From: Candidatus Firestonebacteria bacterium RIFOXYD2_FULL_39_29
GTDB taxonomy: Bacteria > Oederibacteriota > D2-FULL-39-29
Direction: 5' to 3'
DNA length: 63,172 bases
NCBI GenBank assembly: GCA_001778375.1
Contig: MFGV01000090.1
Span: forward strand, 1 to 63,172
Part shown: piece after piece, positions 1-63,172 of the stretch
How the letters are laid out: every line of letters begins with the position of its first letter
How positions within the stretch are numbered: position 1 is the stretch's first letter
Made by a program: the position numbers and the translations under genes
Notes under the pieces: generated by a model
What the model saw: the letters and a program-made list of their open reading frames with translations, nothing else
What the model was told of the DNA's origin: nothing
The model's database searches: none

Positions 1-90
1 GGACAGATAGAAGTATACAAGAAAGAAGACAATCCTGCCGAGATAAAGATTCTTGAAGAAAAACTTAAAAAACTGCAAGCAAGTCAATAA
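1..90 (+). CDS. C-terminal tail of an unidentified protein (partial)
   Basis: Frame 1 is open from the first base to TAA at 88-90, giving 29 residues that end a protein starting outside the window. The tail is charged and Lys/Glu/Leu-rich, with a heptad-like pattern (EIKILEEKLKKLQ) suggesting a helix or short coiled coil. Nothing allows a function call. The following gene has its own promoter, so the two need not be co-transcribed. It could in principle be a chance open frame, but the amino-acid composition looks coding. Confidence 0.55.
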   Translation, partial: GQIEVYKKEDNPAEIKILEEKLKKLQASQ

Positions 91-363
91 GTGTATGTAA
101 GTAAATTAAAGAAAACCATCCAAACACATAGTAAGTCATAAAATTTGGGTAATCTCCTATACAAAGAAAACTCTATATTTGGCTTGTTTTATCATAGCTT
201 TACAAACAAAGCAGAGACATTGCCTTGAGTCCGTATTTCCATGTTGGACGGTATATAAACACGACCTGAATTCTAATTCATTGCTGATGGACATTATTAT
301 ATATTTGTTGTATAATAAATAAATCAAATTTATGTGTATTGTAAAATAAGAGGGTCTGTAAGT
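91..363. other. Intergenic region upstream of the IPT-repeat surface protein
   Basis: This stretch of about 270 bases has no convincing ORF. It holds a sigma-70-type promoter (annotated separately) at its 3' end. An in-frame GTG at 334 extends the downstream ORF, but it lacks a ribosome binding site and would add ten residues in front of an otherwise typical signal peptide. Confidence 0.6.
288..316 (+). promoter_or_regulatory. Predicted sigma-70 promoter of the IPT-repeat protein
   Basis: TGGACA at 288-293 (one mismatch to TTGACA) is separated by exactly 17 bases from a perfect TATAAT at 311-316. Transcription would start near 323, about 40 bases before the ATG at 364. Confidence 0.7.
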
Positions 364-3300
364 ATGCTGAAAAAACTAATAAAATATATGCTTATCTGTT
401 TTATAATTCTTTTCACAACTATTCCTGCCTTTGCGGGAGCCATAGAAGTAGGTACTTCAAATCTTACAAATCCTGTTAGTCCGGGTTCTAGTCATCATCT
501 TTTCCAGGCAACAGACGGAACTTTGGTAGCGTTTTACAGCTATAGTACTAATGCTTTCGCTGGAATCAGAGCTTCATTATCGAAAGACAAAGGTGCTACA
601 TGGAGAAAACTTGATGATTCAGCTTTGGGATATACTGAGGTTGGAGGAGGAGCCGGAACTTCTCATAGCGCTTTTATGGACAGTAGTAACAATATCTATG
701 TAGCCTATTCTTTTTATAAAGACGGTTTTTCTAATCCTCCGATGGAGATTACTACAACTTCAGGAGGATTGGATATTGAATCAACTTTATCAGGTAGTAT
801 TGATTCAAGCACGACAATAATAACGGTTGCAGATGCTTCAACTTTTTTGCCTGCAGGAACACTAAAAGCTGGGAATGCAACTATTACCTATACTAGTAAA
901 ACAGAAACTACATTTACGGGGTGTACTAATACTACCACTGCTGCTTCAGGAGTAACAATAAAACAAGAATCATACAGAGAGGTTAGATTTAGAAAATTGA
1001 CTTATAGCGGAGGGAACTGGGCAGTGAGTATTCCAAAAAGAATAAATACAGTTCTTTCTACCGGAGGTAGAACTGATCCTAGAATTTACAAGGATAACTC
1101 AAATCGTTTATGGGCTACGACTAGAAGTGAGAAACATTGTTGGTTTTCAGATGATGATGGTATCACTTGGCTGGCTCCATCGACGACGCTTACCGGTACT
1201 ATTGCTGCATCTGCAACAAGCATTACTGTTGCGGATAATACTTACTTCCCAGATGGTATTGGAACAGTAAGGTTTGATAATGAATATATATCCCTCGGAG
1301 GAAAATCAGGTACGACGCTTTTTACAAATTGTACAAGGGCTCGGCTTGGAACGGTTGCAGCAACTCACACCAGCGGATTAACTATATATGACGATAATCT
1401 TCCTGGAGTTACTAATGATACGACATTGTTACTTAATGCGAATAATACTACGGTTCTTTTAGGAGGAGGTGGTGGTGTAAATAATTCTATTCAGCAGACT
1501 AAATGGAACGGGACAGGATTTGTGTTATCATATGTTACATCATATTACGTTTCAAGCAGTATTTTGGACTGGTCAGGTGTTGTTACTAATGATAATGTTA
1601 TTCATTTGGCGTTCAGAGATATTAATGCTGTCGGAACGCAGACTTACAAAGGTATAAAATACAGGTATTGTGATTCCGGCGGGACTTGGAATACTGTAGC
1701 TGCAAACGGCTCAAACGAAATAATGATAGATATAAATGATAATGATGATCAGCCGAGTTTGACCACAGACGGGACGAATGTTTATTGTTTTTTTAAAAAA
1801 TATATAACGGCAGTCAAATCAAACATAGTTTATAGTAAGTTGAATACAACAACGCATACCTGGAGTACTCCTGTATCGATAACAACAGATGCTATGGATA
1901 ATCAGTATCCGTCAGCGTGTTTGAGATATAATGCATCTTCTGGCTATGTTCCTGTTTCTTGGTCAGCCTGGAGATCATTAAATCTTTTCAGCGTTAGATA
2001 TTGGAGGATAACTCTTCCTCCGACGGTTACTAATGTAACTCCTGCTACTAATTCTAATTTATCAGCTACAACTGTGACACTTACAGGGAATAGCTTTTAT
2101 GGATCCTCAATAAATTCCGCGGTTACAGGGATAACAATTGCAACGGCTCCTCCAACAGAGATTACAAGTGATTATTCGGTAGTTTCAGATACAACTATTA
2201 CAAATGTAGTAATACCTCAGGGTTTATTTCCCGGGACGTATGATATCCGGGTATCAAACGGCAGCGGGGACCCAAACGGTGGAACAAATGTAACCTCAAC
2301 CGTTAAATTTGTTATAACTGCGCCGGCAGTTACAGTAACAAATTTAACGCCGGCACAGGGTTCAAATACAAGCCCAAATACACTGACTGTATGGGGGGGC
2401 GGCTTTTTTGGAGGTGTAGGAAGTAATACGGTAACATCAGTAAAATTAGATACCTCTCCAACTCCAACAACTATAGTTCCTGGATATGCGGTGACAAGCG
2501 ACACAATGATGACAGGTGTAATTATTCCTGTAGAAGTTGCGGCAGGTACTTATAATATAATAGTGGCTGCTGCAGGCGGTACAAATAGTACAAGTACTGA
2601 CAAATTTGTTTGTAAAATTGGTCCAAGAGTTACAAGTATAGCTCCTATTAGCGGCTCAAATCTTTCAATTTCTACTGTTACAATAAACGGAAGCGGTTAC
2701 TGGCCGTCAGGTTCAGATGCTGTAACAAGCATAAAGCTGATGGATGGAGGGACGGAAATAGCAGGTATAACCGGGTATACCGCAATAAGTGATTCCATAA
2801 TCCAAACCGGAAAAATTGCAGGAGGTTTAAGCCCCGGGTCGTACTGGGTAAAAGTAACAACAATAAACGGTTCTAATGCAACCGGGGCATATTATGGTGT
2901 TACTACAAATATACCGGTAGTAAGTTCCTTAAATCCCGGCATAGGCGGGGATACGTGTGCGACAACAATAAGCATAAATGGATCAGGTTTTTTTGCCGGG
3001 ACAACCAGCAGTAAAATAACAGAGATAAGATTGGAAACAACTCCCACCCCGACATATTTATCAGGTTATAGTGTTATAAGCAATTCTTTAATAAAAAATG
3101 TTATCATATCCGGGTTAGCCGTGGGAACTTATGATGTTAAAGTAAAAAGTGCCGGGTTATATGAAAATGTAAGCGGTACAATATTTACGATACAAAACGG
3201 ACCGCGGGTAATAAGTTTAAGCTCTAATATATCTTCAAATTTAACGGCAACAACAATAACCGTGAACGGGCAATTTTTTAACGGCGCAAGTGAGGTAAGG

Positions 3301-5937
3301 CTGGATGATCCGTTGAATACACTGCTCGATAATATGGTTGCGGCAGATCCTGATTCAACAATAACAGGAATAATACCGGCAGGATTATATACCGGAGTGT
3401 ATAATGTAAAAGTTAAAACAAATGAAGGGATAAACATCTTAAGTGATGAAAAGTTTACAGTAACAGGAATATCTCCTGCAGTGTCAACCGTTGTACCCGC
3501 CGTTAATTTAAATACTAGTGCTACTACTGTTACAATAACAGGAACAGGTTTTTATGCCGGCACAGGCTCGAATGATGTTGTAAATATAAGTATGGTTGGT
3601 CCGACAACAAAAGTGCTTGCAGCATATTCGGTAAAAAGTGATGTATTGATAGATGGTGTTGAAATACCGGGTCTGATTGCTGCGGGAACGTATGATATCA
3701 GGGTGAAGACACATGGTGGGGAAAACTCGACTAGTGGTATCAGGTTCGTGGTAACAGCCTTAACACCGGTAGTGAATACAATAACACCGCAGACAAATAC
3801 GAATTTTATTGCGACAACAGTGACTATAACAGGTACTAGCTTTTTTGGGGGAACTGCAACAGCGGATGTTTTGAGTGTTAAGATTGGTACAACCGAGTTT
3901 GGAAGTTACAGTGTGGTAAACGATACAAATATTAGCGGTGTTGTTCCTGCTGCGATTGCCGCAGGAAGTTATGAGATACTTGTTACGACGCATTCAGGTG
4001 TTAATATAACTAGTGCGCAAAAGTTTATTATTACTACAATCTCTCCTTCTGTGACAAATCTATCTCCGAATAAAGGCGGTAACACGGGATTTACGGCAAT
4101 AAGTATAATTGGTACGGGTTTCTTTGGCGGTACTGTAAGTTCTGCGGTTTCAGGCATTCAATTAGATACCGTGATTCCTACAGATCTAACCTCGTTTTCT
4201 GTTGTAAGTGACTTGCTAATAAATGCAAATATCCCTGTTGGAGTGGCTGCGGGAACGTATAATATAAAAGTTTCAACAGGCGGGGGAACTAACAGTACAA
4301 GTACTGTCAAATATAGATCAAAAATCGGGCCTGAAGTAGTTATTTTTACATCCGGTGTAATGAATAATACTATAGCTGGAAATATTGATATTGAAGGTCT
4401 TAATTTTTGGGTTGACGGAGTAGACGCAGTAACAAGTATCAGATTAAACGATCCGAGTAATACGGAATTTGCGACTTGGTCAGTTTCTGATAGTCAAAAT
4501 ATATTAGGTTGCGCAATACCAACAGGAATTATTGCCGGAACTTATGATGTTAGAGTTACCACCTCAAATGGAACTAATGCCTCAAGTACTCAAAAATTTA
4601 TTGTCAATACGAATCCCCCGACTGTAGTAAGTATTGGTCCTATAGTTGCCGATAATTCTGGTTCTTCTTATATCTCGATTATCGGTACAGGGTTTTATGG
4701 CGGAATAACAACAAATAATGTATCTTCAATAAGGCTTGAGGGTTCTACAAATACTGTTATTAGTGAATACAGCGTAGTAAATAATACAAAGATAGTAAAT
4801 GTAAGGATTCCTTTAGGGACAACTCCGGGAGTCTATGAAGTAAGAACTGTGACCGGAGGCGGCATAAGTGCTACAAACAATGTAATGTTGACAGTAAATA
4901 CCCCTTCTATTTCAATTACAGAAATTCTTCCTGTCAGTGTATTAAATACTGCTTCTGCTACATTAACTATAAAAGGCGGCGGTTTCTTTGCGGGAATGGC
5001 TTCATCAATGGTAACAAGTATAAAACTGGACGATGTTATGAGTACTGCCTTTACAGGCTGGACGGTATTAAGTGATACAGAAGTAAGAAATTTGATAATC
5101 CCCTCCGGGGTAAACAGCGGAAGATATAATATTCAAGTAACAGCCTCAGGGATTACGAATGCTACAAGTTCTGCAAAATTTGATGTAATTCTGGATTCCT
5201 CGGTTGGAACAACTCAAATGGTGGAAAGTGCTAACGGGGTAAGATTATCTGTGCCTTCAGGCGCTCTTAGCGGAAATACTGTATTTTTAATAAATGATGT
5301 GTCAACTTCAGGTACAATAGTAAGTTCAAATAAATATAAATATTCCAACATAAGATTGTGGCCGTATTTGGACAGCAGTGTAAGAGAAATAACATTAACA
5401 GACGGGGTAGTTATAAACTCCGGCTATAGTGTTACATTGACATTAACATATACAGGAGTAAATGATCCCGTTTTGGAAGGAAAATTTAGAGTCTTACGGT
5501 TAGGAGCTGATAACAACTGGGCTTTTGCGGCTGCTTCAGATACGGTGGATTTTTTAAATCATAGGGTAAGCAGTGTAATATCAAGTTTTTCTATATTCAG
5601 GATAGGTCAATATGTGAATGCGGCAAGTAATTTAGACAATGTTGTAGTATTTCCGAATCCTATAGATTTTGATACTGCCGCCAGAAGCACCGTGAAATTT
5701 AAGAATCTTACATCAAACCCGATTGTAAGAATATATAGTGTTTCGGGAGATTTAATAAAAACAATTAATCCGCAGTATGAAATAAAATTGACCGGTACCA
5801 TAAATGACGGTGTCAGCGGAGAGGCAGAATGGAATGGTACAAATGAGCGTGAAGAAAAAGTAGCAAGAGGATTATATCTGTACATGATAAATGATGATCT
5901 GGGCAGAAAGAAAATAGGAAAAATTGTTGTTAAATAA
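364..5937 (+). CDS. Giant secreted BNR / IPT-TIG repeat protein with FlgD-like C-terminus
   Basis: This is a 1857-residue exported surface protein. I chose ATG 364 because AAGAGGG (348-354) lies 9 bases upstream and the protein then starts with a classical signal peptide (MLKK, hydrophobic core, AFA cleavage near residue 24). Residues about 30-550 carry BNR-type Asp-box motifs (SKDKGATW, SDDDGITW) typical of sialidase-like propellers, interrupted by two related small beta modules. Residues about 551-1615 are eleven divergent IPT/TIG-like Ig repeats of about 95 residues, each with a TVTGxxF-type start and an AGTYDxxV-type strand. A ZU5-like segment follows. The last 100 residues match the FlgD-like/T9SS-type C-terminal fold (VFPNP, RIYSVSGDLI, GLYLYMI, KIVVK). 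It is likely an adhesin or carbohydrate-binding surface protein; the enzymatic role of the propeller is unproven. Confidence 0.85.
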   Translation: MLKKLIKYMLICFIILFTTIPAFAGAIEVGTSNLTNPVSPGSSHHLFQATDGTLVAFYSYSTNAFAGIRASLSKDKGATWRKLDDSALGYTEVGGGAGTSHSAFMDSSNNIYVAYSFYKDGFSNPPMEITTTSGGLDIESTLSGSIDSSTTIITVADASTFLPAGTLKAGNATITYTSKTETTFTGCTNTTTAASGVTIKQESYREVRFRKLTYSGGNWAVSIPKRINTVLSTGGRTDPRIYKDNSNRLWATTRSEKHCWFSDDDGITWLAPSTTLTGTIAASATSITVADNTYFPDGIGTVRFDNEYISLGGKSGTTLFTNCTRARLGTVAATHTSGLTIYDDNLPGVTNDTTLLLNANNTTVLLGGGGGVNNSIQQTKWNGTGFVLSYVTSYYVSSSILDWSGVVTNDNVIHLAFRDINAVGTQTYKGIKYRYCDSGGTWNTVAANGSNEIMIDINDNDDQPSLTTDGTNVYCFFKKYITAVKSNIVYSKLNTTTHTWSTPVSITTDAMDNQYPSACLRYNASSGYVPVSWSAWRSLNLFSVRYWRITLPPTVTNVTPATNSNLSATTVTLTGNSFYGSSINSAVTGITIATAPPTEITSDYSVVSDTTITNVVIPQGLFPGTYDIRVSNGSGDPNGGTNVTSTVKFVITAPAVTVTNLTPAQGSNTSPNTLTVWGGGFFGGVGSNTVTSVKLDTSPTPTTIVPGYAVTSDTMMTGVIIPVEVAAGTYNIIVAAAGGTNSTSTDKFVCKIGPRVTSIAPISGSNLSISTVTINGSGYWPSGSDAVTSIKLMDGGTEIAGITGYTAISDSIIQTGKIAGGLSPGSYWVKVTTINGSNATGAYYGVTTNIPVVSSLNPGIGGDTCATTISINGSGFFAGTTSSKITEIRLETTPTPTYLSGYSVISNSLIKNVIISGLAVGTYDVKVKSAGLYENVSGTIFTIQNGPRVISLSSNISSNLTATTITVNGQFFNGASEVRLDDPLNTLLDNMVAADPDSTITGIIPAGLYTGVYNVKVKTNEGINILSDEKFTVTGISPAVSTVVPAVNLNTSATTVTITGTGFYAGTGSNDVVNISMVGPTTKVLAAYSVKSDVLIDGVEIPGLIAAGTYDIRVKTHGGENSTSGIRFVVTALTPVVNTITPQTNTNFIATTVTITGTSFFGGTATADVLSVKIGTTEFGSYSVVNDTNISGVVPAAIAAGSYEILVTTHSGVNITSAQKFIITTISPSVTNLSPNKGGNTGFTAISIIGTGFFGGTVSSAVSGIQLDTVIPTDLTSFSVVSDLLINANIPVGVAAGTYNIKVSTGGGTNSTSTVKYRSKIGPEVVIFTSGVMNNTIAGNIDIEGLNFWVDGVDAVTSIRLNDPSNTEFATWSVSDSQNILGCAIPTGIIAGTYDVRVTTSNGTNASSTQKFIVNTNPPTVVSIGPIVADNSGSSYISIIGTGFYGGITTNNVSSIRLEGSTNTVISEYSVVNNTKIVNVRIPLGTTPGVYEVRTVTGGGISATNNVMLTVNTPSISITEILPVSVLNTASATLTIKGGGFFAGMASSMVTSIKLDDVMSTAFTGWTVLSDTEVRNLIIPSGVNSGRYNIQVTASGITNATSSAKFDVILDSSVGTTQMVESANGVRLSVPSGALSGNTVFLINDVSTSGTIVSSNKYKYSNIRLWPYLDSSVREITLTDGVVINSGYSVTLTLTYTGVNDPVLEGKFRVLRLGADNNWAFAAASDTVDFLNHRVSSVISSFSIFRIGQYVNAASNLDNVVVFPNPIDFDTAARSTVKFKNLTSNPIVRIYSVSGDLIKTINPQYEIKLTGTINDGVSGEAEWNGTNEREEKVARGLYLYMINDDLGRKKIGKIVVK

Positions 5938-5983
5938 TTTAATAATTATTGCTGTTGATTTTGCTGCTATTGTAAAGTAAGAT

Positions 5984-6994
5984 ATGCTTATGAAGTTATT
6001 AGAGAAAAATAGTTACTTTGTTTCATTTTTTATTGCATTACTCATTCCTTTTCTGATTAATCGTCCGGATTATTTGAGTTTATTTGTAATAACTATGATC
6101 TATATTCTTCTTGCCTTGGGACTAAATATCGTTGTGGGTTTTTGCGGACTTCTTGCACTGGGATTTGCTGCTTTTTATGGTATAGGCGCCTATATTACGG
6201 CTATATTAATGGTGAAATTTGGTTTTACTTTCTTTCCTGCGTTACTATTTGTTATTATTGGCAGCGGTCTTATTGGTTTGGTAAGCGGTTTACCCGTAAT
6301 CCGGCTTAGAGGTGATTATCTCGCGATTGTAACTTTAGGAATGGGGGAGATTACAAGAATATTTTTCAATAATTATGAAAGTCTTACAAATGGACCAAAA
6401 GGTATAAGCAATATTTCAAATCCAGGTTTCTTTTGGATTTCTTTTAATACTCCTGTAAGGTTGTATTATTTGCTTTTAGTGATTGTGGGAATTTCAGTTT
6501 TCCTCATCAGAAATATTGAAAATTCAAAAATAGGCAGATCTTGGATCTCTATCAGGGAAGACGAGATTGCGGCCTCCTCGATTGGTGTAAACATTACAAA
6601 GATGAAGCTGTTTGCTTTTATTTTAGGAAGTATTCTTGCGGGTATTGCCGGTTTTCTATTTGCCCAGGTTCAAACCTTTGTAAGTCCTGATAGTTTCACT
6701 TTTCTGGATTCAGCAATGATTTTATGTGCGGTAGTTTTGGGGGGTATGGGCAGTATTCCGGGAGTGATAATTGGTTCTATAGTATTAATCTTGATCCCGG
6801 AGATGTTAAGAGACATAATGCCCGGTTTTGCAGATTATAGAATGCTTTTTTTTGGTTTAATATTAATTGCTATGATACTTTATAGACCTCAGGGAATGTT
6901 TCCAAATTCAAGAAGGAAGGCAGAATTACTTCCTGTTTCAGAAACTATAAAAAATGAAGAAGATGAAAGCCTTGCTGAAGAGAGGAGAAGATAA
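5984..6994 (+). CDS. livM: Branched-chain amino-acid ABC transporter permease LivM
   Basis: This 336-residue polytopic inner-membrane protein has about nine hydrophobic segments and the LivM-family signatures LALGLNIVVGFCGLLALG and IRLRGDYLAIVTLGMGEI, with the EAA-like loop near GRSWISIREDEIAASSIGVN. It would form the translocation pore with a LivH partner and the LivG/LivF ATPases. The stop overlaps the livG start by one base (TAATG). No livH lies in the window, although LivH and LivM normally occur side by side; the gene upstream is the unrelated IPT protein. The ribosome binding site is weak, and ATG 5990 is an alternative start. Confidence 0.95.
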   Translation: MLMKLLEKNSYFVSFFIALLIPFLINRPDYLSLFVITMIYILLALGLNIVVGFCGLLALGFAAFYGIGAYITAILMVKFGFTFFPALLFVIIGSGLIGLVSGLPVIRLRGDYLAIVTLGMGEITRIFFNNYESLTNGPKGISNISNPGFFWISFNTPVRLYYLLLVIVGISVFLIRNIENSKIGRSWISIREDEIAASSIGVNITKMKLFAFILGSILAGIAGFLFAQVQTFVSPDSFTFLDSAMILCAVVLGGMGSIPGVIIGSIVLILIPEMLRDIMPGFADYRMLFFGLILIAMILYRPQGMFPNSRRKAELLPVSETIKNEEDESLAEERRR

Positions 6995-7767
6995 TGTCAA
7001 AGCTTCTTGAGGTTTTCGGTTTATGCAAAAGATTCAGCGGTATAACTGCTCTGGATAAAGTGAATATAGATATTGAAAAGGGTGAAATAGTCAGTCTCAT
7101 AGGTCCAAATGGTGCGGGAAAAACTACTTTTTTTAACTGTTTGACAGGGATATATACGCCTGATGAAGGTAAAATATTCTACCTTGATAAACCTATAGAC
7201 TTAAAAAACCATGTTCCTCACTATATTGCAAAGCTTGGAATAGCAAGGACTTTTCAAGGTATACGACTTTTCCCAAATATGACAGTCATAGAAAATGTAA
7301 TGGTTGCGGCCTCTATAAGAGAGAAAACATCTTTTTTTGATATTATTCTTAAAAGAAAAAACTTGGAATTCGGGGAAGCTTCAATATTTTCTCAATCTCT
7401 CGAACTATTGCATTTTGTTGGATTATCTGATAAAATAAACGATATAGCGTCAAACTTGGCATATGGAGAACAAAGAAAGCTTGAAATTGCAAGGGCTTTA
7501 GCTACTGTGCCGGTTTTGTTATTATTAGATGAACCTGCGGCAGGCATGAATGCTTCTGAAACTAAGGAATTAGTTTTGCTTATAAGGGAGATTAAAGATA
7601 GAGGCGTAACTATATTTCTGATTGAACACGATATGAAACTGGTTATGAGTATTTCCGATAAAGTATTTGTAATAAATTATGGGAAGAATATTGCATCAGG
7701 AGTTCCGTTGCAAATTCAGAAAAATAAGCAAGTCATTGAAGCATATCTTGGGGAGAAGACAGAATGA
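6994..7767 (+). CDS. livG: Branched-chain amino-acid ABC transporter ATPase LivG
   Basis: This is a 257-residue ABC ATPase. Walker A is GPNGAGKTT (about residues 37-45). The family-typical ARTFQGIRLFPNMTV Q-loop region is present. The signature region reads LAYGEQRKLEIARAL, where LivG proteins usually have LxYGxQR. Walker B is LLLLDEPAAGMN, and the switch histidine is in LIEHDM. The C-terminal VIEAYLGE motif is diagnostic of the LivG branch. Its coding region overlaps livM by one base and the next gene by four bases, implying tight translational coupling. Confidence 0.96.
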   Translation: MSKLLEVFGLCKRFSGITALDKVNIDIEKGEIVSLIGPNGAGKTTFFNCLTGIYTPDEGKIFYLDKPIDLKNHVPHYIAKLGIARTFQGIRLFPNMTVIENVMVAASIREKTSFFDIILKRKNLEFGEASIFSQSLELLHFVGLSDKINDIASNLAYGEQRKLEIARALATVPVLLLLDEPAAGMNASETKELVLLIREIKDRGVTIFLIEHDMKLVMSISDKVFVINYGKNIASGVPLQIQKNKQVIEAYLGEKTE

Positions 7768-8855
7768 ATATTAATTTATTACTTCAGGAAATGTTGGACC
7801 AGCAGGCTTCAGATATTCATTTAAAAGCAGGAAGTCCTCCGATGTGGCGCATAGACGGGGAATTGGTTGGTTTTGGAGATGAAAAACTTACTCCGGAAGC
7901 AACTATAAGTATTGCCAATAGTTTAATGGATGAAAAACAAAAACAAAAGTTTGAACGTTCAAATGAACTTGATCTGGCGAAGGAAGTGGGAGAATACAGA
8001 GTAAGAGCTAATATTGCCAGACAGCGCGGAACTGTTGCAATTGCCTTAAGAGTTATTCCAAAAAAGATAATGAGTTTTGAGGAATTGCATCTTCCGGACA
8101 TACTGTTGGAAATAGCAATGGAAAAAAGAGGTTTAGTCCTGGTTACCGGTACTGCGGGAAATGGGAAATCTACTACGCTTGCTTCAATGTTGGATAAAGT
8201 GAATGAGACTTTGGCATGCCATATTATTACGGTAGAAGATCCTATAGAATTTGTTTATGATGACAAGAAGAGCTGTATATGTCAAAGAGAGGTGGGTGTT
8301 GATACGGATAGTTATGCGGCTGCTCTTAAATCAGTTTTAAGACAGGATCCGGATGTAATTATGGTCGGGGAGATGCGTGATTACGAAACTATGTCTGCTG
8401 CTCTTTCGGCTGCTGAGACCGGGCACATGGTTATGAGTTCACTTCATACTATAGATGCCGGCCAAACTGTAGATAGAATAATTGACTCGTTTCCGTTAGA
8501 ACAACAATCACAGATGAGATCCCAGCTGGCTTCGACTTTAAGTGCTGTGATTTCCCTGAGATTGCTCCGAAGATCAGGGGGTAAAGGACGTGTTCCTGCG
8601 GTTGAAATACTTAGAGCTACACCAACTATAAGATCGCTTATAAGAGAACAGAAAACTTCACAGCTTCGTGCGACTATTCAGGCCGGAGCGGTTCAGTATA
8701 AGATGCAGACTTTCGATCAGAGCTTGTTAAATCTTTACAGGGAAGGGCTTATTTCAATGGAAGATGCACTCGCAGAGGCAAATAGTGCAACTGAACTAAA
8801 ACTGGGGCTTGACGGATTGATAAGCAGCGGCGCTTCTATAAAATTAAAAAAATAA
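7764..8855 (+). CDS. PilT-family retraction ATPase embedded in the liv operon
   Basis: This 363-residue type II/IV secretion ATPase belongs to the PilT branch. It has an N-terminal PAS-like domain (ASDIHLKAGSPPMWRIDGEL), Walker A (about residues 129-137), an Asp box, Walker B (VIMVGEMRD), a His box (HMVMSSLHTIDAGQT) and the VPAVEIL motif that matches the AIRNLIRE-type C-terminal region of PilT. Two P-loop residues deviate from the usual GPTGSGKST: here it is GTAGNGKST. The gene overlaps livG by four bases (ATGA) and livF by one (TAATG), so it sits inside the transporter operon. A second, canonical PilT is encoded at 33404-34582. The role may be pilus retraction (PilU-like accessory) rather than transport; the reason for the linkage is unknown. 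Confidence 0.9.
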   Translation: MNINLLLQEMLDQQASDIHLKAGSPPMWRIDGELVGFGDEKLTPEATISIANSLMDEKQKQKFERSNELDLAKEVGEYRVRANIARQRGTVAIALRVIPKKIMSFEELHLPDILLEIAMEKRGLVLVTGTAGNGKSTTLASMLDKVNETLACHIITVEDPIEFVYDDKKSCICQREVGVDTDSYAAALKSVLRQDPDVIMVGEMRDYETMSAALSAAETGHMVMSSLHTIDAGQTVDRIIDSFPLEQQSQMRSQLASTLSAVISLRLLRRSGGKGRVPAVEILRATPTIRSLIREQKTSQLRATIQAGAVQYKMQTFDQSLLNLYREGLISMEDALAEANSATELKLGLDGLISSGASIKLKK

Positions 8856-9559
8856 TGCTTGAACTTTCTGAAGTATGTGTGCGTTATGGTCAGGTAGCAG
8901 CGGTAAAAAGCGTCAGTATAAAGATAGAAGAAAATGAAATTGTTACCTTGTTAGGAGCTAATGGTGCCGGAAAAACATCAACGCTTCTGGCGATTGCAGG
9001 AATAAATAAAGTAATTAGCGGAAGTATCAGATTAGGAAATACTTTGATTAACGGGTTTTCTCCCGATAAACTGGTGAAAATTGGAATATCCCTGGTGCCT
9101 GAAGGAAGAAAGATATTTGGAAAGCTTTCTGTTCTGGAAAATCTTGAGCTCGGAGGATATTTAAGAACCAAACCTGAAAACAGAGAAAAATTAACTGAAG
9201 TATATGAAATATTTCCTGTTTTGAAAGAAAGGCAGAGCCAACCCGGAGGTACTTTGAGCGGGGGAGAGCAGCAGATGCTGGCTATTGGAAGAGCCTTGAT
9301 GAGCCGTCCCCGGGTAATATTGATGGATGAACCCTCACTTGGTCTTTCTCCAAAAATGGAAGAGTGTGTTTTTAAAATGATTACGGAAATTAATAGACGT
9401 AAAACTACGGTATTATTAGTGGAACAAAACGCAAACCTTGCTTTAAAAATATCTCATAGAGCTTATGTAATGGAAACAGGAAAAGTCAAGCTTTCCGGGA
9501 ATGCCTGTGATTTGCTGAAAAATGAAGAAGTTAAAAAGCTATACCTTGGAGAATCTTAA
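8855..9559 (+). CDS. livF: Branched-chain amino-acid ABC transporter ATPase LivF
   Basis: This is a 234-residue ABC ATPase of the LivF branch. Walker A is GANGAGKTS (about residues 35-43), followed by the LivF-typical VPEGRKIFGKLSVLENLELGG. The signature motif is LSGGEQQMLAIGRALM, Walker B is VILMDEPSLGLSP and the H-loop region is LVEQNANLAL. The C-terminal KKLYLGES is family-typical. It pairs with LivG, although a pilT gene separates the two. Its stop overlaps the following TPR gene by one base (TAATG). Confidence 0.96.
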   Translation: MLELSEVCVRYGQVAAVKSVSIKIEENEIVTLLGANGAGKTSTLLAIAGINKVISGSIRLGNTLINGFSPDKLVKIGISLVPEGRKIFGKLSVLENLELGGYLRTKPENREKLTEVYEIFPVLKERQSQPGGTLSGGEQQMLAIGRALMSRPRVILMDEPSLGLSPKMEECVFKMITEINRRKTTVLLVEQNANLALKISHRAYVMETGKVKLSGNACDLLKNEEVKKLYLGES

Positions 9560-11058
9560 TGAATGAAGAGGAACTACAAAAATTATTGCTAGCTGCAAAT
9601 GAAGTGCTTCAGAAAGGGGATAAGGATAATGCCATTTCCCTTTATGAGAGCATTATTTCAAAGGATCCGAATAATGCTGAAGGTCATATGCGGCTTGCGG
9701 AGCTTTATTCTGCCAAGGGACTGATTGAAAAAGCATCAAAAGAATTATTACTGCTTGGTAATGCATATTATGAAAGCAGGCTTTTTAAAAATGCGCTTAA
9801 ATACTTCCAAAAGGTTCTGGAGATAGATCCTACTCAGATAGATGCAAGAATAAAAGCGGCAGAAATTTATGTTAACGAAGAAATGGAAAGAGAAGCAAAA
9901 TTGGAGTATCTTGCTATAGCTGAGCATTATCTTTCTTCTAATGATATGAATAAAGCCGAAGAATTTTCCAATAAAGCTATAGGATTAAAAAGTATTGAGG
10001 CTCATTATATTCTAGGTTTGGTGCATTTTAAGCGCGGAATGTTTAAAGAAGCGGCTGCTTCACTTGAAACTCTTGTAAAAATTAAAGTAAATCATGTCGG
10101 AGCTCTTCTTCATTTAGGATATTCCAATGTTGGGAATGGTAAGTTCTCAGATGCTGTTTTGGCTTTTGAAAGAGTACTTAAAGCCGAACCTGCGAGTATA
10201 GATGCTTTAAAAGGTTTAACGGATGCTTTTGGAAGAAAAGGTTCAGCTATGGAGGCTTTCGGGTATTATGTAAAAGCAATGGATGCAATGCTCAAAGCGA
10301 AAATTTATGACGATGCGGTAAAATTTGGATTAGAATATGTAAAAGGCTCTCCGACAAATCCTGAAGGACATTTAAAGTTGGCTCAGATATATGAAGCAAA
10401 AAGTATGAACAAGGAATCGGCTGCGTCTTATAAAATGGCGGGAGATAACTTCTTAAAGCAAAAGGCGGAGATAAAAGCAAAAGAAGCCTATGATAAGGCG
10501 ATGCTGCTTGAAAAATCAGGACAAGCTGCTCCTTCTTCTGTTACGGATTCCCGGCCTCAGACGGTAAACTTGACTCCAAATCCTGTAGTAGAACAGCAAA
10601 TAAAAAAACAGGATGATTTGGTTATTGAAAGAGGTAGTGTTGGAGTTCCTGAGCAACCTGTAAAACCGAAAGCGGATCCGATGAGACAAAGTTTTATTGA
10701 TTCTGATCCCGTAAGGCCAAAGGCGGAGATTAAACAGGAATCTGAATCTCCAAAGCCTGTCCCCGTGGTTCAGCAAGTACCCCAACGTGAAGAGGTAACT
10801 CCTTTAACAGAAGCCAAGGGCGATATTGATGAACTGTTTATTCAGACAGAAAAGCATATGAAGGATGGTTTTTTTGAAAAAGCTATTGAAATATACCGGG
10901 TTATTCTAAAGAAAGAACCAAGAAATAATACAGTCAGACAAAAATTGCATCAGGCATATCTTTTGCTGGCTCAACAGGAAGAAGAAATCGGAAATAAAAC
11001 AGCGGCACCAAAAAAGGATGCCCCTAAAGAAAAGAAAAGTAAGATATCCTACTTGTAA
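9559..11058 (+). CDS. TPR-repeat protein with Pro/Gln/Glu-rich linker
   Basis: This 499-residue soluble-looking protein has no signal peptide. Residues about 1-320 form roughly eight to nine tetratricopeptide repeats (for example FKNALKYFQKVLEIDPTQIDARIKAAEIY). A low-complexity linker (about 325-415) full of Pro, Val, Gln and Lys follows, and then one further TPR pair (about 425-480: FEKAIEIYRVILKKEPRNNTVR). The tail is basic (KKEKKSK). It is the last gene of the liv-pilT operon and is followed by a strong terminator. TPR proteins scaffold complexes; a link to the PilT ATPase is possible but only inferred from the operon. Confidence 0.85.
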   Translation: MNEEELQKLLLAANEVLQKGDKDNAISLYESIISKDPNNAEGHMRLAELYSAKGLIEKASKELLLLGNAYYESRLFKNALKYFQKVLEIDPTQIDARIKAAEIYVNEEMEREAKLEYLAIAEHYLSSNDMNKAEEFSNKAIGLKSIEAHYILGLVHFKRGMFKEAAASLETLVKIKVNHVGALLHLGYSNVGNGKFSDAVLAFERVLKAEPASIDALKGLTDAFGRKGSAMEAFGYYVKAMDAMLKAKIYDDAVKFGLEYVKGSPTNPEGHLKLAQIYEAKSMNKESAASYKMAGDNFLKQKAEIKAKEAYDKAMLLEKSGQAAPSSVTDSRPQTVNLTPNPVVEQQIKKQDDLVIERGSVGVPEQPVKPKADPMRQSFIDSDPVRPKAEIKQESESPKPVPVVQQVPQREEVTPLTEAKGDIDELFIQTEKHMKDGFFEKAIEIYRVILKKEPRNNTVRQKLHQAYLLLAQQEEEIGNKTAAPKKDAPKEKKSKISYL

Positions 11059-11086
11059 AACAAACTTGAAGCACTAAATTTGAAGC

Positions 11087-11124
11087 AAAAAAAAAGCCCT
11101 GCAAGAAATTGCTGGGCTTTTTTT
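11087..11124. terminator. Bidirectional intrinsic terminator between convergent genes
   Basis: An A-tract and GCCC on the left (ending at 11099) pair with GGGC and a T-tract on the right (11114-11124). The hairpin has A- and T-runs on both flanks, so it can stop the liv-pilT-TPR operon on the + strand and the acyltransferase gene on the - strand. Confidence 0.85.
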
Positions 11125-11137
11125 CCTTGGTAGACGG

Positions 11138-12514
11138 TTAAATTATTCCTATTTCTTTACCTACTGTTTTAAATTTATCGAGAACGAATTCCATTTCTTC
11201 TGTAGTATGCGTAGCTGTATAACTGGTTCTTATAAGTGCCTGTCCTTGCTGTACTGCAGGAGAGACAACCGGATTGACAAATACGCCTTCTTCTTCAAGC
11301 CGTTTACTCATTTTATAACATTTAAAATCATCACCTATAAAAATGGGGATGATAGCGGATTCTGTGTCGCCGGTTTTAAATCCCAATGATTGAAAGCCTT
11401 TTAACATCATCCTGGTTATTTTCCAAAGATTTTCGCGCCTTTCAGGTTCTGTTTGGATTATCTCTAGAGCTGCAAGTACTGAACCTACATTTGCGGGAGG
11501 AATAGAGGCCTGGAACATCTGAGCCCTGGAGGTATGTTTGATATAATTAATTGCTCGTTCCGATGATGCAATATAACCGCCGATGGAAGCAAAGGACTTG
11601 GAAAAAGTCCCCATAATTAGATCTACTTTATCCTCTACTCCAAAATGTTCTGCAACACCGCGTCCGTTTTTACCAAAAATACCTACAGAATGAGCATCGT
11701 CCACCATTACTCTAGCTCCATATTTTCCTGCAATTTCACAGATTTTTGGAAGCTTGGCCAGATCTCCTTCCATGGAAAATACGCCGTCAACAACAATAAG
11801 TTTACCGGCTTTAGGTTCTGCTCTGGCTATTAATCTTTCCAGATCCTGCATATCATTGTGTTTGAACTTAATGGTCCTGGCAAATGATAATCTTGTCCCA
11901 TCAATAATAGATGCATGATTTGTCCTGTCACAGAATATCAGATCATCTTTACCCGCGATGGAGGAAACTACACCCACGTTGGTCGTAAATCCTGTGGAAT
12001 ATAATAAGGCAGCTTCTTTTCCAAGGAATTTTGCAATTGCGGCTTCACATTTTACGTGTAAATCCAGAGTTCCGTTTAAGAATCTGGAGCCGGAACAGCC
12101 GGTACCGTATTTTCTGATTGCTTCTATTGCTGCTTCTTTTACTTTGGGATGACTGGTCAATCCCAAATAGTTATTGGAACCTATCATTATCAGTTTTTTG
12201 CCGTGATACATAACCTCTGTATCCTGGCCGGATTCTAAAACTCTAAAGAAAGGATAAAGACCGGCTTTTTTTACCTGATCGGCTGCCGTAAAATTACGGC
12301 ATTTTTCGAATAAATCTCCTTTTTTTGTCCCGGTTGGAATTATATATTCATCCCCGACGTTGGCGATTCTGGCGGCTTTCAATTTTACATTAAGGCTCTG
12401 TTTAGTATAAATGTCTTTAACGTTCTGTCCGAATCTCTTCATCCCGACAGCTTCGCCTTTATGTTTTCGCATCTTGCGTAAACGTCTGAAGGCCTTCATT
12501 TTTTTAATTACCAT
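11138..12514 (-). CDS. PLP-dependent alpha-oxoamine synthase, serine palmitoyltransferase-like
   Basis: This is a 458-residue fold-type I PLP enzyme of the alpha-oxoamine synthase family (AONS, KBL, SPT), which condenses an amino acid with an acyl-CoA. Visible motifs are SNNYLGLTSHPKVKEAA, GTGCSGSRFLNGT, the DDAHSVGIFGKNGRG PLP/substrate region, and the Schiff-base lysine in GTFSKSFASIGG. The tail IRTSYTATHT is typical of the SPT-like subgroup often annotated as AONS. A basic N-terminal extension of about 60 residues precedes the core. No bioF/bioA or threonine-dehydrogenase partner is adjacent; the divergent neighbour is an NAD-dependent epimerase. I favour a sphingolipid-type role, but KBL or AONS activity cannot be excluded. 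The start is supported by AAGGAG a few bases upstream on the minus strand. Confidence 0.82.
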   Translation of the reverse strand: MVIKKMKAFRRLRKMRKHKGEAVGMKRFGQNVKDIYTKQSLNVKLKAARIANVGDEYIIPTGTKKGDLFEKCRNFTAADQVKKAGLYPFFRVLESGQDTEVMYHGKKLIMIGSNNYLGLTSHPKVKEAAIEAIRKYGTGCSGSRFLNGTLDLHVKCEAAIAKFLGKEAALLYSTGFTTNVGVVSSIAGKDDLIFCDRTNHASIIDGTRLSFARTIKFKHNDMQDLERLIARAEPKAGKLIVVDGVFSMEGDLAKLPKICEIAGKYGARVMVDDAHSVGIFGKNGRGVAEHFGVEDKVDLIMGTFSKSFASIGGYIASSERAINYIKHTSRAQMFQASIPPANVGSVLAALEIIQTEPERRENLWKITRMMLKGFQSLGFKTGDTESAIIPIFIGDDFKCYKMSKRLEEEGVFVNPVVSPAVQQGQALIRTSYTATHTTEEMEFVLDKFKTVGKEIGII

Positions 12515-12585
12515 AAATTCTCCTTTTCTTCACCGGAAACTCAATACCGGGAAATCATCTCAATTTTGGTAAGGAAATAAATTCT

Positions 12586-12614
12586 TTTAAAAACTTACCC
12601 GTTTATGCTATAAT
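12586..12614 (+). promoter_or_regulatory. Predicted extended -10 promoter of the epimerase gene
   Basis: TATAAT at 12609-12614 is preceded by TGC (extended -10). A weak -35 TTTAAA (12586-12591) sits 17 bases upstream. It reads toward the epimerase ATG at 12697. Confidence 0.6.
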
Positions 12615-12696
12615 TCAGATGAAACAGTATTATGAGTATTATAAATCCGTGTACAATAAAAGTCAATCACAATCTAGCCGTTAAGGGAGAAAGGTT

Positions 12697-13689
12697 ATGC
12701 TTTTAAAGGGGAAAACTGTTTTTGTAACAGGTGCAAATGGATTTGTCGGTTCTTTCCTTGTTGAACGGCTTCTTAAGGAAGGTGCTCTTGTAAAGTGCCT
12801 TGTAAGAAAGACCGGTAATTTAAGGTGGCTTAAGGGTTTTAATATAGATTTTATATATGGTGACATTACAGATGCGAAAAGTTTCAGAGGCAAGTTGAAG
12901 AATGTTGACTTTATATTTCATATAGCTGCTCTCAAACACTCAACAAGAAAAAACGACTATAAAAGAATAAACATAGATGCGACTGAAAATATATTAATAG
13001 CAGCAAAGAAAGAAGCTCTTCATCTGAAAAGATTTGTGTTTTTAAGCAGTATGGCAGCAATGGGATGTTCAACAAAAGAAATGCCTCTTTGTGAAACTGA
13101 TATTTGCAGCCCTTTGACTCATTATGGCTCAAGTAAGAAAGAGGCGGAAAATCTGGTACTGGAGTACAAAAATATATTTCCTGTTACTATAATTCGTCCT
13201 CCTGCCGTGTATGGTCCCAGAGATGAAGATATACTTGCAATGTTTAAAGCTATAAAAGCAGGGATTCGTCCTGTTTTTGGTATACAAAAAAAATATCTCA
13301 GTATGGTCTTTGTTCTGGATTTGGTTGAAGCCCTGCTTTTGTCTGCGCTCTCAAAAAAAGCTTCCGGAAAGATTTATATTATAGCGGAAGATAAACATTA
13401 TTCCTGGAAGGAAATTCAGGATGTGGTTGCCGGGATTTTGGAAGTTAAAGCAATTACTTTGAAAATTCCTAAAACAATATTGTTCGGTGCCGCTCTAATA
13501 GCTGAATTATTTTCAGGGGTGACGGGAGTTAATGTCTTACTGACTACACATAAAGTCAGAGAATTGACAGGGGATTGGGTTTGCAATATCGGAAGGGCAA
13601 AAAAAGATCTTGGTTTTAAACCTCTCTATGATATAAACAAAGGAATGCAGTTAACTGCAAAATGGTACAAGGAGAATAACTGGCTGTAA
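12697..13689 (+). CDS. NAD-dependent epimerase/dehydratase (SDR family)
   Basis: This 330-residue extended short-chain dehydrogenase has an N-terminal Rossmann motif (VTGANGFVGSFL, GxxGxxG) and the catalytic pair in YGSSKKEAE (YxxxK), with an upstream SSMAAMG serine. IIRPPAVYGPRD is typical of the extended SDR family. The start ATG follows GGGAGAAAGG. It is transcribed divergently from the SPT-like enzyme. In bacterial ceramide synthesis an epimerase-like reductase (CerR) works downstream of SPT, so this pair may act together; 3-beta-hydroxysteroid- or sugar-epimerase-like functions are equally possible from sequence alone. Confidence 0.85.
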   Translation: MLLKGKTVFVTGANGFVGSFLVERLLKEGALVKCLVRKTGNLRWLKGFNIDFIYGDITDAKSFRGKLKNVDFIFHIAALKHSTRKNDYKRINIDATENILIAAKKEALHLKRFVFLSSMAAMGCSTKEMPLCETDICSPLTHYGSSKKEAENLVLEYKNIFPVTIIRPPAVYGPRDEDILAMFKAIKAGIRPVFGIQKKYLSMVFVLDLVEALLLSALSKKASGKIYIIAEDKHYSWKEIQDVVAGILEVKAITLKIPKTILFGAALIAELFSGVTGVNVLLTTHKVRELTGDWVCNIGRAKKDLGFKPLYDINKGMQLTAKWYKENNWL

Positions 13690-13804
13690 TTGGAGGCTCT
13701 GAAGGTTAGAGGCTCAGAGGCGCGGCAAAATAAAAGCCACGTTAATGTAAAACGTGAGTAATGTGGAACGTTCAAACGTTTAACGATCTTTAAAGGGGGA
13801 TATC
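13690..13804. repeat. Intergenic spacer with palindromic ACGTT words
   Basis: The spacer begins with a repetitive tract built from variants of AGGCTC (GGAGGCTCTGAAGG, AGAGGCTCAGAGG) and continues with overlapping palindromes around AACGTT and ACGTTTAACG. Related AGGCTC/GATGCTC tracts occur after the RlmD gene (39560-39590) and after yajQ (47695-47720). No ORF. AAAGGGGG just before 13805 is the ribosome binding site of the DUF1844 gene. Confidence 0.45.
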
Positions 13805-14128
13805 ATGGAAGAGAAAATGAACGAACAGGAGGTTTTCAAATTAATGTTTATGCAATTGATTTACACGCTGCAAAATGCGGCGGTAATGCAGCTGGGCAAG
13901 ATTATGAATCCGATGACTAATAAAATAGAGAAAAACCTGCAGCAGGCTAATGGGACTATAGAAATGCTCAGAATGCTAAAAGCAAAAACTGTGAATAATC
14001 TGGGAAAAGAAGAACAGGAGATGATGGATCAGGTAATTCTGACACTTCAGCTTAATTATGCCGATGAGGTGGAGCGGGAGAAAAAGACCGGAGAGATTAA
14101 AACGGAAGAGAAGAAAACAAATGGATGA
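13805..14128 (+). CDS. DUF1844 family protein
   Basis: This small 107-residue, mostly helical protein matches the DUF1844 pattern: an N-terminal FKLMFMQLIYTLQNAAVMQLGK segment, an Asn/Asp region, and LRMLKAKTVNNLGKEEQEMMDQVILTLQLNY. The tail is charged. The function of the family is unknown. A good ribosome binding site (AAAGGGGG) precedes ATG 13805. The 3' end overlaps the glcD start by eight bases, so the two are probably translated together. Confidence 0.85.
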   Translation: MEEKMNEQEVFKLMFMQLIYTLQNAAVMQLGKIMNPMTNKIEKNLQQANGTIEMLRMLKAKTVNNLGKEEQEMMDQVILTLQLNYADEVEREKKTGEIKTEEKKTNG

Positions 14129-15488
14129 AGTTTTACTTTCTGAGATAAAAAAGATATTTGGCGACAGGCTAAGGACCTCAAAAGAAGAACTTATTTCCTA
14201 TTCTTATGACGGATTTATTAAAGAAAGTCTTCCTGAGGCTGTTGTTTTTCCGGAAAGTGCCGAAGAAGTATCAAAATTGGCTAAACTGGCAAATGAGCAT
14301 AAGTTTTACCTTACTTCGAGAGGTTCGGGCTCCAATCTTTGCGGGGCTGCAATTCCAAAAAGAGGAGGGGTTGTAATTTGCTTTTCCAAAATGGATAAGA
14401 CAGTCGAGATAAATAAAGAAAACAGATATGCCGTTGTTGAAGCGGGAAAAATACTTGAAAACCTTCAGAAGGAATTGGACGTTTTTAACTTGTTTTACCC
14501 TGTTGACTTGGGTTCAAGCCGTATTGCTACTATGGGCGGCTCCGTAGCTCTGAATTCCGGCGGAATGAGAGCTCTGAAATATGGAGTTACCCGGGATTAT
14601 TTGCTTGGGCTGAAAATTGTATTACCGAATGGAGATATAATAAAGACAGGGGTTTTGACAAAAAAAAATGTCGTGGGATATGACTTAAATTCTCTTTTTT
14701 GCGGTTCGGAGGGAACTCTTGGTATTGTTATTGAAGTTACCGTTAAGCTTCTTGTTAAGCCGAAATTTACGAAAGTACTTTTAAATCATTATCAGGAAAT
14801 AGATAAGGCCTGCAGCGCAGTAAATGAAATAATAGCAAGCGGTGTAATACCTGCTGCTCTTGAACTTGTTGATAATCTGGTGATTAATGCTGTTGAAGAT
14901 TATGTGAAAATTGGACTTAAGAAAGATGCTGCTGCTTTTTTGTTGATTGAACTTACAGGTGATGAAGAGCAGGTTGAAAGAGATTCAAAAGTTGTAGAAG
15001 CCCTGTGTGAAAAAAATAATCCCTCCAGGTCTGAAATATCAAAGAGCGCTGAAGAAAGCGAAAAACTCTGGCTTGCAAGAAAAAGCGGTTTTGGAAGTAT
15101 GGCACGGTTCAAACCGGTCTGTATTGCTGAAGATATTACGGTGCCGGTATCTTTTTTAGCCGAAACAATAGTATTGATACACGAGTTGAGTAGAAAATAC
15201 GGAGTTCTTCAGGGTTTGCTCTCTCACGCCGGTGACGGGAATCTTCATCCGCATTTCTTGTTGGACAGTAAAAGCGAAGAGTCTAAAGCTGATGCTATTA
15301 TGGAAGAGCTTATGCCTTTTGTAATAAGTGTTGGCGGGACCATATCCGGTGAACACGGGGTGGGAATTGGTAAAAAAAAGTATTTGCATTATCAGCTTGA
15401 TAATATACAGCTTAAGGTAATGAGGAACATTAAGAGAATATTTGATCCGGAAGGCATTTTAAATCCGGGAAGTTTTCTTGATATTTAG
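14121..15488 (+). CDS. glcD: FAD-linked 2-hydroxyacid oxidase subunit GlcD
   Basis: This 455-residue flavoprotein has the FAD-binding type 4 (PCMH) fold. FAD-contact motifs include TSRGSGSNLCGAAIP, YPVDLGSSRIATMGGSVALNSGG and LFCGSEGTLGIVIEVTVKL. The C-terminal cap carries the catalytic/metal motif SHAGDGNLHPHFLL and the terminal GEHGVGIGKKKYL, IFDPEGILNPG. It oxidises glycolate or D-lactate with a GlcF-type iron-sulfur partner, encoded two genes downstream. The open frame extends upstream to 14058, but ATG 14121 gives the family-typical N-terminus and sits in the overlap with DUF1844. Confidence 0.93.
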   Translation: MDEVLLSEIKKIFGDRLRTSKEELISYSYDGFIKESLPEAVVFPESAEEVSKLAKLANEHKFYLTSRGSGSNLCGAAIPKRGGVVICFSKMDKTVEINKENRYAVVEAGKILENLQKELDVFNLFYPVDLGSSRIATMGGSVALNSGGMRALKYGVTRDYLLGLKIVLPNGDIIKTGVLTKKNVVGYDLNSLFCGSEGTLGIVIEVTVKLLVKPKFTKVLLNHYQEIDKACSAVNEIIASGVIPAALELVDNLVINAVEDYVKIGLKKDAAAFLLIELTGDEEQVERDSKVVEALCEKNNPSRSEISKSAEESEKLWLARKSGFGSMARFKPVCIAEDITVPVSFLAETIVLIHELSRKYGVLQGLLSHAGDGNLHPHFLLDSKSEESKADAIMEELMPFVISVGGTISGEHGVGIGKKKYLHYQLDNIQLKVMRNIKRIFDPEGILNPGSFLDI

Positions 15489-15559
15489 AAAAAGATAAAG
15501 AGATTTTGCAGAAGATGTTCTAAAGTTTAGATTATACTTAAGTGTTTATTGGAGGGCTT

Positions 15560-16045
15560 ATGAAAAAAATATTTGTATGTTTGTTTTGCGGGATAATATT
15601 TGCCGGTTGTAGCGGTACGGCAAAAGCGGTAAAAGCAACTGCACCGGTGGTTAAATATAATATTGGGATCTCTGAAAACATAGACGGTGATGGTGCTTCG
15701 CTGAATATCACGGAAATGGTCATTAAAGAACTGATTTCTTATAGTCAGGTTAAATTTGTGGATAGAAGAAAACTAAAGAACAAAATATCTGAAAAGGCTG
15801 CTTTGCTTGCGGAAGGTTCGTCTGATAATATCCAGCTTGAGGATCCGATGCAGTATATAATGACAGGTTCTGTAATACCCCTGGGATCAAAAAAAATAGT
15901 CCGGCTTTCGATTCTCAATGTACAAACGTCGATAACCGAATCTTCGGTAACATTTGATTACGAGAGATTGGAAGGTGTTCAGGATAAAGTAAAAACCGCT
16001 GCGGCTGAACTTATGCGGCCTTTTTCGGGACAAACGGGAAAATGA
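15560..16045 (+). CDS. Lipoprotein, possible CsgG/FlgO/LpoB-like
   Basis: This 161-residue protein has a lipoprotein signal (MKKIFVCLFCGIIFAGC, lipobox FAGC). ATG 15560 is preferred over GTG 15542 because GGAGGG lies just before it. The mature part has an alternating alpha/beta pattern (VIKELISYSQVKFVDRRKL, then MQYIMTGSVIPLG, IVRLSILNVQT) reminiscent of the CsgG/FlgO/TolB-N-type anticodon-binding-like fold in envelope lipoproteins; this assignment is tentative. It is sandwiched between glcD and glcF with a four-base overlap into glcF, which is unusual for that pair. Confidence 0.75.
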   Translation: MKKIFVCLFCGIIFAGCSGTAKAVKATAPVVKYNIGISENIDGDGASLNITEMVIKELISYSQVKFVDRRKLKNKISEKAALLAEGSSDNIQLEDPMQYIMTGSVIPLGSKKIVRLSILNVQTSITESSVTFDYERLEGVQDKVKTAAAELMRPFSGQTGK

Positions 16046-17262
16046 ATGGACTTTTCGATCTTCCGGACAGGTGCTTGAGATGCGGATTCTGTCTGAATTC
16101 ATGCCCTGTTTATAAAGATCTTAGAGAGGAAATAATTTCTCCGAGAGGTAAGCTCCGGCAGATAAAGGCTCTGTCAAATAACGAGGTAGTCTCTGACAAG
16201 CTTATCCTGAAGGTAATGAATAATTGTCTTATGTGCGGGGCTTGTCTTAAGAACTGTCCAAGTTCTCTTGAGACTCCTGCCGCAATCCAAAAGCTAAGAG
16301 AACAGTTGTTCGAAAAATATGGTCATGATCTCTTAAAGCGCGGAATGAAATTCATAATGAATAATAACCGTGCTCGTAAGCTTTCCGCCTTCTGGGCCAG
16401 GGTTGTTTACAACAATTTTATTGATTCTCTTCCGTTTTCGGTACCTGCCGGAGCTCTGAGTCTGAAGGATATTCCAAAACTGGCGCGACCGCTTTATCCT
16501 GTAAAACTTAAAAATAACGGTTCAAAAAAGGTATTTTACTTCGCAGGGTGTGTGGATAAATACATTTACGGGGATACGGCAAGAAGCGCTGTAAGAGTTT
16601 TAAATAAACTCGGGTATGATGTTATGGTCTCAAAGGATGAAAGGTGTTGTGGTATTCCGATGCTGATAAGCGGTGATACAAAAGCTATAATTAAAAATGC
16701 GAAGCATAATGTAGACCTGATGAGACGTCAGTATTTTGACTACATAGTCTTTACCTGTCCGACCTGTGCGGTTGCATTCAAGGAAAAGTATTACGGGATA
16801 TTTAGTGAGGATGAAGTATATACTAAAAAACTCGAAGCACTTGAATCTAAATTCATTGAGATAACACAGTTACTTGCAAAAGAAAAAGGATTGAGATCCC
16901 TTTTAAACGAACTCCCGCTTAAAGTTACTTATCATGATCCTTGTCACATGGTGAATTCGCTGAATGCAGTTAAAGAGCCGAGGATTGTTATATCTATGAT
17001 TCCCGGTCTTCAATATATTGAAATGAACCCTGAGAAAACGGCGAATTGTTGCGGTTCGGGAGGTTTTTATCATATTTATTTTCCTGACATATCATCCGGA
17101 ATAGGAAAAGGGAAAATTGAAATGATCAGGGAAACCCGGGCAGAAACAGTCCTTACCTCCTGTCCTGCCTGCAAAATGCAGATAAACGGTCTGCTGCGTA
17201 AAGCAGGAAGTAGTGTCAGGGTAATGCATATAGTCGAACTATTAAATCAAAGAATGAAATAG
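16042..17262 (+). CDS. glcF: Iron-sulfur subunit GlcF of glycolate/lactate oxidase
   Basis: This 406-residue protein has two N-terminal 4Fe-4S motifs, CLRCGFCLNSCP and CLMCGACLKNCP, and two CCG domains (CCGIPM near residue 208 and CCGSGG near residue 338), each with supporting Cys-rich segments (CPTCAVAF, CPACKM). It takes electrons from GlcD and passes them to the membrane or another carrier. The start overlaps the lipoprotein gene by four bases (ATGA). Confidence 0.94.
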   Translation: MNGLFDLPDRCLRCGFCLNSCPVYKDLREEIISPRGKLRQIKALSNNEVVSDKLILKVMNNCLMCGACLKNCPSSLETPAAIQKLREQLFEKYGHDLLKRGMKFIMNNNRARKLSAFWARVVYNNFIDSLPFSVPAGALSLKDIPKLARPLYPVKLKNNGSKKVFYFAGCVDKYIYGDTARSAVRVLNKLGYDVMVSKDERCCGIPMLISGDTKAIIKNAKHNVDLMRRQYFDYIVFTCPTCAVAFKEKYYGIFSEDEVYTKKLEALESKFIEITQLLAKEKGLRSLLNELPLKVTYHDPCHMVNSLNAVKEPRIVISMIPGLQYIEMNPEKTANCCGSGGFYHIYFPDISSGIGKGKIEMIRETRAETVLTSCPACKMQINGLLRKAGSSVRVMHIVELLNQRMK

Positions 17263-17295
17263 CAATATTAAACTTAAAAGCTAAAAAACATAAAG

Positions 17296-17324
17296 TTGAA
17301 GTCGTGTTATTCTTGTGTTAAAAT
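17296..17324 (+). promoter_or_regulatory. Predicted sigma-70 promoter of the small winged-helix gene
   Basis: TTGAAG (17296-17301) and TAAAAT (17319-17324) are separated by 17 bases, about 20 bases before the ATG at 17345. AGAGGTG (17331-17337) is the ribosome binding site. Confidence 0.55.
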
Positions 17325-17344
17325 CAAATAAGAGGTGATAATCT

Positions 17345-17545
17345 ATGATACAAGAGTTTTTGAGTTCGCCGGGTAAGATATGGACCTACCTTCGCGAGCA
17401 TGGTGAATCTTCGGTATACAAAATGAAAAAAGATCTAAGCATGACGGATTCAATGCTCTATATTGGTATCGGATGGCTTGCTAAAGAAGGGAAGCTGGAT
17501 ATAAGGCGTGACGACGGAAGTCTTAAGGTCCGGCTTATACAGTAG
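17345..17545 (+). CDS. Small winged-helix DNA-binding domain protein (DUF2582-like)
   Basis: This 66-residue single-domain protein reads as a compact winged helix: helix 1 around GKIWTYLREHG, the turn-recognition region SVYKMKKDLSMTDSMLYIGIGWLAKEGKL, and a wing DIRRDDGSLKVRLI. It matches the DUF2582/winged-HTH family of stand-alone small proteins found in anaerobes. Whether it binds DNA is not shown. It has its own promoter and ribosome binding site and is followed by a structured intergenic element. Confidence 0.8.
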   Translation: MIQEFLSSPGKIWTYLREHGESSVYKMKKDLSMTDSMLYIGIGWLAKEGKLDIRRDDGSLKVRLIQ

Positions 17546-17568
17546 GAGAAGCAAAAACAGCAAGTTGA

Positions 17569-17623
17569 GCGAAGTATTTAAATAATAGAACTTTAATCCT
17601 TCGCGAAATCCGCCTAGGCGGAG
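17569..17623. repeat. Structured intergenic element, copy 1
   Basis: A 6-bp stem (GCGAAG 17569-17574 with CTTCGC 17599-17604) around an AT-rich loop is followed immediately by GAAATCCGCCTAGGCGGAG (17605-17623), itself a perfect palindrome core. The second copy is at 59998-60051. Both are preceded by AAGTTGAG and both lie just behind a stop codon. Confidence 0.7.
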
Positions 17624-17682
17624 ACAGGAAGGAAAGTAAATAATATACTACATTCGCTGAACGGTAATATGTTTGCTTTAGA

Positions 17683-17719
17683 ATCAGTGGAATCCAAAAG
17701 CTTTGCAATCAGCGGAATC
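17683..17719. repeat. Dispersed intergenic repeat, copy A
   Basis: 37 bases beginning ATCAGTGGAATCC and containing AAAAGCTTTGCAATC. Matches 39680-39716 at 33 of 37 positions by manual alignment. Confidence 0.7.
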
Positions 17720-17721
17720 TA

Positions 17722-17793
17722 ACCCGAAATCCCGCTAAAGCATCAATATTCTTAATGTCAATAATGATGCGTTTTCTACTTCGGATTTCGGGT
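17722..17793. repeat. Nested inverted repeat upstream of livK
   Basis: The outer arms ACCCGAAATCC (17722-17732) and GGATTTCGGGT (17783-17793) are perfectly complementary over 11 bp. The inner arms GCATCAATATT (17740-17750) and AATAATGATGC (17760-17770) pair with one mismatch. No T-tract follows, so it is not an ordinary terminator. Confidence 0.75.
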
Positions 17794-17848
17794 AACGTTT
17801 TAACAGAATTGGTATATATCAGTGGAATTATTATCAAGGAGTGAGAAA

Positions 17849-18970
17849 ATGTCCATAAAAAGGTATATTTTTATATTTGGGTTAACTCTTTCTTTCGCGC
17901 TTTTAATTGGTTGTGCAAAGAGAGGAGAGGTCGCTATTATCGGAGTTGGAGCTGCCTTAACAGGACAAGAGAGCGCTATAGGGCAGGATATATCTCATGC
18001 AGTAGAATTGGCAGTTGAAGAAGCAAATGCCGGGGGTAATCTTAAGAAAAAAATTGAATTTATTTTTTATGATGATAAGTCTGATCCTAAGGACGCTGTG
18101 ACGGTAGCCTATAAACTTTCGAATAATTCAGACGTAATAGGTGTGGTTGGGCATTTGGTATCCAGTTGTGCAATACCCGCTTCGGAGATTTATAATAAGA
18201 GTAATCTGGCTATGATTACTCCTTCCGCAACAAATCCTAAATTAACAAAGAATTCATTAGATAACGTTTTTAGGACATGTGCTACAGATGATGTTCAGGG
18301 TTCTGCAATTGCAAAATTCATTGCTGTTAAACTCAAGAAAAAGAAAATAGCAATCATACATGATCGTCAGGCCTATGGGCAGGGTTTGGCGGAAGAGGTA
18401 AAAATAAATTCCGTAAAACTTGGAGTGAAAGTACTGGCATTTGAGGGGATAACAGTAAAGGATATGGATTATTCTTCTATTTTAACGAAAATAAAACCAA
18501 TGAATCCGGAGGTCGTGTTTTTTGCAGGTATGTATAATGAAGGCTCGTTGATATGCAGACAAATGTCGGATTTGGGGTTTAAAGCGCTGTATATGAGCGG
18601 AGATGGTTGTTATAATCCTGTTTTTGTAGAACTGTCAGGAAAAAAATGCGAGGGCGCTGTTGTTAGTTTTGTGGCTCCGCCTTTTGAGGAGATTGATACA
18701 GCTAAAGAATTTGTAAAAAAGTTTAGAAAAAGATTTGGAGAAATTCAAACCTATGCGCCGTATGCCTATGATGCGGCAAATCTTATTATTGAAGCTTATA
18801 GACAGACCGGTACCTCTGACAGGAAAACAATCTCTGAAACCATAAAGAAAATGAAGAATTTCAAGGGTGTTACCGGCAATATTGAATTTGACGAAAGCGG
18901 TGACAGGAGAAATACAAATTTTTATTTTTATAAGGTTAGAAACGGTAAGTTTGAATGGATTAAGGAATAG
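17849..18970 (+). CDS. livK: Branched-chain amino-acid binding lipoprotein LivK-like
   Basis: This 373-residue periplasmic ligand-binding protein has a type I fold. I start at ATG 17849, 5 bases after AAGGAGTG (17836-17843); GTG 17822 lacks such a site. The leader ends in a lipobox (FALLIGC), so it is membrane-anchored. Diagnostic segments are IGVGAALTGQESAIGQDISHAVELAVEEANAGG, GVVGHLVSSCAIPASEIY, MITPSATNP, and YAYDAANLIIEAYRQTG. It would deliver substrate to the LivMGF complex encoded about 10 kb upstream, from which it is separated by unrelated genes. Confidence 0.93.
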   Translation: MSIKRYIFIFGLTLSFALLIGCAKRGEVAIIGVGAALTGQESAIGQDISHAVELAVEEANAGGNLKKKIEFIFYDDKSDPKDAVTVAYKLSNNSDVIGVVGHLVSSCAIPASEIYNKSNLAMITPSATNPKLTKNSLDNVFRTCATDDVQGSAIAKFIAVKLKKKKIAIIHDRQAYGQGLAEEVKINSVKLGVKVLAFEGITVKDMDYSSILTKIKPMNPEVVFFAGMYNEGSLICRQMSDLGFKALYMSGDGCYNPVFVELSGKKCEGAVVSFVAPPFEEIDTAKEFVKKFRKRFGEIQTYAPYAYDAANLIIEAYRQTGTSDRKTISETIKKMKNFKGVTGNIEFDESGDRRNTNFYFYKVRNGKFEWIKE

Positions 18971-18984
18971 GCGGCCGTTTCTTT

Positions 18985-20871
18985 ATGTGCGGTATATACG
19001 GGGTCATAAGTTTTGACGGTACAAATGTAGAAGAGAGCTCGCTTCTGCTTATGGGCGCGCTTTTAAAGCACAGAGGTCCTGATGCAAATAATATTAAACT
19101 GTACAAAAAAGGAAATATACTCTGTTATCTTGGTTCAACCAGACTTAAAATAATAGATCTTTCCGATTCTGCCAATATGCCGGTTGAAAATGAAGACAGT
19201 TCAATATCTGCGGTTTGCAACGGGGAAATTTATAATTATAAAAGTTTAAAGTATCAACTTCAAGAAAAAGGCCACAACTTCAAGACTAGGACTGATTCTG
19301 AAGTCATACCTCATGTTTTTGAAGAATATAATGAACAGTGTTTTTCAAAATTTGACGGTATGTTTTCTGTTGCAATATGGGATGGGAAAAACGGGCGTTT
19401 GCTGTTAGGGAGAGATCCGGCCGGTAAAAAACCTCTTTATTATTACTTTGACGGGAAAAAATTTGCGTTTGCCTCCGAGATAAAAGCGCTCCTTTCTCTG
19501 CATTTTGTGAAAAAGAAAATAAATGAAAATAAAATACCGGAGTATCTGACTTACGGTTATATAAATGGACCGGAAACATTTTATGAGGGTATTTTTGAGC
19601 TTCCGCCGGCCTCTTTCCTTTATGTTGAGGTTGATGAAATAAAACAAGCAGAAAAATATTGGGAACCGGAGTTTAGCGGGAAGAATACAAAGCCTCTTTA
19701 TTCTTTTGATGAGGCAAAAAAAAACGTAAGACAAACGATGGTAAATGCAGTTACAAAACGCCTTGAAAGTGATGTCCCTCTGGGCGTATTGCTGAGCGGG
19801 GGAATAGATTCTGCCATTGTAACAGGAATAATAAGTCTATTGTTAGGAAAAAAAATAAATACATTTACTGTCGGTTTTGAGGATAATCCGAGTTTTGACG
19901 AAAGAAAACCGGCAGCTTTTTTAGCGGAATATTACAAAACCAGTCATACTGAAATGTCTGCCGGTGTTAAAGATATTTCTCTTCTTGAGAAAATTGTTGA
20001 CCACTATGATATGCCCTGTGGAGATCCTTCAGCTCTTCCGACTTATATTGTGTCAAAAATGGCAAGACGAAATGTTACGGTGGTCTTGAACGGTGACGGA
20101 GGCGATGAGGCTTTCGCAGGCTACGACAGGTTTAAAGCTGCGCTTATAGCGGAAAAATTACCGGGTTTTATTTTCCCTATTGGTAAGATGCTTTCCTCTT
20201 TAATTCCCCAAAATGATGATTACAATGGTCTTCGAAATCGTTTGGAGAGATTTTTTAGAGATGCCGGAAGTAAAGATGTAATGTCCAGACATCATTCCTG
20301 GATCACTATTTTCGATAAAGAACTGATAAAAACAATATATAAGAAATCGGATAAAAATACACAAATTATGAGCGAAGATTTATACTCGGTTTACCTGAAA
20401 AACCTTCCGTTACTGCATAAACTGCTGTATTTAAGCATGATGACTTACCTGCCTCAGGATCTTAATGTCAAGATGGACCGGATGTCTATGGCTAATTCCC
20501 TGGAAACCAGATCTCCTTTCCTTGATAAAAAAGTTCTGGAAATAGCTGCGCATTTACCGCCTGACTATAAAATCAGAAGAAGTGTCACAAAGTATGTTTT
20601 GAGAGAGGCATTTAAAGATATTCTGCCTAAAAATATTTATTCAGCAAGGAAGCATGGTTTTGGAATTCCACTTTCTTCCTGGTTTAAAGTTGAGCTGGGA
20701 AAGTACTTTGAAAGTAAGATGCTGGATGTTGAAACGAGTTGTTCGGCATATATCAATCCGGATATTACTCGTATGTTATATAATGAGCACATTTTGGGAA
20801 AGCGTGACAGATCAAAAGAATTATGGCTGCTGCTGCAACTGGAGTTATGGATTAATCATAATAAATTTTAA
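18985..20871 (+). CDS. asnB: Asparagine synthetase (glutamine-hydrolysing)
   Basis: This 628-residue two-domain enzyme keeps the nucleophile Cys2 (MCGIYGV) and the class II glutaminase motifs (LKHRGPDA, NGEIYNY, RTDSEVI). The synthetase half has the PP-loop SGGIDS (in PLGVLLSGGIDSAIV), LNGDGGDEAFAGYDR and the YLPQDLNVKMDRMSMANSLETRSPFLD region. It transfers amide nitrogen from glutamine to aspartate in an ATP-dependent reaction. The gene is 14 bases downstream of livK with only a weak ribosome binding site. Some relatives modify cell-surface sugars or peptides, which sequence alone cannot exclude. Confidence 0.93.
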   Translation: MCGIYGVISFDGTNVEESSLLLMGALLKHRGPDANNIKLYKKGNILCYLGSTRLKIIDLSDSANMPVENEDSSISAVCNGEIYNYKSLKYQLQEKGHNFKTRTDSEVIPHVFEEYNEQCFSKFDGMFSVAIWDGKNGRLLLGRDPAGKKPLYYYFDGKKFAFASEIKALLSLHFVKKKINENKIPEYLTYGYINGPETFYEGIFELPPASFLYVEVDEIKQAEKYWEPEFSGKNTKPLYSFDEAKKNVRQTMVNAVTKRLESDVPLGVLLSGGIDSAIVTGIISLLLGKKINTFTVGFEDNPSFDERKPAAFLAEYYKTSHTEMSAGVKDISLLEKIVDHYDMPCGDPSALPTYIVSKMARRNVTVVLNGDGGDEAFAGYDRFKAALIAEKLPGFIFPIGKMLSSLIPQNDDYNGLRNRLERFFRDAGSKDVMSRHHSWITIFDKELIKTIYKKSDKNTQIMSEDLYSVYLKNLPLLHKLLYLSMMTYLPQDLNVKMDRMSMANSLETRSPFLDKKVLEIAAHLPPDYKIRRSVTKYVLREAFKDILPKNIYSARKHGFGIPLSSWFKVELGKYFESKMLDVETSCSAYINPDITRMLYNEHILGKRDRSKELWLLLQLELWINHNKF

Positions 20872-20936
20872 CCTGAACAATGATCTAAATCACGAGGAAT
20901 CTGGACACCCGTCAAAATATTAAGGCTGATTAGATA

Positions 20937-20965
20937 TTGACTTTGATATTGCTTTGTGTGATAAT
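20937..20965 (+). promoter_or_regulatory. Predicted sigma-70 promoter of the YHS-domain gene
   Basis: TTGACT (20937-20942), 17-base spacer, GATAAT (20960-20965) with an upstream TG (extended -10 TGTGATAAT). The ATG at 20996 follows, with GGGAGG at 20982-20987. Confidence 0.65.
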
Positions 20966-20995
20966 AACTTAAATACCTTTTGGGAGGTGTTTAGT

Positions 20996-21835
20996 ATGAA
21001 AAGAATAATTCTGATTGTTTCAGTGGTATTTGTGTCTGCTTCAATGTATGCTGTTGATATATATACAAGGGGCCCAAAGAAAAAGGAAGATGCATTAAAG
21101 TCCGGGATAAAAGAAACTGCAGTGGAAAAAGCACCAAAGTATGTAGTCCCAATTCCCGACAGAACTATATGTCCCGTAACAGGAGTACCTATAGATGTCA
21201 ATGATAAAACGCCTACCTCGAGTTATCAAAATAAAAATTACTTTTTTTTGAATGAAAACGCAAAAGCTCAGTTTGTTCGAGACCCCTTTAGTTTTGCAAA
21301 ATCTATAGAAACGTGTGATATCTGCGGTAAACAGGAAAAAAAGACGAGGGACAAGTCCAGTTTTATTTCATATGTCCATAATGGGGTCACTTATCATTTT
21401 GATAATGTTTTGCATATGGATGAATTTAAGACTAATCCTGCCAAGTATATAATTGGAAAAGAAAATTATGGATCAAGGCAGATAGGGAAAAGTAAGCCTA
21501 AAGCAAAAGATACTCTTTCCGTGAAAACGAAAGAAGCAGTTACTCCTGAAGTGAAAAGTGTTCCGCCGGCTGCAGATTCCGGTGTAGACGCACCTGAAAA
21601 GAAAGATGTTCCGGCCCCCGTTGATACTAAACAACCGGAGGCTATTCCTGAAATTAAAAGCGTTGCTCCGGCTGCCGAAGAAATTAAAAAAGATGCAGTT
21701 GCTCCTGAAAAAAAGATTATTCCTCCGTCTTTACCTGATAAAAAAGTAGAAGTGATTGAAGAAATAATTAGTGAAGAAATAGTAAGTGAAGAAGAAGTTG
21801 TAACTTCTGAATCAAAACCGGTTGTTGCGCCTTAA
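20996..21835 (+). CDS. Exported protein with two YHS-like domains and Pro/Glu-rich tail
   Basis: This 279-residue protein has a signal peptide (MKRIILIVSVVFVSASMYA). ATG 20996 is chosen for its GGGAGG site. Two tandem YHS-like metal-binding units follow: CPVTGVPIDVNDKT ... YFFLNENAKAQFVRDPF (about 61-100) and CDICGKQEK ... YHFDNVLHMDEFKTNPAKYI (about 108-155), each with the Cys pair and the F..DP/NPAKY helix. The last ~120 residues are Pro/Ala/Glu/Lys-rich, with imperfect repeats (PEVKSVPPAA, PEIKSVAPAA). A periplasmic metal-handling or sensing role is plausible, but no partner protein is adjacent. Confidence 0.75.
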   Translation: MKRIILIVSVVFVSASMYAVDIYTRGPKKKEDALKSGIKETAVEKAPKYVVPIPDRTICPVTGVPIDVNDKTPTSSYQNKNYFFLNENAKAQFVRDPFSFAKSIETCDICGKQEKKTRDKSSFISYVHNGVTYHFDNVLHMDEFKTNPAKYIIGKENYGSRQIGKSKPKAKDTLSVKTKEAVTPEVKSVPPAADSGVDAPEKKDVPAPVDTKQPEAIPEIKSVAPAAEEIKKDAVAPEKKIIPPSLPDKKVEVIEEIISEEIVSEEEVVTSESKPVVAP

Positions 21836-21885
21836 ATGAATATTGTAAGAGAAGAGAAGACAAAGGAGTAGTTTAAGAGAATTAT

Positions 21886-21918
21886 ATGAAAAAAACAGAC
21901 ACCGTCCGCTTCGTATAG
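21886..21918 (+). CDS. Possible 10-residue leader peptide upstream of carB
   Basis: ATG 21886 opens a 10-codon frame (MKKTDTVRFV) that ends at TAG 21916-21918, inside the loop of the hairpin that precedes carB. AAGAGAA upstream is only a weak ribosome binding site. The geometry resembles translation-coupled attenuators, but a tiny ORF can arise by chance. Confidence 0.25.
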   Translation: MKKTDTVRFV

Positions 21919-21935
21919 GAGCAGACGGTGTTTTA
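21899..21935 (+). terminator. Hairpin with T-tract between the YHS gene and carB
   Basis: ACACCGTCCGC (21899-21909) pairs with GCAGACGGTGT (21921-21931), with one mismatch, followed by TTTT. It could terminate the YHS transcript or act as an attenuator in the carB leader, since the carB ATG is only about 20 bases further on. Confidence 0.65.
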
Positions 21936-21954
21936 ATGAAAGGGATACAGGCAA

Positions 21955-24900
21955 ATGCCAAAGCGTACAGATATAAAAAAAATTCTGCTTATCGGTTCAG
22001 GACCTATTGTAATAGGTCAGGCTTGTGAGTTTGACTATTCGGGCACTCAGGCATGTAAAGCGCTGAAGGAAGAAGGTTACGAAGTTGTTTTGGTTAATAG
22101 TAATCCGGCAACAATAATGACAGATCCTGAGTTTGCAGACAGTACTTATATAGAACCGGTTACTGCGGAAATGGTGGCAAAAATTATAGAAAAAGAAAGG
22201 CCTGATGCGCTGCTTCCTACTATCGGAGGGCAAACCGGACTAAATGTTGCGGTAGAACTTGCGGAAAAAGGTGTACTTGCAAAATTCGGGGTGGAACTTA
22301 TCGGGGCGAAAATCGAAGCAATTAAAAAAGCAGAAGATAGAATATTGTTTAAAGAAGCAGTAGAAAGAATAGGTCTTTCCGTGCCTTTAAGTTTTCCCGC
22401 TTATTCGGTTGAAGAAGCTGTCCTCCATTCTAAAGAATTGGGTTTTCCTGTTATCATTCGTCCTGCTTTTACTCTCGGTGGTTCAGGGAGCAGTATTGCT
22501 TATAATCTTGAAGAACTTAAAGAAAAAGCGAAAGTTGGTATAGAAGCCAGCATGATACATCAGGTGCTTTTGGAGCAATCAATTATCGGGTGGAAAGAGT
22601 ATGAGCTCGAAGTTATGAGAGATTTGAAAGATAATGTCGTTATCATATGTCCGATTGAAAATTTTGACCCTATGGGGATTCACACGGGTGATTCTATTAC
22701 TGTTGCTCCGGCTCAGACCTTGACGGATAAAGAGTATCAGGTCTTAAGGGATGCTTCGATAGCCATCATGAGGGAAATAGGAGTGGATACGGGAGGAAGC
22801 AACGTGCAATTCGGTATAAATCCTGATAACGGTAAAGTGGTTGTTATCGAGATGAATCCGAGAGTGTCAAGAAGTTCCGCTCTTGCTTCCAAAGCTACCG
22901 GCTTCCCTATTGCCAAGATAGCTGCGAAACTGGCGGTAGGATTTTCCCTTGATGAGATTCCTAATGATATAACGAAATATACTTATGCGGCTTTTGAACC
23001 GACGATTGACTATGTTGTAACAAAGATACCCCGCTGGACTTTTGAGAAATTTCCCGGCGCGGATGATGTTCTTGGTACACAGATGAAGTCTGTCGGAGAA
23101 GTAATGGCAATAGGAAGAACCTTTAAAGAATCTTTTCAGAAAGCTATTAGATCTCTTGAGATTGACAGATACAGTCTCTATTTCTCGGATGAAAAACCTG
23201 CGAAAGAATTGATATATGAAAAACTTCGAACTCCAAATTGCGACAGGATTTACTATGTCAGAGAGGCGCTTAAGAGTAAAATCAGTATAAATGAAATATT
23301 TGATTATACGAAGATTGACAGATGGTTTCTTTCTAATATGAAAGAACTGGTAGATATGGAAGAAGTTATAGTCAAAGCGAAAAACAAGAAAAAGGAATTG
23401 CCGATTGTTATTAAAGAAGCGAAAAAGAACGGTTTTTCCGACAGGTATCTGGGAAAACTTTTAGGAATGAAGGAAATGGAAATTCGGAAAATTCGTATAA
23501 AGCATAAGATCACACCCGTTTATAAAATGGTGGATACCTGTGCCGCAGAATTTGAAGCATTTACTCCTTATTTATATTCTACCTATGAAGAAGAAGATGA
23601 AGCTCTGCCTACTAAACGGAAAAAGATAGCCATACTTGGCGGAGGTCCAAACAGAATCGGACAGGGGATAGAGTTTGATTATTGCTGCGTGCACGCTGCT
23701 TTTGCGCTTAAAGAAGATGGTTTTGAAGTAATAATGATAAACTGTAATCCTGAGACAGTTTCTACGGACTATGACACATCTGATAGACTATATTTTGAAC
23801 CCTTAACTTTTGAGGATACTTTAAATGTTTTAAATAGAGAAAAACCTGACGGAGTTATTGTTCAATTCGGAGGGCAGACACCTCTTAAACTTGCATTGCA
23901 GCTCTTTAAAGAGAAAGTAAAGATAATCGGGACCAGTCCAAAGAGCATAGATATGGCAGAAGATAGAAAGCTGTTTGGCGCGCTGTTAAATAAACTTAAA
24001 ATACATCAGCCTGAAAACGGTACTGCCCGGACTGTTAAAGAGGCTGTTAAGGTTGCAAGGAGTATCGGATTTCCGGTGCTTGTCAGGCCTTCGTATGTAC
24101 TGGGCGGACGAGCTATGGAAATTGTATATGACGAAGAGAGTATGGAGAAATTTGTTAAGATGGCGATATCTGTTTCCGGAGAACATCCCGTACTTATTGA
24201 TAAATTTCTGGAAGATGCAGGAGAAATTGATGTTGATGCAGTCTGTGACGGAGAGACCACTTTAATTTGCGGTATTATGGAGCATATAGAAGAAGCAGGT
24301 ATTCATTCCGGAGATTCTGCGTGCGTTATCCCTGCTTTCTCTCTTGCGGAAAACCAGTTGAATATTATTAGAAAATATACTTATGCACTGGCTAAAGAAT
24401 TGAAAGTCATAGGGCTTATGAATATTCAGTATGCGTGCAAGGGAGATACAATATATGTTCTGGAGGTTAACCCAAGAGCTTCAAGGACCGTTCCTTTTGT
24501 CTCAAAAGCGACAGGAATCCCGTGGGCAAAAGTTGCTGCAAGAGTTATGTCGGGAAAATCGTTGAAAGAGCAGGGAATAACCAAAGAAATAACTCCAAAA
24601 CATTTCTCCGTGAAAGAGTCTGTGTTCCCTTTTGTGAAATTCCAGGGAGTTGACTCTGTTCTCGGACCGGAGATGAAGTCCACAGGAGAAGTAATGGGTA
24701 TTGATATTGACTTTGGACGTGCTTTTGCAAAGTCACAAATTGCGGCAAGCGCTGCTTTGCCGAAAGCAGGAACGGTTTTTATAAGTGTAAAGAATAAGGA
24801 TAAGAGAAATATTGTATATGTGGCCAAACAATTGGCTGACCTTGGTTTTAAGCTGACAGCTACGAAAGGTACGGCGGAAACTCTCGGTAAAAACGGGCTG

Positions 24901-25203
24901 GACGTAAAATTTGTTAACAAAGTCGGGGAAGGCCGTCCTAATATTGTAGATGCAATACGGAATAAAGAGATCGCACTGATTATAAATACTCCAACAGGCA
25001 AAGGGCCGAAAACTGATGAGTACCATATCCGGAGGGCGGCAATAAATTACAATGTTCCCTGCATTACGACTGTATCCGGTGCTCAAGCGGCGGTGAACGG
25101 TATAGAATCTATTTTAAAGGGTGAACTGACCGTAAAATCTTTACAGGAGTACCATTTTAGTAAAAATGAGAAAAACCCGGAAAGCAGTAAAAGAAAAAGA
25201 TAA
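21955..25203 (+). CDS. carB: Carbamoyl-phosphate synthase large subunit
   Basis: This full-length, 1082-residue enzyme makes carbamoyl phosphate for pyrimidine and arginine synthesis. Two homologous halves are visible. Each starts with a preATP-grasp motif ([23 protein letters not shown] and [22 protein letters not shown]), followed by an ATP-grasp domain ([30 protein letters not shown]) and ending in [20 protein letters not shown] and [20 protein letters not shown]. The C-terminal ~130 residues are the MGS-like allosteric domain ([17 protein letters not shown]). The small subunit carA is not in the window. It overlaps tatC by 38 bases and heads a transcript that includes pyrK and pyrD. Confidence 0.98.
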
Positions 25204-25966
25204 AGTCTCCGGCTCGAAGTCTGTTGTAGAGCATTTGGAGGAGCTGCGAAAACGCATAATTATATCGGTGGTGTCTTTTTTTGGTCTTTTTATGGTGATT
25301 ATAAGTGTTCCCGGATTTACCGATTCATTTGGTTTGCGTATAATGAAACTTCTTCAGGAGTATATATTGAATAATATAAGAGGCGGAGCCGCTCTTAATC
25401 TTGTATTTCTTGATCCGCTTGAACCGGTTTTTACAGTATTAAAACTTTCCTCTCTTGTCACACTGGTTGTTCTGGCTCCGCTGTTTCTTTATCAGGCTTA
25501 TGCTTATTTGAAGCCGGCTTTTACAGGGAAAACAGGAAAACACCTGGGTGCTTTCATTCTGGGGAGCGAAATATTATTTTTGCTTGGAGCGGTTTTTTCT
25601 TTGTATTTCCTTATACCTGCATCTTTTAATATTCTTATACGCTTCGGTTTGTCTACGGGCGCCGGTCCGGTTCTTAGTATGGGTAAATTCTTTGATATGT
25701 TTTTTTGGATGTTTTTGCTTTTCACTCTTCCCTTCGAACTTCCGGTTCTGATAGGGGTTCTTTCTAAAACCGGTATTGTCACGGTGAGAATGCTTGGAAA
25801 GATAAGAAAACCCGCCTATCTTGGGCTTGCAATATTTTGTGCAGCGGTAACTCCTGATCCTACGCCTTTTTCCATGTTAATCCTTTGGGGTTTGCTTTTA
25901 ATATTGTTTGAATTTGGAGTGTTTTTATCGCATATTTTTGAAAAGGGGGAAAGCAAATGGGTGTAA
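25166..25966 (+). CDS. tatC: Sec-independent protein translocase TatC
   Basis: This 266-residue integral membrane protein has six predicted helices. It carries the N-terminal signal-binding motif [15 protein letters not shown], the conserved [10 protein letters not shown] periplasmic loop glutamate, [17 protein letters not shown], and the C-terminal [30 protein letters not shown]. It recognises twin-arginine signals and forms the Tat translocon with TatA, which is not seen here. The first 38 bases lie inside carB, and the 3' end overlaps the nuclease gene by ten bases, so the three genes are translationally linked. Confidence 0.94.
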
Positions 25967-27354
25967 CAGTACAATTTTTTGGAGCAGCCCGCACAGTTAC
26001 CGGATCAAAGTACCTTTTAACGGGGGATAAAGGCAGAATATTTGTAGATTTCGGAATGTTTAGAGGTGAAGAAAATTTGACTCAAAAAAATTACGAGGAG
26101 TTTGATTTTAACCCTGCGGAAATTCAATATGTAATACTTACCCATGCTCATATTGATCATAGCGGATTGATACCCCGGCTGGTAAATAAAGGTTTTAGAG
26201 GGAAAATTATTTGCACGAAGCCTACTCTGGATCTTTGCAAAATAATGTTTTTAGACGCAGCTCACGTAGAAAGTATAGAAATTGAATGGCGCAATAGAAA
26301 GAGGCAGCGTGCGGGCAAAACTCTTTTGTTACCTGTTTATAACGCCCAGGATGCGGCTTTTTGTATGCAGTATTTTGAGGCTGTGGAATATAATAAATTA
26401 AAAGACCTGAAAAACGGATTTAAGGTCCGCTTTAATGATGCAGGGCATATACTTGGATCATCCATAGTTGAGCTCTTTACAAAGATTGATGGTAAAGAAA
26501 AAAAGCTTGTCTTCTCCGGTGATCTGGGAAATGAAATGCAGGAAATAATACGAGATCCCGAAAAACTTGAAACGGCGGACTATTTGTTTATAGAATCTAC
26601 ATATGGGGACCGCTTGCATAAAGGACGAAAAGAGACTTTAAAAGAATTTGAAAATGCTATTATGAGCGCGAATAAGGACAAAGGAAATATAGTTATCCCC
26701 GCGTTTGCAGTGGAACGCACACAGGAAATTGTGTATGAGCTTTCGCAGATGTATAAAAAGAACAAGCTGGACGGGTTTTCTGTCTATGTCGATTCTCCAT
26801 TAGCTATCGCTGCTACAGAAATATTTCAGGCTAATTCAAGATATTTTGATGAGGAGACAAAAAAGGAGATAGAGAAAGGAATTAACCCGTTTTCTTTTCC
26901 TTCTCTGGTTTACTGTAAGCGCATGGAGGATTCCAGGTCTTTAAATGATATAAAAAGTAATGCCATTATTGTTTCAGCAAGCGGAATGTGTGAAGCGGGC
27001 AGGATTAAACATCACTTAAAGCATAACCTCTGGCGAGAGGAATGTGTTATAATATTTACAGGTTACCAGGCTATTGGAACGACCGGAAGGGCTATTGTTG
27101 AAGGAGCTAAGGCCGTGAAGATCTTTGGTGAAGAGATTGCTGTCAGGGCCAAAATATTTACCCTGGGTGGTTTTTCAGGGCATGCCGATCAAAAAGGTCT
27201 GCTTAGATGGTTGTCTTACTTTAAGACAAAAAAGATGCAGGTTTTTGTTGTTCATGGCGAAGAAAAAGGAGCTCTTACCTTCGCTGATGTTATAAGACAA
27301 AAGAAGCATTATATCGTAACGGTTCCCGAATTGGGACAAAAAGTAAAGTTATGA
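25957..27354 (+). CDS. Metallo-beta-lactamase/beta-CASP RNA nuclease (CPSF-like)
   Basis: This 465-residue protein has the two-zinc MBL motifs LTHAHIDHSG, GHILGSS and FSGDLGN. It also has beta-CASP features: AFAVERTQEIVYEL, the GMCEAGRIKHHL segment, FTGYQAIGTTGR, and the final GGFSGHADQKG and VHGEEKGALTFADVI. It resembles the TTHA0252/MTH1203-type endoribonucleases related to eukaryotic CPSF73. It is expected to be cytosolic and act on RNA. It lies between tatC and pyrK in an otherwise pyrimidine-linked operon, with overlaps on both sides. Confidence 0.93.
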   Translation: MGVTVQFFGAARTVTGSKYLLTGDKGRIFVDFGMFRGEENLTQKNYEEFDFNPAEIQYVILTHAHIDHSGLIPRLVNKGFRGKIICTKPTLDLCKIMFLDAAHVESIEIEWRNRKRQRAGKTLLLPVYNAQDAAFCMQYFEAVEYNKLKDLKNGFKVRFNDAGHILGSSIVELFTKIDGKEKKLVFSGDLGNEMQEIIRDPEKLETADYLFIESTYGDRLHKGRKETLKEFENAIMSANKDKGNIVIPAFAVERTQEIVYELSQMYKKNKLDGFSVYVDSPLAIAATEIFQANSRYFDEETKKEIEKGINPFSFPSLVYCKRMEDSRSLNDIKSNAIIVSASGMCEAGRIKHHLKHNLWREECVIIFTGYQAIGTTGRAIVEGAKAVKIFGEEIAVRAKIFTLGGFSGHADQKGLLRWLSYFKTKKMQVFVVHGEEKGALTFADVIRQKKHYIVTVPELGQKVKL

Positions 27355-28118
27355 AGACGCTGGTAAAAACAAAAGTATTGAGCAATAAAAAGGTTTCAAG
27401 TCAATATTGGAAAATGAGGGTTTTAGCTCCCTCTATTGCTGCCGCCGCTATACCCGGTCAGTTTTTAAGTTTAAAGATAGGAAGTGATAATATCCCGCTG
27501 CTTCGCCGGCCGATGTCTATTCACAGGATTAAACCTCCTTTTTTAGAGATTCTTTATAAAGTGAGAGGCAAAGCTACCGAGATGCTTTCCCGGTATCATT
27601 CTAATGATTTCTTGGAAATTCTTGGTCCGCTCGGAAATGGTTTTCAGTCAGATGTTCCCTGTAAAACTGCAATACTTGTTGGGGGCGGTTATGGGATTTC
27701 TCCGCTGCTTGCCTTACATGAACGGCTTAAAAAGCTGGATAAAAAAATAATCACTATAGTCGGAGCAAAATCCGCAGAACTTCTGTACAAAGAAGGTTTT
27801 ACCGGAGTAAAGACAGTTACCGAAGATGGTTCTTCCGGGATTAAAGGTCTGGTTACAAAGGCTCTGGACAAGACCTGCTGCGGGCTGGAAGGAGATGCGG
27901 TTATATTCGCGTGCGGACCGGACAGAATGCTTAAAGCCGTTTCTGATGTTGCCGTGACTTATAATATTCCGTGTCAGGTTTCTTTGGAAAATCTTATGGC
28001 CTGCGGTGTCGGAGTTTGTCTTTCCTGTGTTTGTGCTGTAAAACAAGGATTTAAAAGTGAATATAAAAGGGTCTGTGTTGACGGCCCGGTATTTGATTCA
28101 AAGGAAATTGAATGGTAG
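27351..28118 (+). CDS. pyrK: Dihydroorotate dehydrogenase electron-transfer subunit PyrK
   Basis: This 255-residue ferredoxin-reductase-type protein has the FAD motif RRPMSIH (about residues 55-61), an NAD-binding segment AILVGGGYGISPLLAL, and a C-terminal 2Fe-2S cluster loop CGVGVCLSCVCAV ... RVC. It lets PyrD (class 1B) use NAD+ as acceptor. The four-base overlap with the nuclease gene and the seven-base overlap with pyrD support a single transcript with carB. Confidence 0.95.
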   Translation: MKTLVKTKVLSNKKVSSQYWKMRVLAPSIAAAAIPGQFLSLKIGSDNIPLLRRPMSIHRIKPPFLEILYKVRGKATEMLSRYHSNDFLEILGPLGNGFQSDVPCKTAILVGGGYGISPLLALHERLKKLDKKIITIVGAKSAELLYKEGFTGVKTVTEDGSSGIKGLVTKALDKTCCGLEGDAVIFACGPDRMLKAVSDVAVTYNIPCQVSLENLMACGVGVCLSCVCAVKQGFKSEYKRVCVDGPVFDSKEIEW

Positions 28119-29029
28119 ATTTAAGAGTAAAAATAGGTAAACTAACTTTGCAAAATCCTGTTATGACTGCTTCCGGAACTTTTGGTACGGGAGAAGAACT
28201 TGAGGATTTTGTTGATTTAAATAAGCTGGGCGCGATAGTCGTAAAAGGAGTCACCTTGCTGCCTCGCGCAGGAAATCCGACACCCCGTATTGCGGAAACA
28301 GCTTCCGGAATGCTGAATGCTATTGGGCTGCAGAATCCGGGAATTGACAGGTTTATTTTTGAGAAAACGCCGTACTTTGAAAAATTCAAAGTACCGTTTA
28401 TCGTAAATATTTCCGGCTATGAAGCGTCTGAATATGGAGAACTTGCAAAACGGCTGGAAGAGGTTCCTGCTGTTTCCGGACTTGAAGTAAATGTATCCTG
28501 CCCAAATGTTAAATACAGCAATGGTTTGGTCTTTGCAAAGGATCCAAAAGCTGTAGGATTGATTACAAGACTTGTTAAAAAAAATACAAAGAAAACCGTG
28601 ATAATAAAATTATCTCCCGAAGTTTCTGATATTAAAATAATTGCTAAGGCTGCGGAAGATAACGGTGCTGATGCCTTATCCCTTATTAATACTATTTCCG
28701 GCATGGCCATAGATATTGATTCAAGAAAACCAAAAATTAAAAATATACTAGGCGGGCTTTCTGGTCCAGCCATTAAACCGATAGGGATACGATGTGTCTG
28801 GCAGGTTTACAATAGTGTGAAAATACCCGTCATAGGCATGGGCGGTATCATGAATGCTTCTGATGCGATTGAATATCTTTTAGCCGGAGCAGCTGCGGTG
28901 GCGGTCGGCACCGGCAACTTTATTAATCCGGCTGTTACTTTAGATATACTGGAAGGTATTAAAAAATACATGAAAATTAATAAAGTAAATAAAGTTAAGG
29001 ATCTGACAGGCAAAATAGTAATAGAATAA
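28112..29029 (+). CDS. pyrD: Dihydroorotate dehydrogenase, catalytic subunit (class 1B)
   Basis: This 305-residue FMN-binding TIM barrel oxidises dihydroorotate to orotate. Visible motifs are NPVMTASGTFGTGEEL, KGVTLLPRAGNPTPR, the catalytic Cys loop in EVNVSCPNVK, NTISGMAIDI, and the phosphate-binding GLSGPAIKPIG / GMGGIMNASDAIEYLLAGAAAVAVGTG. Cys rather than Ser as catalytic base and the adjacent pyrK fit class 1B. Confidence 0.97.
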   Translation: MVDLRVKIGKLTLQNPVMTASGTFGTGEELEDFVDLNKLGAIVVKGVTLLPRAGNPTPRIAETASGMLNAIGLQNPGIDRFIFEKTPYFEKFKVPFIVNISGYEASEYGELAKRLEEVPAVSGLEVNVSCPNVKYSNGLVFAKDPKAVGLITRLVKKNTKKTVIIKLSPEVSDIKIIAKAAEDNGADALSLINTISGMAIDIDSRKPKIKNILGGLSGPAIKPIGIRCVWQVYNSVKIPVIGMGGIMNASDAIEYLLAGAAAVAVGTGNFINPAVTLDILEGIKKYMKINKVNKVKDLTGKIVIE

Positions 29030-29037
29030 AGGAAAAG

Positions 29038-29111
29038 TACAAATGACAAAGTACAAAGTACAATATTTGGAGGATATATATAACTCAATATATTGCCATT
29101 TGTCATTTGTA
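29038..29111. repeat. Inverted repeat between pyrD and aspA
   Basis: TACAAATGACAAA (29038-29050) and TTTGTCATTTGTA (29099-29111) are perfect 13-bp inverted arms 48 bases apart. The spacer contains GTACAA direct repeats and an AATATAT-rich centre. No T-tract. Confidence 0.7.
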
Positions 29112-29136
29112 ATTTGTATTTGTTCCGGCGGTGGTT

Positions 29137-30528
29137 ATGTCTGAAACACGGATAGAAAAAGATCAGCTGGGAGAGATGAATATTCCAAAGGAAGCTTACT
29201 ATGGCATTCATACTGCCAGGGCTATGGATAACTTCAAGATAAGCGGACGTACTGTTAATTCTTCTTTGATTAAAACAATTGCTCTTGTTAAGAAAGCAGC
29301 TGCTGAAACTAATCATGAATTGAAGTATTTAACTGACAATAAAGTAAAAGCAATTGTTACTGTTTGTGATGAAATAATTGATGGCGGTCTTACCGGGGAG
29401 TTTCTTGTGGATGCTCTGGCAGGAGGCGCCGGGACTTCAGTCAATATGAACCTGAATGAAGTGATCGCAAACCGGGCTATCGAGATCTTAGGCGGAAAAA
29501 AAGGCGAATATTCTGTAGTTGATCCTTTTAAAGATGTTAATCTTCATCAATCCACAAATGATGTTTACCCAACCGCATTAAAAATTGCTTGTATATATTC
29601 TCTCAGGACTCTTAGTGCAAAGATAACTGCTTTGCAGGGGGCATTTCAAAGAAAAGAAAAAGAATTTGCGGCTATTATTAAAATTGGCCGTACAGAGATG
29701 CAAGAAGCTGTTCCAATTACACTTGGTTTTGAATTTTCGGCTTTTGCTGAAGCTGTAGGCAGAGACAGGTGGAGGACATTTAAATCAGAAGAACGGCTAA
29801 GGGTGGTTAACCTCGGAGGAACTGCTGTCGGTACCGGGATGGGCGCGCCAAAGAGTTATATCTTTCAGGTGATAGAGAAACTAAGAGCGCTTTCCGGCTT
29901 GGGTATCTCAAGAAATGAAAATGTAATGGATTCCACGGCAAATACCGATTCGTTTGTGGAAGTTTCCGGAATAATGAAGGCTCACGCCGTAAATCTGATT
30001 AAGATAGCCGATGATTTGAGATTGCTTAATCTGCTGGGAGAAATTAAACTTCCTGAAGTGCAGGCAGGTTCTTCAATTATGCCTGGAAAGATAAATCCTG
30101 TTATTGCAGAAGCTGTAATACAAACGGGCCTGAAAGTCATTGCAAATGATGGGATAGTAACGGCGGCTTCAACAAGAGGAACTCTTCAGATAAATGAATT
30201 TATGCCGGTTATTGCTGACGCTATACTGGAAACTTTGGATCTTTTAATTAATATTAATGATATACTTGTTAAATATATTGACGGGATAACAGCGGATGAA
30301 GAAAAATGTAAGGAATACTTTGAGAAAAGTCCGGCACTTGTTACAGCATTTTTGCCTCATATCGGGTATGAGTCCGCAGGCCGTCTTTTAGCCGAATTTA
30401 AAGAAACAAAAAAAGAAAATTTGCATGAGTATTTAATAGAAAAGCTCGGGGCCGAACTCGTAGAAAAAGTTCTTTCTCCATACTCTCTGGTTGCGCTCGG
30501 ATATAGAGATGATGCAATCCACACCTAA
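29137..30528 (+). CDS. aspA: Aspartate ammonia-lyase
   Basis: This 463-residue member of the fumarase/aspartase superfamily converts aspartate to fumarate and ammonia. The substrate loop and signature GSSIMPGKINP is intact. Other conserved parts are YYGIHTARAMDNFKISG (aspartase-type), HQSTNDVYPTALKIA and GRTEMQEAVPITLG. ATG 29137 is preferred over GTG 29131. The last codons overlap hydF. Association of aspartase with hydrogenase-maturation genes recurs in anaerobes, which fits the neighbour. Confidence 0.93.
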   Translation: MSETRIEKDQLGEMNIPKEAYYGIHTARAMDNFKISGRTVNSSLIKTIALVKKAAAETNHELKYLTDNKVKAIVTVCDEIIDGGLTGEFLVDALAGGAGTSVNMNLNEVIANRAIEILGGKKGEYSVVDPFKDVNLHQSTNDVYPTALKIACIYSLRTLSAKITALQGAFQRKEKEFAAIIKIGRTEMQEAVPITLGFEFSAFAEAVGRDRWRTFKSEERLRVVNLGGTAVGTGMGAPKSYIFQVIEKLRALSGLGISRNENVMDSTANTDSFVEVSGIMKAHAVNLIKIADDLRLLNLLGEIKLPEVQAGSSIMPGKINPVIAEAVIQTGLKVIANDGIVTAASTRGTLQINEFMPVIADAILETLDLLININDILVKYIDGITADEEKCKEYFEKSPALVTAFLPHIGYESAGRLLAEFKETKKENLHEYLIEKLGAELVEKVLSPYSLVALGYRDDAIHT

Positions 30529-31768
30529 ATCGCTTCGCCTTCAAATAGGCATTTTTGGCAGGGCTAATATCGGGAAGTCAAGTTTTCTTAATATGATAGC
30601 CGGTCAGGATGTCTCAATTACGAGTCCGATAGCGGGTACGACCACGGATGTAGTGGAAAAGACGATGGAACTTCTTCCTCTCGGGCCTGTTGTATTTCTT
30701 GATACTGCGGGTTTTGATGATAAATCAGAACTGGGTGTTTTAAGGGTCAAAAAGACAAAAAAGATATTTGACCGTTCTGATGTTATCCTTCTCCTGCTTG
30801 AAGCCGGAGTTTGGAGCGCTTACGAAGAAGAAATACTTGCCGAAGCTAAAATGAGAAATATTCCGGTTATTCTTGTAATTAATAAAACTGACCTGAAAAA
30901 ACCTGAAGCAGCTTTTCTTCTTTTGTTGAGAGAAAAGAGTGAAAAATATATTGAGTGCTCTTCTTTGGATCAGGGAAGCAGGGATAAATACATTAATGCC
31001 TTAAAAATAAAGCTTATTGAAGTTTGTCCTGAGGGTTTTTTAAATCCTCCTGCCCTGCTTGGTGATTTGATCAGACCGGGAGGGATGGGGATTCTTATAG
31101 TTCCTATTGACCTGCAAGCGCCAAAGGGCCGTCTAATCTTGCCTCAAGTTCAGGCAATAAGGGATGCTTTGGATAATGATGAAGCTGTTGTTGTCTGCAA
31201 GGAAAGAGAATATGCGCATGTCCTTGCAAATTTAAAAAATCCTCCGGACCTTGTGGTCTCTGATTCTCAATCTGTCTTAAAGATGGTAGCGGATACTCCG
31301 GCATCCGTAAAATGTACGACTTTTTCAATTCTGTTCTCCCGTTATAAAGGGGATATTGTTGAAGCCGCTAAAGGTATTACGGTGGTGGAGAATATGAAAC
31401 CGGGAGATAAAATACTTATTGCCGAAGCCTGTTCACATCATGCTATTGAAGATGATATTGGCAGGGTAAAAATCCCGAGATGGATAAGACAGTATATTGG
31501 CGGTGATGTTACAGTCGATATCTGTTCCGGCCGGGATTATCCTGAAAATCTTTCCGGGTATAAGCTGGTTGTCCACTGTGGTGCTTGCATGCTTACGAGA
31601 AGAGAGATGCTTGCCCGTATTCATAAAGCAAGGGAGTACGGTGTTACGATTACAAATTACGGAATTGCAATTGCTTTCTTGCAGGGGGTATTAACGCGGG
31701 TACTTTCTCCTTTTCCTGCGGCACTTGAAGCATACGAAAGAGAAATGAAAAAAAGAAAAAGGAAGTAA
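30509..31768 (+). CDS. hydF: [FeFe]-hydrogenase maturation GTPase HydF
   Basis: This protein of about 419 residues has three HydF parts. The N-terminal GTPase domain has P-loop GRANIGKSS, switch TSPIAGTTTDVV, DTAGFDD and NKTD. A dimerisation region follows. The C-terminal iron-sulfur domain has the cluster motif EACSHH ... VVHCGACML. HydF is the scaffold on which HydE/HydG build the active-site diiron subcluster. HydE, HydG and the hydrogenase are not in this window. The long open frame begins at TTG 30491; I prefer ATG 30509 or 30512, which still overlaps aspA. Confidence 0.95.
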   Translation: MMQSTPKSLRLQIGIFGRANIGKSSFLNMIAGQDVSITSPIAGTTTDVVEKTMELLPLGPVVFLDTAGFDDKSELGVLRVKKTKKIFDRSDVILLLLEAGVWSAYEEEILAEAKMRNIPVILVINKTDLKKPEAAFLLLLREKSEKYIECSSLDQGSRDKYINALKIKLIEVCPEGFLNPPALLGDLIRPGGMGILIVPIDLQAPKGRLILPQVQAIRDALDNDEAVVVCKEREYAHVLANLKNPPDLVVSDSQSVLKMVADTPASVKCTTFSILFSRYKGDIVEAAKGITVVENMKPGDKILIAEACSHHAIEDDIGRVKIPRWIRQYIGGDVTVDICSGRDYPENLSGYKLVVHCGACMLTRREMLARIHKAREYGVTITNYGIAIAFLQGVLTRVLSPFPAALEAYEREMKKRKRK

Positions 31769-31770
31769 GA

Positions 31771-32604
31771 ATGCAAAACCTTAGAAAACGACGCCTTCCT
31801 CAAGGTTGGTATCCGGTCGGTAAAACGGAGACAATCAAGGAGATTGAAAACTTTTCAAAGGGGAATTTATATGGGGTTCTGCATAATGGAAAGTACGGAG
31901 GGATTATTCCTCATGCGGGCTGGTACTATAGCGGAGACCTTGCGGCAGCGGTTATGCGTAACTTAAAAGGGATAGAGCCCGAACTTGTAATTCTTTATGG
32001 AGGACACCTTCCTTCCGGTGAAACACCTCTTATTACCATTGAGGAGGGATGGGAGACCCCGCTTGGTCGTGTGAAAATGGCGGTTGAATCCGCAATCGAA
32101 ATAAAGGGAAAATTCGGTCTTTTTGAAGATGTTTATCCGGATAATACCCTTGAAATACACCTCCCTTTGTTGAAATATTATTTTCCTGCTGCAAAACTTT
32201 TAGCGCTGAGATTGCCGGCTTCGATGGAATCTGCGAAACTCTCTGAAGATATTATTAAAATAGTTCAAAAAACTTATACAAGCTTTATAGTTTTGGCCAG
32301 TACGGATCTTACTCATTATGGTCCTAACTATGATTTCACTCCGGCAGGAGAATCTAAAAATGCAAATGCATGGGTGGAGAGTCACGATAAAGGGTTTATT
32401 GATCTTGCAATTAAACTTAAAACAAAAGAACTGCTGCAATATGCTGATAAAAATCAAAGTGCTTGTTCTTCCGGTGCTGTTGCAGGTTTAACAGCCGCCG
32501 TCAAAATGCTTGGAGCTGTAAAAGGGGAACTGCTGGGATATAAAACAAGTTATGAAATAACTCCTTCAGATTCGTTTGTAGGATATGCGGGGATTATTTA
32601 TTAA
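31771..32604 (+). CDS. Memo-like protein (AmmeMemoRadiSam system protein B family)
   Basis: This 277-residue member of the Memo family is related to extradiol dioxygenases. The metal/active-site positions typical of Memo are visible: PHAGWYYSG (His), LYGGHLPS (His), the NTLEIHLPLLKYYF segment (EHS-like position), ASTDLTHYG (His), and SCSSGAV near the C-terminus. The biochemical role is unsettled. Only two bases separate it from hydF. The AmmeMemoRadiSam partners (AMMECR1, radical SAM protein) are not adjacent here. Confidence 0.9.
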   Translation: MQNLRKRRLPQGWYPVGKTETIKEIENFSKGNLYGVLHNGKYGGIIPHAGWYYSGDLAAAVMRNLKGIEPELVILYGGHLPSGETPLITIEEGWETPLGRVKMAVESAIEIKGKFGLFEDVYPDNTLEIHLPLLKYYFPAAKLLALRLPASMESAKLSEDIIKIVQKTYTSFIVLASTDLTHYGPNYDFTPAGESKNANAWVESHDKGFIDLAIKLKTKELLQYADKNQSACSSGAVAGLTAAVKMLGAVKGELLGYKTSYEITPSDSFVGYAGIIY

Positions 32605-32789
32605 AAAAAAGTAAAAGATAAAATATTTGTATTCAAAAAATTTGACCCGGTACAGAGGTGAAATAAAATCAGGATTAATCGGCCCGGTAGTCATAAAGCT
32701 GGTCAATCAATATGGTTCTTCGCTGAAGAGATAATTTTGTTTGTTGGAAAAAATAGTTTTAAATGTATATAAATTCACCTTATCGCCTC

Positions 32790-32817
32790 TTGACAATTCC
32801 AAAATCCGAGCTATACT
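32790..32817 (+). promoter_or_regulatory. Sigma-70 promoter driving the riboswitch leader
   Basis: Perfect TTGACA (32790-32795), 16-base spacer, TATACT (32812-32817). The predicted start near 32824 precedes the aptamer by about 15-20 bases. Confidence 0.8.
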
Positions 32818-32839
32818 CTATAGTAGTGATGTTATTAAT

Positions 32840-32972
32840 ATAAAGGTAACCCGTGAAAGGCGGGCTCTGCAAAGCTATAGGGCTTCTTAGTTGAAGATGG
32901 AAGCAGCCAGCTACCGTACCGAAAGGTCGTAAGTGTGACTGCTAAACCATCTTTAGAAGATGGTTTTGTTGT
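32840..32972 (+). promoter_or_regulatory. GEMM-I cyclic dinucleotide riboswitch with expression platform
   Basis: The aptamer shows the GEMM-I core in order: AAGGTAACC, a GAAA-capped P2 (CCCGT..GCGGG), GCAAAGCTATAGGGCTTC, an irregular P3, and the closing GCAGCCAGCTACCG (about 32905-32916). GEMM-I RNAs bind c-di-GMP (subset: 3',3'-cGAMP). An intrinsic terminator follows at 32944-32966. AAGATGG occurs both inside the aptamer (32894-32900) and as the terminator's 3' arm (32957-32963), and both can pair with CCATCTT (32947-32953), so an alternative antiterminator is available. Ligand specificity cannot be read safely. Confidence 0.86.
32944..32972 (+). terminator. Intrinsic terminator of the riboswitch
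   Basis: AAACCATCTT (32944-32953) and AAGATGGTTT (32957-32966) form a 10-bp stem with a TAG loop, followed by a T-rich tail (TGTTGTTT). It lies about 25 bases before the response-regulator start. Confidence 0.85.
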
Positions 32973-32994
32973 TTGTAGAAACCTCAGGGGGACT

Positions 32995-33366
32995 ATGGAT
33001 AAAAAGCTGAAAGTTCTTGTGGTTGATGATGAACCTGAAATTAGAGAGTTGTTTAAGATGCTCTTAGAGGGAGAAGGGCATGAGGTCCAAGTTGCCGAAA
33101 ATGGTAAAGTAGGTGTTGAATTGTTCAAGATTTCTGTATTTGACGTGGTACTTTTAGATGTTCATATGCCTGTAATGACAGGCCCTGAGGCTTTAAAGGA
33201 AATAAAAAAACAAAAACCATGCCAGAAGGTTATTATTTTCAGCAGTAGTTCAGATCCATATTTGAAGTTTGAAAAAGAAGCAGAAAAACTCGGGGCTTTT
33301 AGTTGTCTATATAAGCCTGTAAGCGTTGAAGAAATATTAGGTATAATAGAAAAAGCAGTATTGTAA
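32995..33366 (+). CDS. Single-domain response regulator under riboswitch control
   Basis: This 123-residue stand-alone receiver domain has the acidic pair VVDDE (about 10-12), the phosphoacceptor Asp55 in VVLLDVHMP, the Ser/Thr switch in VIIFSSS, and the Lys in LYKPVS. There is no output domain, so it works by protein contact like CheY. I chose ATG 32995 because AGGGGGA lies immediately upstream; the open frame extends to 32935 through riboswitch sequence, which is not expected to be coding. It lies tail-to-tail with a pilT gene, with no strong terminator between. Confidence 0.9.
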   Translation: MDKKLKVLVVDDEPEIRELFKMLLEGEGHEVQVAENGKVGVELFKISVFDVVLLDVHMPVMTGPEALKEIKKQKPCQKVIIFSSSSDPYLKFEKEAEKLGAFSCLYKPVSVEEILGIIEKAVL

Positions 33367-33403
33367 AGGAAATAGTCATACAGGCATTTTAAACATGTTA
33401 AAA

Positions 33404-34582
33404 CTAATTAATTTTAGCGGATTTCTTTCCTGTTGTTTTTCTGTTTTTAATTATTTTTAGTCTATATAAAAGATTTTTTAAAATATATTTTAAGTTTGGC
33501 TTCTTTTTTAAAGAAGGTTCCAGATCTGCCAGAATTGAGTTAGTAAATTCTGTCGGAGAGTTTGAGTAAGCTCTTGCTATATCAAAATTGATAAAACCCT
33601 TCTTGAGTAATGCCTTTAAGGATTGATTTAAACTCTGCATTCCCTGTTCTTTTCCCGTGGATATTGCAGTGGGAATCTGACGGACTTCATCATTTACAAT
33701 TAAGTTTCTGATAGCAGAAGTGGATATCAGTATTTCTACTGCAGGAATCCTCCCTTTTTTATAACCTCTTGGTACTAACTGTTGAGAGATTACGGAATTA
33801 AGTGCTCCTGCAAGTTGTGTCCTTATTTGCGTCTGCTGCATCGGCGGAAAGACATCAATTATTCTGTGTATAGTTTGGGCTGCATCGATTGTATGTAATG
33901 TGCTTAGAACAAGATGTCCTGTTTCTGCAGCGGTTATCGCAGTGGAGATTGTTTCCAGGTCTCTCAGCTCTCCAATCATTATAACATCAGGAGTCTGCCT
34001 CACTACGGAAGTAAGCGCGGCGGAAAAAGATTCAGTATCTACATGTATTTCTCTTTGCTCAACTATACTTTGCTTGTTTTCATGGTGGAATTCTATAGGA
34101 TCTTCTATAGTTATAATATGGCATTTTCTTCTGCTATTAATCAAATCTATCATTGCGGCGAGTGTAGTGCTTTTCCCGCTCCCTGTCGGACCTGTAATCA
34201 AAATAAGACCGCTGTGAGTAAAAGCAAGTTTTTCAATAATTGGAGGCAGGTTTAGTTTGGAAAACTTTGGCAGAAATATAGAAATAGGTCGTATGGAAGC
34301 TGCCAGTGTTCCTTTTTGAAGGTACGCGTTTACCCTGAATCTGCTTAAGCCGGTTATTGAATAGGAAAAATCCAGTTCTTTTCTTCTTAATAAAATAGAT
34401 TTTTGTTTTTCTGTAAGCAGGGATTCTATAATATTTCTGCATTCTTCAGGCGAGAGTTTCTTCTTGTTCATTTGTACTACTTCGCCGTCAACCCTCAAGC
34501 TGATTGGCGTATTTGCAGAGAGGATGATATCAGATGCTCTTTCGTTTAGCGCAATCTCACATAGTTCTCTGAAATTCAACAC
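33404..34582 (-). CDS. pilT: Type IV pilus retraction ATPase PilT
   Basis: This 392-residue hexameric ATPase drives pilus disassembly and twitching. All canonical motifs are present: Walker A GPTGSGKSTT (about 134-143), Asp box TIEDPIEFHHENKQS, Walker B DVIMIGELRD, His box HLVLSTLHTIDAAQT, and ISQQLVPRGYKKGRIPAVEIL. Compared with the liv-operon paralogue, its P-loop is standard. The C-terminus has a basic extension (about 30 residues, LKIIKNRKTTGKKSAK). Start GTG 34582 has GAGG five bases upstream. Confidence 0.93.
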   Translation of the reverse strand: MLNFRELCEIALNERASDIILSANTPISLRVDGEVVQMNKKKLSPEECRNIIESLLTEKQKSILLRRKELDFSYSITGLSRFRVNAYLQKGTLAASIRPISIFLPKFSKLNLPPIIEKLAFTHSGLILITGPTGSGKSTTLAAMIDLINSRRKCHIITIEDPIEFHHENKQSIVEQREIHVDTESFSAALTSVVRQTPDVIMIGELRDLETISTAITAAETGHLVLSTLHTIDAAQTIHRIIDVFPPMQQTQIRTQLAGALNSVISQQLVPRGYKKGRIPAVEILISTSAIRNLIVNDEVRQIPTAISTGKEQGMQSLNQSLKALLKKGFINFDIARAYSNSPTEFTNSILADLEPSLKKKPNLKYILKNLLYRLKIIKNRKTTGKKSAKIN

Positions 34583-34831
34583 CCAGACCTCATTTTATAA
34601 TCTAGAATTTTGCCAATAATACTCAAAAGCATTATAAAATATTGAGCAATACAAGTCAATAGCTTGTTTGTTTTGTGAAAGGTGAATCAGAGGCGGCTCT
34701 TGGATAGTAATAAGCTTCAGCTTGTGCAGTTTCGCCGCAGATGCACTGCCTTTGCTTTTGGCTTACTGTTACATAGAGGAAAAACACAAAACCCTTTAAA
34801 ACCCTTTTGAAATATGATAAAATACTTCTAT
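34583..34831. other. Intergenic region before tRNA-Thr
   Basis: About 250 bases separating the divergent pilT and tRNA genes. I see no ORF. The last 40 bases are AT-rich, with TATGAT at 34813-34818 as a possible -10 box for the tRNA, but without a good -35. Confidence 0.4.
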
Positions 34832-34904
34832 GCTGATGTAGCTCAGTTGGTAGAGCAATTGATTCGTAATCAGTAGGTCGCCGGTTCGATCCCGGCCATC
34901 AGCT
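34832..34904 (+). tRNA. tRNA-Thr (anticodon CGT)
   Basis: 73 bases fold as a cloverleaf. Acceptor arms GCTGATG / CATCAGC are perfectly complementary. The D-arm has GTAGCTCAGTTGGTAGAGC. The anticodon arm has loop TTCGTAA with CGT at 34865-34867. The T-arm has CCGGTTCGATCCCGG. Discriminator T; CCA is not encoded. It decodes ACG. Confidence 0.95.
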
Positions 34905-34905
34905 T

Positions 34906-34932
34906 AAAAATTTGAGCAATTCTCAAATTTTT
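34906..34932 (+). terminator. Intrinsic terminator of the tRNA gene
   Basis: AAAAATTTGAG (34906-34916) pairs perfectly with CTCAAATTTTT (34922-34932) around a 5-base loop. It starts two bases after the tRNA. Confidence 0.8.
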
Positions 34933-34957
34933 AAAGAGCAATTGAACAATCGAAATT

Positions 34958-35006
34958 AGAAAATAGATATAGGTAATTGCGGTCTATTGTCGATTTTCTA
35001 TTTTCT
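34958..35006. repeat. Inverted repeat downstream of the tRNA terminator
   Basis: AGAAAATAGA (34958-34967) and TCTATTTTCT (34997-35006) are perfect 10-bp inverted arms, 29 bases apart. The remaining sequence to 35075 has no other feature that I can name. Confidence 0.6.
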
Positions 35007-35075
35007 GAATAATAGCAGTAAAAGCAGTCTAGATAAAGACACTGGTTCCTGAATCGAGTTCCGGATTACAAAATT

Positions 35076-36548
35076 ATGTATATATTAAAAGCGTATTGCA
35101 TAGCCACACTATTCCTGGCGCCGCTTTTTGGCGGTACTTATTCTATTATACAGTATTTTAATATCCTGATTAACAATTCGAAAGTCGGTTATTCCTCTGT
35201 CATTGTTGAAAAATCAAAATATAACGGTATGGAATGCTTAAAAGAGACAGATTATATGTTGTTTGAAATCAACCGGTTTGAAAGCAAGGTAAAAATGGAG
35301 ACAAAATCAGAGATGTTCTATAACGAAAAACTGGTGCCTTTTGGATTTAAAGCTGTTGAAAATATGTCGGGACAGGAAAAAATTATCGAAGGTGTAATAT
35401 TGAATAATAAGTTGTTTCTTACCGTAAAGCTGGCAGGAGCAGTTGAAAAGAAAGAGCTGGATTTTCCTTCGGATGTTGTTTTTGACGATATGGTTGATGA
35501 TAAATTACGTTCTTCTCCAATAATTGAGAAAACCAGCACTAATATCAAAATATTTGACAAGAGTAATTTAAATTTTACGGATGTCAATGTCAAAATAATA
35601 GGCCCTGTTAAGGAAAAGATTAATGGAAAAGAAGTTGCGGGTTTTTCTGTGGAAACAAAGATGTACGGGATTAGTTCTTTTCATACCGTTGACAAAAACG
35701 GCTTATCGTTGAAATCAAGTTTTCCCCAGATGGGCTTAGTTTCAGTGAAGACTACTGAAGAGGATGCAAAAAAAGCCTTTTCTACAGAGGTGGATATCTT
35801 GTCTGATTTTGCCATAAAAGCAAGTCAATCAATAAATGATCCAAAAGCGGTAAAAGAGATGAATTGCAGTATTATTTTTGAAGACGGCCTTCCTGCAAAC
35901 TTTAATAAAGAGAGTATAAAAAACACATCAATACGTATACTTAAAGATAACATGGCAATCTGTACCTTAAGGAGAGAGGTTTTTGATGATACTATGGCAG
36001 CTTTACTCCCGATAAAAGAAAATAAAATTGAAAAATACCTTAAAGCAACTTCATATGAACAGTCAGGGGATCCTTTGATCAAGAGTACTTCTGCAGAAAT
36101 AATAGGTCAGGAGAAAAATTCTTATAAGGCTGCCGGTTTGATCGTCCACTGGGTTTACAAAAGCTTGAAGAAGAATGCTAATTATAAAGCGGCTTTTGAC
36201 ACAGCCAAGGAGACTATTGTCAAGAAAGAAGGGGATTGTACGGAACATTCAGTTCTTGCAAGCGCGCTTTGTAAGGCGGCAGGGATTCCTACTAAAATTT
36301 GCGGTGGAATAATGCCTATGTATGACAAATTTTATTATCATATGTGGCTGGAAGTTTATGTGGGGAGCGGGAAATGGGTGCCTATGGATCCGACATATGA
36401 TGAGATAATCCTGGATGCCGCTCATATTAAAATATCAGAGGGCATTCTTGACGATGAAGGAAGATTTAAGCTTATGCTGGATATTTTAAGTTACTTCAGA
36501 AAAGTAGAAGTTCAGATATTCAAACTTGAATACATTAATGATAAATAG
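35076..36548 (+). CDS. Transglutaminase-like cysteine peptidase-fold protein
   Basis: This 490-residue, likely exported protein has an N-terminal hydrophobic segment (ILKAYCIATLFLAPLFG). A transglutaminase core sits near the C-terminus with the catalytic triad visible: Cys in KKEGDCTEHSVLASALCKAAGIPT, His in YHMWLEVYVGSGKWVPM, and Asp in MDPTYDE. The N-terminal ~330 residues are beta-rich and unassigned (they resemble the large lead region of DUF3857/transglutaminase-type proteins only loosely). It probably acts on periplasmic proteins or peptides as a protease or cross-linker. The start has no strong ribosome binding site. No operon partner overlaps. Confidence 0.85.
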   Translation: MYILKAYCIATLFLAPLFGGTYSIIQYFNILINNSKVGYSSVIVEKSKYNGMECLKETDYMLFEINRFESKVKMETKSEMFYNEKLVPFGFKAVENMSGQEKIIEGVILNNKLFLTVKLAGAVEKKELDFPSDVVFDDMVDDKLRSSPIIEKTSTNIKIFDKSNLNFTDVNVKIIGPVKEKINGKEVAGFSVETKMYGISSFHTVDKNGLSLKSSFPQMGLVSVKTTEEDAKKAFSTEVDILSDFAIKASQSINDPKAVKEMNCSIIFEDGLPANFNKESIKNTSIRILKDNMAICTLRREVFDDTMAALLPIKENKIEKYLKATSYEQSGDPLIKSTSAEIIGQEKNSYKAAGLIVHWVYKSLKKNANYKAAFDTAKETIVKKEGDCTEHSVLASALCKAAGIPTKICGGIMPMYDKFYYHMWLEVYVGSGKWVPMDPTYDEIILDAAHIKISEGILDDEGRFKLMLDILSYFRKVEVQIFKLEYINDK

Positions 36549-36629
36549 GGAATAAGAAAATAATAGAACAGGTCAGTACCACTGAAATAGTTATATGTCG
36601 GTTAAATCGTTTTTACGGCAGGGGGAAAG

Positions 36630-38081
36630 ATGAGTAAGTATGAGACAATAATTGGATTGGAAGTTCATGTACAGCTAAAAACTGCTACAAAGCTTTTCTG
36701 CGGTTGCTCTACAAAATTCGGAGCGGAGGCAAATACTCAGACCTGTCCGGTGTGTGAAGGACTTCCGGGGGTTTTACCGGTATTAAATAAAAAAGCCGTG
36801 GAATTTGCAGTAAGAACAGGGCTTGCTTTAAACTTTGAAATAAATGAGTATGCGAAATTCGACAGGAAAAACTATTTTTATCCGGATCTTCCAAAGGGTT
36901 ATCAGGTTTCCCAGAAAGACCAGCCTTTTTGTGAACACGGGAAGCTTGAGATTAGCGTGAATGGTGTAAAAAAAGTGATCGGGATAACGAGAGCTCATCT
37001 TGAAGAAGATGCCGGCAAACTCATTCATGCCGGAGCTTCAGGTCAGATAGGCGATGCCGAGATTAGTCTGGTGGATTTAAACAGGACTTGCGTACCTCTC
37101 CTTGAAATTGTTTCTGAACCGGATATCAGGTCTCCGGAAGAGGCTTATGAATACCTCAGTACACTTAAAAGTATTCTTCAGTATATCGGAGTTTCTGATT
37201 GCGATATGGAAAAAGGGTCGCTACGTTGTGATGCGAATGTTTCCCTTCGCCCGTTCGGACAAAAAGAATTTAATCCTAAAGTTGAGATAAAGAATTTAAA
37301 CTCTTTCAAGAATGTTAAAGATGCCCTGGAATATGAGATGGCGAGACAGACGGAATGTCTGGATGCAGGGGAAAAGACATTTCAGGAAACCAGGCTTTTC
37401 ACTGCGGATAAGGGAACAACCACTCCGATGCGTTCGAAGGAAGAAAGTAATGATTATAGATATTTTCCCGAGCCCGATCTTGTGCTGAATCATATTACCT
37501 GCGAAATGATTGAAGAAATAAGAAAGACCCTGGTGGAACTTCCGGCTGCAAGGCATGAAAGATTTGTAACTGCTTACGGGCTTCCTGAGTATGATGCCGG
37601 CGTGCTTACGGCCTCAAAAGCATTTGCGGATTATTTTGAAACCTGTGCCGGTATGAATAAGAATTATAAAGCTTTGAGTAATCTGGTTATGGGTGATCTG
37701 ATGGGCTTCTTGAAAGCTGCGAATTTGGATATTACTGAATCACCTGTAAAGCCCGAAAATCTTGTTAAACTTGTAAAACTTATCGATGACAATGTGGTTT
37801 CGAGCAAAATAGCAAAAGTAGTGTTTGAAGATATGTTTAAGGATGGGGCAGATCCGGAAATAGTTGTAAAACAAAAGGGTTTGGTGCAAATAACAGATGA
37901 AGGTTCAATAAGCAGTATAGTTGATAAGGTGCTTTTGGAAAATCCGGCTATAGTTGCCGAGTACAAAAGCGGTAAAGACAAAGTAATAGGTAATCTTGTC
38001 GGAAAAGTCATGAAAGAATCTGCGGGAAAGGCTAACCCCGGACTGGTAAATAAAATATTAAAGGAAAAATTAAGCAAATAG
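36630..38081 (+). CDS. gatB: Asp-tRNA(Asn)/Glu-tRNA(Gln) amidotransferase subunit B
   Basis: This 483-residue GatB has the N-terminal kinase-like domain motif YETIIGLEVHVQL, zinc ligands (CGCSTKFGAEANTQTCPVC), NRKNYFYPDLPKGYQ-type segment, EDAGKLIHAG, DLNRTCVPLLEIVSEPD, and YRYFPEPDL. The YqeY-like C-terminal tail (KVMKESAGKANPGLVNKILKEKL) binds tRNA. It amidates Glu-tRNA(Gln) and/or Asp-tRNA(Asn) with GatA and GatC, which are not in the window. The start lies a few bases after AGGGGGAAAG. Confidence 0.97.
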   Translation: MSKYETIIGLEVHVQLKTATKLFCGCSTKFGAEANTQTCPVCEGLPGVLPVLNKKAVEFAVRTGLALNFEINEYAKFDRKNYFYPDLPKGYQVSQKDQPFCEHGKLEISVNGVKKVIGITRAHLEEDAGKLIHAGASGQIGDAEISLVDLNRTCVPLLEIVSEPDIRSPEEAYEYLSTLKSILQYIGVSDCDMEKGSLRCDANVSLRPFGQKEFNPKVEIKNLNSFKNVKDALEYEMARQTECLDAGEKTFQETRLFTADKGTTTPMRSKEESNDYRYFPEPDLVLNHITCEMIEEIRKTLVELPAARHERFVTAYGLPEYDAGVLTASKAFADYFETCAGMNKNYKALSNLVMGDLMGFLKAANLDITESPVKPENLVKLVKLIDDNVVSSKIAKVVFEDMFKDGADPEIVVKQKGLVQITDEGSISSIVDKVLLENPAIVAEYKSGKDKVIGNLVGKVMKESAGKANPGLVNKILKEKLSK

Positions 38082-38091
38082 CGATAATAAT

Positions 38092-38212
38092 AACTAAGAT
38101 TTAAGCACTAAATACTAAACAAATAATTAAGGTTAAAGCATTAATAACTAAACAAAAAATATTAATTACATTACAGCGATCTTGTTTAGAATTTAGAATT
38201 TCATTCTTAGTG
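38092..38212. repeat. Imperfect tandem and inverted repeats between gatB and the RlmD gene
   Basis: Two adjacent 33-base imperfect copies (38092-38124 and 38125-38157) each end in ACTAAACAAA. CACTAA (38106-38111) and TAAACAA (38116-38122) are inverted at TTAGTG (38207-38212) and TTGTTTA (38182-38188). No ORF. Confidence 0.55.
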
Positions 38213-38233
38213 ATTATTTTTCTGGAGGTTATT

Positions 38234-39580
38234 TTGAATCAACCTGTTAAAGTAGGAGATAAGATAACATTAAAGATAGACAGTGTTGCGAACAGTGCGG
38301 ACTCTGTCGGGAAGTATGAGAACTTTATCGTCTTTGTCCCGTTTGCGGTGCCGGGGGATGAAGTGGAAGTTCTCATCACGGAAGTCAGAAAGAATTTTTC
38401 TCGCGGGAAATTAACCAAAGTAATAAAGCCCTCGCCTTTCAGGGTAAAGCCGGAATGTTCGGTTTTCGGGGAGTGCGGCGGCTGTCACTGGCAGGAGATC
38501 GACTACAAAAAACAACTGGAGTACAAAAAACAGATAGTAATTAATGCCTTCAAAAAATTCCCGGGCGTTAATATAAATGATGTGATCCCGGCAAAGGACC
38601 CGTTCTTCTACCGGAATAAAACGCAGTTCCCTGCGGATACCGTCCAGAAAAAACTCGGGCTCTTCTCGCTCCGGAGCCACTTCGTTGTGGATGTCGAGTT
38701 CTGCCCTCTTGTAAGTAAAGAGATAAATGCCATTTATGCTGAGATAAGGAAGTATTTGACGGAAACCGGGTTTGATATTCCGACACTCAGACACGTGATA
38801 ATACGTGCTTCCGAGACGACGCGTGAAGCGGTGGTGACTTTTGTGCTAAAGAATGAAGATTTTAGAAGGATCCATCTCTTATCGGAACATCTTATTGGAA
38901 AATTTCCTGAACTGGCGGTTTTATACAATATTAACAGGGAAGATACCAACGTGATAATGGGGGATAAGCATTTTACCTTTTCCAAAGATGGGCGCATCTC
39001 CGAAAAACTGGATAAGATAGATTACCGGTTTTCTTCCATCTCATTTTTCCAGACAAACACTTCGCAGGCCAAGATAATATTTAAAAAAATAAAAGAATGG
39101 TGCAGGGGCTCGCTTGAAAAGACGGCGCTGGACCTTTTTTGCGGGGTCGGAGCAATTTCCCTGTTCATCGCAAAGGAATTCAAGGAAGTTGTCGGCGTGG
39201 AAGAGATGGGACAGGCCGTTTTGGACGCGGTGGCTAATTCTGATAAGAACAGTATTTCAAATTGTGAGTTTCTAAACGGCAAATCGGAAAGGATTCTTGT
39301 AAAATTAATGAAACAGGATTTCAAACCAAATACGATACTTTTAGACCCGCCGAGGAAAGGATGCGAACAGGAGCTTCTTAATTTAATCCCTAAGACCGGC
39401 GCGGATACTGTTATTTATCTCTCCTGTGATGTGATGACACTGACCCGGGATCTTGAGACCCTGACTAAACACGGGTTTGAAATAGAAGAAGTTATGCCCG
39501 TTGATATGTTCCCTATGACGTACCATATAGAAACCTTGGTGAAACTTAAGAAGCAGAGGCTCGGATGCTCAGATGCTTAG
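38234..39580 (+). CDS. 23S rRNA (uracil-C5)-methyltransferase, RlmD/TrmA family
   Basis: This 448-residue SAM-dependent enzyme has an N-terminal TRAM domain (VKVGDKITLKIDSVANSADSVGKYENFIVFVPFAVPGDEVEVLI), a 4Fe-4S site (CSVFGECGGCHWQ plus CPLVS), FFQTNTSQA, the SAM motif LDLFCGVGAISLFIA, LDPPRKGCE, and a catalytic-Cys motif LSCDVMTLTRDL. The start is TTG 38234, five bases after GGAGG (38224-38228); the open frame continues upstream to 38210 without a site. By eye, G+C and codon choice (many CTC, CGG, CCG, ATC) are higher than in the neighbours. Related paralogues methylate U1939, U747 or tRNA U54, and the exact target is open. Confidence 0.92.
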   Translation: MNQPVKVGDKITLKIDSVANSADSVGKYENFIVFVPFAVPGDEVEVLITEVRKNFSRGKLTKVIKPSPFRVKPECSVFGECGGCHWQEIDYKKQLEYKKQIVINAFKKFPGVNINDVIPAKDPFFYRNKTQFPADTVQKKLGLFSLRSHFVVDVEFCPLVSKEINAIYAEIRKYLTETGFDIPTLRHVIIRASETTREAVVTFVLKNEDFRRIHLLSEHLIGKFPELAVLYNINREDTNVIMGDKHFTFSKDGRISEKLDKIDYRFSSISFFQTNTSQAKIIFKKIKEWCRGSLEKTALDLFCGVGAISLFIAKEFKEVVGVEEMGQAVLDAVANSDKNSISNCEFLNGKSERILVKLMKQDFKPNTILLDPPRKGCEQELLNLIPKTGADTVIYLSCDVMTLTRDLETLTKHGFEIEEVMPVDMFPMTYHIETLVKLKKQRLGCSDA

Positions 39581-39771
39581 AGGTTTAGCGACAGCAAAAA
39601 AATAGAAGACGAAGACAGAGGGCGGGGGAAAGACCGCCATTTAGTTAGTAACGTATAACGTGCAACATTGTTTGTATATATCAGTGTAATCCAAAAGCTT
39701 TGTAATCGGTGGAATCACATGCAGAAGAGCAAGTAGATTTAGAAAGTTAAAAGAGAAACATAGGAGAAAAA
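39581..39771. other. Intergenic region with a dispersed-repeat copy
   Basis: It starts with an AGGCTC/GATGCTC word tract at the 3' end of the preceding gene. It continues with AACGTATAACGTGCAAC and then repeat copy B (39680-39716). GTATATATCAGTGTAAT here parallels GTATATATCAGTGGAAT at 17813-17829. AGGAG before GTG 39772 is the next ribosome binding site. Confidence 0.55.
39680..39716. repeat. Dispersed intergenic repeat, copy B
   Basis: 37 bases beginning ATCAGTGTAATCC and containing AAAAGCTTTGTAATC. It matches 17683-17719 with four substitutions and no gaps. Confidence 0.7.
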
Positions 39772-40533
39772 GTGTTAAAGACAGCCATATTAGCTGCGGA
39801 AAAAGCGGCTTATATTCATAAACAGTACTATAGAAATTTATCAAAAGTCATGTATAAGAACGGTAAAAATAATTTAGTAACAAGAGTTGACATTGAGAGT
39901 GAGAGAATTATAATGTCGACCATAAATAGAGTTTATCCGTCCCATGGATTTATAGGTGAAGAAAAAGGAGCTAAAAATCAAAATAATGAATATTGCTGGG
40001 TTATAGACCCTCTGGATGGTACGACTAATTACGCTCATGGTTTTCCTATGTTTTGTGTTTCAATAGCTTTGCAGAAGAACAAAGTTACAGAGCTTGGGGT
40101 TGTATATGCAGTAGTACTGAATGAACTCTTTACTGTTGAAAAAAATAAAGGAGCACGATTAAACGGAAGGGAAATGAGGGTTTCTCAAACACCTAAGCTT
40201 GAAACAGCGCTTATTGCCACCGGTTTTCCTTATTCTGTTCAAAAGGCGCCGGGAGATAATTTTAAGTATTTTGAGAGTTTTTGCAGGAAAGCTCAAGCTG
40301 TAAGACGTTCAGGTGCTGCTGCGCTTGATCTTTGTTATGTCGGGTGCGGGGTTTTTGACGGTTTTTTTGAGCAAGAGTTGCAGCCCTGGGATACTGCGGC
40401 GGCAGTGCTTTTTATTGAAGAATCCGGCGGAAAAGTTACTGACTATAGAGGTGAAAACTTTAATATTTTCAAAAAGAAAATAGCAGCCAGTAACGGTAAA
40501 ATCCATGGGGAAATCCTTAAACTGCTTAAATAG
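39772..40533 (+). CDS. Inositol monophosphatase family protein
   Basis: This 253-residue Mg-dependent, Li-sensitive-type phosphatase has motif 1 GEEKGA, motif 2 WVIDPLDGTTNYAHGFP (about 77-93), and motif 3 WDTAAAVLFIEESGGKVTDYRG. These are the metal-binding acidic residues of the IMPase/SuhB superfamily. Possible substrates include inositol phosphates, PAP and histidinol phosphate, and the sequence does not discriminate. The start GTG 39772 is supported by AGGAG upstream. Confidence 0.92.
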   Translation: MLKTAILAAEKAAYIHKQYYRNLSKVMYKNGKNNLVTRVDIESERIIMSTINRVYPSHGFIGEEKGAKNQNNEYCWVIDPLDGTTNYAHGFPMFCVSIALQKNKVTELGVVYAVVLNELFTVEKNKGARLNGREMRVSQTPKLETALIATGFPYSVQKAPGDNFKYFESFCRKAQAVRRSGAAALDLCYVGCGVFDGFFEQELQPWDTAAAVLFIEESGGKVTDYRGENFNIFKKKIAASNGKIHGEILKLLK

Positions 40534-40564
40534 TCCGGTGTAAATTCAGGCTTATGAGGTTGGG

Positions 40565-41053
40565 ATGAGTGAAGGCGAACTTCAAATAGAAAGGAGAAAA
40601 GTCCCCAGATGGAAATGTTCCATTAATGTTAAGTTTAAAATTATTAAAAATGAAAAGTTTGGCATTTTCAGGGATGCTTTCACAAAGATAAAAGAAGGAG
40701 AAAGTAAAGACATCAGTGCCGGCGGGACTCAAATTGTTTCAAAAGTGCCTGTAAAGAAGGGAGATAAGCTTACTATGAGTATTTATATGCCTGCAACGGA
40801 TAATACCGTAAGAGCACTTGGTGAGGTTGTAAGAGTTAAAGAAATGGAAGAAGAAGGGGTAAAAAAGTACTTTATTGGAATAAAATATGTTGATATAATA
40901 ACAGAAAGCGATGATTTACTTGAAGAAATAATGAATCAAAAATTAAAAGCGGGAGCCAAGACCAATATATCAAAAGAAGAAGCTCTCAGGCTTGCAAGGT
41001 ATGAGTATTTTATCCGTTTGATAAATGAAGAATCGTTTAATTTTAAAGAATAG
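40565..41053 (+). CDS. PilZ-domain protein (c-di-GMP receptor)
   Basis: This 162-residue protein has both PilZ c-di-GMP-binding motifs: RxxxR in RRKVPRW (about residue 11-16) and DxSxxG in KDISAGGTQI (about 42-51). The beta-barrel continues with LTMSIYMP, ALGEVVRVKE and YFIGIKYVDI. The C-terminal ~45 residues are helical and carry no known domain. With both motifs intact it should bind c-di-GMP. It links to the riboswitch and YajQ in the same window. What it controls is unknown. Confidence 0.9.
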   Translation: MSEGELQIERRKVPRWKCSINVKFKIIKNEKFGIFRDAFTKIKEGESKDISAGGTQIVSKVPVKKGDKLTMSIYMPATDNTVRALGEVVRVKEMEEEGVKKYFIGIKYVDIITESDDLLEEIMNQKLKAGAKTNISKEEALRLARYEYFIRLINEESFNFKE

Positions 41054-41082
41054 GAAATGACAAAATTCATTTTGGAGGAAAA

Positions 41083-42426
41083 ATGGGTATAAAAATAGTA
41101 TTCATCGGTGCCAGTTATCTTTTTAATCACAGAGTCTTTAAGGATTTTGTAAAGGTACCTGAACTTAAAGGCGCGGAGCTTGTTATATATGATATTAAGC
41201 AGGAACCAATTGACATTGTCAGTAAAGTTTGCGAAATAATCAAATATGAGATGAATTCTGATATAAAGGTTTCAGGTACAACCAACAGGAAAAAAGCCCT
41301 TCAGGGCGCCGATTTTGTTCTTTCAACTTTTAATGTCGGTGTTGAAAAAGCGGACAAACAGGTATTGGAAGTTTGCAGGAGGCACAAAATATCTTACGGC
41401 ATAGGTGACACTATCGGACCCTCAGCTTTAATCCGGTCTTTTAGAAATATTATTGCTACTCTTGATCTGTGCAAGGACATGGAAGAGTATTGTCCTGAGG
41501 CCTGGCTTATTAATTTTTCTAACCCGATGGCGCAAATAACGCATGCAATACGGAAATATTCAAAAATCAAGGCAATAGGCCTTTGTCATGCCCTTTTTGC
41601 GGGAGAGGATCTTGTTTCAAAGACTTACGGTGTGGATAAAAATGAAGTTCAGCTTTTTGCCGCGGGAGTTAACCATCTCACATGGGTGCTTGAAGCTTAT
41701 GTAAAGGGTCAAAGCAAGACGAAAACTCTCTATAAAGATACTATGGCTTTTCTGTACACCAGGAAAAAAGACAGGAATTTCAGTAAGGATGACTGGGTAA
41801 AAAAAGAACAGATGGAAGAGGATTGGAAACTTACAATGCGGCTTTTTGAAAAATATGGCGCGCTGCTTGTGGCCGGAGATACGCATGTCGCGGAGTTTTT
41901 CCCTTTTTTCTATAAAGAAAGTACGGGGCACGGAAAGAGATATGGTATCGAACCGATAAACATAAAAAAAAGAATACAAAAAAAACTCTGGATGAAAAAT
42001 TTACTTGTAAAATGGGTTAAAGGGGTGGAAAAGCCCTGGGACATGGACAAGTTTTCAGGAGAAGATGCGCATTCTATTATTGTTTCCATAATCGCAAATA
42101 AGAACCGTATACATCAGGTAAATATTTTAAATAACGGAAGTATAAAAAATGTTCCAAGCTGGGCGACAGTGGAAGCGCCGGCAATATTTGGCGGCTACGG
42201 TTATAAGAATGTTGCTCTTGGGAATATGCCGAATCATCTGGCATCAATAATTACTAACCTTGCGACTATTCATGATTATACGGTAGATGCAATTGTAAAG
42301 AGAGACAGGAAACTGGCAATCCAGGCGCTTCTGCTTGATCCTTTACTTAAAGAATTTGATACAGTTGAGAAACTTCTTGATGATTTGCTTGCAAGTCAAA
42401 AAAAATATATACCGTCTATAAAGTAA
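41083..42426 (+). CDS. Glycoside hydrolase family 4 enzyme (NAD/Mn-dependent)
   Basis: This 447-residue protein starts with a Rossmann motif (KIVFIGASYLFN). It has the GH4 hallmarks NPMAQITHA, the metal ligands in GLCHALF (Cys/His) and GVNHLTW (His), and HVAEFFPFFY. GH4 enzymes cleave alpha- or beta-glycosides by an NAD-dependent redox mechanism. The sequence is nearer to the alpha-galactosidase/alpha-glucuronidase (MelA/LplD) type than to phospho-glycosidases by general look, but this is tentative. It lies 29 bases after the PilZ gene, with GGAGG upstream of the ATG. Confidence 0.87.
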   Translation: MGIKIVFIGASYLFNHRVFKDFVKVPELKGAELVIYDIKQEPIDIVSKVCEIIKYEMNSDIKVSGTTNRKKALQGADFVLSTFNVGVEKADKQVLEVCRRHKISYGIGDTIGPSALIRSFRNIIATLDLCKDMEEYCPEAWLINFSNPMAQITHAIRKYSKIKAIGLCHALFAGEDLVSKTYGVDKNEVQLFAAGVNHLTWVLEAYVKGQSKTKTLYKDTMAFLYTRKKDRNFSKDDWVKKEQMEEDWKLTMRLFEKYGALLVAGDTHVAEFFPFFYKESTGHGKRYGIEPINIKKRIQKKLWMKNLLVKWVKGVEKPWDMDKFSGEDAHSIIVSIIANKNRIHQVNILNNGSIKNVPSWATVEAPAIFGGYGYKNVALGNMPNHLASIITNLATIHDYTVDAIVKRDRKLAIQALLLDPLLKEFDTVEKLLDDLLASQKKYIPSIK

Positions 42427-42446
42427 TTTCCGGGGAGAAATAAAGA

Positions 42447-43619
42447 TTGGATAAAAAGTCGCAAAAAATAGCGGTATTGACCGTCGGGATTGTCGGTGTC
42501 CTAATAGGTGTTATTATTATTTTATCTTTGAATATATCAGAAGAAAAGAAAATACTTATTAGTACAGAAAAGCTCAATCCTTCAAGAGAGGCAATGTCCC
42601 TGCAGAATTCTTTCATTGCAGTTGCGGATCTTGTAAGTCCTGCGGTTGTTAACATCAGTACGGAACAGATATTAAAATACCGTTATTACGGTTATGATTA
42701 TGATGATTTTTTTGACAGATTTTTTGATTCGCCTTACAGAAAACCTAAAGAGAGATATTACAAAAGACAAGGGCTCGGAACAGGAATGATTGTTTCTAAT
42801 GACGGTTTTATCTTGACGAATCAACATGTTGTAAATGAGGTGAATAAAATTACCGTGGTGCTTGCGGATAAAAGTGAGTATGAGGCAAATGTTGTTGCCC
42901 TGGATAAGAGCCATGACCTTGCTCTTATTAAAATATATCCAAAAGGCAAACTTTCGAATGTTCTCCTTGCGGACTCTGATAAAGTAAGAGTAGGCGAGTG
43001 GGCTATTGCAATAGGCAATCCGTTTGGTTACGACCATACAGTTACGGCAGGTATTGTCAGCGCGAAGGGAAGAATATATCAGAGTAATGAAGAAGGCGGG
43101 ATAAAAGCGATGCCGAATCTTATACAGACGGATGCGGCTATAAATCCGGGTAATTCAGGAGGACCGCTGGTAAATATTTCCGGAGAGGTTATGGGAATAA
43201 ATACATTTATTGTTTCCACTTCCGGTTCCTACGCGGGAATTGGATTTGCTGTGCCCATGAATGATGCAAAAGAGTTATTGAAGGAAATTAAGGCTGCCGG
43301 CAAAAAAGTAAAAAGTTCGAAGAAAGAAAGTGTTTCATATTTCGGGATGAAAGTATCCGGTGTTGATGTTGTAATGATCAAAAAGTATGGACTTGCCGTA
43401 AAAGAAGGTGTTCTTATTACTCATGTTGAAGAAAGTTCTGAGGCTGATACGGCGGGACTTATGACGGGTGATGTTGTAATAGAAATAGATAAAAAACAGG
43501 TTAAAAACACGGAAGACTATGAAAAATATATAAAAAATTCAAATGCTAAAGACGGGGCTCTTATGGTCGTTAACCGCAGGGGGGTTGTTTATTTTGCTGT
43601 TATAAATAAACAAGAATAA
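42447..43619 (+). CDS. HtrA/DegP-type serine protease with one PDZ domain
   Basis: This 390-residue, membrane-anchored periplasmic protease has an N-terminal hydrophobic segment (IAVLTVGIVGVLIGVIIILSL). The trypsin-like domain has triad His in LTNQHVV, Asp in SHDLALI and Ser in NPGNSGGPL. One PDZ domain follows (about 290-388: GVLITHVEESSEADTAGLMTGDVVIEIDKKQV), fewer than the two in DegP, as in DegS or HhoB. A Tyr/Arg/Asp-rich insert (about 65-95) follows the start of the mature domain. Start TTG 42447 has GGGGAG nine bases upstream. It acts in envelope protein quality control. Confidence 0.93.
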   Translation: MDKKSQKIAVLTVGIVGVLIGVIIILSLNISEEKKILISTEKLNPSREAMSLQNSFIAVADLVSPAVVNISTEQILKYRYYGYDYDDFFDRFFDSPYRKPKERYYKRQGLGTGMIVSNDGFILTNQHVVNEVNKITVVLADKSEYEANVVALDKSHDLALIKIYPKGKLSNVLLADSDKVRVGEWAIAIGNPFGYDHTVTAGIVSAKGRIYQSNEEGGIKAMPNLIQTDAAINPGNSGGPLVNISGEVMGINTFIVSTSGSYAGIGFAVPMNDAKELLKEIKAAGKKVKSSKKESVSYFGMKVSGVDVVMIKKYGLAVKEGVLITHVEESSEADTAGLMTGDVVIEIDKKQVKNTEDYEKYIKNSNAKDGALMVVNRRGVVYFAVINKQE

Positions 43620-43652
43620 AACTAATTTATTAAGGAGACTTTTGTAAAATAT

Positions 43653-45791
43653 ATGAATAAAAAACATGAGTTAATCGGTATCGGTTGGTTTGCGGTCTCG
43701 TTATTTATCTTTATCTTTCTTTTGTTCGGACTCTTTGCGGGGCAGGATATGGGTCTTGCCGGAAGAGCAATAAAGCTGGCATTTTTTTATATATTTGGAT
43801 ATGCCTCCTTTATTGTTCCTGTGATTTTTGGTTTCATCGGTTACTATAGCTTTAAAAAAGATGAGCCAAAAAAACCTGTTTATAAAATAGGGGGAATATC
43901 TCTCTTTTTGCTTGCTTCTTGTTTGTTTCTTTATCTGATAGGTGTTTCTGTAGAAAATGAAAATATGCTCGGTTATCTTTTAGGCCTTGGGCTTGAAAAA
44001 CTTATAAGCAGTATCGGAGCCTGGATTATCTGCGGTATCATGGTTATATTTTCTTTGTACTTTTTAGAATTAGAATATCTTCCTAAAAATGCAATTACAT
44101 TGCTTTGGGAAAGATATTTAGAATGGAGAAAGTTTAGAAAAGAAAAAAAGGAAGAAGGAAAAGAGGAGAGGTTAAAGAAACAGGAAGAAAAAGTGGCAAA
44201 AACAGCAAATAAGGAGAGACAAAGGCAAATACAGATTGTTGAAAAAGAAAAAATAAAACAGGATCCGGTGAGAATTGACGCTGCTAGAGAAGAACGTAAA
44301 GCTAAACCTGTAGAGAGAAGTTCTAAACCGCTGTTAAAATCCGGAGCAGGAATCAAAAATTCTCTCGAGGACGGAGAGACGAAAGAGTATACCCTGCCTC
44401 CTTTTTCACTGCTGGCGGATTATGAATCAGCCGTAAAGATGGGGAAAGAGGATTTCAGGGAGAATGAGAATATCATAAAGCTGACACTTTTCAATTTTGG
44501 TATTGATGTGGAACCTTCAAGGACGGTGATGGGTCCTGTGGTTACCCGCTATGAGGTTAAAGTAGCTGCCGGGCAAAAGGTAAATAAAATAGTTGCCTTG
44601 TCAAATGACCTGGCAATGGCTTTAAGAGCCACGCATATAAGAATAATAGCGCCTATTCCCGGAACCAATGCTGTCGGAATTGAGGTACCAAATAAAAAAT
44701 ACAGTACAGTCAGTCTAAAAAGCATAATAGATTCCGCCGAATTTAACAACCCCTCTTACCGCCTGCCGGTCTCTATAGGAAAGACTGTGGATGGTGAAAA
44801 TATGATTGCAGACCTTGCGGATATGCCTCATCTTCTGGTTGCCGGAGCTACGGGTGCCGGAAAAAGTGTATGCTTAAATTCAATAATAGTGTCTCTTCTT
44901 TACAAGTTCAGACCTGAAGACCTTAAACTTCTTCTGATCGATCCGAAAAGAGTGGAATTTTCTCTTTACAATGATATTCCCCACCTTTATACACCCGTAA
45001 TTACGGATGTTAGAAAGGCTTCAGAAGCTCTAAAACATCTTTGCCGGGATATGGTGGACAGATATGATAAACTTTCAAAAGCTCATGCCAGGGATATTGT
45101 TTCTTACAACAAAAAGGCCGAGGTAAAGCTTCCTTATGTGGTGGTAATTATTGATGAGCTTGCGGATATGATGTTACTCGCTGCGAGAGAAGTAGAGGAT
45201 GTTATTACCCGTCTGGCGCAGCTGGCAAGAGGTGTCGGTATTCATCTGGTATTTGCCACGCAGCGTCCGTCTGTGGACGTCATAACAGGTGTTATAAAAG
45301 CGAACTTTCCGTCTAGAATTGCGCTTCAGGTATTCTCAAAAGTAGATTCAAGAGTTATTCTTGATACGGGAGGCGCGGAAGAACTTCTGGGAAAAGGAGA
45401 TATGCTTTTTTCTCTTGCAAGTTTTCCGAGACCCGTGCGATGCCAGTGTTCATATATCTCTACTGCAGAGATCAAGGAGATCATGGATTTCTGGAAGGCG
45501 CAAGGCGAGCCGGAAATGGTTTCTATTGAAGTTAAAAGTGAAACGGGAGAGGGAGAAGGCAGCGGTGAGGACAACGAACTTTTTCTTAATGCCCTGTTTT
45601 TTGTTAAAGAAAGAAAACGCGCTTCCGTCCAGTTGCTGCAGGGAGCTTTTCATATCAGCGGAGGAAGAGCAACTAACCTGGTTTCTCTAATGGAATCTAA
45701 AGGCATAATAGGCCCGGGTGTGGGGAATAAACCAAGGGATATCTATTTTGATAAAATTGAAGAAATATTGAAAAAGAATAAAAAGGCTTAA
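43653..45791 (+). CDS. ftsK: DNA translocase FtsK/SpoIIIE
   Basis: This 712-residue protein has four N-terminal membrane segments (about 1-145), a charged linker (about 150-240, KEEGKEERLKKQEEK), and a RecA-like motor with Walker A GATGAGKSVCLN (about 400), Walker B VVIIDELADMM and FATQRPSVDVITG. A C-terminal winged-helix gamma domain (about 640-712) binds the KOPS/SRS DNA guide sequences. It moves chromosome ends through the septum. AAGGAG lies about 15 bases before the ATG, farther than usual. It heads ftsK-lolA-rodZ-yajQ. Confidence 0.96.
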   Translation: MNKKHELIGIGWFAVSLFIFIFLLFGLFAGQDMGLAGRAIKLAFFYIFGYASFIVPVIFGFIGYYSFKKDEPKKPVYKIGGISLFLLASCLFLYLIGVSVENENMLGYLLGLGLEKLISSIGAWIICGIMVIFSLYFLELEYLPKNAITLLWERYLEWRKFRKEKKEEGKEERLKKQEEKVAKTANKERQRQIQIVEKEKIKQDPVRIDAAREERKAKPVERSSKPLLKSGAGIKNSLEDGETKEYTLPPFSLLADYESAVKMGKEDFRENENIIKLTLFNFGIDVEPSRTVMGPVVTRYEVKVAAGQKVNKIVALSNDLAMALRATHIRIIAPIPGTNAVGIEVPNKKYSTVSLKSIIDSAEFNNPSYRLPVSIGKTVDGENMIADLADMPHLLVAGATGAGKSVCLNSIIVSLLYKFRPEDLKLLLIDPKRVEFSLYNDIPHLYTPVITDVRKASEALKHLCRDMVDRYDKLSKAHARDIVSYNKKAEVKLPYVVVIIDELADMMLLAAREVEDVITRLAQLARGVGIHLVFATQRPSVDVITGVIKANFPSRIALQVFSKVDSRVILDTGGAEELLGKGDMLFSLASFPRPVRCQCSYISTAEIKEIMDFWKAQGEPEMVSIEVKSETGEGEGSGEDNELFLNALFFVKERKRASVQLLQGAFHISGGRATNLVSLMESKGIIGPGVGNKPRDIYFDKIEEILKKNKKA

Positions 45792-45793
45792 GC

Positions 45794-46444
45794 ATGAGGA
45801 TAATATTAATACTGTTGCTTTTTTCAGAAATGGTTTTTCCGCTTAATTATGATGAAGCTATTGAAAATTTGACGGATAGTTTTAATAATAAGCTGGAAAC
45901 CTTTAGTGCGGATGTGACACAGGAAGTAAAAATATCTGATATGACGGAAACGCAGATTTTAAAAGGGACGATAACTATTAAAAAGCCGGATAAAATAATG
46001 TTAGAATATACTTCTCCCGTTAAACAGAATATAATTTCAGATGGGAAGACGCTTTGGGTATATTTTAAAGAACAAAATCAGGTCATAGTCCAGGCTGTGT
46101 CCGGCATGGAAAATAAGGATAATATTATATTCCAACTGCCAAAATACTTGAAATATCTTAAGGATAAATATGTCGGGAGTTTGAAAGAAGAAGAAAAATA
46201 CGAGGAAAAGGGTGCTGTACTCTTGGAATTTGTTCCAAAGAAAGAAGGAGAAGATTTTACCAGAATTAAACTTTGGGTCGACAAAGAAAAATGGCTGCCT
46301 TTTTCAACGACGGTATATATCGGGGAAAACAACAGCATAACGGTGCGTTTTTCCAATATTAGGACTAATGAAATGACGGATGATTCTGTATTTAATTTTA
46401 AATTGCCGGAAGGTGTGGAGAAAATTACTTCTTTATTGCAGTAA
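45794..46444 (+). CDS. lolA: Outer-membrane lipoprotein carrier LolA
   Basis: This 216-residue periplasmic protein has a signal peptide (MRIILILLLFSEMVFP). The LolA fold is recognisable from NKLETFSADVTQEVKISDMTETQILKGTITIKKPDKIMLEYTSP, SDGKTLWVYFKEQNQVIVQ and the C-terminal RFSNIRTNEMTDDSVFNFKLPEGVE. It carries lipoproteins from the LolCDE complex to the outer membrane, so its presence supports a diderm envelope. It follows ftsK by two bases, a gene order seen in many Gram-negative bacteria. Confidence 0.92.
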   Translation: MRIILILLLFSEMVFPLNYDEAIENLTDSFNNKLETFSADVTQEVKISDMTETQILKGTITIKKPDKIMLEYTSPVKQNIISDGKTLWVYFKEQNQVIVQAVSGMENKDNIIFQLPKYLKYLKDKYVGSLKEEEKYEEKGAVLLEFVPKKEGEDFTRIKLWVDKEKWLPFSTTVYIGENNSITVRFSNIRTNEMTDDSVFNFKLPEGVEKITSLLQ

Positions 46445-46474
46445 TGGAAAATAATATGTGAAATGGGGGTTTAA

Positions 46475-47203
46475 ATGCAGGAAAGCGATATTGGTCCGAA
46501 GTTATTGAAAGAGAGAGAGTATAAAGGGCTCTCAAAAGAAAAAGTAAGTGATGATCTTAAAATTCAGGGTAAATATATTGAGGCAATAGAAAAAGGAAAT
46601 TTCGACTTGTTACCCGGGGAAGTTTATGTAAAGGCTTTTTTAAAAACCTACGGGGACTATCTTGGCTTGAACGGCGGGGAACTGGTGGAGGAATACAAAA
46701 ATTGGAAGAAACCGACAGCTGTTATTTCTCCTGATATATTTATTCATCACCAGAAGATAAGAGATAAGAGAAAACGCATACCGGTTAGATTTGAAATTAC
46801 TCCTGAAATTAAAGTCGGAACATTGGTTGTACTGTTTATAATATTATTTGTAATTCTGGTACTTATGCTTAAAAGCTGTGCCGGTTCGGCAAATAAAACT
46901 GAATCAAGTACTAAACTGGAGAGTTCGACTATGCCTCCGCTCCTTCTTGAGGTGGAAGTTGTCACAGGTGACTGCTGGTTTGAAATAACAAAGGATAGCG
47001 AAGCTCCGATTAAGGGTCAATATCCCAAAGGCTATACCCGCGGATATTCCGCAAATGAAGCTTTCTATTTGAAAGTGGGGGATAAAAATAATATGAAGAT
47101 CAGCTTTAACGGGAAGCCGGTACCTATTGGGACATTTAAAGACGATAATAATGTTGTGTCTTTTACTTTAAAAAGGGAGGATAATAAAAAAAATGGCAAA
47201 TGA
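46475..47203 (+). CDS. rodZ: RodZ-like membrane protein with N-terminal HTH
   Basis: This 242-residue protein has an N-terminal Xre-like HTH (ITPKLLKE-type start, LSKEKVSDDLKIQGKYIEAIEKGNFDLLPGEVYVKAFLKTYGDYLGL, about 5-65), one transmembrane helix (TLVVLFIILFVILVLML, about 112-130), and a periplasmic C-terminal beta domain (DUF4115-like, PLLLEVEVVTGDCWFEI ... KISFNGKPVPIG). RodZ connects MreB to the envelope elongation machinery. The stop overlaps yajQ by eleven bases. Confidence 0.87.
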   Translation: MQESDIGPKLLKEREYKGLSKEKVSDDLKIQGKYIEAIEKGNFDLLPGEVYVKAFLKTYGDYLGLNGGELVEEYKNWKKPTAVISPDIFIHHQKIRDKRKRIPVRFEITPEIKVGTLVVLFIILFVILVLMLKSCAGSANKTESSTKLESSTMPPLLLEVEVVTGDCWFEITKDSEAPIKGQYPKGYTRGYSANEAFYLKVGDKNNMKISFNGKPVPIGTFKDDNNVVSFTLKREDNKKNGK

Positions 47204-47687
47204 CAGCTCTTTTGATGTGGTATCTAAACTGAACTTACAGGAAGTTGATAACGGAGTAAACCAGGCGGTAAAAGAAATACAGACCAGGTTTGATTTCCGG
47301 GGAAGTAAAACAGAAATAACTCTCTCTAAGGAGAAAAAAGAGATTACTATTGTTTCGGATGATGAGTTCAGACTCAAAATGGTCATAGATATTCTTGAGT
47401 CCAAGCTTTTAAAAAGAGGTATTCCCTCTAATGCCCTGAATTATGGTAAGGTGGAACCCGCGTCCCAGATGGCGGTAAGACAGGCGGCGAAGTTTATTGA
47501 AGGTATAGATCAGGAAAAAGCGAAGGAAATAGTAAAAGTTATAAAAGCACTCAATTTGAAAGTAAACCCTACAATACAGGGTGATCAGGTGAGAGTAACG
47601 GCGAAGAGCAAAGATGATTTGCAGACAGTAATGGCGCATTTAAGAGGATATACGAAGGTGCCGCTGCAGTTCACGAATTTTAAATAG
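47193..47687 (+). CDS. yajQ: YajQ-family nucleotide-binding protein
   Basis: This 164-residue protein matches the whole YajQ family: SSFDVVSKLNLQEVDNGVNQAVKEIQTRFDFRGSKTEI at the N-terminus and KIKALNLKVNP...VRVTAKSKDDLQTVMAHLR at the C-terminus. It has two duplicated ferredoxin-like halves. Family members bind RNA/nucleotides, and a Xanthomonas homologue is a c-di-GMP receptor. It is coupled to rodZ by overlap. Confidence 0.95.
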   Translation: MANDSSFDVVSKLNLQEVDNGVNQAVKEIQTRFDFRGSKTEITLSKEKKEITIVSDDEFRLKMVIDILESKLLKRGIPSNALNYGKVEPASQMAVRQAAKFIEGIDQEKAKEIVKVIKALNLKVNPTIQGDQVRVTAKSKDDLQTVMAHLRGYTKVPLQFTNFK

Positions 47688-47960
47688 AACAAAGGTTCTA
47701 GGCTCTGGGTGCTAGGTTCTGGGAAGAAAGGCTTATATTTCGGAGGTATTGAATTTTATGACGTTATGCCAAAGAAAACCCCGAGCAGCCTGTCCGCCAA
47801 TCTTTTAGGCGGATGAGCTCGTGGTCCGCCTTGGGCGGATCCTATCGTCGAAACTCCGTGCGTAAGCTCGGAGAGGTTCATAATAACACATTTGAAAAAG
47901 ACCTTATAAACTTTAGAAACCTTACAAACTTTATGGACGGTTTTTAAAAGGAGTTTTATC
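47688..47960. other. Intergenic region with GCCGCC-type palindromes
   Basis: Begins with a word tract (GGTTCTAGGCTCTGGGTGC) and then has two TCCGCC/GGCGGA hairpins: 47793-47798 with 47808-47813, and 47825-47830 with 47834-47839. A third hairpin (CTCCG .. CGGAG, near 47854-47873) follows. The TCCGCC palindromes resemble the CCGCCTAGGCGG cores at 17605 and 60033. AAAGGAG at 47946-47952 serves the DnaJ gene. Confidence 0.55.
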
Positions 47961-48992
47961 TTGGATTACAAAAATTACTATGACATACTTGGCGTTGATA
48001 AGAAGGCCGATGCAAAAACTATAACTTCTGCTTATAGAAAACTGGCAAAAAAATATCATCCGGATTACAATCCGGGGGATAAAAAGGCCGAAGAGAAATT
48101 TAAAGAGCTAAATGAGGCAAATGAAGTTCTTTCAGATAAGAGTAAAAGAGAAAAATATGACAGTTTAGGTTCCAACTGGCAGCAATATGCAAATCAACCC
48201 CCAAATAGCGGTTTTGGCGGCAGAACAAGATATACTTCAAACAAATATGATGAAAGTGTTTTTGGGGAAGGCGGCTTTTCTGACTTCTTCAGAACATTTT
48301 TTGGGGGGGAAGGTAAGGAAAAAGCAGGTTTTAGTTCTTATGAGGACGGTTACTCTACTGTTGAAACGGGAGCCAGCAGGGGGGACATTGATACAAAAAT
48401 TGAGTTAGACTTGAAAGACGCATATCTTGGAGGAGAGCGTACATTCCAGCTTTCGGTGCAAGAGGAGTGCTATACCTGCGGAGGACGAGGGGTTATTTCC
48501 AGAAATCAGTCCTGTTCTGCCTGTAGTGGTAACGGTATTTCTGTAAAAGTAAAAAAACTGACTGTGAAGATACCTTCCTGCATAAAAGACGGATCAAAGA
48601 TAAGAATTGCCGGACAGGGAAATAAAGGAAGGAATGGAAGAGCCGGAGATCTTTATCTCTTAGTAAAAATAAAACCGCATCATTTTTTTGAACTTGAAGG
48701 GAGTAATCTTTCCTGTGAACTTCCTGTTTCAGTGACAGAGCTTACCCTGGGCGCAAACATAGAAGTCCCGACTTTTAAGAGCAAAGTTACAATAAAAGTT
48801 CCTCCAGGAACACAGAATGGTTCAATTTTTAGATTGAAAGGTATGGGTTTTTGTTCTTCAGGAACATCGGGAGATCTTCTGGTAAAATTAAATGTTCAAC
48901 TTCAGAAGTCCTTGAATGAAAAAGAAAAAAAACTATATGAAGAACTAAAAAAACTTGAAAAAGAAAATCCGAGAAAAGACCTGGCTTTGTAA
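47961..48992 (+). CDS. DnaJ/CbpA-type co-chaperone with half zinc finger
   Basis: This 343-residue protein has a J domain with the HPD motif (KYHPDYNPG, about 31-39), a Gly/Phe-rich linker, and two C-terminal beta domains ending in VKVPPGTQNGSIFRLKGMGF. The zinc-finger segment has only two CxxCxGxG motifs (CYTCGGRG and CSACSGNG) instead of the four in DnaJ, placing it between DnaJ and CbpA. The J domain stimulates DnaK. Start TTG 47961 has AAAGGAG nine bases upstream. Confidence 0.92.
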   Translation: MDYKNYYDILGVDKKADAKTITSAYRKLAKKYHPDYNPGDKKAEEKFKELNEANEVLSDKSKREKYDSLGSNWQQYANQPPNSGFGGRTRYTSNKYDESVFGEGGFSDFFRTFFGGEGKEKAGFSSYEDGYSTVETGASRGDIDTKIELDLKDAYLGGERTFQLSVQEECYTCGGRGVISRNQSCSACSGNGISVKVKKLTVKIPSCIKDGSKIRIAGQGNKGRNGRAGDLYLLVKIKPHHFFELEGSNLSCELPVSVTELTLGANIEVPTFKSKVTIKVPPGTQNGSIFRLKGMGFCSSGTSGDLLVKLNVQLQKSLNEKEKKLYEELKKLEKENPRKDLAL

Positions 48993-49039
48993 GCGAAGAG
49001 CTCACTTACAAAGCAAATTCAAAGCCCGAAACTCGAAAC

Positions 49040-49168
49040 ATGGAGGATTCAAAGTTGGAAGGAACTGAACAAATTAAATTTGGAATAAAAAGAAGCGCGA
49101 TGAAATATATTTCAAAGATTTTAGACGTTATAGGCTTTTATGGGCATATTTTAACTGGAGCAAGATGA
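49040..49168 (+). CDS. Possible 42-residue small protein
   Basis: ATG 49040 opens 42 codons (MEDSKLEGTEQIKFGIKRS...) whose stop overlaps the next ATG in an ATGA junction (49165-49168). This would couple the two genes, and the C-terminal half has coding-like composition (KYISKILDVIGFYGHI). No strong ribosome binding site or known homologue family is apparent. It may be a gene remnant. Confidence 0.3.
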   Translation: MEDSKLEGTEQIKFGIKRSAMKYISKILDVIGFYGHILTGAR

Positions 49169-50361
49169 TTAATAGTAAAACTGTTGAATCGTGTTTTGAC
49201 AATACGATCAAGGCCCTGCTTTGCTTATTTTTTCTTACCTGTACGGTTTCAATCTCTCTCTCTGAAATAGGGTTTTTTGGCGCTTTTTTTGTCTGGCTTG
49301 TTAAGATGGTATATTTCGGAAAGTTTGAATGGAAGAGAACTCCTGCTGATCTGCCCTTTCTCATTTTCACACTTTTAACACTGTTTGCTGTTTATATCGG
49401 CGTGGATAAAGCAAGTGAGTTGACCAACAGGTTAAAACCTCTATCCTTGATGTTTATTTATCCGCTGGTGTTAAACAACCTTAAAAGCAGGAAAGCTGCG
49501 AAAGAGTTTCTTTTATTAATGCTTGGCTCCATTCTCATACAGTCTGCAATAATAATCTATTATGGCTTGACCACGTCCAATTTGTCCAAAGGCTATGGAG
49601 TGGGAGGAACAATGAGTGTTACCCTGACAGCAGGAGAAATGCTTGCCACAATTTTAGGATTTGCTTTGTGTTTTCTGGTGTCAGTTAAAGACAAAAAGGT
49701 AAGGATGTTTTCGGCTATAACGTTCATTGCAGGAAGTATTGCCTTGCTTTTTACTTTGGCAAGAGGAGCCTGGGTTTCTTTTGTTTTTCTACTTCTGGTT
49801 TTTGTTTTTTTATGGAATAAAAGAGTATTTTTTCTATTTTTAGCCGGGATAATAGTTTTCTCAGCCGGCGGTTATTTTGTAAAGGGAAATGTCTTTCTGA
49901 AAAAGGCAGAATCAACTTTTAACACAACACAAGGTACGACGCCTATTCGCTTTGCCATGTGGAGGGGCGGTCTTTTAATGCTTAAAGATAACCCGTTTGG
50001 TATTGGAATAGACAATGTTTATAAAAACTTTGAGAAACCAAAATACAAACTTTCGAATCCAGGATATCCGATTTTTGGACATCTGCATAATAATTACTTA
50101 CAGCTGGCGGTAGAGAGAGGAATCTTAGCCTTAATTGCGTTTTTGTGGCTATTTTATGTATTTATCCGAACAAGTATAGCGGGTTATCTTAAAGAAAAAG
50201 ATAAAGAACCAAAATTTATATATTTAGGAATAATGCTTGCCTTCTTAGCTTTTATGATAGGAGGAATGTTTGAATACGGTCTCGGATCGGCTATTTATGC
50301 TGCTATTATCTGGGCATTAGCCGCAATGGGAATGACATTGAAATCAATAACCGAGAAATAA
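49165..50361 (+). CDS. O-antigen ligase / Wzy_C-type membrane protein
   Basis: This 398-residue protein has about ten to twelve transmembrane segments. The large periplasmic loop contains TTQGTTPIRFAMWRGGLLMLKDNPFGIGIDNV ... PGYPIFGHLHNNYLQLAVERGILALIAFLWLFY, where HxHNxYL and the Wzy_C pattern are typical of O-antigen ligases (WaaL) and related polymerases. It would transfer a polysaccharide to a lipid or protein acceptor in the periplasm. No other LPS genes are adjacent, so the substrate is unknown. Confidence 0.87.
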   Translation: MINSKTVESCFDNTIKALLCLFFLTCTVSISLSEIGFFGAFFVWLVKMVYFGKFEWKRTPADLPFLIFTLLTLFAVYIGVDKASELTNRLKPLSLMFIYPLVLNNLKSRKAAKEFLLLMLGSILIQSAIIIYYGLTTSNLSKGYGVGGTMSVTLTAGEMLATILGFALCFLVSVKDKKVRMFSAITFIAGSIALLFTLARGAWVSFVFLLLVFVFLWNKRVFFLFLAGIIVFSAGGYFVKGNVFLKKAESTFNTTQGTTPIRFAMWRGGLLMLKDNPFGIGIDNVYKNFEKPKYKLSNPGYPIFGHLHNNYLQLAVERGILALIAFLWLFYVFIRTSIAGYLKEKDKEPKFIYLGIMLAFLAFMIGGMFEYGLGSAIYAAIIWALAAMGMTLKSITEK

Positions 50362-50535
50362 ACTCGATTTTTAGTCGGTTAAGATTCAGTAATAATAGAT
50401 TTTATCTGTAAAAATTTGTTTTTATCAATCTGTGTAATCAGTCCGGACTTTCGGACTATATTCGTTGACTGCGGCAACATTTGGTAGTAAAATAATTAAT
50501 AATAGTAAAGAAAGAAGGTGAGTATAGGAGTTGAA
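50362..50535. other. Spacer with hairpin before the hybrid kinase
   Basis: Contains AGTCCG (50440-50445) / CGGACT (50452-50457) around a GACTTT loop, without a T-tract, embedded in ATCAATCTGTGTAATCAG, which resembles the dispersed repeat family. The promoter at 50465 follows. Confidence 0.45.
50465..50493 (+). promoter_or_regulatory. Predicted sigma-70 promoter of the hybrid kinase gene
   Basis: TTGACT (50465-50470), 17-base spacer, TAAAAT (50488-50493). About 40 bases before GTG 50536. Confidence 0.6.
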
Positions 50536-53500
50536 GTGTTTTCAGAGTTTAAGCAATATTTTAAAAAATATCGTGTATCGGGGTTTTTCAGTGTAATAGT
50601 TGTTATTATTGTGATTTTTGGAATATTTTCTTTCCTGAATCAGAAAAGTCAAAATGAAAAGAAATACAGAGAAGAACTTAAAGTTATTGCCGATTTTAAA
50701 GCAAAGCAAATCTCAGATTGGTTTAATGAGAGGATGGCTCAGGCAAATTTTCAGAATAATGGTGGAACGTTTGCTTACAATCTGAGAGATTACGCTAAAA
50801 ACCCGTCCTCGGCGGAGCTGCGTAATAAAGTAAAAGTATGGTTGGATAATTATGTAAAAGTATATCATTATTCCTGTGCTACTGTCTACGATTCCTCAGG
50901 GAAGATTTTGCTTTGTCTTGATAGTAAATGTGAAAAAGTTGAGGCTGAGGAAAAATTGGCCCGCCTTGCTCTAAAGAATAATGAGATTGAGCTAAATGAT
51001 ATTTATAGTAGTTCGTATCAAAACAGTGATTTAAATATTGCAGTTCCTCTTAAGGTAATAGAGGACAAAAATATATTTCAGGTAGGAGTTCTTGTCTTAA
51101 AAATAGACCCAAAGGAGCGGCTTTTTCCGCTTTTAAACACCTGGCCCACTCCCCGCAAAACAGTTGAAACACTGCTTTTTAGAAGAGAAAGTAATAAAGT
51201 TGTTTTGTTAAGTGAAGCAAGAATTGTTAATAATGTTTCGCCTGAGCTGTCTTATAATTTAAATAAAAAATCACTTCCAATAGGAGTTTGGTCTGTAGCT
51301 AAAGATGTTGAAGGATTTTATGAGGGACTTGATTGCAGGGGCATAGAAGTTCTTGTCTATGCCGTGAAAATTCCTGCTACACACTGGTGGATGGTGGCAA
51401 AAATTGATTCTGCGGAATTTAATGCACCTGTTGTTTTAGCGGCGAGAAATACAGTTTTTATTGTGCTCACCATGATAATCATCTGCTTTCTCTTCGTATA
51501 TCTTGTCTACTATAGAGATAGAAGTGTTTTAATGGAAGAGAAAAATATCGTAGAGATGGAAAGAACGATAATTGCCCACGAAAAGGATTTTCTGGCAAAA
51601 TATTCGAATGATACCATAATGATAGTAGATGAATATTTTAATATTCTGGATGTAAATGAAAGTGGTTGCCGCATGTATGGTTATACACGGGAAGAAATTT
51701 TAAGCATGAAAGCGGATAATTTAAGACCGCCTGAAATGAAATCAGATTTTAAAAAAACTGCAAAGATTATGTATTCGGCCGGTAATTACATCGGGGAAAA
51801 TATTCATATTAAAAAAAACGGAGAAAGATTTCCGATAGAGGTCAGTTCAAATGCTTTCGAAAAAGACGGCAAAAAACATCTACATGTAATAATTCGTGAT
51901 ATCTCTGTAAGAAAACAAATCGAAGCAGAAGCATTACTGCAGCAATCAAAATATAAAGAACTTTTTGATAATATTGCCGACTGTGTTGTTGTTTGTACCT
52001 CTCCGGATAATGGTGAAAGTTTCAATATTGTTGATATTAATAAATCGGCTGAAGTTCTGGAGAAAGTAAACAAAAAAGATATCATTGGGAAATCTTTGAA
52101 AGAGATTTTCCCCGGAGTTGTTGATTTTGGACTTTACGAAATACTTGGAAAAGTATGGCAAACAGGAATTCCTGAATATTGTCCGCCAGCTTTTTATAAA
52201 GATGATAAGATTGAGGGTTGGAGGGAGAATTATGTTTATAGGCTCCCGAGAGGCGAAGTAGTTGCAGTCTACAAAGATCTGACGAAAGAAAAAAACAAGC
52301 AGGATAATTTGAATTTTCTCTATAAAAGTTCTTTAGAAACCGGATCTATGATGTTTAATGTTGACTTGTTTTCGTATGCTGCAAAGAAAATATCAGAATT
52401 GGACGAAAATATTATTATTCTTGCGAGTGCTTTTGATGAGAAAACAAATATACTGAAGGTAAAGGCGGTGGAAGGCCTTGGTTTAATGTCAGATACCATT
52501 ACGGGGTTGCTTGGAAAAGATATATTGAATTTTGATTTAATAGTGGAAGGGAATGCGAAAAAGCATTTTCTGGCAGGCAGAATGAATAAAGTACCTGTTG
52601 ATTTTTACGAATTTAATTTAAGAGCTGTGCCGCGTCCTGTCTGTAATGTAATCGAAAAGATGCTGAATTTTGAATCTTTTTATGCTATGGGAATAGTGCA
52701 TGATAAAAAATTGTTCGGATGTGTTTCCCTTGTAATGAGAAGAGGGGCTAATTATGAATTACTGAAAATAGTTGAGTCTTTTGTCTCTCAAATTTCTTCA
52801 ATATTACAAAGAAGACTTCTTGAAGAAGAACGTATGAAAATGCTCGGAGTGATCGAAAAAACTGAAGAAAAGTACTTGCAGATATTTAATTTAAGTCCGC
52901 TGCCGATAATGATCACGCGCCTAGATGATGGCTGTTTCATTGAAGTCAACGATTCAGCTGTAAAGTTAATTGGGGCAAAAAAAGAATATATTGTCGGCAA
53001 AACATCAATTGAGCTGGGTCTATATACAGATCCTGAGGATCGAAAGAAGATAATTGAGCAGTTACAAAAGTGCGGGGTTGCTATTGGTGTTCGGGTCAGA
53101 CAGTACACATTGGGAGGTAAGGAGTTGCTTGTCCTGCAAAATTATAAGGTATTGGATATAGAGGGGGTTAGATGCGTTCTTACTATAACACAAGATATAA
53201 CCGAACATAAGCAGCTTAAAAATAAACTTATACAGGCTCAAAAACTTGAAGCGGTAGGTCAACTTGCCTCAGGTGTCTCGCATGAGTTTAACAATTTACT
53301 TACAATTATCAGTTTAGCCATGGAAGAAGCAAAAAGAAAAAACACACTTGAATTTTATTCGAAAATAACAAATACAGTGATTAAAACAAGTAAACAAGCT
53401 GCGTCTATCGCAAAACGCCTGAATGAATTTGCGAAAAAAAGAGAGATCGCCTATAGAAAACAAACTGTTACTTCTGTGGTGGATTATATTCTTGAGCTTT

Positions 53501-54342
53501 TGAATAATCAAGCGTTGAAAAAGAATATCATCATAGAAAAAGAGTATCTTTTTGAAGAAGAAATATATTTTGATGACACTTTACTCCTGCAGGTTATACT
53601 AAATGTTGTTCAAAACGCAATACATGCTGTTAAAAATGAAGGGAAGATAAAGGTTTCTGTCAGAGAAGATCTCGGGGTAATCTCCATAATTGTGAGTGAC
53701 AATGGTATAGGTATCTCTAAAGAGCATCTGTCAAAGATATTTGACCCGTTTTTTACTACAAAAGGTGCCTTTGGCACAGGAGAAGAGGTCGGGACCGGTC
53801 TTGGACTTTCGGTAAGTTATTCTATTATGCAGAGTCTAGCCGGAGATATTTCGGCAGAGAGTGAAGCGGGCAAAGGCAGTACTTTTACTATCAGGATACA
53901 GGCTTTGAAATCTTATAATCCTGTTGTAATGAAAAAAATGCCTCTTATTCAAGATCCCGGAAAACTAAATGTGCTGATTGCTGAAGAAAAGAAGAGTATT
54001 AGCACTATTGTGTCCGATGTCTTGAAGGAAAAATGTTTAAAAATAATAGTCACAGATAACGGGCAGGATGCTTTTAATGTTTTAGGTTCGGAAACAATTG
54101 ATTTGCTTATTGCCGAGCTTAATGTTCCGGCTCTTAAAATAGAAGAAACACTTGCACTTGCAAGGGAGAAAAATCCGAAAGTATCTGTTATAATATTAAC
54201 TGATGTAAAAAAAGAAAGTTTCTCTCCCTGGAAAGATAAAATAGATAAGGCAGGAGGGGCAGAAGTATTGCATAAACCTTTCAAGGAAGAAGAAGTTAAA
54301 GTACTTCTCGAAAAAATTACAAAGGAGCAGGGAAAAGTATAA
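50536..54342 (+). CDS. Giant multi-PAS hybrid sensor histidine kinase with pseudo-receiver
   Basis: This protein has about 1268 residues. I chose GTG 50536 because TAGGAG (50525-50530) lies five bases upstream; GTG 50518 is also in frame. Order: TM1 (about 17-35), a periplasmic Cache-like sensor (about 36-300), TM2 (about 305-326), PAS1 (about 353-460), PAS2 (about 470-585), a GAF-like region (about 592-755), PAS3 (about 777-893), HisKA with His916 in SGVSHEFNNLL, HATPase (N-box region NVVQNAIHAV, G1 DNGIGIS, G2 GTGLGLSV), and a C-terminal receiver-like domain (about 1145-1265). In that domain the acidic pocket is EE (1150-1151) and the phosphoacceptor position is Glu1194 instead of Asp, while Lys1247 (HKPF) is kept. 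It likely senses a periplasmic cue and phosphorylates the adjacent NtrC-type regulator. Confidence 0.92.
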   Translation: MFSEFKQYFKKYRVSGFFSVIVVIIVIFGIFSFLNQKSQNEKKYREELKVIADFKAKQISDWFNERMAQANFQNNGGTFAYNLRDYAKNPSSAELRNKVKVWLDNYVKVYHYSCATVYDSSGKILLCLDSKCEKVEAEEKLARLALKNNEIELNDIYSSSYQNSDLNIAVPLKVIEDKNIFQVGVLVLKIDPKERLFPLLNTWPTPRKTVETLLFRRESNKVVLLSEARIVNNVSPELSYNLNKKSLPIGVWSVAKDVEGFYEGLDCRGIEVLVYAVKIPATHWWMVAKIDSAEFNAPVVLAARNTVFIVLTMIIICFLFVYLVYYRDRSVLMEEKNIVEMERTIIAHEKDFLAKYSNDTIMIVDEYFNILDVNESGCRMYGYTREEILSMKADNLRPPEMKSDFKKTAKIMYSAGNYIGENIHIKKNGERFPIEVSSNAFEKDGKKHLHVIIRDISVRKQIEAEALLQQSKYKELFDNIADCVVVCTSPDNGESFNIVDINKSAEVLEKVNKKDIIGKSLKEIFPGVVDFGLYEILGKVWQTGIPEYCPPAFYKDDKIEGWRENYVYRLPRGEVVAVYKDLTKEKNKQDNLNFLYKSSLETGSMMFNVDLFSYAAKKISELDENIIILASAFDEKTNILKVKAVEGLGLMSDTITGLLGKDILNFDLIVEGNAKKHFLAGRMNKVPVDFYEFNLRAVPRPVCNVIEKMLNFESFYAMGIVHDKKLFGCVSLVMRRGANYELLKIVESFVSQISSILQRRLLEEERMKMLGVIEKTEEKYLQIFNLSPLPIMITRLDDGCFIEVNDSAVKLIGAKKEYIVGKTSIELGLYTDPEDRKKIIEQLQKCGVAIGVRVRQYTLGGKELLVLQNYKVLDIEGVRCVLTITQDITEHKQLKNKLIQAQKLEAVGQLASGVSHEFNNLLTIISLAMEEAKRKNTLEFYSKITNTVIKTSKQAASIAKRLNEFAKKREIAYRKQTVTSVVDYILELLNNQALKKNIIIEKEYLFEEEIYFDDTLLLQVILNVVQNAIHAVKNEGKIKVSVREDLGVISIIVSDNGIGISKEHLSKIFDPFFTTKGAFGTGEEVGTGLGLSVSYSIMQSLAGDISAESEAGKGSTFTIRIQALKSYNPVVMKKMPLIQDPGKLNVLIAEEKKSISTIVSDVLKEKCLKIIVTDNGQDAFNVLGSETIDLLIAELNVPALKIEETLALAREKNPKVSVIILTDVKKESFSPWKDKIDKAGGAEVLHKPFKEEEVKVLLEKITKEQGKV

Positions 54343-55676
54343 TGACTAAAAAGATTAAAGTATTGATAGTGGATGATCAGGCGGAATTAGCAATGCTTTT
54401 GGAAAGCAACCTTGAATCCTACGGCTTTATTACGGAGAAAGCGGCAAACGGCAAAGAAGCTCTGGAAAAGCTTAAAGTGTTTTCTGCGGATGTAGTTATT
54501 ATGGATTACATGATGCCTGTTATGAACGGGTTGGAGGCGCTTAAAATTATAAAACAGCGGCATGCTCTAATTCAAGTGATAATTCTTACTGCATTCGGCA
54601 GTTTTGAAACTGCAGTTGCAGCCATAAAGGCCGGCGCTTATGATTATGTGAACAAACCTTTTTCGTTTAAAGAGCTTTCTGTTCTTATTGAGAAATCCTA
54701 CGGAGAGCTGGTTAAAAAAGATGAAAACATTGCTTATAATAAAAATTTAAAAAATGCCGGTTATTTTGGCGCAAATATAAAAATGTCTGAAGTTATGCAA
54801 ATTATAGAAAAAGTGGCACCACTAACCTCAACTGTTTTAATCTATGGGGAAACGGGAACAGGTAAGGAACTTGCGGCGAAGGCTGTTTTTGAGAAAAGTT
54901 TACGGAAAGATAAACCTTTTGTGGTTTTAAACTGCGCAGCTTTGCAGGAGTCTTTAATGGAGAGTGAGCTTTTTGGTCACGAGAAAGGATCTTTTACCGG
55001 GGCAATTAAGGATAAACAGGGACTTGTGGAGCTTGCCGATAAGGGTACTTTGTTTTTGGATGAGATCGGGGAACTGGGTTTAAATTTGCAGGCAAAACTC
55101 CTAAGGTTACTGGAGCAGGGGGAGTACCGTCGTGTTGGTTCAACTGTTACTAAAAAGACTGATATAAGAGTTATCGTTGCAACAAATAAAGATCTTTTGA
55201 AAATGACAAAAGATGGGAAATTCAGGGAAGATCTTTTATTTAGATTAAATATAATTAACATAGAACTTCCGCCTTTAAGGGAACGAAAGGATGATCTTCA
55301 GTATCTGCTGTATATTTTCATAGATAAATATAAAAAAGAGTTTAATAAGGAAATTGAAGGTGTAAACAGTGAAGTCTTGAAAATGCTTATGGCCTATGAA
55401 TGGCCCGGAAATATTAGAGAGCTTGAAAATGTAGTGGAAAGTTCGGTCATAATGAGCAAAGGAAAAGTAATTGAGCCGGAAGCCCTACCCAGTAAGTTTG
55501 CAGGCGATATATCCCAAATGAAGACAACAGGAGTAAAAACCCTTGCTGAGATAGAAAAAGATCATATTTTTAAAGTATTACAAGAAAATAATAATAATAA
55601 ACTGAAAACCGCCCAGATACTTGGTATAGACAGGACAACGCTGTACAGTAAACTTAAGCTTTACAAGATAGAATAA
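54342..55676 (+). CDS. NtrC-family sigma-54 activator
   Basis: This 444-residue response regulator overlaps the kinase by one base (TAATG). The receiver has Asp55 in VVIMDYMMP. The AAA+ domain has Walker A GETGTGKE (about 169-176), the sigma-54 contact loop as GSFTGA (canonical GAFTGA, one substitution), Walker B TLFLDEIGEL, and the sensor/arginine region EYRRVGS, LFRLN. A Fis-type HTH (about 400-444: LKTAQILGIDRTTLYSKLKLYKIE) binds enhancers. It activates sigma-54 RNA polymerase by ATP hydrolysis. A sigma-54 promoter lies 455 bases downstream. Confidence 0.95.
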   Translation: MTKKIKVLIVDDQAELAMLLESNLESYGFITEKAANGKEALEKLKVFSADVVIMDYMMPVMNGLEALKIIKQRHALIQVIILTAFGSFETAVAAIKAGAYDYVNKPFSFKELSVLIEKSYGELVKKDENIAYNKNLKNAGYFGANIKMSEVMQIIEKVAPLTSTVLIYGETGTGKELAAKAVFEKSLRKDKPFVVLNCAALQESLMESELFGHEKGSFTGAIKDKQGLVELADKGTLFLDEIGELGLNLQAKLLRLLEQGEYRRVGSTVTKKTDIRVIVATNKDLLKMTKDGKFREDLLFRLNIINIELPPLRERKDDLQYLLYIFIDKYKKEFNKEIEGVNSEVLKMLMAYEWPGNIRELENVVESSVIMSKGKVIEPEALPSKFAGDISQMKTTGVKTLAEIEKDHIFKVLQENNNNKLKTAQILGIDRTTLYSKLKLYKIE

Positions 55677-55882
55677 GAGCAAATCCGAAGCTTTAAATTC
55701 TAAATTAGAAATAGAAGCGTCGTACTTATATTGATCAAATCGTCATTCTTGTATGTATTGCCTTTTGGCGAACGATAGCTCGCCTCAAAAATAGATGTCA
55801 TCCGTAACTCTTATAAATACTACCCGCCTGGGAGTACCAATATTTTTAGAGAGCTAAAAGCAGCGCGTTTGTCTCACAATGT

Positions 55883-55899
55883 GTAGTATAATCCCACAC
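55883..55899 (+). promoter_or_regulatory. Candidate activator site (UAS) 1
   Basis: GTAGTATAATCCCACAC; 15 of 17 bases match the second copy at 56076. About 232 bases upstream of the sigma-54 promoter. Confidence 0.45.
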
Positions 55900-56075
55900 T
55901 GAAACAATCCATAAATCTGCATTTATATGGTTAGTTCTCCTTTAAAATAAATATTTTCTTGTATCAGTGTCCACTTACGGTGAGATCTCGCTAAAGACGG
56001 AGAATCCTGTAACTTTGTAATCTCATCAAAAGATTTGCCCGATATAACTGGCGGAAGTGGAATCTTTTTAGCATT

Positions 56076-56092
56076 GTAGGAAAATCCCACAC
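56076..56092 (+). promoter_or_regulatory. Candidate activator site (UAS) 2
   Basis: GTAGGAAAATCCCACAC, about 38 bases before the -24 element. It may be the proximal member of a pair bound by the NtrC-type regulator encoded just upstream. Confidence 0.45.
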
Positions 56093-56130
56093 ACGATCAA
56101 AAAAAACATCATTTTAGCAGCATAATTGTC

Positions 56131-56146
56131 TGGCATGCTTCTTGCT
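56131..56146 (+). promoter_or_regulatory. Sigma-54 (-24/-12) promoter
   Basis: TGGCATGCTTCTTGCT matches the consensus TGGCAC-N5-TTGCW except for one base. The invariant GG and GC are 10 bases apart, as required. Transcription should begin near 56157, about 19 bases before the ATG at 56176. Confidence 0.85.
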
Positions 56147-56175
56147 TATATTAGTAGTAACAGTAGGGGAGGATT

Positions 56176-56610
56176 ATGATGAAGACAAAAATTAGGATTC
56201 TGCTTGTAGAGGATAATGAAACTGAGGCTGAATTAATAATAGGGCTGCTGCGTTCAAAGAAAGCAAAGGTTTTTGATATTAAAACGGTTACTAATTTGAC
56301 TGAAGCTCTTAAAGCTTGTCAAAAAGAGGTCTTTGATTCTATTATTCTTGATCTTAACCTTCCTGAAAGTAAAGGAGTAAATACTTTGGAACGCTTCTAT
56401 TCGGTTGTAAAGGATACTCCAGTGATTGCGCTTGCAGATTCCGCGGATAGAATTATTGGTTTTTCCATAAAAAAAGAAGAGATTCAAGATTATATTATTA
56501 AAGATCAGTTAAATAAGGATAAACTTGTTGAAGCACTGCTGGTTGCAGCTATAAAAAGTAAAAATATGGGGGAATTAAGAAAGGCCTTTGTCAGGAAAGG
56601 GATGAGGTGA
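56176..56610 (+). CDS. Single-domain response regulator, first gene of the sigma-54 operon
   Basis: This 144-residue receiver-only protein has the acidic pair VEDN (about 12-14), Asp59 in IILDLNLPES, and Lys in YIIKDQ. It looks like the Rcp1/CheY-like group with the LNLP motif. The Thr/Ser switch position is Ala (VIALADS). The start is ATG 56176 or 56179, after AGGGGAGG (56165-56172). It is followed two bases later by the next ATG. Confidence 0.88.
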   Translation: MMKTKIRILLVEDNETEAELIIGLLRSKKAKVFDIKTVTNLTEALKACQKEVFDSIILDLNLPESKGVNTLERFYSVVKDTPVIALADSADRIIGFSIKKEEIQDYIIKDQLNKDKLVEALLVAAIKSKNMGELRKAFVRKGMR

Positions 56611-56612
56611 AT

Positions 56613-58199
56613 ATGGATAAACCAAGAATACTTCTCATAGATGATGAAGAGATGATTACAGAGCTCATAAAAGAGATATTGAGCGATTTCTATGATATTG
56701 AATGCGTGAATTCTTCCATTTTGGGAGCAGAAAAAACAAAAGAAGGTGCTTATAATGTTGTCCTTTCAGATCTTAAAATGCCGGGACTTGACGGCATTGG
56801 CGTGCTTAGAAAGGTTAAAGAATATTCTCCGAAAACAGATGTAATAATTATGACAGGTTTTGCGACTATTGATTCTGCGGTAGAGGCTATTAAATTTGGA
56901 GCTTTTGATTATATTACCAAACCTTTTGAGATTGATTATTTGAGACAAAAAATAGATAATTGCCTGAAAAAACAAAAACTTAACGAAGAAGTAGATAATT
57001 TAAAAGATATTATTTCTATTCATGAAGTCAGTAAAGCTTTGAGTTCCTCCATGGGGTTGACACAAATGCTGCAACTGATTCTGGATAAGGGCTGTAAACT
57101 TTTAAGCGGCGATAGCGGATCAATAATGTTATTGGATGAAAGTACTAAAGAACTGGTTATTGGGGCTCATGTTGGTTTAAATGATGAAATAGTTAAGGAT
57201 CTAAGAATAAAATTGGGGCAAAAAATTGCAGGCTGGGTTGCTGAAAAACAAGAAACCGTGCTGCTTTTGAACGGGTTGGAAAATGATAAGAGGTTTTTTG
57301 ATCAGGAACCTAGAAAAGATATTAAAAGCTCTATGGTTACAGTCATGAAAAGTGATAATAAAGTTCTGGGGGTTATTTCTATTAATTCCTTGAAAAGTGC
57401 TGATTATTTTAATGACAGAGCCTTGAAAATATTTTCTATTTTTGCGAATAATGCGGCTTTTGCTATTAAAGAGGCAAAAAATTACGACAGAATGAAAGAG
57501 CTTGACCGGTTGAAATCAGAGTTTGTTTCCAGTGTATCTCATGAATTGAAAACACCGCTTACTTCTATAAGTGCTTCTATCGAAATGATTGAAGGGGGTT
57601 ATGCCGGAGATATTACACCGAACGTAAAACATTTTATGGATATCATTAGAAATAATTCTAACCGTCTTGTGGGGCTGGTAAATGATGTCCTTGATTTTTC
57701 AAGGGCTGACGCAGGGGTTATGAACATAACCAAGGTTCCGATAGGGATAACAGGGCTTGTTAAAGCAGTTGTGGATGAACTGGCTCCGCTTGCAGAGCAA
57801 AAAGGACTGTCAATGATTGCTGAAGTTATGCCAAATGAAGTTATTTTACAGGGCGATGCAAACAGAATAAAACAAGTAGTGGTTAATCTTGTGGGGAATG
57901 CTTTAAAGTTTTGCAGTACCGGCCGCATTTTTGTTGGAGTTTCCGAGAAAGAAACTGAAGTTAAAATGTGGATAAAAGATGAGGGCCCCGGAATTCCGGA
58001 AGATAAACAATCTCGTATCTTTGAAAAGTTTTTTAGGGCAGATAACGGATTAAGGCGTGAAACTGCCGGTTTTGGCATTGGACTTGCGTTAAGTAAAGGT
58101 ATTGTCGAAGCTCATGGCGGTAAAATCTGGTTTGAAAGTGCAATCGGAAAAGGAACTGCCTTTTATTTCACTTTGCCAAAAGGAGGCAACAATGGCTAA
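56613..58199 (+). CDS. REC-GAF-histidine kinase hybrid
   Basis: This protein has about 528 residues, with no transmembrane segments. The N-terminal receiver has Asp53 in VVLSDLKMPG and TKPFE. A GAF domain follows (about 140-285, LTQMLQLILDKGCKLLSGDSGSIMLLDE...). The HisKA site is His310 in SVSHELKTPL. The HATPase has NLVGNALKF, DEGPGIP, FFRADNG and GFGIGLALSKGIVEAHGG. I start at ATG 56613 (GAGG six bases upstream) rather than GTG 56607. The receiver-first layout suggests it is phosphorylated by an upstream kinase or by the previous regulator and then signals onward. It overlaps the following RR by eight bases. Confidence 0.92.
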   Translation: MDKPRILLIDDEEMITELIKEILSDFYDIECVNSSILGAEKTKEGAYNVVLSDLKMPGLDGIGVLRKVKEYSPKTDVIIMTGFATIDSAVEAIKFGAFDYITKPFEIDYLRQKIDNCLKKQKLNEEVDNLKDIISIHEVSKALSSSMGLTQMLQLILDKGCKLLSGDSGSIMLLDESTKELVIGAHVGLNDEIVKDLRIKLGQKIAGWVAEKQETVLLLNGLENDKRFFDQEPRKDIKSSMVTVMKSDNKVLGVISINSLKSADYFNDRALKIFSIFANNAAFAIKEAKNYDRMKELDRLKSEFVSSVSHELKTPLTSISASIEMIEGGYAGDITPNVKHFMDIIRNNSNRLVGLVNDVLDFSRADAGVMNITKVPIGITGLVKAVVDELAPLAEQKGLSMIAEVMPNEVILQGDANRIKQVVVNLVGNALKFCSTGRIFVGVSEKETEVKMWIKDEGPGIPEDKQSRIFEKFFRADNGLRRETAGFGIGLALSKGIVEAHGGKIWFESAIGKGTAFYFTLPKGGNNG

Positions 58200-58566
58200 G
58201 ATTCTTATAGCAGAAGACGAGATAGATATATCGTTCATAGTTGAGACTGTTTTAGTAAAGACCGGTTACGCGGTTATTACTGCTTTTGATGGGGAAACTG
58301 CGCTTGCCAAAGCGTTGGCGGAAAAGCCAGACTTAATACTTCTTGATATTATGATGCCAAAAATGGACGGTTTTACGGTAAATTCTAAACTTAAGGAAAA
58401 TCCGGAAACAAAAGACATAAAAGTCTTAATAATGACCGCTAAAGGAGGAATGAAAGGTCTCTTTGATTTGGAAAAAAAGTATGCTGTTAACGGCTATATG
58501 GAAAAACCCTTTCAGGTAAATATGCTCCTGGATAAAGTTAAAGAGGTACTGGAGGGAAAAAAATGA
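58192..58566 (+). CDS. Single-domain response regulator
   Basis: This 124-residue receiver-only protein has AEDE acidic residues (about 7-10), Asp52 in LILLDIMMP, Thr in VLIMTAKGG and Lys in MEKPF. ATG 58192 follows AGGAGG (58181-58186). The open frame extends to 58102 but that part is coding for the kinase in another frame. It likely accepts phosphate from the kinase. The stop overlaps the PorV gene start by four bases. Confidence 0.92.
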   Translation: MAKILIAEDEIDISFIVETVLVKTGYAVITAFDGETALAKALAEKPDLILLDIMMPKMDGFTVNSKLKENPETKDIKVLIMTAKGGMKGLFDLEKKYAVNGYMEKPFQVNMLLDKVKEVLEGKK

Positions 58567-59960
58567 GAAAAATTGCGGCGCTATTAATATTCCTTTATTC
58601 TGCCGCGTTTGGTTTCTATTCGCAGGTCGCAGATGGCGGCGGATTACCGGGAGAGTACCTGAATTCCTTTTCGGTAAGTGCCAGAGCCTTTGGAATGGGC
58701 AAGGCCTTTACCGGCGTTGCTAATGATGTTTATGCTCCGTACTGGAATCCGGCGGGAATTGCTTTTCTTAATAATTCTGAGGCGGGATTTACTCTTGTCA
58801 GCCTGGCTGAAACTAGGTATAGCTTTGTAGGATGCGTAATACCGTTAGACTTGAAAACAGGTATAGGAATTTCCAGATTTGGTTTTGATTCTCCGCTTGC
58901 TGAGAAAACCAATAGTGTGGGGGAAAGTTTGGGCTATTATCAGGAAAAGCAGTCAAGTTATTTAATAAGTTATGCTGAGAAAATCAGCGATACTTTCAGC
59001 TATGGACTTAATCTAAAAGTTGTTTTTCAGGAAATAGATGTATACTCAGCATTTGGAATAGGTATTGATGCCGGAGCCTTGATTTCTCCGGTAAATAATA
59101 TGAGACTCGGGGCTGTACTCCAAAATATACTTCCGGCCTCGCTTAAGTTAAAGGAAGAAACAGACAGATATCCCGTAAATTTAAAGACAGGAGCAAGTTA
59201 TTTGTTCTCCGATATAGATCTTTTGACAACGGTAGATTTATCCGTAATTGACATTCTGAGTTTCTATAAAATGACCGTAAGATGGGGGATCGGGGCTGAA
59301 TACCATCTTAAGTACTGGCAGGATATTTATATACGGGCGGGTATTGATTATAAAGAAGCGGCTTTTGGTGCCGGGATTTCAGTTTTAAATGTTTGTTTTG
59401 ATTATGCGGTTGGTATATCAACATTTGAAGTGTCGCACCGGGCAAGCTTGACTTTAAAATTGGGAATGCCTCCGTCTCAACAAGAAAAAATTATACAGGA
59501 AGAAAAAACAGCTTTGGTGAAAGAAAGAGCGATAATAAAACTTCTTTCGGGTTCAGAACAGCTCTTTAGGGACGGTAATTTTACGGAAGCAAAAAAAGAA
59601 GTGTTAAAAATAACAGAAATAGATCCCGCCAATACGGAATATAAATTATTTCTGAGTAAAGTGAATAAATATATATATGGCAAAGAGGCCGATGATCATT
59701 ACAAAAATGCTTTGAAATACATGGATGAAGATAACTATGACCTTGCAGATACAGAGTTTAAAAAAACAATAGAGTTAAATCCTGAACATGTTGAGGCTAA
59801 AGAATACTTGCATTATAATCAAGCCAGGAGAAATATGTCGGAAAAGAAATATCCGGAAGCCGAAGAGGAGCTTAAAACAGTATTAAAAATTAATCCTGCG
59901 AATATAAAAGCGAAAGAAGCCTTGCGAAGGCTTTTAGAAGTGCTGGATTTGTTGAAGTGA
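58563..59960 (+). CDS. PorV/PorQ-family outer-membrane protein fused to TPR repeats
   Basis: This 465-residue exported protein has a signal peptide (MRKIAALLIFLYSAAFG). Residues about 25-300 match the PorV/PorQ beta-barrel family: SVSARAFGMGKAFTGVANDVYAPYWNPAGIAFL, and repeated amphipathic strands. Residues about 312-460 are TPR repeats (LFRDGNFTEAKKEVLKITEIDPANTEYKLFL, NPEHVEAKEYLHYNQARRNMSEKKYPEAEEELKTVLKINPANIKAKEAL). In T9SS, PorV receives C-terminal-domain cargo; the fusion to TPRs here is not standard. Confidence 0.85.
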   Translation: MRKIAALLIFLYSAAFGFYSQVADGGGLPGEYLNSFSVSARAFGMGKAFTGVANDVYAPYWNPAGIAFLNNSEAGFTLVSLAETRYSFVGCVIPLDLKTGIGISRFGFDSPLAEKTNSVGESLGYYQEKQSSYLISYAEKISDTFSYGLNLKVVFQEIDVYSAFGIGIDAGALISPVNNMRLGAVLQNILPASLKLKEETDRYPVNLKTGASYLFSDIDLLTTVDLSVIDILSFYKMTVRWGIGAEYHLKYWQDIYIRAGIDYKEAAFGAGISVLNVCFDYAVGISTFEVSHRASLTLKLGMPPSQQEKIIQEEKTALVKERAIIKLLSGSEQLFRDGNFTEAKKEVLKITEIDPANTEYKLFLSKVNKYIYGKEADDHYKNALKYMDEDNYDLADTEFKKTIELNPEHVEAKEYLHYNQARRNMSEKKYPEAEEELKTVLKINPANIKAKEALRRLLEVLDLLK

Positions 59961-59997
59961 AGCAAGAGAAGCAAGTGAAGTAAAAAAAAGAAGTTGA

Positions 59998-60051
59998 GAG
60001 GAAGCTTAAATATCTGACCATAAATCTTCCTCGAAATCCGCCTAGGCGGAG
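59998..60051. repeat. Structured intergenic element, copy 2
   Basis: GAGGAAG (59998-60004) pairs with CTTCCTC (60026-60032), followed by GAAATCCGCCTAGGCGGAG (60033-60051), identical to copy 1 at 17605-17623. The stem differs from copy 1 at two pairs, both with compensatory changes. It lies in the 59961-60146 spacer, which also has low-complexity GAAGCAAG tracts and no ORF. Confidence 0.7.
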
Positions 60052-60146
60052 AAAGTAAGAGAAGCAGAAAAAGCGGGGAAAGTGAGTAAAGAGAAGAAAG
60101 CAGGTAATGGATGTGTCTGTGGAATCGCTCTAGAAAAGGAGAGATT

Positions 60147-61388
60147 ATGAAAAAGCGAATAAATTTAGGCGCAATAGTCGGACTGCTTATCAGTTTGAGC
60201 ACTTTAGGTTATGCTGCTTCAGATTCAGCCGAAAAATACTTTGAATCCGGCTTGCAGAAGTATATTAAAGGTGATGCGGTAGCTTCCATTAAAGAGCTTG
60301 AGGATGCGGTCAGGTACGACAAAGGTAATGCAAAGTATAAAAACTTTCTGGTTAAGGTTCTGGTAGAAAAAGGTTCGGAGTTCTATCTGCAAAAAAAGAC
60401 CAAAGAAGCCTTTAGCTGCTTTGAAAAAGCCAGACAGTATGATCCTGATAATAAGAAAGTAAATGATATGTATTCTGTTTTAAAAAAAGAGTTGTTTCCC
60501 GGTACTAATACGATTGAAAATATTTCTCCTAAGGAAAATACAGAAGTACTTTCGAAGATGCTGGCGGAATTCCAAAAGACACAACAACAGCTGATAGATA
60601 AATCTTTCGGAAATAAAGATCAGACCTTGAAAGGAGTTCTGGATAAGTCCAGTGAAGAACGTCAGCAGTTCTTAAATTATCTGATGAAACGGGATGATGA
60701 TATAAAGAATGTTATAAAGGATAGTCAGAATGTTGTGACGAGAAATTTTAACAGTGCTATTATCATGTTTATATTGGGGATAATTGCAGTGACGGCCGGT
60801 TTGGTGTATTTTTCGTTTAAACTTTCAGCAAAACGTGAAGCTTCTTTCCTTCAGCATCAGGAAAAAATACTTCTCAGCATGGTTAAAAATACAGAAGTAA
60901 ATACGAACAAGATGTTGAGTGCTTCCTCTCCTTTTGAATTGATAGAAGGGTCTCATCCAAAAAACAGGGTGAAAGGTGTGGAGATAATAGAAGCAGAACT
61001 GGTGGATGAGGTGGACTACGAAGTGGCTCAACGCCTCCTGGTGCCGTTTTTGGAGGATAAAGACTATAAAGTAAGGGCAAATGCGGCAAAGACGCTTTAT
61101 AAGTACAATCATGAGAAAGCGCTGGAAATTCTCAAAAGTATGGGAAAAAGTAAGGAAAGGTTCGAACGCCTTAATGCGGTTTTTGCTTTGGGAGAAATTG
61201 GTGATGCGGAAACTTCAAAAATATTGCTTTCTTTGATTGAGGATAACGATTATCACGTAAAGAGAAATGTATTAAAATTTCTGCAGAGAACTATTAAAAC
61301 GAAAAAGGAAATATTTCAAGAGGAATTGTTCGAAAAAATATCAAAAAAATTAACGGAGATAAAAATTAAGGAAGGCTGGATAATATGA
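60147..61388 (+). CDS. TPR and HEAT-repeat membrane protein
   Basis: This 413-residue exported protein has a signal-like N-terminus (MKKRINLGAIVGLLISLSTLGYA). TPR-like repeats cover about 25-115 (AEKYFESGLQKYIKGDAVASIKELEDAVRYD, FYLQKKTKEAFSCFEKARQYDPDNKK). A transmembrane helix follows at about 200-222 (IIMFILGIIAVTAGLVYF), then a basic juxtamembrane region and HEAT/PBS-like repeats at the C-terminus (LVPFLEDKDYKVRANAAKTL, RLNAVFALGEIGDAETSKILLSLIEDNDYHVKRNVLKFL). ATG 60147 follows AAAAGGAGAG. This bitopic layout suggests a periplasmic TPR and cytosolic HEAT part. ATGA overlap with the Kelch gene. Confidence 0.87.
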   Translation: MKKRINLGAIVGLLISLSTLGYAASDSAEKYFESGLQKYIKGDAVASIKELEDAVRYDKGNAKYKNFLVKVLVEKGSEFYLQKKTKEAFSCFEKARQYDPDNKKVNDMYSVLKKELFPGTNTIENISPKENTEVLSKMLAEFQKTQQQLIDKSFGNKDQTLKGVLDKSSEERQQFLNYLMKRDDDIKNVIKDSQNVVTRNFNSAIIMFILGIIAVTAGLVYFSFKLSAKREASFLQHQEKILLSMVKNTEVNTNKMLSASSPFELIEGSHPKNRVKGVEIIEAELVDEVDYEVAQRLLVPFLEDKDYKVRANAAKTLYKYNHEKALEILKSMGKSKERFERLNAVFALGEIGDAETSKILLSLIEDNDYHVKRNVLKFLQRTIKTKKEIFQEELFEKISKKLTEIKIKEGWII

Positions 61389-63172
61389 TAAGAAATATTT
61401 GGCTCGTTATAGCGTTTGTTCCCTGTCTTTATGCCGGTACGGTAACAAAGACAAGTGATACTGATTTTTTATCCGGAACGTTGACCGGTTTAATTGTGAC
61501 GGGCAGCGGGGATAGCTCATATCTGAAGCTGAATAGTAAATGGACGAATATGAATAATACCAGCGGGCCTTCTCCAAGAAATGGCTCATATTACGCTTTT
61601 GACAGTAATAGAAATAAAATATTGATTTTTGGCGGTTACACCGGGACTACAAGGTTGAGTGATACCTGGGCGTACAGTTTGTCAACAAACACATGGGAAT
61701 CAAAAGCTTCCGGCACTTCGTCAAGATACAAAGGTGCCATGGTTTACGCTCCTGTTGCAGATAAAATGATACTTTTTGGAGGATATGACGGAGCTGTGTA
61801 CGGAAAAACATGGGAATATAGTCCGTCTGGAAATGGTACGTGGACGGATAAACTTCCGGTATCTTCACCCTCCGCAAGATTTTCTCACGCAATGGCTTGT
61901 TCTACTGATACTTCAAATGATACTATTGTTCTTTTTGGAGGAACTTCAGATGGAGGAACCCCATTGGGTGAAACCTGGGTTTATGATGTTTCCGGAAACA
62001 CTTGGACTCAAAAAACACCTGTAAGCCCGCCTTCAAACAGATTTTATCATTCAATGTGTTATATCGGTGGTGGAAAATATTTGCTTGTCGGAGGTTTTAC
62101 AGGCGCGGCATATAATAATGAATCCTGGATTTACGATCTGAATGCCGATACCTGGACAAGCAAAACAGCTGTACCAAGAATAAGCGGGAGACATACTATT
62201 TGTTATGATAGTGATAATGAAAAAGCAGTATTTTTCGGTGGTTTTGACGGAGTAACCTATTATTCTGATACTTATGTTTATGACCCTGTAAACAATTTAT
62301 GGGGAACGATGTCTTCATCTGTATTTCCGCCTGAAAGGTATATACATTCAATGGTATATGACAGTTTTAATAAGAAATGTATTTTGACAGGTGGAAGTAT
62401 GTCAACAACATACTTCAATGACACATGGAAGTATGATTTTTCAATCAGTAATACAAATTCGATAACCTGGGAATCTTCAACTATTGATACTGGTGTATCT
62501 GCAACATCAGTTTCCTGGATAAATGCTTCATGGAGTCCTTCTTCCCAGCCTAATTTCACGGAATTAAAAATTCAAACAGCATCCAATAATGATAATGCAA
62601 CCTGGACTTACAATGGTCCTGATGGTACAGGATCCACTTATTATACAAATTATTCAGGACACGCATTGTGGACGGGAAATAATGGTAATCGTTATATCAG
62701 AATAAAGGCATTTTTGAACAGCGCTAAACTGGATACCCCGACTCTGGAAGATGTGACTTTAACCTACAACAGGCCGCCCACTCAACCGTCCTTAGATTCC
62801 CCTGTTAATACTGCGGTAACAAATACAACATTAGTATTTACCTGGAATAATTCGTCGGATGATGATTCTGACGTGATAACATACAGATTTCTTCTTGATA
62901 CTACCTCAGACTTTACTTCAGGCAGTGTAATAACATATTCGGGTATAGCGCAGGGAAGCGGCACCACTTCATATACCGTGTCCTCGCCTCTTAATTATGG
63001 AGACTGGTACTGGAAGGTGCTTTCATATGATGGGAAAAATTATAGTCAGGACTCTTCTGTGAGGATTATTTACGTTGATAACGCCCCTACGGTAACAGTG
63101 ACTGCTCCAAACGGAGGTGAGTTGTGGAGCGGGAATAAAAATATAATCTGGACATATAATGACCCTGACGGC
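61385..63172 (+). CDS. Secreted Kelch-repeat surface protein (3' end outside window)
   Basis: ATG 61385 (overlapping the preceding stop by four bases) opens a frame that stays open for 596 codons to the window end, so the protein is longer. It starts with a signal peptide (MIRNIWLVIAFVPCLYA). About six Kelch-type repeats follow (IFGGYTG...WAYSLSTNTW, ILFGGYDG..WEYSP, IVLFGGTSDGG..WVYDVSGNTW, LLVGGFTG..WIYDLNADTW, FFGGFDG..YVYDP), forming a beta-propeller. Next come a beta-sandwich region, an Fn3-like segment (PPTQPSLDSPVNTAV ... YWKVLSYDGKNYS) and the start of a PNGGELWSGNKNIIWTY unit known from Ser/Thr-rich cell-surface Kre9/KNH-like domains. A surface/adhesion role is likely. Confidence 0.9.
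   Translation, partial: MIRNIWLVIAFVPCLYAGTVTKTSDTDFLSGTLTGLIVTGSGDSSYLKLNSKWTNMNNTSGPSPRNGSYYAFDSNRNKILIFGGYTGTTRLSDTWAYSLSTNTWESKASGTSSRYKGAMVYAPVADKMILFGGYDGAVYGKTWEYSPSGNGTWTDKLPVSSPSARFSHAMACSTDTSNDTIVLFGGTSDGGTPLGETWVYDVSGNTWTQKTPVSPPSNRFYHSMCYIGGGKYLLVGGFTGAAYNNESWIYDLNADTWTSKTAVPRISGRHTICYDSDNEKAVFFGGFDGVTYYSDTYVYDPVNNLWGTMSSSVFPPERYIHSMVYDSFNKKCILTGGSMSTTYFNDTWKYDFSISNTNSITWESSTIDTGVSATSVSWINASWSPSSQPNFTELKIQTASNNDNATWTYNGPDGTGSTYYTNYSGHALWTGNNGNRYIRIKAFLNSAKLDTPTLEDVTLTYNRPPTQPSLDSPVNTAVTNTTLVFTWNNSSDDDSDVITYRFLLDTTSDFTSGSVITYSGIAQGSGTTSYTVSSPLNYGDWYWKVLSYDGKNYSQDSSVRIIYVDNAPTVTVTAPNGGELWSGNKNIIWTYNDPDG

Follow-up and report, generated by a model that had tools for sequence, protein, structure and literature searches.

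We consider it probable that the leader preceding a receiver-only response regulator gene in Candidatus Firestonebacteria bacterium RIFOXYD2_FULL_39_29 is a divergent transcriptional OFF riboswitch of the c-di-GMP-I (GEMM-I) type; from its anatomy and surroundings we infer c-di-GMP as the ligand, termination in the ligand-bound state, and a role in the biology of type IV pili. Comparison with the orthologous leader of a sister species, Candidatus Firestonebacteria RIFOXYA2_FULL_40_8, indicates that the element is real and conserved, a divergent c-di-GMP-I-like riboswitch that is known from two species and is probably functional. The features of the locus within the window, by which we mean the entire 63,172-nucleotide stretch of DNA analyzed (contig MFGV01000090.1), are compiled in Table 1.

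Table 1. Features of the riboswitch locus; positions refer to the window.
Feature	Position	Strand	Basis or remark
Sigma-70-type promoter, TTGACA-16-TATACT	32790..32817	+	11/12 consensus positions matched
GEMM-I/c-di-GMP-I-like aptamer (P1 weak or absent, P2, P3)	32835..32918	+	RF01051, 32.0 bits
P2 with GAAA loop	32845..32871	+	Internal loop 2x4 instead of the usual 3x3; from RF01051 alignment
P3 (AGCU/AGCU, GG/CC, GCUU/AAGC)	32873..32914	+	Core pairs identical in sister species
Predicted antiterminator 5' strand AAGAUGGAAGCAG, within aptamer P3	32894..32906	+	MFE pairing with 32939-32942 and 32947-32953
Predicted anti-aptamer hairpin (GCAG...UACCGAAAGGU...CUGC), mutually exclusive with P3	32903..32942	+	MFE fold; nearly identical in sister species
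Intrinsic terminator AAACCATCTT-TAG-AAGATGGTTT and T-rich tail	32944..32975	+	10-pair stem 32944-32966
Ribosome-binding site AGGGGG	32986..32991	+	3' of terminator; read from sequence
Receiver-only response regulator, 123 aa	32995..33366	+	Response_reg 1.4e-25, residues 7-118
PilT/PilU-family pilus retraction ATPase, convergent	33404..34582	-	TIGR01420 444.8 bits, cut-off 319.1

In the Rfam covariance search suggested as a check in the initial annotation, the GEMM-I aptamer proposed there is supported by a match to RF01051 with an E-value of 1.3e-4 (401 bp searched) or 2.3e-4 (whole 3.0-Mb genome), yet its score lies 3 bits below the gathering score of 35 bits. A gathering-level Rfam scan of the window reported only a tRNA and missed the aptamer, while the orthologous leader of the sister species reaches 35.0 bits. 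Membership of the window element in RF01051 is therefore borderline, the window sequence falling below the cut-off and its ortholog just at it; in its function, the element most probably resembles a c-di-GMP-I riboswitch. Assignment to the c-di-GMP-I-GGC family (RF03167) would call for a gathering score of 59 bits and a G at position 47 (GCGAA in the consensus); with this model the sister leader scores 32.7 bits, and the window aptamer carries A47. The same genome contains four RF01051 matches above the cut-off and three just below it, the window element included, and among 45 genomes of the phylum such matches are confined to the order to which the window belongs. From 11 riboswitches of the lineage, RNAalifold recovered only P2, since P3 differs between subgroups.

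Both the P2 and the P3 helix are present, with a GNRA-type (GAAA) loop whose closing base pair is irregular, and their pairs are kept in the sister species, where two distal P3 pairs have changed on one side with pairing maintained. The ligand contacts of c-di-GMP-I aptamers have been named as G20, A47, and C92 (PMC4744006). We assigned these positions by hand from the Rfam alignment, so that the Vc2 numbering used here is our own mapping; on this basis, G20 corresponds to 32845, the U22-G45 wobble to 32847/32869, U44 to 32868, A47 to 32871, and C92 to 32914, and all three putative contact bases as well as the bulged G83 are present, the P3 bulge A82-G83 being conserved at 32905-32906. Neither a clear P1 nor a clear tetraloop receptor was found in the window aptamer; there are precedents for an absent P1 in Cd1 and for a lower-P2 U-G pair in the pilM riboswitch (PMC9262584).

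The unusual part of the aptamer is its P2 loop. Of 77 aptamers that could be parsed at other GEMM-I loci, 68 show a 3x3 and none a 2x4 internal loop in P2, and 72 have a C directly before the lower GC pair (before G45), a position at which the window and the sister species carry a U. This change affects the interhelical C44-G83 pair, which has been described as universally conserved (PMC4744006): in the window, G83 (32906) is retained, whereas position 44 is a U and a C is found at 32867 within the 2x4 loop. RNA folding adds an A-U pair (32848-32868) to the lower part of P2, which leaves C32867 as a possible shifted partner. One might go further and regard the element as a GEMM-I variant specific to the genus, with a rebuilt P2 loop and interhelical contact (2x4 loop, extra lower-P2 A-U pair, U44) that alter ligand preference or affinity, and with an expression platform whose antiterminator invades P3; we view this reading as unlikely. 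The original description of the leader as a GEMM-I-type transcriptional riboswitch in front of a stand-alone regulator is borne out by covariance score, synteny, and alternative pairings in the sister species, but has to be amended for an aptamer that diverges at a structurally critical place.

The promoter, the intrinsic terminator, and a duplicated heptamer with a shared pairing partner had all been noted from the letters of the sequence, and each was confirmed in its place. AAGATGG occurs in aptamer P3 (32894-32900) and again in the 3' arm of the terminator (32957-32963), and both copies can pair with CCATCTT at 32947-32953. When the terminator was kept fixed, a second AAGATGG arose in 1.2% of dinucleotide-shuffled leaders, and 2.5% contained some 7-mer able to pair with the 5' arm of the terminator. 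The sister species carries a promoter at the equivalent place (TTGAAT-17-TATACT) and retains an 8-pair terminator stem (AACCATCT/AGATGGTT). As a class, promoter-like sites showed no enrichment over shuffles in the region around the riboswitch. Leader-peptide attenuation was rejected, as the sole early reading frame of the leader (MLLI-stop) is absent from the sister species.

The sister leader is 82% identical over 185 nt and is followed, as in the window, by a 123-aa receiver (83% identical) and a convergent pilT gene. Its aptamer core GGTAACCCGTGAAAGGCGGGCTCTGCAAAGCTA is 100% identical, the unchanged stretch running from GGTAACCC to GCAAAGCTA, while the tip of P3 and the flanks have diverged, a pattern that implies selection on the aptamer. 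The aptamer copy of AAGATGG is conserved at 7/7 positions directly beside the diverged P3 tip, which fits a role as an antiterminator strand better than generic conservation. When 59 relatives were searched at the DNA level and approximately 85,000 species genomes with a degenerate pattern, this leader variant turned up only in the sister species, and a search of seven other genomes of the order gave no receiver ortholog. With the variant known from two sequences, there is almost no covariation.

How might such a leader switch? Its minimum free energy (MFE) fold is the antiterminator, in which AAGAUGG/CCAUCUU and GCAG/CUGC pair and close over a conserved hairpin; this fold takes up the 3' half of aptamer P3 (32894-32912). 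In the sister species, each of the seven AAGAUGG/CCAUCUU pairs is conserved, as are the GCAG/CUGC pairs. In the window, the antiterminator fold has an energy of -45.0 kcal/mol vs. -36.8 kcal/mol for aptamer plus terminator (a gap of 8.2), and the corresponding values in the sister species are -43.8 (MFE) and -39.1 kcal/mol (a gap of 4.7); according to these computed energies, ligand binding could plausibly cover either gap. A terminator and an antiterminator that exclude each other, are tied to the aptamer, and lie 5' of the ribosome-binding site of the gene provide the layout of a transcriptional riboswitch with a second pairing option, as had been claimed, and the exclusive folds are conserved in the sister species; the direction of the response had been left open, and the anatomy of the leader predicts OFF. 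At low c-di-GMP levels, the strand AAGAUGG(A)GCAG in the 3' half of P3 would pair with CUGC...CCAUCUU as antiterminator and the regulator gene would be transcribed. At high c-di-GMP levels, the ligand would retain AAGAUGG(A)GCAG in P3, and CCAUCUU would be free to pair with the downstream AAGAUGG, so that transcription would terminate before the gene. An OFF switch is predicted because the ligand-held P3 removes the antiterminator and thereby releases the terminator. In C. difficile, those class I riboswitches that function are as a rule OFF switches acting by termination, but the class as a whole includes riboswitches of either sign (PMC6366702). In the sister species, a fold combining the anti-aptamer hairpin with the terminator (-43.5 kcal/mol) differs from the antiterminator fold by no more than 0.3 kcal/mol; the sequence in which the parts fold as they are transcribed hence matters, and the predicted direction is not set by energy alone.

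The contact bases assigned to G20, A47, and C92 would favor c-di-GMP over cGAMP as the ligand. With 11 GGDEF and nine PilZ domains encoded in the genome, c-di-GMP signaling is plausible. A Ser at the base-recognition position of GGDEF domains marks cGAMP-making enzymes; in the eight GGDEF domains that could be read at this position, Asp or Asn is present and Ser in none. A stand-alone PilZ-domain protein is encoded 7 kb from the riboswitch (window 40565-41053).

That the same element operates as an ON switch, the ligand-bound aptamer favoring read-through, appears quite unlikely to us: class I riboswitches of both signs are known (PMC6366702), and in the sister species the terminator-bearing ligand-free fold is almost as stable as the antiterminator, but AAGAUGGAAGCAG is itself part of P3, so that formation of the aptamer removes the antiterminator, and no further hairpin was found by which the bound state could block the terminator. 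A variant aptamer with a changed ligand, for instance 3',3'-cGAMP, or with a very different working concentration of c-di-GMP, is unlikely as well. The shifted P2 loop and the loss of the canonical C44 in both species are in its favor, as is the lower-P2 U-G wobble shared with the cGAMP riboswitch of pilM (PMC9262584); against this stand the G at position 20, given that cGAMP recognition has been linked to G20A (PMC7288161), and the lack of a Hypr-type enzyme among the eight readable GGDEF domains. It is very improbable that we are dealing with a decayed GEMM-I aptamer devoid of ligand binding, the leader acting as a constitutive attenuator or responding only to the speed of transcription. The sub-threshold score and the loss of a near-invariant contact would agree with decay, and non-functional GEMM-I copies exist elsewhere (PMC6366702); however, the full identity of GGTAACCCGTGAAAGGCGGGCTCTGCAAAGCTA between the two species, despite the divergence around it, implies selection.

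The regulator that the OFF riboswitch would control consists of a single Response_reg domain without an output domain; its key residues are probably D11/D12, the phospho-acceptor D55, S83, and K107. Its gene ends 37 bp from the convergent pilT gene, and this adjacency, together with the GEMM-I riboswitch that precedes pilB in this genome, hints indirectly, by context, at a possible action of the regulator on type IV pili. The idea of cyclic-dinucleotide feedback, put forward in the initial annotation, found no support, as the regulator contains neither a cyclase nor a phosphodiesterase domain; c-di-GMP is at most an input to its expression. The literature collection searched contained no paper linking Firestonebacteria to riboswitches or to type IV pili. 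Elsewhere in the window (50518-55676), a sigma-54 response regulator of the NtrC type is encoded directly after a large hybrid histidine kinase with multiple PAS domains (1274 aa).

If the element indeed binds c-di-GMP, the interhelical contact of GEMM-I aptamers that has been described as universal can be rebuilt, and the level of a receiver protein whose gene adjoins that of the pilus retraction motor is controlled by c-di-GMP in a phylum without cultured members. Taken together with the pilB riboswitch, c-di-GMP would then act at the RNA level near two ATPase genes of type IV pili, the one for extension and the one for retraction.

Compared with the RF01051 representatives Vc2 and Cd1, the window element shares the P2/P3 layout, the GCAAAGC core, the GAAA loop, the putative contacts G20/A47/C92, and the bulged A82-G83, and resembles Cd1 further in having no evident P1 and in its predicted terminating OFF logic; it differs in the 2x4 P2 loop, U44, the use of the P3 3' strand by the antiterminator, and its sub-cut-off score. 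Within the same order, pilB is the conserved GEMM-I partner (L001, L040-L044, L049), present in every hit-bearing species. These pilB leaders share aptamer family and lineage with the window element; in L040, a terminator-like arm contains TAAGTTATCGG, with which CCGATAACTTA, located just past the aptamer, can pair, and this suggests the same kind of logic. In contrast to the window element, the pilB leaders possess the canonical 5' end AUCCGAAAAGGC and a canonical P2 loop, and their putative antiterminator strand lies 3' of the aptamer and not in P3. The PilB protein of L001 carries a c-di-GMP-binding MshEN domain, so c-di-GMP may act on RNA and protein alike. At four further loci (L002, L004, L005, L006; approximately 1501-1700), near-identical GEMM-I leaders with a P3 insertion of about 100 nt are found in front of outer-membrane genes of PorV/PorQ-like type, with membership in the PorV family confirmed at L005, and give the impression of a mobile or duplicated regulatory cassette; 3' of the GEMM-I leader of L006, a PilZ domain is fused to a GNAT/FeeM/autoinducer-synthase-like domain (L006:1867-2949).

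Control of a receiver-only regulator by GEMM-I had been called less usual; however, such a gene lies directly 3' of the riboswitch at four of the 110 other GEMM-I loci surveyed, all in other genera, a count drawn from best-scoring matches with near relatives included and hence not a frequency estimate. These loci (L148 in G116; L178, L191, and L182 in the congeneric G251 and G381) likewise place riboswitch and terminator directly 5' of a 122-127-aa receiver-only regulator, with the receivers Pfam-confirmed for L148 and L178 and all four riboswitches above a curated cut-off. They differ in their canonical aptamers (62-65 bits, RF03167) and in regulators that are not orthologs of the one studied here, and no pilT was identified adjacent to them. 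RF03167 is their best model and scores above its cut-off despite A47 in place of G, so this family may over-collect. The combination of riboswitch and response regulator is therefore of a known kind, and it is the aptamer that is unusual. The response-regulator genes of cmrRST in Clostridioides difficile, which are linked to surface behavior, are likewise under the control of a c-di-GMP riboswitch (PMC6837544), although that system involves Cdi-2-2 (class II by name), an ON response, DNA-binding regulators with a kinase, and a DNA-inversion switch. The pilM riboswitch of Geobacter (GEMM-Ib) shares with the window element the lower-P2 U-G wobble and, as the gene it controls belongs to type IV pili, a putative pilus link; its ligand is cGAMP, whereas the putative G20 of the window aptamer favors c-di-GMP.
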